Assembly (NCBI GenBank): GCA_030610785.1
Contig: JAUWRB010000003.1
Coordinates: 1-36,282 of the forward strand
Length of the DNA stretch: 36,282 nt
Source of the DNA: Promethearchaeota archaeon
GTDB taxonomy: Archaea > Asgardarchaeota > Lokiarchaeia > Sigyniarchaeales > SOKP01
Direction: 5' to 3'
Below the pieces are notes generated by a model, which was given only the letters and a program-made list of their open reading frames with translations, ran no database searches and had not been told where the DNA came from. The stretch's first letter is position 1. Every line of letters begins with the position of its first letter. Positions 1 through 36,282 of this stretch are shown here, piece after piece. The translations under genes were made by a program, and so were the position numbers.

Positions 1-1662
1 AAAATCAAATACACTAATCTCATAAGAAGCAGAAAAATCACTAAATTTAGCTCTACCTTTAATAATAATATCTTTTCCTATGAGTTCAGTAGATTTTTCT
101 TCTAAGAATTTTTCAAAATCAGGTGTTTCTTTTAATTGTGAAATGATATCCGTTTTTTCTCCAATAAATTTTTCTGCAATATCTCCAAAAAAAGTTGTTC
201 TGATTGTTCCACTTTCATCATCGATTATAAGATTGAAAATCATTCGATTTTGAGAGTCAACTTTCTCATTACAAGTACAATTATCAACTTTTTTGGAACA
301 AATAGGGCAGGCCGCATATATTATAATATTTTTTATTCCTGTAGCAACAAATCCTTTAATTTCTACAACGCTGGACGAATTAATAGAACTTATTTTAGAA
401 TAAGTTCCTTTAAAATTGGATTCTCTATCTTTCTTTATTGGTTTTATTTCTTTAATGTCTTTTATTTTTAAATCTATAATTTCAATAATAGAATCATTTA
501 TAAGAGAAATTTCTTTTCGACCTGAAAAGTTATTATGTTTAACTAAAACATTTTTTAATGATACCCCCATTCCCATTTCTAAAATCTCTGAAAATTCATC
601 TGCTTTATCCCCCCAAATAGTTACTCTAATACCATCTGAATCATCACTTAGAATAAATCCTAATAATGAGATATCTTCTCCTGACTTTAATGAAATGTTC
701 TTTAAATTATCAATTGAAGATATAACTCCTTGAAACGAGACTAAATCTTTTTCATTTTGAAGATCTTTAATTTTGTCAATTAAATTCTCTTCGATTTTAA
801 TCTTTTTATCTTGTTTTGTTATAGAAGTATAATTATTCGCATGTAAATCAATTATTTTAGAATCGAGATAATTTAATCTCGGATTTAGGTTAGTAATAGA
901 CACATAATCATTTATTCTAACATCTTTTATTTTTTCAGTATCTTCATTCCAAAAAGTTATTCTTATAGTTGATGCTGAAGAATCCATCAAAAATAAAGAA
1001 CTTATCCTCCCTTTTTCATCATTTTTTTTTGTAAATTCTTTAATTGGAAAATGCTGCAGTATTTTACCTTCAATAGATATAGATTTCATATTTAAATTTA
1101 TATTTCTTATTGTAACTATTTTGCTTTTTATTTTTTCATATTTTTTATAATCTACATCTTCAGGCGCTAAAATAATTTTTGAATTCCTTCCAATATGAAT
1201 TTCGATATCTCCTAACCTTCCTTTTTTAGCATATCCATTTATAATTTTTATTAATTCATTTAAATTAAAAATAGGATTTTCAAAAATTTTAATATGGTCG
1301 TCCCACAATACTATTCTTATATCACCAGTTTTGTCGTTTAATAAAAAAGATCCAACATTTCCTGAACCCCCCTCCTTCCTGTTAAAATTGTGCACCTTAT
1401 AAATTTCCTTAATTCTACCAGTTAAAGTAATATTTTTCATATTTTGAGTAATATCATTAACATTAATTTCAATCTCTTTCAATAATTCTTTACTCCCCTC
1501 TTTCACATCCACACCTAACTCTTTTGCTATAATAAATAAGGCACCTTCGTCAGATATTAACCCTTTTAATTCTTCTTTTTTTTCTTCGACTAAATTTTGA
1601 ATTTCCTTTCTTGTTAATCCTGTATCTTCAATAATTTTATTAACATAAAGATCAATTTTCAT
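1..1662 (-). CDS. Replication factor A (RPA/RPA70-like) with multiple OB folds and a C4 zinc motif; C-terminus truncated by the window edge
   Basis: Manual minus-strand translation from ATG at 1662: MKIDLYVNKIIEDTGLTRKEIQNLVEEKKEELKGLISDEGALFIIAKELGVDVKE..., repeated OB-fold blocks (GSFLLNDKTGDIRIVLWDD, SSLFLMDSSASTIRITFWNE, GFILSDDSDGIRVTIWGD) and CPICSKKVDNCTC; absent from the ORF track because it runs off the edge. Confidence 0.88.
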   Translation of the reverse strand, partial: MKIDLYVNKIIEDTGLTRKEIQNLVEEKKEELKGLISDEGALFIIAKELGVDVKEGSKELLKEIEINVNDITQNMKNITLTGRIKEIYKVHNFNRKEGGSGNVGSFLLNDKTGDIRIVLWDDHIKIFENPIFNLNELIKIINGYAKKGRLGDIEIHIGRNSKIILAPEDVDYKKYEKIKSKIVTIRNINLNMKSISIEGKILQHFPIKEFTKKNDEKGRISSLFLMDSSASTIRITFWNEDTEKIKDVRINDYVSITNLNPRLNYLDSKIIDLHANNYTSITKQDKKIKIEENLIDKIKDLQNEKDLVSFQGVISSIDNLKNISLKSGEDISLLGFILSDDSDGIRVTIWGDKADEFSEILEMGMGVSLKNVLVKHNNFSGRKEISLINDSIIEIIDLKIKDIKEIKPIKKDRESNFKGTYSKISSINSSSVVEIKGFVATGIKNIIIYAACPICSKKVDNCTCNEKVDSQNRMIFNLIIDDESGTIRTTFFGDIAEKFIGEKTDIISQLKETPDFEKFLEEKSTELIGKDIIIKGRAKFSDFSASYEISVFDF

Positions 1663-1853
1663 AATTATCACTATTAAAATATTTTTAATTAACTTTTAAG
1701 ACTTATTTTAGAAACTATTACTTAAAAATAAATTTATTTAATTATTAATTAAATTGAATGCTTTTAAAAATAAAGAGTATTCAATATTGGTAATTTTTTA
1801 AGTTAAAATCTTCATATATTATTAAAGAGATTAAAAATTTTATTCAGAAAAAG

Positions 1854-2591
1854 ATGTCTAATTTTAAAATTATTCCAGTAATCGATATATTAAATTCTGA
1901 AGCCGTTCACGCAATTAAAGGAGAAAGGAAGAAATATAAACCATTAAATTCTCCTTTAATTAATACTTCTAATCCTATAGAACTTATTCAATTTCTTAAT
2001 AAGGAATTAGATTTTGATGAGTTTTATATAGCAGATTTGGATTCAATTATTAATAGAAATCCAAATATTCAGATATTATCAGAAATTTTAAAGATACCTC
2101 TAATTAAGATAATGTTAGATCCTGGAATTGAAAATACTACTGATATTAATATGTATTCTGAATTTAAGTTAAATAAGATTATTTTAGGACTAGAAACTAT
2201 TAATGAAATCGAAGTTATTAAGAATAGTTTAAAAATTTTGGGAGCAGAGAGAGTAATAGTTAGCATTGATATGTACAAGGGAAAGATTATATCAAAAATA
2301 AAAAAATGGCAATATAAAAAACCAGCAAAAATTATTACCGAATTAGAAAATTTAGGTATAAAAGAATTAATCCTTTTGGATTTGTTTAGGGTTGGACAAA
2401 AAATAGGGGGAATTCCTCCTTTATATCTTAAAATTCGTGAAATATTTAATGGTGATATTTTAGTGGGAGGTGGTATAAAAGATTTAACAGATATAACATT
2501 ATATAAAGAAAAGAGGTTCTCTGGAATATTGATTGCTACAGCGCTTTATGATGGAACATTAAATCTTGAAAAATTAATAAATAATCATTAA
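1854..2591 (+). CDS. HisA-like TIM-barrel protein (ProFAR isomerase homolog)
   Basis: IIPVIDILNSEAVHAIKGER, FDEFYIADLDSI, ILVGGGIKDLTDI motifs of the HisA/HisF family. Confidence 0.75.
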   Translation: MSNFKIIPVIDILNSEAVHAIKGERKKYKPLNSPLINTSNPIELIQFLNKELDFDEFYIADLDSIINRNPNIQILSEILKIPLIKIMLDPGIENTTDINMYSEFKLNKIILGLETINEIEVIKNSLKILGAERVIVSIDMYKGKIISKIKKWQYKKPAKIITELENLGIKELILLDLFRVGQKIGGIPPLYLKIREIFNGDILVGGGIKDLTDITLYKEKRFSGILIATALYDGTLNLEKLINNH

Positions 2592-3115
2592 TCAATAAAA
2601 ATTACACCTGTACTTGAAACATTTAAAGATTTTTTACAAACCGGACAAGACTTTTTCATTCTAACCCAATCTATTAGATGTTCCTTATGTGCTTTTATTT
2701 CGCACAAAGGACACCCTGAAACTTCGTCAAAAATTTCGATACTTTTTCCGCATACTGCACATTTTGTTTTTGATTCTGTATATACTCTAATTAAATTTTT
2801 TTTTAAATCCAATATTACTTTTTCTGTATTCTCAGCAGTTGGATTTATTTGCTTTAATTCAGTTCTTGAATCAACACAAAAAATTGTCCCTTCAGTATCA
2901 TCTTTTTTATTTCCAATCCAAACAATATTACCTCTAAAAAAGCTAGATCCTTGTTTTTCTACTGATAAATCTAAATTTCGATCTTCCATGACATAGGTCT
3001 GAATTACTTTAGTATAATCTAAATCCATATTTGATGTTAATTTATTAATCACTTCGATTGGTTCTTTAAATACCTCGTTAGTTATCTCTAATTTTGTAAT
3101 TTCTTTTGGTGACAT
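2588..3115 (-). CDS. RING-finger-like zinc-binding protein
   Basis: C-terminal CAVCGKSIEIFDEVSGCPLCEIKAHKEHLIDWVRMKKSCPVCKKSL: CxxC-x12-CxxC-x4-H-x2-H-x10-CPxC with RING-like W and terminal CPVC. Confidence 0.65.
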   Translation of the reverse strand: MSPKEITKLEITNEVFKEPIEVINKLTSNMDLDYTKVIQTYVMEDRNLDLSVEKQGSSFFRGNIVWIGNKKDDTEGTIFCVDSRTELKQINPTAENTEKVILDLKKNLIRVYTESKTKCAVCGKSIEIFDEVSGCPLCEIKAHKEHLIDWVRMKKSCPVCKKSLNVSSTGVIFID

Positions 3116-3313
3116 GATAATAACTTTTTTTTTTAATATGTAATAATATAATATGTAATAATATTATATATTTATTTAAATAAAAAAACATTAATAACAC
3201 TCATCTTATTGTTAATTACTATCGATCTTTTATTCTTTTTAGACATATATTAACTAACTAAGAAATGTATCAATAAAAATGATTTTTAAAAATAATTAAT
3301 TAATAGTAATAAG

Positions 3314-4051
3314 ATGACTCCTAAAAAAATCGACTTATTAATAAGTCCTAAAAACATAGAAGAAGCTAAAACAATTATTAAAGTTGGTGGAGTTAAATAC
3401 ATCGACTGCAAAAACCCTAAAGAAGGATCTCTTGGCGCAAATTTCCCTTGGATTATTAGAAAAATGAAACAACTCATTCCTCTTAATAGTTCTCAATTTT
3501 TAAGCGCAACTATTGGCGATTTTCCAAATCTTCCTGGATCGGCATCTTTAGCGGCTTTAGGAGCAGCAGTTTCAGGCGCGGATATTATAAAAGTGGGACT
3601 AAAAGGCCCTAAAAATGAAGAACAAGGAATTGAGTTAATGAAAAAAGTTGTAAAGGCAGTAAAAGATTATAATAAAAAAATCTTGATTGTAGTAGCAGGA
3701 TATGCCGATCGTGAACGAATGGAAACATCACCCGATTTTTTATCAATACCTACAATAGCAGCGGAATCAGGATCCGATATTGCGATGCTTGACACATTTA
3801 TTAAGGATGGAAAAAATTTATTTGATTTTTTAAAAGTAAGTCAATTAATCGCATTTAGAGATAAAGCTAAAGAATTAAACCTTAAAGTCGCCTTAGCAGG
3901 AAATATAATGAAAAAATCGCTTCCTAAAATTAAAAAAATTTCACCTGATTTAATTGGAGTTAGAAGCGTTGTTTGTGATGGTTATGATAGAAATAATGGA
4001 ATGATTAAGGCCGATCTTATTGAAGAATTAAAAGCAGAATTATATAAGTAA
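3314..4051 (+). CDS. mfnB: (5-formylfuran-3-yl)methyl phosphate synthase (4-HFC-P synthase, MfnB, DUF556)
   Basis: LLISPKNIEEAKTIIKVGGVKYIDCKNPKEGSLGANFPWIIRKM; GADIIKVGLKG; ALAGNIMKKSLPKIKKISPDLIGVRSVVC; family recognised. Confidence 0.88.
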   Translation: MTPKKIDLLISPKNIEEAKTIIKVGGVKYIDCKNPKEGSLGANFPWIIRKMKQLIPLNSSQFLSATIGDFPNLPGSASLAALGAAVSGADIIKVGLKGPKNEEQGIELMKKVVKAVKDYNKKILIVVAGYADRERMETSPDFLSIPTIAAESGSDIAMLDTFIKDGKNLFDFLKVSQLIAFRDKAKELNLKVALAGNIMKKSLPKIKKISPDLIGVRSVVCDGYDRNNGMIKADLIEELKAELYK

Positions 4052-4059
4052 GTAGAGAG

Positions 4060-4584
4060 ATGACGAACGCTCAAGAGAATAATCCAAATATCAAAATAAA
4101 AATTGTTAAAGATGAAAATTTATTTGATTTAAATTTATGTGCTAAAGATTTTATAGATCTAATAGATAATTTTGAAAAAAAATTTTATAATAAGAAATTT
4201 TTCGTTTTAACCGCTTACTATAACAAGGTTTTGGCCGGAATTTTGGTCGCTGAAGATAAAAGTCAAAAGGTCGATTCATTAGAAAAAATTCTTCCTACAA
4301 TGTGTTTACAACTATTATTCGTGAATTCTAATTTTAGAAGTAGGACTCTTGGAAAAAAATTATTAAAAGCGTTCTTAAATATTCAAAAAGAAAAGGGGGT
4401 AGCCATTATTTACATAAAATTACCACAAAAATACAAAAAAGGCATTATTTTTTTCCAAAAAAATAATTTTCATCAAGTAGGGATGGTTAGAAATAAAATT
4501 ATTTTAGAACGATATTTGTGGAACGATTATGGCATAAGAGATTGCCAATTAATAGGAAATAATTTTAATAACATGTTTGGTTAG
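4060..4584 (+). CDS. GNAT-family N-acetyltransferase
   Basis: LCLQLLFVNSNFRSRTLGKKLLKAFLNIQKEKGVAIIYIKL...FFQKNNFHQVG acetyl-CoA-binding pattern. Confidence 0.65.
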   Translation: MTNAQENNPNIKIKIVKDENLFDLNLCAKDFIDLIDNFEKKFYNKKFFVLTAYYNKVLAGILVAEDKSQKVDSLEKILPTMCLQLLFVNSNFRSRTLGKKLLKAFLNIQKEKGVAIIYIKLPQKYKKGIIFFQKNNFHQVGMVRNKIILERYLWNDYGIRDCQLIGNNFNNMFG

Positions 4585-4611
4585 ACTGATACTTAAAATT
4601 GATAAACGATT

Positions 4612-4815
4612 ATCTTTTGGATTTTTTCGAACTCTTTTCTGATAATGGAGCTTACCGTCCTCTAAGTTAAAGGTTGTGTCAAAAAATTATCTTAGCCCGA
4701 GGAAATGTCGTCCTACTTCGATATACTGTCTCTTATCCCATATGTTAATGCTCGCAAAACATTTTAACCCGAAATCTAGTAGATGTTTAATATAGCGGGC
4801 GCCATTCCAAAAGAT
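4612..4815. ncRNA. Unassigned structured intergenic element, candidate ncRNA; strand unknown
   Basis: Perfect 10-bp inverted repeat ATCTTTTGGA (4612-4621) / TCCAAAAGAT (4806-4815) encloses a locally GC-richer non-coding stretch with internal complementarities (GATAAT/ATTATC, CTAAG/CTTAG, ATCTAGTAGAT). Confidence 0.35.
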
Positions 4816-4854
4816 TTTGAATAATAAAAATTTTATTTTACAAACAACTTAACA

Positions 4855-4896
4855 TGTAATCCAGTATTCAAAAGTTGTAATCCAGTATTCAAAAGT
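4855..4896 (+). repeat. Tandem direct repeat, 2 x 21 bp (TGTAATCCAGTATTCAAAAGT)
   Basis: Exact duplication read directly, 4855-4875 and 4876-4896. Confidence 0.9.
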
Positions 4897-5100
4897 TATT
4901 ATCGTTAATTTTCTTGTTTTTTCTTTAAAGCATAAAGAAGGATCTTAAATTAATATCTATTATTTGAAATTAATAATTAACGTAATATCACAATATGAAA
5001 AATGATTATTTATAATCACTATATATCAAATCTATTCACGTAATATATTATAATAATAATTAATAAAAGGAAATTAATTTAACAAATATCATTTTTAAAA

Positions 5101-5925
5101 ATGGTACATAAAATGAATAATGGTATACAAATAATTAAATACATGGATTATAATAAAAGCGATTTTAGAAATCCTATTGCTTTTATTGGCTGTCCTGGAA
5201 TTGCCGATGTCGGAAAATTTGCGTTAGATTCATTAATAGGTCAACTTAATGCTAAAAATTTTATGGATATTATTTTTGACGATTATCCTGCAGGAGCTAT
5301 AGTTGATAATAGTATATTATCTGCTCCTAAAGCTGAAATTTTATTTTGGAAAGATCCTAGTAAATTACGGGATATCTTATTAATAACGGCTGATTCTCAA
5401 AGTTTAACTCCGAAAGGGATTTATAAAATATCTAATTTTCTTACTGAAATATTGTATCAATGTGGGGTAAAATTGATTATTGCTGTAGGGGCTTATCCTG
5501 TAAGTAATCGAAAAATCAATAATAGACTTCCAAAAATATATATCAGCTCTACAAATGGGGAACTATTAGATAATTTTTTAATAAAAAATAGATGCGAAAA
5601 AATTCAAAAAGGTGTAATTATTGGCGCTAATGGTTTGATTCCTACTTTAGCTAAAGCTCGATTTGATATTGAGGGCTTAGTCTTTCTTGCTGAAACTGAT
5701 AATATGGCAATTGTAAATGATGATATCACGGATTTAAGGGCATCTATCACGCTTTTAGAAATGCTTAAAAAATCGTTTACATTACCTATAAAAAAAAAAT
5801 ATTCCCTAGAAAATATTGATAATATCACTAAGAATCTCCAAATTAAAAGAGACCAATTAGAAAAAGATCTTGACGCCTTTAAACTGGTTGAGACTGATGA
5901 TAAGCGTAAATCATTATATATTTAA
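5101..5925 (+). CDS. PAC2-family protein (proteasome assembly chaperone family)
   Basis: AFIGCPGIADVGKFALDSLIGQL...DDYPAGAIVDN...GVKLIIAVGAYPV...GANGLIPTLAKARFDIEGLVFLAET typical of archaeal PAC2. Confidence 0.88.
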   Translation: MVHKMNNGIQIIKYMDYNKSDFRNPIAFIGCPGIADVGKFALDSLIGQLNAKNFMDIIFDDYPAGAIVDNSILSAPKAEILFWKDPSKLRDILLITADSQSLTPKGIYKISNFLTEILYQCGVKLIIAVGAYPVSNRKINNRLPKIYISSTNGELLDNFLIKNRCEKIQKGVIIGANGLIPTLAKARFDIEGLVFLAETDNMAIVNDDITDLRASITLLEMLKKSFTLPIKKKYSLENIDNITKNLQIKRDQLEKDLDAFKLVETDDKRKSLYI

Positions 5926-5997
5926 AATTTAAAAATTTTTAATTCTATTCTTTTTTTGAGCAAAAAATATTTTAATTATGTTTAATTTTAAAATAAT

Positions 5998-6147
5998 ATG
6001 AATTATATCTGCGCTAGGAATAACTGTGGGAAAGAAGTAAGCAAAAAAGAATTGAATGCCCTACCAGGAATAAAGTGTAGTCATTGTGGGTTTCGTATTC
6101 TTTATAAGAAGCGCCCAGATATTATTAAACGCATCAAAGTGCTGTAA
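5998..6147 (+). CDS. rpoP: DNA-directed RNA polymerase subunit P (Rpb12 homolog)
   Basis: 49-aa ORF below track cutoff: MNYICARNNCGKEVSKKELNALPGIKCSHCGFRILYKKRPDIIKRIKVL; CxxxxC...CxxCGxRILYKxRP signature. Confidence 0.92.
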   Translation: MNYICARNNCGKEVSKKELNALPGIKCSHCGFRILYKKRPDIIKRIKVL

Positions 6148-6232
6148 AAAAACTTTTTTTAAATCCTTACAATATCTTGTTTTTCAAGTTAAATAAATAA
6201 AATTTCATGTAATAGTTAAATTGAATTACCTA

Positions 6233-7162
6233 TTAAAGATTTATTTCAAATCTTAATGAATTCATAATTTCTTTATATCGATTACGTATAGTAGCTTCAG
6301 TAACACCTGCCGCAATGGAAATTTCTTTCTGGGTTCTACGTTCACCTTCCTGTATGGCAGCAACATATAATGCCGCACCAGCAAGCCCCGTAGGTGCTTT
6401 TCCTACTGTTATTCGATATTTTTTCGCTAAATTTAAAATTAAAGCTGCCCGATTTTGAGTCCTTCCAGAAAGCTTTAACTCCGCACAAAATCTCGGAACG
6501 AAATTTATCGGAGAAGAGACTTCTATGTTTATTTTAAGTTCTCTTAGAATCAAACGATAACATCGAGCAATTTTTTTTTTATCCACGGAAGCAAATTCAA
6601 TAAAATCATCTATAGTTTTTGGAATATTGTTAATTCTACAAGATAAATATACGGAAGCGATCAACATTGCTTCAATGGATCTCCCCCTAATAAGATTTTT
6701 ATGTGCCATTTTTCTATATATATAAGCTGCGGATTCTTTTAGTTCTTTAGATAAATTTAATTGAGAAGAAAATCTATCTAATTCGTTCATTGCGTATGCT
6801 AAATTTCGATCTATTGATCTATTTGTTCTGGTTCTAACATTCCATTTCTTTAAACGATATACTTCCGCTTTCATTTTTGGACTAATTTGTTTTCCATAAG
6901 CGTCTTTATTTCTCCATCCTATCATCGTGCTTAATCCTTTATCGTGCAATGTAAGAGTTGTAGGAGCCCCTACTCTAACTTTTTTTCTTGCTTCTTCTGA
7001 TGAAAAGGCACGCCATTCAGGTCCAGAATCTATAACTCTTTGCTTTAAAACCAATCCACATTCATTGCAAATAATTTCTCCACGAGATTCATCTAAAATT
7101 AAATTTTCATTGTTACATTCTGGACATAAATTCAAGTTTTTCTGATTATTTGAATGATTCAA
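6233..7162 (-). CDS. tfb: Transcription initiation factor B (TFB/TFIIB)
   Basis: Zn ribbon CPECNNENLILDESRGEIICNECGLVL, GPEWRAF B-finger, two cyclin repeats. Confidence 0.97.
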   Translation of the reverse strand: MNHSNNQKNLNLCPECNNENLILDESRGEIICNECGLVLKQRVIDSGPEWRAFSSEEARKKVRVGAPTTLTLHDKGLSTMIGWRNKDAYGKQISPKMKAEVYRLKKWNVRTRTNRSIDRNLAYAMNELDRFSSQLNLSKELKESAAYIYRKMAHKNLIRGRSIEAMLIASVYLSCRINNIPKTIDDFIEFASVDKKKIARCYRLILRELKINIEVSSPINFVPRFCAELKLSGRTQNRAALILNLAKKYRITVGKAPTGLAGAALYVAAIQEGERRTQKEISIAAGVTEATIRNRYKEIMNSLRFEINL

Positions 7163-7327
7163 ATATGTTTAACACTTTAAAAATTCAATTCTTTAATTTC
7201 TATAATTTAATTCGTAAATTTAAATATTTGCGTTTTATAGATTTATCAGTTAATAAAAAAAATATTTTTCTTTTTTGGATTTGCGAAAAAATCTAAAAAT
7301 TTTAATAAACTTTTTCTTTCAATTAAT

Positions 7328-7771
7328 ATGATGCGACATTTTTATAAAGCTCACGGAAAACATTGTTATCTCCGTTCTTTTCAAACAAAATGCCCAAGAT
7401 GTGGAACAGCTGTTTTATATTGGGAATGTACTCACGGGTGTAAAATTTTTTTTGAATATCCCCCTTATGGAAAGCTAATAAAACATATTTGTCGGCAATA
7501 TATAGAAAAAAATAGAAAAAATAAGTATCCAATTCTAATAAAAAAACCGAGAAGCTTATTGGAAGAGGCTTCACCAAGTTGTCCTGTGTGCGGAAAATTG
7601 TTTAAAAATGAAACGAATTTAAAAGAGCATTTAAAGGCTTCAAGGCAGAACGATTACAGACACATTTTGTTTAATGATAAAAAAATTAAAATTGAAACTC
7701 AATATAAACCAAAATTTGGAGGAATTAATATAAAGAAAAGAAAAAATAACAATGAATCGATAAATTTTTAA
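7328..7771 (+). CDS. Small zinc-finger protein (C4-type plus C2H2-like)
   Basis: KCPRCGTAVLYWECTHGC and CPVCGKLFKNETNLKEHLKASRQNDYRH. Confidence 0.6.
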   Translation: MMRHFYKAHGKHCYLRSFQTKCPRCGTAVLYWECTHGCKIFFEYPPYGKLIKHICRQYIEKNRKNKYPILIKKPRSLLEEASPSCPVCGKLFKNETNLKEHLKASRQNDYRHILFNDKKIKIETQYKPKFGGINIKKRKNNNESINF

Positions 7772-7864
7772 TAATTTAGTATATAATTATTTTATAATAA
7801 ATTTTAATATCATTTAATTATACTATTAAAAATAGAGAATTTACAAAGTAGGGGAAATAATAGA

Positions 7865-8491
7865 ATGCCAATAGATCCCGAAACAGCAGTTAATAATTTA
7901 ATACAAAAAGAACCCAGTATTATAGCAGTTGCTGTACTAAAAGGCAAAAATCTCGTCTATACAACCGATAATTGGGATATCAGTGGTGATCTCGGGAGAG
8001 TAATATCTAGCTGGAATTCAATGAATGCCCAATTTGTCATGATCTCGGGAGTGAAATATTCTATGTTGCAATGTACTTTTGAAAGATTAACCGCTACTTC
8101 GATCCGCGGAGAGGGACATATTGTTGGAGCAAAAGACGATGAACATACAATCCTTGGGTATATTGAACCTGATGGGGATATGAGATCTGCTTATCCCGAG
8201 GCAGCGAGAGCTTTAGCAACATTGAGTTCCAAATCGGCTTATATTGCGGAAAATGCACAACTAGGGACTCAAACAGCTCAAATAGGTGGAGATAGTTCGG
8301 CAATTGGAGCAGGTGCTGGTGTAAGCGTAGACCCTCAACTAAAAAGTGAAATTCAAGCATTTTTAAATTGGATTAAAGATGGTGAGGGTTTATCAGGTTA
8401 TATTAAATATTATCTTCAACAAAATAATACACAAATAATTTCAGAACTCTCAAAAATTTATGCTGAGCTAAGACAAATCTTCAATGTCTAA
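7865..8491 (+). CDS. Roadblock/LC7- or longin-like small regulatory protein (tentative)
   Basis: N-terminal PSIIAVAVLKGKNLVYTTDNW...FVMISGVKYSMLQCTFERLTATS..GEGHIVGAKDDEHTILGYIEPDGD resembles Roadblock-type folds; remainder unclassified. Confidence 0.4.
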   Translation: MPIDPETAVNNLIQKEPSIIAVAVLKGKNLVYTTDNWDISGDLGRVISSWNSMNAQFVMISGVKYSMLQCTFERLTATSIRGEGHIVGAKDDEHTILGYIEPDGDMRSAYPEAARALATLSSKSAYIAENAQLGTQTAQIGGDSSAIGAGAGVSVDPQLKSEIQAFLNWIKDGEGLSGYIKYYLQQNNTQIISELSKIYAELRQIFNV

Positions 8492-8734
8492 AATTATTAA
8501 TATTTAGAAAGACGATTGATATCAAAAAAACATTGAAAGTTTGGTTACTTCTATATTTTTATTATAAATTGAAAGTTAAAAATTTTTTATAAAAAAAATC
8601 TAAAACAATTTATTACGAATTTAGAATTTCTTTTAAGATATTAAATATCTGGTTTAATTAAATTCCACTTAATAATAAATTCTTTATATGTCTTTTACAA
8701 TAAATTTATAATTTCTTTAAAATTATTGAAAAAC

Positions 8735-9817
8735 ATGGATATAAATGTAGGAGTAATTGCTGCAAGTGGATATGCTGGCGGAGAGACTGTTAGAATATTA
8801 AGTTTTCATCCTCGGGTTAATTTAAATTATATTACATCTCGAAAATTAATTGCAAAATATTTTCATTTTGTTTATCCAAATCTTAGAAATATTTCTAACC
8901 TTAAATTTGAAGAATATAGCGTGGAAGAGGCAAAAAAAAAGTGTGATATTGTTTTTTTAGCTGTCCCTCACGGAATATCACAGAAAATGGTTCCTGAGTT
9001 ATTAGAAGTCGGTTTGAAAGTTATAGATCTTAGCGCTGATTTTAGGATAAAAAATGAAAGAATTTATCAGAAATATTATAAAAAGAAGCATGTTATTCCA
9101 GAATTATTAAAAACAGCAGTTTATGGATTACCTGAATTGCATCGCAATGAAATTAAGAGTACAAATTTAGTAGCAGTCGCAGGTTGTCAGGCTTCAAGTG
9201 CAATTTATGGATTATATCCATTGATCAAAGAAGGTTTAATTCAAGTTTCTAATATAATCGTTGATTCTAAGACAGGTTCATCTGGAGCCGGAACTATCTT
9301 TAACGAATCTTCCCACCATCCTATTAGAGCCAATAGTATTCGTCCATATAAAATGACGGAACATCGTCATACAGCAGAAATCGAACAGGAGTTTTCTTTA
9401 ATTTTAAAATCTATTGGTCAAGAAAATAAAGAAGTGAAAGTAGGGTTTTCCGCTCATGCTGTTAATTTAGTAAGAGGGATTTTATCCACATCTCATGTTT
9501 TTTTTGATGAATCAATGGAAATAAATGAAAGAATTTTATTTAAAGCATATAGAACAGCATATAAAAATGAACCATTTATGCGTTTAATTATTCAAAAAAC
9601 AGGGATATTTAGATTACCAGATCCAAAAATAATTATTGGTACAAATTATTGTGATGTGGGGTTTAAATTAGATAATCATATGAACCGAATTGTTGTTTTG
9701 TGTGCTCTTGATAATCTAATAAAAGGAACCGCCGGTAATGCAGTACAATGCATGAATATAATGTGTGATTTTCCTGAAACAACTGGACTTGAATTTCCCG
9801 GTTATTTTCCCTCGTAA
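8735..9817 (+). CDS. argC: N-acetyl-gamma-glutamyl-phosphate / LysW-aminoadipyl-phosphate reductase (ArgC/LysY family)
   Basis: VGVIAASGYAGGETVRIL, DIVFLAVPHG, VIDLSADFRI, AVAGCQASSAIYGLYPLI, GSSGAG; ATG at 8735 preferred over TTG at 8726. Confidence 0.88.
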   Translation: MDINVGVIAASGYAGGETVRILSFHPRVNLNYITSRKLIAKYFHFVYPNLRNISNLKFEEYSVEEAKKKCDIVFLAVPHGISQKMVPELLEVGLKVIDLSADFRIKNERIYQKYYKKKHVIPELLKTAVYGLPELHRNEIKSTNLVAVAGCQASSAIYGLYPLIKEGLIQVSNIIVDSKTGSSGAGTIFNESSHHPIRANSIRPYKMTEHRHTAEIEQEFSLILKSIGQENKEVKVGFSAHAVNLVRGILSTSHVFFDESMEINERILFKAYRTAYKNEPFMRLIIQKTGIFRLPDPKIIIGTNYCDVGFKLDNHMNRIVVLCALDNLIKGTAGNAVQCMNIMCDFPETTGLEFPGYFPS

Positions 9818-9870
9818 TTCAAATAAACAAGTTATTAAGTTAATAATCTCTGGTAAGAAGAGTTTTAAAT

Positions 9871-10101
9871 CTAAAATGAAGAAAAAAGTATAAGCAAAAT
9901 AGTAATAAAAATAGGAATTAAACAAATTAAACATAGACAGCTGTAGAAAGACCGCGCCCATTTAATGTAATTGTTTGGGTCTAATATTATATGACAATTT
10001 GGGCAATTTTTTTGTTTTATATCAGTGATTTTAATCCCACAATTATAACACTTCAAAGAATTAAAATTGGTTTTTTTTTTAATTGATTTTATTTTTGACA
10101 T
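9871..10101 (-). CDS. Small zinc-ribbon membrane protein
   Basis: LKCYNCGIKITDIKQKNCPNCH followed by hydrophobic LCLICLIPIFITILLILF. Confidence 0.55.
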   Translation of the reverse strand: MSKIKSIKKKTNFNSLKCYNCGIKITDIKQKNCPNCHIILDPNNYIKWARSFYSCLCLICLIPIFITILLILFSSF

Positions 10102-10224
10102 GATTTAAAACCCTAAGATAAGATATTAGATAGATTTAAAAAATTACCATGACCTTTATTTCATATAATATTTAAATAAAAAAAGTATTATAAGCATTGT
10201 TAAAAATAAGGTGTAATTTTAAAA

Positions 10225-11031
10225 ATGTCTGGATATATCGGTAAAAAAATCAGATTAGAAAGAATTATTAATAGAGAGACAAAAAAGACGATTATAGTTC
10301 CCATGGATCACGGATTGACTGTAGGACCTATCAAAGGTATAGAAAAAGATTTAGGAGAAATGGTAAATAAAATAGCCTTAGGAGGTGCCAATGCGGTTTT
10401 AGGACATATCGGAATCCCTTTATACGCTCATAGAGGCTATGGACCAGATATTGGCTTAATTTTACATTTGTCAGGCTCAACTTCTATAAGCCCCGAATCA
10501 AATTATAAAGTTTTGGTCAATAATGTTTTAGAGGCGGTTAAATTAGGTGCTGATGGAGTATCACTTCATATAAACATCGGAACAAAATCAGACCCAGAAA
10601 TGTTAGAGACGCTAGGAACTGTTTCAAGAGAATGTAGAGAATTGGGGATGCCGCTTCTTGCCATGATGTATCCAAGAGGGGAAAATATAGAAGATGAGTA
10701 TGATGTCGAAGTTGTAAAAATAGCTGCCAGGGTAGCGGCGGAACTAGGTGCTGATATCGTGAAAACAAACTGGACAGGCGATCCTGATTCTTTTAAAGAA
10801 GTTGTTGATGGGTGTATGGCACCTGTAATTATTGCTGGAGGAGAAAAAGCAGGAATAAAAGAGATTTTAGAAATTACAAAACAATCAATAGAAGTTGGAA
10901 GTGCTGGCGTTGCATTTGGGAGAAATGTCTTCCAAGCACAAGATCCAACAAAACTTGTAAGAGCTTTATATTTAATTGTTAATAAAAAATATGATGTGAA
11001 TGAAGCTATAAAAGAAGTAAAGCTATTATGA
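10225..11031 (+). CDS. 2-amino-3,7-dideoxy-D-threo-hept-6-ulosonate (ADH) synthase / archaeal class I aldolase family
   Basis: IVPMDHGLTVGPIKGIE, GADGVSLHINIG, LAMMYPRG, GADIVKTNWTGD, IAGGEKAG motifs. Confidence 0.82.
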   Translation: MSGYIGKKIRLERIINRETKKTIIVPMDHGLTVGPIKGIEKDLGEMVNKIALGGANAVLGHIGIPLYAHRGYGPDIGLILHLSGSTSISPESNYKVLVNNVLEAVKLGADGVSLHINIGTKSDPEMLETLGTVSRECRELGMPLLAMMYPRGENIEDEYDVEVVKIAARVAAELGADIVKTNWTGDPDSFKEVVDGCMAPVIIAGGEKAGIKEILEITKQSIEVGSAGVAFGRNVFQAQDPTKLVRALYLIVNKKYDVNEAIKEVKLL

Positions 11032-11065
11032 GAATTAAGATTATATACAATAAAATCCTTAAAAA

Positions 11066-11425
11066 ATGAAGCTTTTAGCAGAAAAATGTAAAGATTTTGA
11101 TGATTTTTCTATTTATATAACTCTCTTTAAATTATATAAAAGCTATCTCTTATTGATTTCAGACCAAAAGGAAATGGGCCTTGGAAATGTCTCTTTAGGG
11201 AATCCCCCTATAATTAACGGATTGAAATCGTTGTCAGCGTCTTATAAATTATTTGGTATTAATAAGAAATTATTAAGTACAATTATCGTTGAAAGAGCCT
11301 CATATCTTCTTAAAGCACCTGTATTACTTCTATTATTTATAAAAATGAAAAAAAAAGAAGAAGATATCGTAAAATTTATAGTAACTTTTTTAAACGATAT
11401 TTTAACAAAATTAGAAAATAATTAA
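11066..11425 (+). CDS. Hypothetical 119-aa protein; possibly PAC3/PAC4-like fold
   Basis: Intact ORF 34 bp after the ADH synthase gene; EMGLGNVSLGNPP...SLSASYKLFGINKKLLSTIIVERASYLLKAPVLLLLFIK resembles PAC4-like layout (weak). Confidence 0.4.
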   Translation: MKLLAEKCKDFDDFSIYITLFKLYKSYLLLISDQKEMGLGNVSLGNPPIINGLKSLSASYKLFGINKKLLSTIIVERASYLLKAPVLLLLFIKMKKKEEDIVKFIVTFLNDILTKLENN

Positions 11426-11483
11426 TGATTTTAGGAAATGATTTTAGGAAATCATCAAGATTATAAAAATGCAGAGAGTGGGA

Positions 11484-11513
11484 ATTTCGAATATTCGAAT
11501 ATTCGAATAATTT
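11484..11513 (-). other. Predicted non-canonical T-loop intron (30 nt) of tRNA-Leu
   Basis: GTGGG-TTCGAA^[30 nt]^T-CCCAC; removal restores the 7-nt loop TTCGAAT; BHB: central TTCG/CGAA, bulges AA^A and AT^T; insert contains palindromic ATTCGAATATTCGAAT. Confidence 0.75.
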
Positions 11514-11543
11514 TTCGAACCCACGAAGAACTAATCACCGGAT

Positions 11544-11562
11544 ATCTTATTCATTTAAGGAT
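11544..11562 (-). other. Predicted canonical 37/38 anticodon-loop intron (19 nt) of tRNA-Leu
   Basis: CCGGA CTCAAG^ATCCTTAAATGAATAAGAT^A TCCGG; bulges AG^A and AT^A. Confidence 0.8.
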
Positions 11563-11578
11563 CTTGAGTCCGGCACCG

Positions 11579-11620
11579 GTAATCGTGCGTTTCTCACGCA
11601 AGTATATGTTTACTAACACA
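11579..11620 (-). other. Predicted non-canonical D-loop intron (~42 nt) of tRNA-Leu
   Basis: Excision joins GGTCAA to CGGTG and gives a normal D arm; BHB-like: central helix GGTC/GATT, 3-nt bulges AA^T and AC^C, inner helix GTGT/GCAC; contains hairpin TGCGT-GAGAA-ACGCA. Confidence 0.75.
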
Positions 11621-11664
11621 TTGACCAGGCTTGGTTATCTCTGCAGGGGATACAATTATAGTTA

Positions 11665-11892
11665 TTAATTTAAAAACATCATTACGATAAACATTACTCC
11701 CATCATTCCAAAAAGGAATATCATTTGTATTCTACTTCTTTTTTTTTGCTTTTTTTCTTTTCCGAGATATTGATCTCGACATGTTTGACTACAAAATTTT
11801 TTTTCTGCGGACATGGCTTTTCCACATATAGGACAATGTAAATGCGGACCCCATTTCTTTTTTATTTGGTCTTTCCATGAAGATTGAGACAT
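11665..11892 (-). CDS. DUF2116-like zinc-ribbon membrane protein
   Basis: HCPICGKAMSAEKKFCSQTCRDQYLGKEKKQKKR followed by one TM helix. Confidence 0.75.
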   Translation of the reverse strand: MSQSSWKDQIKKKWGPHLHCPICGKAMSAEKKFCSQTCRDQYLGKEKKQKKRSRIQMIFLFGMMGVMFIVMMFLN

Positions 11893-12019
11893 TTTTTATT
11901 TCGTTATTAATTTTTATAAGCTATTTTTAATAAGACGATTGAATATAAAAAATTAAAATAATTTATATTTCCTCCTATTTTTAATGAAGTATAAAATATA
12001 TTTTAAGTAGTGATTTAGG

Positions 12020-14221
12020 ATGATTTTAGCAGAAAAAAAATATAATTTTAGGAAAATTGAAAAAGGTTATGCTAATCGAACGTTATATATAAATTTATCA
12101 AAAAATGAAATCGTTATTAAGCAAGTCACAAAAGAGATGAAAAATATATTCATAGGGGGTAAGGGTTTTGATCTATGGTTGATGTGGAATAGCTTGCCAA
12201 AGGATAAAATTATAAGGTGGGACGACCCAGAAAACGAGATATGCATTGCAAATGGTCCGCTAGGGGCTAGTACCTATTATCCTGGTGCGGGTAAATCAAT
12301 AGTTACAACGATTTCGCCCTTAACTGGAATTGTTATAGATAGTAATGTAGGTGGTTATTTTGGTTCTTACCTAAAAATGTCCGGCTTCGATGCCATTGAA
12401 ATTCAAGGTAAAGCAGAAAAAGAAGTTATTATATTCATTAATGGAGAAGATCACCTAATCCGTATTGAGGAAATTGAAGATTTGGAAAGGATTTCAGAAT
12501 ATTCGCATCTAAAGACTCAAAAATTGACTAAAAATTTTGCTAAAGATTCAAGCGAAAAAGAAAAGCAAAAAGTATCCGTTGTTAGTACTGGTCCTGCATC
12601 AAAACATTCAAAATGGGGGATGCTTAATTTTTCGTGGTATAATCGAAAAAGAAAGTGGGCATCATATAAACAAGCGGGTCGCGGTGGCATAGGGACTGTA
12701 TTTGCTAACAAAAAAATCGAGGCTCTTATTTGTCGCTCTCCACAATATGAGGCAAAAATGAATAATCCCGCTGATATTGACACCTTACTTAAAATAGGAA
12801 AAAAACACAAAAAAGAGATTATTGAACTCGATCCGACTCATAATCAAATGCGTTATGTTGGAACTGGATATCTACCAGATATAATGAACGCCACAGACTT
12901 GCTTCCTACTGAAAACTTTCGTTTTGGACATCACCCCGAAATAGCGGATAAAGAAATACCATACAAACGGCAAGTTTGGCACGACCTTATCGAAAAACCG
13001 GGCACTGGCGCCGATGGTTGTTGGTTTGGTTGTACGATTAGCTGTTCACATCATGTCAAGGATTATAAAGTTAAAACAGGCCCATTTAAAGGGCAAAAAG
13101 TAATTATAGATGGTCCAGAATACGAAACTATTGCTGGATGTGGCTCAAATTGGGGCGTGTGGGATCCATATTGGGTTCTCGAAGCAAACTTTTATTGTGA
13201 TACTTATGGACTTGATACGATTTCAGTGGGAACGGGGATCGCTTTTGTAATGGAGTGTTACGAAGAAGGAATTGTAAATAAGGAAATAACTGGAGGGTTA
13301 GAACTAAATTTTGGAAATGCAGAAGCTGCTTTAGAATTAATTCATCAAATAGCAAGGGGAGAAGGATTTGGAAAAATAGTGGGTCAAGGCATCAAAGAAA
13401 TGAAAAAATATTTTGCTGAAAATTATGGCGGTGAATCACAATTTCTTCAAGATATTGGTATGGAGCATAAGGGATTGGAATTTTCAGAATATGTTACAAA
13501 AGAATCGTTAACACAACAAGGCGGATATGGTTTTACAAATAAAGGTCCTCAACACGATGAGGCTTGGCTCATATTTGAAGATGTTGTCAGAGGATCTATT
13601 CCATCCTTCGAAGATAAGGCAGCAGCACTCACATGGTTCCCTTATTTCCGTACATGGTTTTCTCTACAAGGTTTGTGTAAGCTCCCCTGGAATGATGTCG
13701 TGTCGGAGAAGAACTACGAGCTTCCAATAAAGGATCCCGAGACGGGAGAGCTCGTTCAAGCAAAAATTCTTTATCATGTTGAATGGTACGCAAAATATTT
13801 TACGGCCATGACAGGAAAACATTCAACTATAGATGATTTGATCAAGGATTCTGAAAGGGTATATAACTTCCAACGTATCTTTAATATCCGACAAGGTAAA
13901 GGGTTACGGGAACACGATTCTAATCTACCTTTTAGAGCCATGGGGCCTGTTACAAAATTAGAATACAAGAGTAGACAAGAAAGATATGACAACCAACTTA
14001 AAGATATATTAGGCGTAGATCCCACCGGAAAATCCACTAAAGAAAAAATAAAAATCTTAAGAAGATATAGAGAAGATCAATACACCACGCTCCAAGATGC
14101 TGTATATAAAAAACGAGGTTGGACTCAAGGCGGCTGTCCTACTATTGAGCTCATAAGGGAACTCGGAATAGATTATGAAGATGTAATCAATATAATTACG
14201 CCTCATCAAGAATTTACTTAG
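12020..14221 (+). CDS. Aldehyde:ferredoxin oxidoreductase (AOR)-family tungsten/molybdo-enzyme
   Basis: IFIGGKGFDLWLMWN, GPLGASTYYPGAGKSIVTTISPLTG, SNVGGYFG, AGRGGIGTVFANKKIEA, GADGCWFGCTISCSHH, distal Cys in LQGLCKLPWND. Confidence 0.92.
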   Translation: MILAEKKYNFRKIEKGYANRTLYINLSKNEIVIKQVTKEMKNIFIGGKGFDLWLMWNSLPKDKIIRWDDPENEICIANGPLGASTYYPGAGKSIVTTISPLTGIVIDSNVGGYFGSYLKMSGFDAIEIQGKAEKEVIIFINGEDHLIRIEEIEDLERISEYSHLKTQKLTKNFAKDSSEKEKQKVSVVSTGPASKHSKWGMLNFSWYNRKRKWASYKQAGRGGIGTVFANKKIEALICRSPQYEAKMNNPADIDTLLKIGKKHKKEIIELDPTHNQMRYVGTGYLPDIMNATDLLPTENFRFGHHPEIADKEIPYKRQVWHDLIEKPGTGADGCWFGCTISCSHHVKDYKVKTGPFKGQKVIIDGPEYETIAGCGSNWGVWDPYWVLEANFYCDTYGLDTISVGTGIAFVMECYEEGIVNKEITGGLELNFGNAEAALELIHQIARGEGFGKIVGQGIKEMKKYFAENYGGESQFLQDIGMEHKGLEFSEYVTKESLTQQGGYGFTNKGPQHDEAWLIFEDVVRGSIPSFEDKAAALTWFPYFRTWFSLQGLCKLPWNDVVSEKNYELPIKDPETGELVQAKILYHVEWYAKYFTAMTGKHSTIDDLIKDSERVYNFQRIFNIRQGKGLREHDSNLPFRAMGPVTKLEYKSRQERYDNQLKDILGVDPTGKSTKEKIKILRRYREDQYTTLQDAVYKKRGWTQGGCPTIELIRELGIDYEDVINIITPHQEFT

Positions 14222-14927
14222 TTCGAAATGATAGTACCAATAATATCTCTTTCTCCGTTCCAAATTTTTTTAAATTCGGATAAATTTTTCCAGATGTTAT
14301 GAATGCTTTAATCTTACTTCTTTTTAATATTTGTAAAGAAACAGCGTCGAACATGCGATATTCCCCGGCGGCAGCTTGATTATCTCCTGAAAGATTTAAA
14401 AATAATTCTTGTAATTCTTTATAAGTTAATTTTTTAAATAATTTCGCGTCCTCAAATTTCCTTGGATCTTTATCGTAAATACCGTCAACATCTGTAAGAA
14501 TAATTAAATCTTTCGCATTAATATATTCCGCTACTTCAATAGTTACAGATGTTGTTGATTGTCCGGGTTGCAAGCCCCCCATTACAATAATTTTTTTGAA
14601 AAGTTGGGCGATGGATAATTCTTCAATTGATTTTGGAACTTGAGGATATGCGAAATTGCCTAAACTTGCAATTATTAATTTAGAATTAATCCGAGAGATC
14701 TCAATTCCAAAAGCATCACATAACGCTTCATTTCCACCAATTGCCCTTACATAATCGATGTATTTCCTAGCCAGCACACCTCCTCCACATACAATAACAA
14801 AAGTATCAAAATTAATCTTTTCCTTTATAATATTACAAAATTCAGCTATTTTTTTGTAATTTATCTCTATATTTCTAGTAAATAATAAGGAGCCACCGAT
14901 TTTTATTACTATATTCTTTCCCATCAT
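14214..14927 (-). CDS. pyrH: Uridylate kinase (archaeal PyrH)
   Basis: VIKIGGSLLF, VCGGGVLARKYI, GGLQPGQSTTSVTIEVAEYINAKDLIILTDVDGIYDKDPRKF. Confidence 0.9.
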   Translation of the reverse strand: MMGKNIVIKIGGSLLFTRNIEINYKKIAEFCNIIKEKINFDTFVIVCGGGVLARKYIDYVRAIGGNEALCDAFGIEISRINSKLIIASLGNFAYPQVPKSIEELSIAQLFKKIIVMGGLQPGQSTTSVTIEVAEYINAKDLIILTDVDGIYDKDPRKFEDAKLFKKLTYKELQELFLNLSGDNQAAAGEYRMFDAVSLQILKRSKIKAFITSGKIYPNLKKFGTEKEILLVLSFRTK

Positions 14928-14995
14928 AGATTATATATAATTTTTATTTTTAATTATATTATCGTTGATTAGATAAATTAAGCTTTACAAAATTT

Positions 14996-15958
14996 ATGAG
15001 TATAAACAAAAAAAAAATAACAGTTGAAGTGCCTCATAGAATATCTGGATTTTTTGAAATTGTGGATAAAATTAATGGTATTAAAATAATTAATCCTGAA
15101 AGAATAGGCAGCAGAGGTGCGGGCTTTAATCTTAATGCTATTGGAAGAACAACGATTGAAATTGAAAAACTTAGGAAATCTAAAAATTCTAAATGCATAA
15201 TTTATATTAATAATCATGAATTGACTCAAAAAGCGGAAACTACATATTTTATATTTAAACATATTAAAAAATACATTATTAACCCTATTAAAATAAAGAT
15301 TTTCCATTCTTTTGATTTACCCGTTGGATGTGGTTATGGTGCTAGTGGCTGTGGTGCAATAGGCACGATTATTGGTCTGAATAATCTGTTAAATCTAAAC
15401 TTAAGCAATTTTGAAAAAGGAAAAATTGCTCATGTAGCTGAAGTTGTGAATAAAACTGGTTTAGGCACTGTATGCGGTCAATTAGGTGGAGGTTTATGTA
15501 TTTTAAAAGAACCCGGTTATCCTTGCGTTTCTGAGCGAATAAAGGTTCCAACAGACCTTAAAATAATATGTGGTTCTTTTGGAACGATTCAAACAAAATT
15601 AGTTTTAAGTTCTCCCTCTTTAAGTTTAAAAATAAAAAAAGCCGGTAAGATTGCTTTACAAAAATTAATGCTAGAACCAAATATTAGGACTTTCATTAAC
15701 GCATCAATTGAATTTGTTAAAGAAACGGATATTCTAAATATCCTCAATTTAACAAAAACTAAGGAATTAATGAACGATTTAAATAAAATAAATATTATAG
15801 GTGCAAGTATGAACCAATTAGGTCGCTCTGTTTACGCAATTTGTAAAAATAAAGAAGTAAAAAAAGTAATTGAAGTATTTAAATCATATAAACCAGAAAT
15901 AAAGATATATCAATCTTCAATTAATAATCATAGCTCTCGGGTTTTAAACAATAATTAA
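14996..15958 (+). CDS. Pantoate kinase (GHMP family, archaeal CoA pathway)
   Basis: VEVPHRISGFFEIVD, GSRGAGFNLN, LPVGCGYGASGCGAIGTIIGLNNLL, GLGTVCGQLGGGLCI. Confidence 0.88.
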   Translation: MSINKKKITVEVPHRISGFFEIVDKINGIKIINPERIGSRGAGFNLNAIGRTTIEIEKLRKSKNSKCIIYINNHELTQKAETTYFIFKHIKKYIINPIKIKIFHSFDLPVGCGYGASGCGAIGTIIGLNNLLNLNLSNFEKGKIAHVAEVVNKTGLGTVCGQLGGGLCILKEPGYPCVSERIKVPTDLKIICGSFGTIQTKLVLSSPSLSLKIKKAGKIALQKLMLEPNIRTFINASIEFVKETDILNILNLTKTKELMNDLNKINIIGASMNQLGRSVYAICKNKEVKKVIEVFKSYKPEIKIYQSSINNHSSRVLNNN

Positions 15959-15964
15959 AAATGA

Positions 15965-16789
15965 TTATTTACTAATAATTTCATTCATCGACTTTGATTT
16001 TAGAGTAGCCGCTTCTACTGCTCTTATTAATGTGGATCTTAATTTTGCTTTTTCAATTTCGTGTATAGCAGTAATAGTCGTACCTCCTGGAGTTGCTACC
16101 ATATCTTTTAGCTCCCCTGGGTGTTTTCCAGTTTCTAATACTAATTTAGCTGCGCCCAAAACAGTTTGCGCTGCTAATTTTATAGAAATATCCCGAGGAA
16201 GTCCCATTTTTACACCTCCGTCCGCTAATGCTTCAATTATGATGAATATATAGGCAGGCCCACTTCCAGATAATCCAGTAACCGCATCAATATGTTTTTC
16301 TTCCAATTCCACTATAATACCGACAGCTTTAAAAATATTTTTAGCAAACTCCAAAGCACTTTCGCTAACATTTTCATTGTGAGAGATGGCAGAAGCGCCT
16401 AATCCAATTAAAGCAGGAGTATTTGTCATTATCCTTATTAATCCAACTTTTTTATCAATAAATTTATTAATATGATTAAATGAAATACCTGCCGCAATTG
16501 AAATTATTGTTTGATTTTCTGATATTATTGGACCGATCTCTTCCAATACTTTATCTATCACCTGTGGTATAACAGCTATTAAGATATACTTAGATTTTTT
16601 AGCTAATTCCAAGTTATTGTTAGCACATTCTATATTAAATTCCATGGATCGCTCATTTAGTAGATTATCGTTAATATCGTAAATAAGAATATCTTTTTTC
16701 TCGATTAATTTAGAATTAATTATTCTTTTTAATAACATGGAACCTATTTTCCCGATTCCAATAATCCCCAATTTTCCGATTTCGGTCAT
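15965..16789 (-). CDS. proC: Pyrroline-5-carboxylate reductase
   Basis: LGIIGIGKIGSMLLKRI, RIMTNTPALIGLGASAI, GLSGSGPAYIFIIIEALADGGVKMGLPR, VATPGGTTITAI. Confidence 0.95.
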   Translation of the reverse strand: MTEIGKLGIIGIGKIGSMLLKRIINSKLIEKKDILIYDINDNLLNERSMEFNIECANNNLELAKKSKYILIAVIPQVIDKVLEEIGPIISENQTIISIAAGISFNHINKFIDKKVGLIRIMTNTPALIGLGASAISHNENVSESALEFAKNIFKAVGIIVELEEKHIDAVTGLSGSGPAYIFIIIEALADGGVKMGLPRDISIKLAAQTVLGAAKLVLETGKHPGELKDMVATPGGTTITAIHEIEKAKLRSTLIRAVEAATLKSKSMNEIISK

Positions 16790-16944
16790 TTTTTTGTCCC
16801 TAACATTATTTTTATAGTTTTCTTAATTTTTTCCATTATAGATCCTTATTATTTATATTGATCTAATTCATCACTTATTCTAAAATAAATTTTTTATTAT
16901 AAGAATTTCTTGTATAAAATTATAAATTAAAAAAAATTGATTTA

Positions 16945-17547
16945 ATGACAAGTTTAACATATAAATGCATGAAATGTGGTACTTGTTGTTTTGAGATCGA
17001 AGGACAACCGGGCTCAAAGCGAATCCCTTTATATCCCGAAGAAGTTGATGTATTGATAGAAATTGCAAAAGAACGAGGTGTTGAATTTAATGTAATTGAA
17101 GATCTGGTGTTTCCAGATGTTTTAAATCAAAAATTATTAGTTGTAACATATAAAATTCGCTTAAATAATCCTAAAACTTGCTGTCCTTTCTATAGTCTTA
17201 AAAAAGGTTGCACAATTCACCAGATTAAACCTTTTGCGTGTCAAGCATATCCGTTATCATTAATTCAATTGGATGCTTTTAACTTTCAGATAAGTATAGA
17301 CTCGTCATGCCCCTATGTGATAAAATATCACGAAATATTGAATAATTGTGGTTTAGATGAAATAAAAGAGATTTTTAAAGATGAATATCCTAAAGCTGAA
17401 AGATTTTATCGAAAAAACAAGAAAATCATGTTAAAAATACATCGCCTTGAATATAAGAAAAAGATAAAGATCCCACGAAATATCTCTATAAAAGAATTTA
17501 ATAATGCTTTAGAAAAATGGGATCGTGTTGAGCTTCGAGTAAAATAA
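16945..17547 (+). CDS. YkgJ-family cysteine-cluster protein
   Basis: YKCMKCGTCCFEIEGQPGSKRIPLYPEEVDVL and CPFYSLKKGCTIHQIKPFACQAYPL. Confidence 0.85.
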   Translation: MTSLTYKCMKCGTCCFEIEGQPGSKRIPLYPEEVDVLIEIAKERGVEFNVIEDLVFPDVLNQKLLVVTYKIRLNNPKTCCPFYSLKKGCTIHQIKPFACQAYPLSLIQLDAFNFQISIDSSCPYVIKYHEILNNCGLDEIKEIFKDEYPKAERFYRKNKKIMLKIHRLEYKKKIKIPRNISIKEFNNALEKWDRVELRVK

Positions 17548-17644
17548 ATTATAAAAATTAAAGATAAATGATTTAAGCTTAAAAGGTAAAATAAAAATTT
17601 TATAAAAATTTTATAAAAATATAAAATATAATTGAAAAATATAA

Positions 17645-18280
17645 ATGAAAAAATTCATATCGCTGCTTTCAGGAGGTTTAGATAGTCCCGTAGCCTCATA
17701 TTTAATGATTAAAAAAAACTTTAAGCCAGTTTTTCTTTCTTTTCTAACTTCTGACGATTTTGAACATACAATGAAAAATAAAGTTGTTCTTATAGTTCAA
17801 AAGCTTAAGAAGTTTGTAAATGATAATGTTAAATTATATCTTATCAATCACGATTTAAATTTAGAAGTTTTTAAAAAAAATTGTGATCGAAAATTGACAT
17901 GTGTTCTATGTAAAAGAATGATGATAAGAATAGCAAAAAAAATTGGACAAAAAGAAAATATTAACATCTTAATAACAGGTGATATTTTAGGAGAACAAGC
18001 TAGTCAAACTCTCGATAATTTATATGCCTACAACGATTTAATAAAGGACATTGTAATATTAAGACCTCTAATTGGATGCAATAAGTTAGAAGTTATAAGC
18101 ATGAATAAAAAGATTGGTTTATATGAAATATGTTCTCAAAATTCAGCATTTTGTCAATACTATCCTCAATTTCCAGAAACTCATGCCAAATCGTTAGAAG
18201 TTATAAACGCCGAATCTAATGTTAAATTGGAGGTTTTAATAAATGAATCCATAAAAAACGCAGAAATTTTAGAATTTTAA
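17645..18280 (+). CDS. ThiI-like PP-loop sulfurtransferase domain protein, no THUMP/NFLD
   Basis: ISLLSGGLDSPVASYLMIKKNFKPVFLSF, TCVLCKRMMIRIAKKIG, ITGDILGEQASQTLDNL, RPLIGCNKLEV. Confidence 0.85.
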   Translation: MKKFISLLSGGLDSPVASYLMIKKNFKPVFLSFLTSDDFEHTMKNKVVLIVQKLKKFVNDNVKLYLINHDLNLEVFKKNCDRKLTCVLCKRMMIRIAKKIGQKENINILITGDILGEQASQTLDNLYAYNDLIKDIVILRPLIGCNKLEVISMNKKIGLYEICSQNSAFCQYYPQFPETHAKSLEVINAESNVKLEVLINESIKNAEILEF

Positions 18281-18664
18281 TTTTAATTCTCTAATAATGT
18301 TTCTAAATTTATGATCTTCCAATTCTCTTTCTTGATATTTGTTTAAAGCTTCGCAAATAATTTGGGCTATTATGTGTTTGCAAGCATTTTTTTTTCCGTT
18401 TAAGACTTTCTTATAAAAATCAATACAAGAACAATATAATTTAGGATATATTAAATATTCGCCATTTTTTCCCATAGCAATCCATACAACTCTATTAGAT
18501 GGCTTATAAGTGATTTTAGTAATTCCTCTATTAATTACTTCAATAATTTTTACAGATTTATTTGGAAAAATATCTTCTAATTCTTGAATAAGATCCTCGT
18601 CAATTTTTCCCTTTTTTTTAGCTTTTTTATATATCTTTAATAGCAAATCTTTAGACATTAACAT
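18269..18664 (-). CDS. SWIM zinc-finger protein
   Basis: YCSCIDFYKKVLNGKKNACKHIIAQI = CxC-xn-CxH SWIM motif. Confidence 0.75.
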   Translation of the reverse strand: MLMSKDLLLKIYKKAKKKGKIDEDLIQELEDIFPNKSVKIIEVINRGITKITYKPSNRVVWIAMGKNGEYLIYPKLYCSCIDFYKKVLNGKKNACKHIIAQIICEALNKYQERELEDHKFRNIIRELKLKF

Positions 18665-18700
18665 TCAATATTATATTATAATAGATATATAAAAAGGATC

Positions 18701-20008
18701 ATGGATTTGAATAACATTTTATATATACCTACAAGATATTTTCCTTCAATATCTGGTGCCGAATTTTATTTCCAAAGAATGGCTGAGATTTTAAAAGCAA
18801 AATTTGAATATAATATTGATATATATACTTCAAATGCTATAGATTTTAAAGCTTTAAGGGATCCAAAAGGAAAAATTATTGAAGAAAATTCTAAATTCTT
18901 TAATACAGTAAATAATTTGAGAGTAAATAGATCTCCAATTAATTATAGACTATCGTTCCAGGAAAAATTAGATTTTATTAAAAATATTGATTCTTATAAA
19001 TCACTTCACTTATCTGATGATTGTTTAAAAAAATTATTAAAAAATGGTCCTTATTTGGATGGTTTAATTAAGTTGATTTTAAATTCGGATGAAAATGATT
19101 ATGATTTAGTGCATGCGACCTTTTTTCCATATTTTAACTTAATAATAAGTTTAATCATTGCTAGATTTCTAAATAAACCATCTGTTTGTACGCCTTTCTT
19201 TCATTTTTCAAATCCTCGATATTTAGAACCCAATTTAAATGAAGTACTATCCAAATTTGATTTATTGATTGCATGTACTAATATTGAAAAAAAAAAATTA
19301 TTAGAAAAATTAAATATTTCTGAAGAAAAAGTTAAAGTAATTCCAATGGGCGTTGATTATAATATCTTTGAGAGCATTCATAAAACACAGTTCAAGGATT
19401 TTTATTTCAAACAAAAATTTTTCAAGCAAAAAGAGAAAAAGTATAAATTAGTGTTATTTTGTGGATATAAGAATTATGAAAAGGGTTCAATTTCAATATT
19501 AAAAGCAATTCCTTTTATTTTAAAGAAAATAAAAAAGGTTTATTTTGTTTTTATTGGGCCTTCAACAATGGCTTTTAATAGAGAATTATCGAAAATTCAA
19601 AAAATAAAAAATGTTAGAATTATTAATTTTACTCCTGATAACTTGACTGGTTATTTTGACAAGAAAAAATTAACCGCGTTTGAAGAAGCGGATTTATTTT
19701 TAATGCCAAGTCGAAGTGATGCTTTCGGTATTGCTTTTTTAGAGGCTTGGGCTGTAGGAAAACCCGTAATTGGTTGTAATATTGGTGCAACACCTGAAGT
19801 GATACAAAACGATGTAGATGGTTTTTTAGTAGAATTTGATAATCCACGGGATATTGCAGAAAAAGTTGTTAAACTTTTAAAGAGTAAAAAATTAAGAAAC
19901 AGAATTGGTTTGGCTGGCAAAAAAAAGGTTGCTAACAATTATACTTGGGAAATAGTTGCAAATGAAACCCATAAAATATATCAAAATTTAATAAAAAAAG
20001 ATTATTGA
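18701..20008 (+). CDS. GT4-family glycosyltransferase
   Basis: YIPTRYFPSISGAEFYFQRM, VKVIPMGVDYNIF, ADLFLMPSRSDAFGIAFLEAWAVGKPVIGCNIGATPEVIQNDVDGFLV. Confidence 0.93.
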   Translation: MDLNNILYIPTRYFPSISGAEFYFQRMAEILKAKFEYNIDIYTSNAIDFKALRDPKGKIIEENSKFFNTVNNLRVNRSPINYRLSFQEKLDFIKNIDSYKSLHLSDDCLKKLLKNGPYLDGLIKLILNSDENDYDLVHATFFPYFNLIISLIIARFLNKPSVCTPFFHFSNPRYLEPNLNEVLSKFDLLIACTNIEKKKLLEKLNISEEKVKVIPMGVDYNIFESIHKTQFKDFYFKQKFFKQKEKKYKLVLFCGYKNYEKGSISILKAIPFILKKIKKVYFVFIGPSTMAFNRELSKIQKIKNVRIINFTPDNLTGYFDKKKLTAFEEADLFLMPSRSDAFGIAFLEAWAVGKPVIGCNIGATPEVIQNDVDGFLVEFDNPRDIAEKVVKLLKSKKLRNRIGLAGKKKVANNYTWEIVANETHKIYQNLIKKDY

Positions 20009-20014
20009 TAAAAA

Positions 20015-21235
20015 ATGAAAAAGATCTCTGGAAATTCATATCTAAAAAAAGAAAATGGTATTGTCAAAATTGATTCTATAGTTCTCGATGAATTAATAAA
20101 TAAATTTAAAACTCCTTTTCTAATTTTTATAGAAAATAGGATAAGAGATAATATTAATTCATTCAAAAATATATTTAATTCAATATTTGAAAATTTCCAT
20201 TGTTTTTATTCTTTTAAAGCAAATTTTCTTCCCGATATTTGTAAAATTATAGAATCCGAGGGAATTGGTGCTGAAGTAATAGGATTGCCTGAGCTTAATT
20301 TATCATTAAAAATTGGATTCGATCCTGATAAAATAATTGTTGGAGGCCCGTATCTTCCAATTGAATTGATCGAAAAGAGTATAATAAATAATGTAAGAGA
20401 AATAATAGTTTATAATTTAAATGATTTAAAACGGATTGATGTGATTGCTCAAAAATATGGAAAAGTGCAAAATATCTGTATTAGAATAAATTCCCAAAAA
20501 TATAAAAGTAAATTAGGAATCATTTTTAGCGAAAAGAATTTAACGATTTTAAAAAATATAATTAAAACATCTAAAAACATCAAAATCACTACGATTTTAT
20601 CTCATTATAGCACACAAATGAATAACATTGAACAATTTAAAAATAATATAAAAGCCATCGCAAAAAGTGTAAAAAAAATAAAATCCATTGGGTTAAATAT
20701 TGAAAATTTAAATTTAGGTGGAGGTTTTCCAGAAGCATCAGTAATGCCAATTGCTCAATTAAAAAAAATCGCTTCTGAAATAAATGCAATAATCAATGAA
20801 TTTAATATCAATTATAAAAATATATATTTTGAACCCGGTCGATATTTCGTTGGAGATGCTGGTTTATTTATTTCAGAAATTATTAAAGTTAGTGAAGAGC
20901 GCTGGATATTTTTAAATATTGGAAATCATATTTGCCCAAAATTCGCTAGATGTTCTTTAAGATTTTATAATATATCTCAGATTGACAGAGCTCATAAGTA
21001 TAAGACTTCATTTGCAGGAATTGTTCCTACAGATCAAGATGTTTTGGCTAAGAATTATTTCTTTACTGAGAATTTAACAGAAGGGGATAAAGTCATGGTT
21101 ACAAATGTGGGGGCTTACACGCTAACGTTTTCCAATCGTTTTCCTTATACTTTACCTGAAATCTTTCTCGTTAATGGAAGTAGTCTTAAAAAAATTTTTG
21201 ACCCTTTTAAAAATAATGACTTTTCCTTACAATAA
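20015..21235 (+). CDS. Fold-type III PLP-dependent decarboxylase family protein (LysA/ODC-like), divergent active site
   Basis: CFYSFKANFLPDICKI (PLP Lys), LNLGGGFPE, EPGRYFVGDAGLF, NVGAYTLTFSNRF. Confidence 0.85.
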   Translation: MKKISGNSYLKKENGIVKIDSIVLDELINKFKTPFLIFIENRIRDNINSFKNIFNSIFENFHCFYSFKANFLPDICKIIESEGIGAEVIGLPELNLSLKIGFDPDKIIVGGPYLPIELIEKSIINNVREIIVYNLNDLKRIDVIAQKYGKVQNICIRINSQKYKSKLGIIFSEKNLTILKNIIKTSKNIKITTILSHYSTQMNNIEQFKNNIKAIAKSVKKIKSIGLNIENLNLGGGFPEASVMPIAQLKKIASEINAIINEFNINYKNIYFEPGRYFVGDAGLFISEIIKVSEERWIFLNIGNHICPKFARCSLRFYNISQIDRAHKYKTSFAGIVPTDQDVLAKNYFFTENLTEGDKVMVTNVGAYTLTFSNRFPYTLPEIFLVNGSSLKKIFDPFKNNDFSLQ

Positions 21236-21299
21236 TTTAAAAAAAAGTTTCTATTAAGAAATAATATCTGGATATCACATTAATTCTAATTTTAATTTA

Positions 21300-22469
21300 A
21301 TGATTATTCTAATAAGAAAAGATAATAAAAAAAAAGTGATATTGAGAATGGAATCGTTAATTAGAAACGCCCGTAAGAGAGAAATTATAAGACCTCAGAT
21401 TGAAAAATTTGGCACTGCTAATATTAAGATCATGGGATGTGGTGGAGCAGGCTGCAATACAGTTAATCGCCTAATGAATATCGGAATTAAAGGCGCTAAA
21501 TGCGTTGCGTTAAATACAGATCAGCAGCACCTTAATATGATTGATTCTCACATTAAAATTTTAATTGGAAAGAGTTTAACAAAAGGGTTAGGGGCAGGAG
21601 GCAACCCCGAAATTGGTAGAGACGCCGCAGAAGAATCTCGGGATGAATTAACTAAACTTTTAAGAGAAACTGATTTAGTTTTTATTACTTGTGGAGAAGG
21701 TGGTGGAACTGGAACAGGAAGCGCCCCTATCGTGGCAGAAATTGCTAAATTCGAAGGTGCTATTGTAGTAGGAGTAGTAACTCTCCCTTTTGAGACAGAA
21801 ATAGGTCGTATCGAAATCGCAAAAAATGGTTTAACTCTTTTGAAAAGATTTGTTGATACTTTAATTGTAATTGATAATAATCGTTTATTAGAAATCGCTC
21901 CTGACTTACCAATTAGGGAAGCATTTAGTGTTGCCGATGAGGTTTTAGCGACCATGGTAAAAGGTATTACGGAAACGATTTCTCTACCCTCCTTAATAAA
22001 TTTAGATTTCGCTGATGTAAGGACTATATTAAGTACTGGTGGAGTTGCTATTGTTGGTATTGGAGAATCTAATGGAAAAGAAAATAGAGTAGAAGATGCT
22101 ATTATTGATGCTCTGAATTCACCATTACTCGATGTAGATATTACTGGTGCTAAGGGTGCATTGATTCATATTTGTGGAGGAAATGATATGACATTAGCGG
22201 AAGCTAATTCGGTAGCCAAAAATATCTATAAAAAAATGGATGTGAATAATTCCATGGTAATATGGGGTGCTCGAGTTTCCGACGAATTTGATGGTTATTT
22301 AAGAGTAATGCTTCTTATAACAGGTATTAAATCTCCTCAAATTTTTGGTAATGCTTGTTCAATAAATCAACCGATAAATAACCATGCTTTTAAAAACGCA
22401 AATATTGAACTTAATCCAAGAAAGCTATCAGATGACATTTTTAATATAAAAGAAATTGTTTTTGATTAA
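21300..22469 (+). CDS. ftsZ: Cell division protein FtsZ (start may be the internal ATG at 21351)
   Basis: IKIMGCGGAGCNTVNRL, CGEGGGTGTGSAPIVAEIAK, T7-loop NLDFADVRTIL. Confidence 0.97.
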   Translation: MIILIRKDNKKKVILRMESLIRNARKREIIRPQIEKFGTANIKIMGCGGAGCNTVNRLMNIGIKGAKCVALNTDQQHLNMIDSHIKILIGKSLTKGLGAGGNPEIGRDAAEESRDELTKLLRETDLVFITCGEGGGTGTGSAPIVAEIAKFEGAIVVGVVTLPFETEIGRIEIAKNGLTLLKRFVDTLIVIDNNRLLEIAPDLPIREAFSVADEVLATMVKGITETISLPSLINLDFADVRTILSTGGVAIVGIGESNGKENRVEDAIIDALNSPLLDVDITGAKGALIHICGGNDMTLAEANSVAKNIYKKMDVNNSMVIWGARVSDEFDGYLRVMLLITGIKSPQIFGNACSINQPINNHAFKNANIELNPRKLSDDIFNIKEIVFD

Positions 22470-22523
22470 TTTATTTTAAATTTTTTTTTATGAGTTTTAA
22501 TACATATTTTTCTAATCACATTT

Positions 22524-22895
22524 ATGGAAAATAAGTATTCTTTAGAAATTCAAAAAGAAATAGACGACATTTTAAATAATATAGATGCTTGGAAAGATTT
22601 ATTTTTCATTAATTATGAATTTTATTACGACGGGTGGGCAATTTTTTTGAAGGAAAAAAATATTTATCCTAGAAAAATTGTGATTTTTAAGTCTTATAGC
22701 AAAAATTCTTATTCAATTAAAAGTTTCGAAATTCATTTTAATAACAATATCAAAAAAGAAAAATTTAAAGAATTATACTCTAAAAAAAATATTGAAAATA
22801 AAATAAAATTATTAAATGAATTAAAAGAAATAATTTATGGAAAAGATTTATTATTTTTGGCTTCAAAGATATATTATAATCAAATCTTGGAGTAA
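22524..22895 (+). CDS. Hypothetical protein
   Basis: Intact 123-aa ORF between ftsZ and the convergent KH gene; no family recognised. Confidence 0.5.
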   Translation: MENKYSLEIQKEIDDILNNIDAWKDLFFINYEFYYDGWAIFLKEKNIYPRKIVIFKSYSKNSYSIKSFEIHFNNNIKKEKFKELYSKKNIENKIKLLNELKEIIYGKDLLFLASKIYYNQILE

Positions 22896-22899
22896 CGTT

Positions 22900-23457
22900 T
22901 TAAAATTCAGGCTTATAAAACTTCCGAAATTGTTCTCTCTTTTTTTCATTATATTTATTCTCCAGAAATCTTAATACCATATGGTGGGGCATCCCATTTA
23001 ACAACATGCTTACTGCTTTTCGAGCAATTTGTAAATTTTCATAATCTGCGATAATTGAAACCGTTTTCCCATGAACAGAAATAAAGCATCCGGCAAATCT
23101 TTCGATTGCATTCCTCATTTCTCCATTTCTTCCAATAATACGTCCTTTCATCCTTTTTATTCTTTTATCTGATTTTCCTAATATTAATAAAAGGTTAAAA
23201 ATTTCAAGGTCATAAGTCTCTTCTAACAATTTTATGGCTTTTTTTGGATTAAAACCTCTATTAATTGCGTTAATTACTTTTTTAGCAGTTAAAATATTCA
23301 ATGGATTATAATCGGGAGAATCGATAATCGGAGAGATTTCACAATCACCCGTTTTACTATTCAGATCAATTTTAACGCCCAATTTTTTCTCAATTTCTTC
23401 TTTTATCTCTCCATTTTTACCAATAACGACCCCAATTCTGGCTTTTGACACTTTCAT
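22900..23457 (-). CDS. KH-domain protein, Pno1/Krr1-like ribosome-biogenesis factor
   Basis: IGVVIGKNGEIKEEIEKKLGVKI and KGRIIGRNGEMRNAIERFAGCFISVHGKTVSIIADYENLQIARKAVSMLLNGMPH. Confidence 0.92.
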   Translation of the reverse strand: MKVSKARIGVVIGKNGEIKEEIEKKLGVKIDLNSKTGDCEISPIIDSPDYNPLNILTAKKVINAINRGFNPKKAIKLLEETYDLEIFNLLLILGKSDKRIKRMKGRIIGRNGEMRNAIERFAGCFISVHGKTVSIIADYENLQIARKAVSMLLNGMPHHMVLRFLENKYNEKKREQFRKFYKPEF

Positions 23458-23503
23458 GGTTTAACAGTATTTTTTTATACTTTTAAGATGATTTATTGTT
23501 TCT

Positions 23504-24352
23504 TTATCTATCAAAATTAATAATGTCATAGTAATAACTTTTAGGATCGGGAGTTACAACTCCTAATTTTTTAAAAAAATTGAAAATATTTTTAATATCT
23601 CTTACCAAATATATTTCTGCTTTTGGATGTTGAATTGAAACTGCTTGAGAAATATCAATCACAATTGGCTTTTGATTATGATACAAAATGTTAAACTCGC
23701 TTAAATCTCCATGAACCAATTTTGCTTTTTGATATAAAATTTTTATAAAAGATAATATTTCCTTAAATAAGTTAATTTTATCTTTTGGATTTTTAATATC
23801 TTTTAGTTTTGGTGCGGGAATTGCTTCAAAACCAATATATTCCATTATTAATATATTACTTTTAATATGTAAAGGCTCTGGGACTCTTAACCCTGCTTTA
23901 TATGCTCTTTTAAGATTTTTATATTCTTTTTTTGCCCATAAATAAATAATCTTTGAAATATTACGGGGAAGCTTCTTAAATCTTGGATCTCCTATGATAT
24001 AATTCCGCATCCATTTTGAAGTGTTACTATCTATTTTATAAATTTTTATTGCGACTTCTTTTCCTTTTTGATCGTACGCTAAATAAACATTGGCTTCTTT
24101 TCCGGCTGAAATAATTCCTTCAATTTTTCCTAAAGGACCATTCACTAATAATTTATTTAATTGAAAAATTGTTCGTTCGTCAAAAACAGATTCTATAGTA
24201 GCACGTTTTTTTGACTGATCAATTTTCCTAATCCTTTTATTATCAATATTTTTTTTTTCTAAATTATCTACATTATAATCTATATTGTCATTTAAATCAA
24301 TATCTAAAAAATCCTCATATTCATCGTCATTATCATCGTTATTTTTTTCCAA
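23504..24352 (-). CDS. RIO1-family serine protein kinase
   Basis: GIISAGKEANVYLAYDQKGKEVAIKIYK, LVHGDLSEFNILYHNQKPIVIDISQAV. Confidence 0.95.
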   Translation of the reverse strand: MEKNNDDNDDEYEDFLDIDLNDNIDYNVDNLEKKNIDNKRIRKIDQSKKRATIESVFDERTIFQLNKLLVNGPLGKIEGIISAGKEANVYLAYDQKGKEVAIKIYKIDSNTSKWMRNYIIGDPRFKKLPRNISKIIYLWAKKEYKNLKRAYKAGLRVPEPLHIKSNILIMEYIGFEAIPAPKLKDIKNPKDKINLFKEILSFIKILYQKAKLVHGDLSEFNILYHNQKPIVIDISQAVSIQHPKAEIYLVRDIKNIFNFFKKLGVVTPDPKSYYYDIINFDR

Positions 24353-25282
24353 TTAGACATCCTCAAGGTTTTTTTTTAAAAAATAATTCTTATTATTAAA
24401 AAAATAAGAGTAATCTTTTATCAATTTAGTGTTCTTTTTATTTCTTAATACAATCTTATTTCTAGTTATGTTCTCAACAATGTAATTATTATTTTCTATT
24501 GAAACTATATCTTTTTTTTTAATAGGCAAAAATTTTATAAGCGTCTTTAATCTATAAATTCCCCTCCCTTTTTGAGTATCTCTTCCTACTAACTTTTTTG
24601 ATCTTTTTAAAATAAAATGATAGTTAGTTCTTAAAAAAGAAATGATATAATTCATTAATTCATTTGTACTTAAATAAAGATCTACACCATTCTTTTGATC
24701 TTCTATTTTAACTATGTATTGCTTACTATCTTTTTCAAATATTTTTTCCACAAGTTCATTGGTACCATCTAATATTTTTTTTATTAAATCAAATTGAGTC
24801 TTGTCTTTAACTCTTAGTTGCATGATCGATAAAAAGTAAGTACCTCCTCTCAGATTAGAACAATTCTTACATAATTCATAATTCAGATTTATTTTTATTG
24901 TTTGTTGATGTTTAATCTTTATATCATTTTTCAGAGTTCCGTGGATCGTCAAATCACAAGATATTAATAAATCTTTTGAGGAATATATGAAACTACTTTC
25001 GTTAGGTAATAGGAAAAAATCAATATTATTTTCTTTTAAATAGGATTTTAATAAAAATCTATAGATTGCTTCTTCGATAATTGAAAAAATCTGATTTTTT
25101 TTGGGTTCAATCCATTCTTCTTTCCTTGTATAACTACCGCAATCAAGACAAACTTTAAAAGAAATTTTATCAATCAGTTCAAATAATGGGTGTTCCTTCA
25201 AATAACAATTAAGACACATTCCAAAATGAGGATCATTATCATCTAAAATTTTACCGCATATTGCGCAAAACCTACGAGGCAT
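24353..25282 (-). CDS. NMD3-family protein
   Basis: RRFCAICGKILDDNDPHFGMCLNCYLKEHPLFELIDKISFKVCLDCGSYTRKEEW; tetra-Cys N-terminus. Confidence 0.88.
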   Translation of the reverse strand: MPRRFCAICGKILDDNDPHFGMCLNCYLKEHPLFELIDKISFKVCLDCGSYTRKEEWIEPKKNQIFSIIEEAIYRFLLKSYLKENNIDFFLLPNESSFIYSSKDLLISCDLTIHGTLKNDIKIKHQQTIKINLNYELCKNCSNLRGGTYFLSIMQLRVKDKTQFDLIKKILDGTNELVEKIFEKDSKQYIVKIEDQKNGVDLYLSTNELMNYIISFLRTNYHFILKRSKKLVGRDTQKGRGIYRLKTLIKFLPIKKKDIVSIENNNYIVENITRNKIVLRNKKNTKLIKDYSYFFNNKNYFLKKNLEDV

Positions 25283-25656
25283 TAAAACACCATCTTTAAA
25301 GCCATTGGAATACCATTTATGTATTGAAAGCCATTTTTAGAAAGGATTTTATAGTCTATTGCTTTTTTAATTATATTTTCTCCCACGATATTGAAGAATG
25401 ACGCTTCCTTTAGAATTTCAATTGCTTCCTCTAATTTTATTACGTTTCCACCAAAAAATTGATTCGATATTTCAATTCTTAAATTTCCTTCCTTAAAAAC
25501 TTGGTTGAGTAATTCTTCATCGCAACATGCAACAGTTTCCGTGGAATTAAAGTGATGAATTTTAAGGTAAACTTTCATTATTTTGTTGCTATTCTTTTTT
25601 AAATTTTCAATAATAATTGTAAAATTATTTCTCTTTAATTTCTTCCCTAACACCAC
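25282..25656 (-). CDS. DUF424-family protein (true start probably the internal MKVYLKIH)
   Basis: MKVYLKIHHFNSTETVACCDEELLNQVFKEGNLRIEISNQFFGG...SFFNIVGENIIKKAI; follows aIF2beta. Confidence 0.75.
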   Translation of the reverse strand: MVLGKKLKRNNFTIIIENLKKNSNKIMKVYLKIHHFNSTETVACCDEELLNQVFKEGNLRIEISNQFFGGNVIKLEEAIEILKEASFFNIVGENIIKKAIDYKILSKNGFQYINGIPMALKMVF

Positions 25657-26038
25657 AAGCTGCGCATTTAAGAAACAATTTTTTACTTTCTCTTTGAATT
25701 ACCGTATCAGGTTTATTACAAACGCTACATAATACGTATGTTTTGGTGTAAATTTCAATTAATCGATTTAATACTTGCTCTTTGTAACGACCCTTTAGAA
25801 ATAATTGATTCCCACGAATTTCTCCCATTGTTCCTGCTTTTTGTAAAAATATTCTAAAAAAATGCTTTTTATCTCTATTAAGTGTATTTATAATCTTATT
25901 AAAATTTGTTATATAAGTATTTTTACTTTCGAGATGAAGGATAACTTTAGGAATTTCAAATCTATTCGATTGTTTTATGTTTTCTGGAATTCTTTCGTAT
26001 GCACTTTCTAATAATTTTTCATAATTGTTTAAATCCAT
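25625..26038 (-). CDS. Translation initiation factor aIF2 subunit beta
   Basis: FEIPKVILHLESKNTYITNFNKIINTLNRDKKHFFRIFLQKAGTMGEIRGNQLFLKGRY, CSVCNKPDTVIQRESKKLFLKCAACG. Confidence 0.96.
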   Translation of the reverse strand: MDLNNYEKLLESAYERIPENIKQSNRFEIPKVILHLESKNTYITNFNKIINTLNRDKKHFFRIFLQKAGTMGEIRGNQLFLKGRYKEQVLNRLIEIYTKTYVLCSVCNKPDTVIQRESKKLFLKCAACGVREEIKEK

Positions 26039-26247
26039 ATTAAACTTCTTTTTTTATTTTTCTTATTAAATTAATAAAATAATTTATAGAAAAAGAATTT
26101 TGCAATTTTAAAAGTAAAAATGATTATTTTTGATTAAAAATATTGATATCGTTTAATAAACAATTTAAAATGTCTTATAATGTCGTTGTCTTTTTTCGTT
26201 TTAATAATTAGTTGAGAGGTTACTTATTAGATCTCCAGTTAAAAACG

Positions 26248-26994
26248 CTAATATATTTGGAAAACATTTTCTTCTGATTGATATATTCTTGACTCCATTT
26301 CTAAATCTCTAATATGGCTCCTTAAATCATCTTCGGAAATTTGTGTTATTTTTTTTAATTCTTGAAAACTTATTCCATTTCCATCTAAAGAATTGTCTTC
26401 GATTAAAGTATATATTTTTTCCTTAAGATCATTTAAATTATTACCTTGTTCTTCTTCAAATAGATCTTTTACGTCAATTTCGGCTGAAATTTCATCTATA
26501 ACGATTTCTTCATTCAATATCTCAGGTATTTTTTGGGTCTCACCTGATTTTATCTTTTTTATTATTTCAGCATTTCTTAGCAAAATTAAATTAGGATCTT
26601 CAATTTTTTTTATAATTTCAGGAGATATTGAGATATATTCTTTCCAATGCCGGATTAAACCAATTACATCAATAATATCTCCTTTTTTAAAATTCTTATA
26701 TTTTTCGGGATTTGCGCTCCAAAAAATTGCGCGAATCAAACCAGTACCATCATCTAAATCAAACTCAATCCTAAGATTCGAAGTATCGTCATCTTCTGAA
26801 TATATATCTTCTCTATTAGCTTGAGTGTTAGTAATTTCTCTCTTATCGACTATCGTAGCTATATTCCGAATTCTTTTTAATTTTCCAAAAATTGTAAATA
26901 AAATTTTTTCTTCGCTCAAATATCGCCCTTCTAAAAGATGCTTTATCCAACAACAAATTGCCGAATATCTTTTAAAACTTTTTGTCTCATTCAT
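26248..26994 (-). CDS. OB-fold protein with C-terminal winged-helix-like region, RPA2/RPA32-like
   Basis: LRIEFDLDDGTGLIRAIFWSANPEKYKNFKKGDIIDVIGLIRHWKEYISI (OB fold), C-terminal ISFQELKKITQISEDDLRSHIRDLEMESRIYQSEENVFQIY (wHTH-like). Confidence 0.75.
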   Translation of the reverse strand: MNETKSFKRYSAICCWIKHLLEGRYLSEEKILFTIFGKLKRIRNIATIVDKREITNTQANREDIYSEDDDTSNLRIEFDLDDGTGLIRAIFWSANPEKYKNFKKGDIIDVIGLIRHWKEYISISPEIIKKIEDPNLILLRNAEIIKKIKSGETQKIPEILNEEIVIDEISAEIDVKDLFEEEQGNNLNDLKEKIYTLIEDNSLDGNGISFQELKKITQISEDDLRSHIRDLEMESRIYQSEENVFQIY

Positions 26995-27092
26995 AAAAAA
27001 TTAAACTATTTCATTTCTTTTATATTAATTAATATTAATATTGCATTTTATAAAAAAATTTTAGGTTAAATTTAAATTCTTTAAAAAATTAT

Positions 27093-27148
27093 TTTACTAA
27101 GTAAAGCTTGCCTAGACGGGTTCTTTTAAGAAGATTCCGAATAGTAAA
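27093..27148 (+). ncRNA. Possible small structured RNA upstream of the tRNA
   Basis: TTTACTA (27093-27099)/TAGTAAA (27142-27148) closing stem with internal TTCTT-TT-AAGAA hairpin; locally GC-richer. Confidence 0.2.
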
Positions 27149-27175
27149 TTAAAAATATAGGTTTTTAGATGCTGA

Positions 27176-27280
27176 AGCGGGGTGGGCTAGACAAATATTT
27201 ATCTCAAATATCGGGCAAACCTGGTTTATGCCGCAGGGCTCATAACCCTGAGATCGTTCGTTCAAATCGAACCCCCGCTA
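27176..27280 (+). tRNA. Initiator tRNA-Met (CAT) with predicted D-loop intron
   Basis: AGCGGGG/CCCCGCT acceptor (A1-U72) + discriminator A; D stem GGC/GCC; anticodon arm CAGGG-CTCATAA-CCCTG (three consecutive G-C pairs); T arm GTTCG-TTCAAAT-CGAAC. Confidence 0.93.
27191..27218 (+). other. Predicted D-loop intron (~28-29 nt, boundaries approximate) in tRNA-iMet
   Basis: Extra ACAAATATTTATCTCAAATATCGGGCAA between GGCTAG and ACCTGGTTTATGCC; contains 6-bp hairpin ATATTT-ATCTC-AAATAT. Confidence 0.75.
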
Positions 27281-27449
27281 TATTTCTCTTTTTTAAAATT
27301 TGCTTTATTTAATATAAGCACGAAGAAAATTATTATTTTTAAAAACTAGTTATTTCCCTAATTATTGAGATTAATAAAATTTAAACAATAGCCTTAATTT
27401 TAATTTTTAAATATTTTAATATAGAATAAAAGATAGATTATTAAATTAA

Positions 27450-29042
27450 ATGGAAATTGCTGATATATTACTAGGTATCTTTCTAAATCCGTGGTTTCTC
27501 ATATCCCTCGCATTTTGGTTGATCATCCTTGCTATAGTTTATATATTTCGAAATAAAAAGGATGCCATTTATGTTTTCTTTCCACTTATCGTTATGTTGA
27601 AAACGAAAAAACTAAATAACTTTTTAAAGAAGATATCGAGAAAAGCTCCCAAATTTTGGAGATTCTTTTTTACAATCGGGATATTTATCAGCTTTTCTTT
27701 CATGATTTTTGCGTTCTTTTTCTTTTTTATAAACCTAATCGCTTTAATTATTAATCCTCAGCCTATAAACGCCATAACGCCTCTTATTCCTGGGGTTACC
27801 ATTGATCTGCCTCTATTTGCTTATTTAATCCTGCCAATTCTTTTTGTCATGACGACCCATGAATTAGCCCATGGAATTGCCGCTAGTATTGATAATATAG
27901 ATGTTAAATCAACAGGAATTCTGGGTGGTGGTTTTTTCTATTTAATCGGAATTGGTGCTTTCGTTGAAGTTGAAGAAAGAGAATTGAATTCAACCAAACA
28001 TACCAAAAATACAAGATTGAGGATTGCTGCTGCTGGAACTCATGTAAATGCAATCACAGCAGGAGTTGCTTTTATTATTTTATTACTTTTTCCAATTCTT
28101 ATAGCCCCTTTTTATGGAAATCACGTTGTTCAAGTGGACTCCGTATTAACTGAAAAAGAAGGAGGTTATAATTATGGGGCCCTCTCAAGTGGAGATGTCA
28201 TTGTTGCCCTAAAAAAGAAAGGTTCTAATGATGACAATTACATTTATCTTGATGGAAATGAAGGAATTACCCTTACAGCCATCTTAAATAATAAAATTAA
28301 CAAAATAAAATGTTCCGTAGGTGACTATTTAACTTTAAAGATATATGATCCGGCTCTTGATAGTTGGTCGGAAAAAGAAATCGTTTTAGGTCCGCGTTAT
28401 GACGAAAATAATAAACTCGTGGGAGTTTTTATAGGGATATTAAGTCACTCTTATTATTTACCGTTAAATCCTATAAGCAAATTTTTTACTGGAAATTGGC
28501 CTATTTTCGTACTTAGGGAGTTCATATGGCTCTGGATAATATCTTTCAGTATAACTTTATTTAACATGCTACCCTTGCCTATCTTCGATGGATTTCGAAT
28601 GGTTAAAGAATTGGTGAATTGGGCTATCGGAGAGGATTATTCGTCGAAAAAGAAGAAGAAAGACAAACTTTTTTTCAAGAAGGACGAAAAAAACTATGGT
28701 TTATCGGAATATCGCGCGGAAAAAATAGATTCAATAAAAATTATCATGAAAAACCAATCTAGAACGGAGGAGGAAACGGAAATTATTTTAGGAGAAGAAA
28801 ATTACGAGCTAATTGATAAGATCGGAGATGGATTCAAATCAACTGTTTTATTTGATTTACCTGAACAAACAAAATTAAAAGATGATTCAATTATTGAAGT
28901 TTCATACGAATATTGGCACGATAATAAAAAACGCATGAAGAATAATATATTGTACATCATAAGCTTATTTACTTTATTTATTGTCGCGGGTAATTTCTTA
29001 TTGTCCTTTATTAAATTTGGTAATATAACTTTCTGGGTTTAA
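27450..29042 (+). CDS. Site-2-protease-like (M50) membrane metalloprotease with PDZ-like insert
   Basis: MTTHELAHGIAA (HExxH), multiple TM helices, VVQVDSVLTEKEGGYNYGALSSGDVIVALKK, NMLPLPIFDGFR. Confidence 0.9.
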   Translation: MEIADILLGIFLNPWFLISLAFWLIILAIVYIFRNKKDAIYVFFPLIVMLKTKKLNNFLKKISRKAPKFWRFFFTIGIFISFSFMIFAFFFFFINLIALIINPQPINAITPLIPGVTIDLPLFAYLILPILFVMTTHELAHGIAASIDNIDVKSTGILGGGFFYLIGIGAFVEVEERELNSTKHTKNTRLRIAAAGTHVNAITAGVAFIILLLFPILIAPFYGNHVVQVDSVLTEKEGGYNYGALSSGDVIVALKKKGSNDDNYIYLDGNEGITLTAILNNKINKIKCSVGDYLTLKIYDPALDSWSEKEIVLGPRYDENNKLVGVFIGILSHSYYLPLNPISKFFTGNWPIFVLREFIWLWIISFSITLFNMLPLPIFDGFRMVKELVNWAIGEDYSSKKKKKDKLFFKKDEKNYGLSEYRAEKIDSIKIIMKNQSRTEEETEIILGEENYELIDKIGDGFKSTVLFDLPEQTKLKDDSIIEVSYEYWHDNKKRMKNNILYIISLFTLFIVAGNFLLSFIKFGNITFWV

Positions 29043-29051
29043 TAAAAACAC

Positions 29052-30011
29052 ATGAGTGATCTAGATCAACAATGCTCATATTGTAATAACTCAAGTGTAA
29101 TTCAAAGAAAGCATTCAGGGGATTATTTATGTCCTAAGTGTTTTGAAAAGAGTATCGAGAAAATAATATATAAAACAATTTCAAAATATAAAATGCTCAG
29201 ACCTCAAGATAAAGTTATAGTTGCCCTATCCGGAGGAAAAGATTCGATTACGCTTTTATATAATTTAATGAAAATTCAAGAAAGAACTTATCGTTCTGAG
29301 ACCTTAATTGCGTTAACAATCGACGAAGGAATAAAAGATTATAGTCAAAACAATATCAAATTAGCAAAACGATTCTGTAAGAAATATAATATTAACCATG
29401 AAATCATATCCTTCAAAGAAAAATTAGGAAAAACGCTAGATGAGATTATTCATTTCAAAAACCAGTCAGGAGACTATAAATATGCCTGCAATTATTGTGC
29501 CACTATAAAAAGAAGATTGTTGAACGAAGGAGCAAGCGAATTAGGAGGAACAATTGTAGCTAAAGGACATAATCTTACTGATATGGCAGAAACTTTTTTA
29601 ATGAATATTTTATATAAAAGATTCCATTTAATTTCGAATCAATTTTTTTTTAAACCTGAAAAGAAACAAATTTTAGTAAAAAAAATAACGCCTTTAATGA
29701 GAATTCCTGAAGATGAAATTTTATTATATGTAAACATGAAAAAATTTGATTATTATTCTACAATTTGCCCATATAGAGAAAAAGACCCGATTATAAGAAA
29801 GCGTTTACTAGATTTTATCGAGGAGTGCAAAACTTATAGCCCAGAAATAGAATTTAATTTGTTTAAAGGATTTTTAGAGCTCTCAAGGATTTTATATAAA
29901 CTACATAATAATAAATCATATAATTCTTGTAAAACATGCGGTTATCCAAGTGGAAATAAAAAGACTTGTTCTTATTGCGACCTAGTAAAAGAATTTACTA
30001 ATAAGACCTAA
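29052..30011 (+). CDS. TtuA/Ncs6-family tRNA 2-thiolation PP-loop protein
   Basis: CSYCNNSSV..CPKCF zinc motif, VIVALSGGKDSITLLYNLMKI, YACNYCATIKRRLLNEGA, GHNLTDMAETFLMNIL, C-terminal CKTCGYPSGNKKTCSYC. Confidence 0.93.
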   Translation: MSDLDQQCSYCNNSSVIQRKHSGDYLCPKCFEKSIEKIIYKTISKYKMLRPQDKVIVALSGGKDSITLLYNLMKIQERTYRSETLIALTIDEGIKDYSQNNIKLAKRFCKKYNINHEIISFKEKLGKTLDEIIHFKNQSGDYKYACNYCATIKRRLLNEGASELGGTIVAKGHNLTDMAETFLMNILYKRFHLISNQFFFKPEKKQILVKKITPLMRIPEDEILLYVNMKKFDYYSTICPYREKDPIIRKRLLDFIEECKTYSPEIEFNLFKGFLELSRILYKLHNNKSYNSCKTCGYPSGNKKTCSYCDLVKEFTNKT

Positions 30012-30988
30012 TTTAATAAAAATTCTCCCATTTCTTTTAATTTAACATATTCTCTTATTTCATCTTTAAATAATGGTATTTCAATTAAGTTTTTTCCCAA
30101 TCCTTCTCTAAATATTTCTCTTATCTTAAATAAATTTTTTTGTTGCATTTTTCGCCGAGCTTTACAAAAATCACACAACTCTGTACTGTCTGCGTATAAT
30201 TGATTCACAACGATATTTGAAACGGGAATATTATATTTAATTAGTTCATTTAACAATCTACCAGTTTCTGAAATAGCCATTTCTTCTGAAATCATTACAA
30301 TAACAAATGAATTCAAGTTTGGATTCATGAGATCTTCCCTCGCATTTAAAATAGACTTGTTTAATTTTTCTAATAGTTCTAAAGAATTATCATCGTTCTT
30401 TTCTTCTTTAGTAAACATTTTTTTAAACGTTCCAAATATTTTTCCAAATCTCATTTTTAACTTTAATATTTTACCTATCCACCCAGATAATGTTTCTGGA
30501 AGGCTTAAAAATCTAAGAGTGTGTCCAGTGGGGGCAGTATCAAAAATAATTAAATCGTAATCGTGCTCAGTCTCAATAAATTCCAAAACTTTTCCAAACG
30601 CTAAAGCCTCATCAATTCCAGGAGGGGTCATTGAAGTTAATTCTTCCAGATCTCCCATCATCGGTAAACCTTCCATCATTCCAGACATGTCCATATTGGG
30701 CACCGGATTCATTGATAATTCTTTGAAATCAGCCATATTCACCTTTGGATTAATCTCCAAGGCAGTTAAATTATTTACACCTATCACAGGAGTAGGTTCT
30801 CCAGGAGGTAATTTCATTCCTAAACTATCACCTAAAGAATGTGCAGGGTCAGTACTAATAATTAGAGTCTTTCGACCATGTTCAGCAGCCCAAATTGCAG
30901 AGCTTGAGGCACATGTGCTCTTTCCCACGCCCCCCTTCCCCCCGAACATTATCATTTTCAAATTTAATAATTGATCTTTTAATTCCAT
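30008..30988 (-). CDS. ArsA/Get3 (TRC40)-family ATPase
   Basis: FGGKGGVGKST, STDPAHSLGDSLG, DLIIFDTAPTGHTLRFLSLPE, CDFCKARRKMQQ. Confidence 0.95.
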   Translation of the reverse strand: MELKDQLLNLKMIMFGGKGGVGKSTCASSSAIWAAEHGRKTLIISTDPAHSLGDSLGMKLPPGEPTPVIGVNNLTALEINPKVNMADFKELSMNPVPNMDMSGMMEGLPMMGDLEELTSMTPPGIDEALAFGKVLEFIETEHDYDLIIFDTAPTGHTLRFLSLPETLSGWIGKILKLKMRFGKIFGTFKKMFTKEEKNDDNSLELLEKLNKSILNAREDLMNPNLNSFVIVMISEEMAISETGRLLNELIKYNIPVSNIVVNQLYADSTELCDFCKARRKMQQKNLFKIREIFREGLGKNLIEIPLFKDEIREYVKLKEMGEFLLN

Positions 30989-31049
30989 TTTTAATTCAAT
31001 AAAATTTTATATTATTTTTATAAATATGTTTAAAAACTAATTCATTATT

Positions 31050-32330
31050 TTAGTAATTAAGTTTAAAACGTAAAATAGCAACAATCCCACCAAATGTGCT
31101 ATACAACATTTCTCCTTCTTCGGTTTCAGAAGATATTATTTCAATTTTCGTTCCAGTTGTTTCAGCAATACTCCCAAGATATTCTATAATGGAATTTTTC
31201 GTAACAATTTTAAAAGTGTTTGAATTACATTTCGGACATACTTCTTCCATTATTGATTTTTCTAATCGCCCTAAATTTTGTTCCTTTATTGTCTGATTTT
31301 CAAAATAGTCACAATTAAAACATTCTACTTTAACCATGTATAAATCCAATTTCTCAGAAAGCATTAAAATATCAACAGCAGAGTAATTTAAAGCTTTTTG
31401 AACTTCATCAAGACCATAAATTGCAAAACCAGTATCATTTGAAACTTCTTTCATAAATTTTTGCATTACTTGTTTTTCTCGAATATATTTTACATTTTTA
31501 ATTTGGTCCTTAACTTTTTCAATTAACGCTCGGATTCCTTCTACTCCACCATAACCAAGGTCAACAACATCTAAAATTTTATCTCGTAATCTGTAGTCTA
31601 AATGTTCATCGTTGACAAATTTTTCTTTTGATTGTCCGGGACCACCTATAAATATACCCCCCAGATCTTCCATTTCTAAAAATAAAATATTTATTTCGCT
31701 TGAGATTCTGCGGTAAAATCTTTTTTCTCCTTCTTCGATTAGTCTTTCAAATCTTTTCTGTGATTGACCTCCCGCTTTATGTTTTCCGTGTATCCCTGAA
31801 GTAAATTCTCTTACCACTTCCACATGATTTCCTCTAAGATACCCCGCAGCAGATTCCTTTCTTCCAATAACCAATAAACCATATGTTTCTTTTGGTGTAA
31901 GCATTTCTTCTAAAGGCCATAATAAAAATTCGTTAGCACAATGATATCTAAAAGTTTTTACTTTCTCATTTGGGTTAATTATATATAATTCATTTTTTTC
32001 CGTGCCAGGCGTATCATTCTGCGGAATAGCTCCAGAAAACATGACTAATCCATTTTCAGGAACGCTTTTAATATTTTTTAATTGTCCTAAAAGAGTAGAT
32101 ATGCCATCTAGTACATTTTTACGAGTTAATTTTGATTTAATATTCTGACTTTCACTTATTTCGTTTTTAAGATGATTTGTAATATCAGAAAGCTTACGAT
32201 CATGTGGGATGTATAATGAGATTAATTCCGTATGAAAGCCTTTCTTATTCTTTAGATATTTTAATAGTTTCTTGATTTTATAAATTTTTAAATCTTCGCT
32301 TTTATTTTTTTCTATGCTACTCATGACCAT
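31050..32330 (-). CDS. prf1: Peptide chain release factor aRF1
   Basis: NIKS (SQNIKSKLTRKNV), GGQ (GKHKAGGQSQKRFERL), eRF1 domain layout. Confidence 0.97.
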   Translation of the reverse strand: MVMSSIEKNKSEDLKIYKIKKLLKYLKNKKGFHTELISLYIPHDRKLSDITNHLKNEISESQNIKSKLTRKNVLDGISTLLGQLKNIKSVPENGLVMFSGAIPQNDTPGTEKNELYIINPNEKVKTFRYHCANEFLLWPLEEMLTPKETYGLLVIGRKESAAGYLRGNHVEVVREFTSGIHGKHKAGGQSQKRFERLIEEGEKRFYRRISSEINILFLEMEDLGGIFIGGPGQSKEKFVNDEHLDYRLRDKILDVVDLGYGGVEGIRALIEKVKDQIKNVKYIREKQVMQKFMKEVSNDTGFAIYGLDEVQKALNYSAVDILMLSEKLDLYMVKVECFNCDYFENQTIKEQNLGRLEKSIMEEVCPKCNSNTFKIVTKNSIIEYLGSIAETTGTKIEIISSETEEGEMLYSTFGGIVAILRFKLNY

Positions 32331-32422
32331 CTACAAGAATAATAGATGATAAAAAAGATTAATAGTTTTCCTTTATTTTAAATCTATATTAATAAAGAAT
32401 TAACTTTTGGAATTGTTAAAGC

Positions 32423-33232
32423 ATGACAGAGAATAAAAATCAAAATTCAGTAGTTCCAGAAAATCATCCCCGTTTCCAAAGTCTAAAATATCGACATAAA
32501 ATAATAGAAGGCATGAAAAATCTTGTTGTGGCAGAAGCGGGCTTGATTGCACATGGAAGAGGAGAATGTTTTGACTATATTTTAGGAGAAAAAACCAATA
32601 AAGCTGCAAAAAAAGCGATAAAGGCAGCAGTAGCAATGCTTCTGCTTGCAAATCATCCAGTGATTAGTGTCAATGGGAATACTGCGGCATTAGTCCCAAA
32701 AGAATTAGTTAATTTATCTGAAGTTCTTAATATCCCTCTGGAAATCAATCTATTTTATAGAAAAAAAGGGCGTGTCGAAGCAATAAAAAAAGTATTAGAA
32801 AATGCAGGTGCAATTAATATCCTTGGAATTGATGAGGATGATATGGTTACTCTTGATGGACTTGAAAGCAATCGCCGTCTCGTAGATAAACTAGGAATAT
32901 ATCAAGGGGATTGTATTTTAGTAATGCTAGAAGATGGCGATAGGACAGAAGCGCTTAAAAAATTGAATAAAAAAGTTATCACAGTTGATTTAAATCCAAT
33001 AAGTAGAACTGCAATATGGGGAGATATTACAATAGTAGATAATATTATAAGGGCGTTACCAGAAATGTTAGCTATTATAGAAGAATTAAAAGATTTAAAG
33101 AAAGAAAAATTAAGGAAAATAGTCCAAGATTTTAAAAATAAAAAAAATATTCAAGATGCTCTTAATTTAATAAAAGATTATATTGATACTCAGAAAAAGG
33201 ACGCGTTTAAAATTTTAGAAATTAAAAATTAA
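32423..33232 (+). CDS. 4-phosphopantoate--beta-alanine ligase (phosphopantothenate synthetase, archaeal CoA pathway)
   Basis: HPRFQSLKYRHKIIEGMKNLVVAEAGLIAHGRGECFDYILGE, HPVISVNGNTAALVPKE, VDLNPISRTAIWGDITIVDNIIRA. Confidence 0.92.
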   Translation: MTENKNQNSVVPENHPRFQSLKYRHKIIEGMKNLVVAEAGLIAHGRGECFDYILGEKTNKAAKKAIKAAVAMLLLANHPVISVNGNTAALVPKELVNLSEVLNIPLEINLFYRKKGRVEAIKKVLENAGAINILGIDEDDMVTLDGLESNRRLVDKLGIYQGDCILVMLEDGDRTEALKKLNKKVITVDLNPISRTAIWGDITIVDNIIRALPEMLAIIEELKDLKKEKLRKIVQDFKNKKNIQDALNLIKDYIDTQKKDAFKILEIKN

Positions 33233-33241
33233 AAATAATTA

Positions 33242-33847
33242 TTGATTCAAAAAAACTTAAAAGTTTTTAATATTATAAAAAGTATAATAAAAATTTTAAA
33301 AACGATAATAATGGGTACTAAAGATAAAGATACACAAATCAACTATTTTGTTAATAGTAATAATAAAAATTCCTTTTTTATAAGACAATGCACATTAGAG
33401 GATCTAGAAGGCGTGATAACTGTAAATGAAAAAGAACTTCCCGAAGATTATCCTTATTTTTTTTATAAAAGCATACTTAACAATTTTCCTAAGGCGTTTT
33501 TGGTTGCTTGTTCTAAAAATGAAAAAATTATTGGATATGTTATGTGGAGGGTTGAAAGAACGCCTTCTATAAATAATTTAAGGTTAATCAATAAAGGTCA
33601 TTTAGTATCAATAGCCGTATCTAGCACCTATAAAAGAAAAGGAATCGCGATGGCATTATTATTGAATTCAATGCAGGCGATCAAAACATTTAAAATTATC
33701 GAATATGTCTTAGAAGTACGAGTCTCGAATTATAGCGCAATAAATTTGTATAAGAAACTTAATTTTAAAATTGAAAGTATAAAAAAAAAGTACTACCGTG
33801 ACTCGGAAGACGCCTATTATATGACTTTTAAAAATATCAATATTTAA
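33242..33847 (+). CDS. GNAT N-acetyltransferase, RimI/Naa10-like (start may be the internal ATG at 33311)
   Basis: FIRQCTLEDLEGVITVNEKELPEDYPY, GHLVSIAVSSTYKRKGIAMALLLNSM, EVRVSNYSAINLYKKLNFKIES. Confidence 0.88.
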   Translation: MIQKNLKVFNIIKSIIKILKTIIMGTKDKDTQINYFVNSNNKNSFFIRQCTLEDLEGVITVNEKELPEDYPYFFYKSILNNFPKAFLVACSKNEKIIGYVMWRVERTPSINNLRLINKGHLVSIAVSSTYKRKGIAMALLLNSMQAIKTFKIIEYVLEVRVSNYSAINLYKKLNFKIESIKKKYYRDSEDAYYMTFKNINI

Positions 33848-33851
33848 TTTT

Positions 33852-34858
33852 TTAAGAATTCTCTAATCCTTTTACTAAACATGTTAGTAGTTCATTAATT
33901 GGAACTTTTAGGTTTAAATTTTTTGCATATTTTACAATCCTACCATTTATAAAATCAATCTCAGTAGGATTTCCATTTAATATATCTTGAAGCATTGAAT
34001 TCTTATTTTCTGATGTCTTTTCTGCAACATCATATGTTAAAGCTATAAAGTCCTTTTTTAGGAGATGTATTCCTATTTTTTCTGCAATATTTATTGCTTC
34101 TTTAACCGCCTCTCCCATGAGCCGCTTTATACTTTTATTTTTTAATAAATCCCCATTTCTCAATCGAGTTAAAGCAGCAAAAGGGTTAATACCAATATTT
34201 ACAAAGATCTTTTCCCAACAGTCTTTAATTATATCTTCCGAAATAATCGTCTCTATTCCTGATGAAGAAAGAAGGTCTTTTAATAAAATCAGATCTTCTT
34301 TAGCTATTGCTTTTTGAGATGCTTCTATTTTTGAATCATTTAAAAAAGGATAACCAATTTTAGTATTACCAAAACCAGTATGATATACGTGACCAGGCTC
34401 CTTTAAAAATGCCCCGTTGGTTGTCACGATTCTAATTATTTTCTCTTCAGAACAGTATTTCTTAATAATATCTTCATTTCCAATTCCATTCTGTAAAATA
34501 ACTAATCTCTTACTTGATCCTATTAATTTTGTATACTGGTGTAACGCAGATTCAATATCATAAGTTTTTGTGGTAAGAAATAAATAATCTAACTGCTCAT
34601 GAGTATTCCTCGAATTTTCTGACTCAAATTCTTCATAGTTTTCATAAGCTTTAATATTATTAACTTTTTCAACTCCTTGATTTTTATGCAATGTTAAACC
34701 ATTATTATTAATAAAATCAGCATGTTCTCTCCAACAGAAAAATGTCATTTCAATTATATATTGATTTAGTTGTAAAGAAGATAAATAGCCCCCAAATAAA
34801 CTACCTATTGAACCTGCTCCCAAAAAATCAATTCGGATTTTTTTTTTTTTTTCTCCAC
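33852..34858 (-). CDS. panE: Ketopantoate reductase (PanE/ApbA family); start obscured by an A15 run
   Basis: (IRIDFL)GAGSIGSLFGGYLS, LFLTTKTYDIESA, LQNGIGNED, CWEKIFVNIGINPFAALTR; GTG at 34858 joins the frame only with one extra A. Confidence 0.85.
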
Positions 34859-34886
34859 TTAAAATAATAAATACCTCTTTATAATC

Positions 34887-35762
34887 CTAAAAAAATTTAT
34901 CTAAACTTGTCTGACCTTTTGAAACAATACCTGATTTTTTTTGAATGTCTAACAGCTTTACTGAATTAGGATTAGTTCTAGGGCTTAATTCTAACTTATT
35001 TATCATCATTAAAGAATTTTTAGTAGCATAACCAGAAAAATGATTGTTAAAATATATACCCACTTTCTCAGCTTTTTGAATTACTTCTTTTACTTGAATT
35101 GCCCATTTCTCTATTTCAGCTTCGTTAAAACAATAATTAAACCAGATTTTTCGCCCATACCCATGAAATCGAATATACGCAAATTTCGAATTTGTAACAT
35201 CCATTCTCGGGGGCAATAATGGCTCGATAACGGCACAATAAGATAAATTTTGGTCTGATAAATAACTGAATACATCATCACTCATCCATGATTTATTTCG
35301 AAACTCAACAGCTACATGATAATTTGTCTCCTTAAGCTCATCAGGCCAATTGCTAATAAATTCTCTTAGATTACTAAAATGCTCCCTCTTTTTGAAGGAG
35401 GGTGGTAATTGAATTAAGAACGCCAATAATTTTCCCGAATCTATTAATGGTTGCATTACATTTAAATATATGTTTAAATCGTCCATGCATGTATCAACAT
35501 CCAATTTGCTATCATGAGTTATCGTTTGTGGAAGCTTCGCTGTGAAAAAGAAATCTTCTGGTGTGCGCTTTACCCAATTCTTTACAACCCAAGGATTAGG
35601 AATATTATAAAATGTCGTATTTATCTCATTTGTGTAAAAAATTTGTGAATAATATGAAAGATAATCCTCCTTTCTCAAGCTTTTTGGATAAAAAACCCCA
35701 ATCCACTCGTCGTAGCCCCATCCTGATGTGCCGATTAATATTTTTTTTTCCATTAGGCTCAT
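34887..35762 (-). CDS. DUF72-family protein
   Basis: ILIGTSGWGYDEWIGVFYPKSLRKEDYLSYYSQIFYTNEINTTFYNIP, VAVEFRNKSWM, YIRFHGYGRK, YFNNHFSGYATKNS. Confidence 0.93.
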   Translation of the reverse strand: MSLMEKKILIGTSGWGYDEWIGVFYPKSLRKEDYLSYYSQIFYTNEINTTFYNIPNPWVVKNWVKRTPEDFFFTAKLPQTITHDSKLDVDTCMDDLNIYLNVMQPLIDSGKLLAFLIQLPPSFKKREHFSNLREFISNWPDELKETNYHVAVEFRNKSWMSDDVFSYLSDQNLSYCAVIEPLLPPRMDVTNSKFAYIRFHGYGRKIWFNYCFNEAEIEKWAIQVKEVIQKAEKVGIYFNNHFSGYATKNSLMMINKLELSPRTNPNSVKLLDIQKKSGIVSKGQTSLDKFF

Positions 35763-36080
35763 GTTAATTTAATTAAATATTATCATCATTTTTAAATTAT
35801 GAGAGTTTATTAGATTAGCTGTATATGTATCACTTAAGGAATAAATATTTAGCTTCTTTTGCCGACTTTATATATTTTGTGAATTTGGATCGAAAAATTT
35901 TTAATTTAATAATTACTGTAATATTTTATCGATGGTATTTAATAAATAATAATTTTATTGCCATTGATAAGTTATTGGTTGATACAATTATTTCATCTAA
36001 ATATGATGTCATAACACCGATAACTGGTAGTGGTCTCGCGGAAGTACCCCATTTTATATCTTTGACATTCGGTCAAGGAA

Positions 36081-36282
36081 ATGGTGATATCAAGCAGGAT
36101 ATTTGAAAATATTAACGGATCTATTAGTATTCTTAATAATTCCGTTAAAAATACAGGAAACGAGATACCATGCCAAGCATATAACATTATGCTCATAGGA
36201 ACAACTCCTCATAATATAAAAGTCTTCAATTTTTATCGTCTCAAATCGTTATATATATTATCGTCTCCGAATACACAAGCCT
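36081..36282 (+). CDS. Possible start of a protein truncated at the window edge
   Basis: ATG after GGTCAAGGAA, open to window end: MVISSRIFENINGSISILNNSVKNTGNEIPCQAYNIMLIGTTPHNIKVFNFYRLKSLYILSSPNTQA... Confidence 0.35.
   Translation, partial: MVISSRIFENINGSISILNNSVKNTGNEIPCQAYNIMLIGTTPHNIKVFNFYRLKSLYILSSPNTQA

Follow-up and report, generated by a model that had tools for sequence, protein, structure and literature searches.

The window (the whole 36,282-nucleotide stretch of DNA that was analysed) carries on its minus strand, at 11644-11470, an 84-nt tRNA-Leu(CAA) gene into which three introns, 42, 19 and 30 nt long, are set at 21/22, 37/38 and 59/60 (standard tRNA numbering). The gene very likely encodes one functional tRNA, its three introns predicted to be cut by an (alpha-beta)2 EndA endonuclease and its exons joined by RtcB. 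The exons (24, 16, 30 and 14 nt) are collinear and in mature order within one 175-nt stretch, with the discriminator A at 11470 (Table 1). G+C content was 53.6% in the exons, 28.6% in the introns and 28.5% in the window. The codon TTG is used 115 times in the genes of the window.

Table 1. Coordinates of the interrupted tRNA-Leu(CAA) gene, the neighbouring gene and the endonuclease subunit
Feature	Coordinates	Strand	Basis
Exon 1, positions 1-21: 5' acceptor strand, D stem 5' side, D loop	11621..11644	-	ARAGORN, grammar
Intron 1, 42 nt, 21/22 (D arm), relaxed BHB	11579..11620	-	grammar, relatives
Exon 2: D stem 3' side, anticodon stem 5' side, anticodon CAA, G37	11563..11578	-	ARAGORN, grammar
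Intron 2, 19 nt, canonical position 37/38, relaxed BHB	11544..11562	-	ARAGORN, grammar
Exon 3: anticodon stem 3' side, variable arm, T stem 5' side, T loop 54-59	11514..11543	-	ARAGORN, grammar
Intron 3, 30 nt, 59/60 (T loop), strict BHB	11484..11513	-	grammar, arm folding
Exon 4: position 60, T stem 3' side, acceptor 3' strand, discriminator A	11470..11483	-	ARAGORN, grammar
Aldolase-family gene (DhnA/ADH-synthase-like), neighbour, syntenic anchor	10225..11031	+	32 loci found with it
EndA alpha with loop lysine	L026 ORF 1168-1773; L132-L181		catalytic-subunit alignment

The joined exons were called as tRNA-Leu(CAA) by ARAGORN, the identity given in the preliminary description. No call was obtained from the unspliced genomic sequence, nor when the D or the T intron was left in with the intron option on; the anticodon intron alone was handled by that option, at the 19-nt length previously proposed. 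The Rfam tRNA model did not detect the unspliced gene in the region even at E<=10, as expected of a thrice-interrupted gene. Two standard detectors therefore miss a conserved Lokiarchaeial tRNA gene, because several introns break the model.

The intron boundaries were sought with a scoring grammar of our own that describes a tRNA with introns permitted at any junction and that uses neither the previously proposed coordinates nor homology. With a modest bonus for bulge-helix-bulge (BHB) pairing, the three introns of the preliminary description were recovered at a score of 34.6 (z = 9.5); the scores were hand-set, and the null was computed from 120 dinucleotide shuffles of the Leu(CAA) locus only (mean 8.9, sd 2.7, maximum 16.9). 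Without the bonus the lengths were unchanged, the D junction slid by one and the T intron was placed at 56/57; it is the BHB motif, together with the homologues, that fixes exactly where the D and T cuts fall. The bonus was introduced after the bonus-free run and the exact recovery of the junctions was thus not fully blind; the gene call itself is independent of the bonus. A repeat of ATCC leaves the boundary of the anticodon-loop intron uncertain by up to 4 nt, and the best motif among the ambiguous placements was that at 37/38. A splicing alignment based on homology only was discarded in favour of the pairing grammar, as it mis-split the long introns of relatives, mistaking exon-like copies within them for exons.

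BHB motifs were scored as central pairs out of 4 and outer-helix pairs out of 3, giving 4 and 2 for the D junction, 3 and 3 for the anticodon junction and 4 and 3 for the T junction. The T-loop junction forms a strict BHB (GUGGG:CCCAC, UUCG:CGAA, bulges AA|A and AU|U). The D junction is a relaxed BHB, in which the outer helix is short and the central helix is GGUC:GAUU, two of its pairs being G-U. The anticodon junction is also relaxed, with the anticodon stem outside; the one mismatch in its central helix is a point against the preferred explanation. A BHB motif had been drawn at each junction in the preliminary description, which was sound for the T junction and slightly generous for the other two. 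When each arm was folded together with its intron and without constraints, the minimum-energy forms differed from the exact motifs, the T arm coming close to its motif and the anticodon arm giving the outer stem only.

Relatives were collected through the neighbouring aldolase gene. The scan returned 32 loci, 31 of them in Candidatus Lokiarchaeota or Lokiarchaeia MAGs, and the window is therefore Lokiarchaeial, in agreement with the earlier Asgard assignment. A tRNA-Leu(CAA) gene lies beside or near the aldolase gene in 22 of the 31 Lokiarchaeal loci. All 47 Leu(CAA) genes of relatives, a set that contains some near-identical strains, carry introns (one in 15 genes, two in 30, three in 2). These fall at 21/22 (16), 32/33 (31), 37/38 (28) and 58/59-59/60 (4), with two single exceptions. 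The combination found in the window was unrepeated among the 47, while each of its sites is occupied in some relatives and empty in others. Site 21/22 is occupied in G005, G016, G022, G023 and G028 and empty in G008, G015 and others; 37/38 is empty in G049, G051, G046, G052, G016 and G028; at 59/60 a similar intron is present in G016, and the site is empty in G006, G014, G020, G025 and others. On the aldolase gene tree, the base of which is weakly resolved, intron presence changes three to four times per site, which suggests repeated gain or loss with no dated history.

In 25 distinct spliced Leu(CAA) sequences 99.5% of stem pairs were kept and 13 of 23 pairs showed changes on both sides, a level of covariation reached by none of 500 shuffles. 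The aligned sequences had been spliced by the pairing-biased grammar; the stem positions that vary are mostly well away from the exon ends. The covariation indicates that the gene is under selection as a tRNA and is not a pseudogene. A decayed tRNA-Leu(CAA) carrying three unrelated insertions and replaced by another, intact copy is accordingly very unlikely. Three interruptions in one gene would suit such decay, UUG could be read by the tRNA-Leu(UAA) that the MAG encodes, and in a MAG 78.7% complete the other copy could be missing. Against this, all stems are intact after excision, the insertions end exactly at BHB-motif junctions and the site is conserved in synteny. Neither lost stem pairing nor lost conserved loop residues, the marks of a pseudogene, were found in the Leu(CAA) of the window. 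The question of a second tRNA-Leu(CAA), raised in the preliminary description, was also addressed, and the remainder of the 2.97-Mb MAG yielded no intact copy. As U34 of tRNA-Leu(UAA) could read UUG too, there is no strict need for the CAA gene, a point against the preferred explanation. The tRNA-Leu(UAA) gene of the MAG is itself occupied at 21/22.

The source MAG comprises 271 contigs with 4% contamination, and an assembly or strain-mixture artefact that added bases to the gene might be suspected on those grounds. This is hardly plausible, since same-site introns occur in independent MAGs of many projects and most other tRNA genes of the same MAG are similarly interrupted. The Rfam tRNA model gave 25 matches in the MAG, of which 22 resolve as tRNAs (one of them, Pro-CGG, including a doubtful 86-nt acceptor insert) and 17 of these are interrupted. 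With Leu(CAA) included, 18 of 23 detected tRNA genes are interrupted; the census takes in only genes that the Rfam model can find, plus Leu(CAA), and the figure is probably a minimum, as the most heavily broken genes escape the model. Among the tRNA genes detected, Leu(CAA) alone has three introns.

The collinear exons, in mature order within a single stretch, also argue against split or permuted tRNA pieces. Group I introns are far longer than 19-42 nt, and inserts of this size are far too small to belong to them. In addition, no Rfam ribozyme family matched in the region and the inserts have BHB pairing, so that an origin as split or permuted pieces, or as mobile or self-splicing introns, is most improbable even though both kinds of element have been reported in archaea (PMC3218864, PMC6125680). 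Introns 1 and 2 showed no above-chance resemblance to any other intron, and intron 3 resembles only the same-site intron of G016; this pattern gives no sign of recent transposition. Chance, that is, three free deletions rendering an arbitrary AT-rich sequence tRNA-like, has a negligible probability: three excisions placed at will span a large search space and the best shuffles, mostly with one to three introns, approached half of the observed score, but the excess over the null stands and the homologues already refute it, G008/G015 having a 43-nt match, 98% identical and without interruption, to exons 1 and 2 joined.

Removal of the introns is very probably the work of the archaeal tRNA-splicing enzyme. 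Two EndA paralogues are encoded in the MAG, an alpha subunit with Tyr, His and Lys and a beta subunit in which T replaces His, and nearly all complete relatives gave two EndA matches. A catalytic paralogue paired with one that has no His points to an (alpha-beta)2 endonuclease, and the Lokiarchaeal EndA is probably such a heterotetramer, with predicted activity on relaxed BHB motifs. Among solved structures the best match of the alpha subunit was the catalytic subunit of the Aeropyrum pernix (alpha-beta)2 enzyme (PDB 3p1z/3ajv; 2.5e-35), to which the Lokiarchaeal beta subunit is less similar. The NKPR loop of the alpha subunit aligns with K44-P45-R46 of the A. pernix 'Crenarchaea-specific loop'. 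The loop Lys was present in 50 of 50 Asgard alpha subunits aligned, a set reaching from members of the same family out to the phylum as a whole, with R or K two residues on in 48. The (alpha-beta)2 plan has been associated with cleavage of relaxed BHB motifs (PMC6379350), and loop and architecture together have been tied to it (PMC6379350, PMC12397907). In the available portions of these two sources the loop is described as crenarchaeal, and Asgard archaea are unmentioned there.

From the gene with its intron boundaries and motifs, both EndA paralogues, rtcB and the conservation, all read from sequence, we infer the following course for the transcription, cleavage and ligation of pre-tRNA-Leu(CAA). 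The transcript would fold so that the D, anticodon and T arms each present their own BHB-like motif. The heterotetrameric (alpha-beta)2 EndA, with its broad-specificity loop, would then cut both ends of each intron; no order of cutting would be required, because each motif uses its own arm alone. Ligation of the exons by RtcB would yield the 84-nt type II tRNA reading UUG. The introns would be of the standard archaeal protein-spliced kind, gained and lost at preferred sites in Lokiarchaeia.

A single rtcB (tRNA ligase) gene was detected in the MAG (G000:C222, about 4087-5423). It contains a frame-breaking 29-nt insert in VGY|DINCGV (L131, about 1646-1674), and reading past the insert gives one open frame of 502 codons. 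In its best placement the insert is BHB-like, with a 4-bp helix (TTGG:CCAA), a 3-nt bulge and a 9-bp hairpin. No insert was present at that position of rtcB in 27 relatives. The insert looks like a candidate EndA-type intron in a protein gene, for which cbf5 was the published archaeal case found in the papers searched (PMC2738675); an assembly error is the alternative. This too counts against the preferred explanation, since either exon ligation would depend on splicing of the insert itself or the insert is such an error. Tentatively, and with fair room for doubt, continual gain and loss of introns may be permitted in the tRNA genes of Lokiarchaeia and, in this genome, in the mRNA of RtcB as well.

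The thrice-interrupted Leu(CAA) gene fits a lineage-wide pattern of intron-peppered tRNA genes. Thermoproteales are hyperthermophiles and differ in this from the Lokiarchaeial case. They are the richest in archaeal tRNA introns, with 71 in the 46 tRNA genes of Pyrobaculum calidifontis, and, though of a different phylum, resemble the present case in that one tRNA may hold as many as three BHB introns, at the canonical position and elsewhere (PMC8450103). Three introns in an Asgard tRNA had been regarded as unusual in the preliminary description. That view did not hold, as the Leu(CAA) genes of relatives hold between one and three introns at sites that recur, two of them having three, and a 2024 report describes tRNA genes with several non-canonical introns from Atabeyarchaeia and Freyarchaeia (PMC11291895). 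In those archaea 92-95% of tRNA genes are reported as interrupted, often at non-canonical sites, and more than half of them as multi-intron (PMC11291895). These are likewise Asgard archaea with multi-intron tRNAs, but of other classes; the available text of that report makes no mention of Lokiarchaeia, of sites recurring between relatives or of the endonuclease loop.

Within the same lineage, a Lokiarchaeota tRNA-Sec with a T-arm intron is attributed to Mariotti 2016 (cited in PMC5330540), a different tRNA with a single intron. The tRNA-Ile(UAU) of Cyanidioschyzon merolae is reported to have D-, anticodon- and T-arm introns (PMC9602550), the same three arms; the likeness is by arm only, in a eukaryote with a different endonuclease composition. 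What may be new, relative to the open-access papers searched, is the class-wide extent of interruption in Lokiarchaeia and the loop in their endonucleases. Heavy tRNA interruption is thereby extended from two Asgard classes to Lokiarchaeia. A likely cause lies in the enzyme, since all Asgard EndA checked have the loop lysine that is believed to make relaxed introns possible in crenarchaea. This bears on the splicing enzyme of the archaeal ancestor of eukaryotes.

Further observations were made on the introns of relatives and on a second tRNA gene. The 45-48 nt introns at 37/38 in relatives (L029, L035-L045, L048, L059, L100, L102, L112 and others) share the motif CCGTTGA, which is the reverse complement of TCAACGG in the D arm of the tRNA itself and also resembles ATCCGGTGA in its exon. 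The 19-nt intron of the window does not contain it. A box C/D guide role for CCGTTGA in these introns was considered and dropped on inspection, as no D box adjoins it. In L100, L102, L112 and others the anticodon loop holds two introns, at 32/33 and 37/38, with a mature spacing of 5 nt, and cutting at such pairs may need to be ordered. At 27176-27280 (+) of the window lies a tRNA-Met(CAT) gene, probably the initiator (AGCGGGG start), which the Rfam model matches over positions 9-63 only. It contains a 29-nt insert near 9/10 (27185-27213), the boundary of which slides by about 3 nt.
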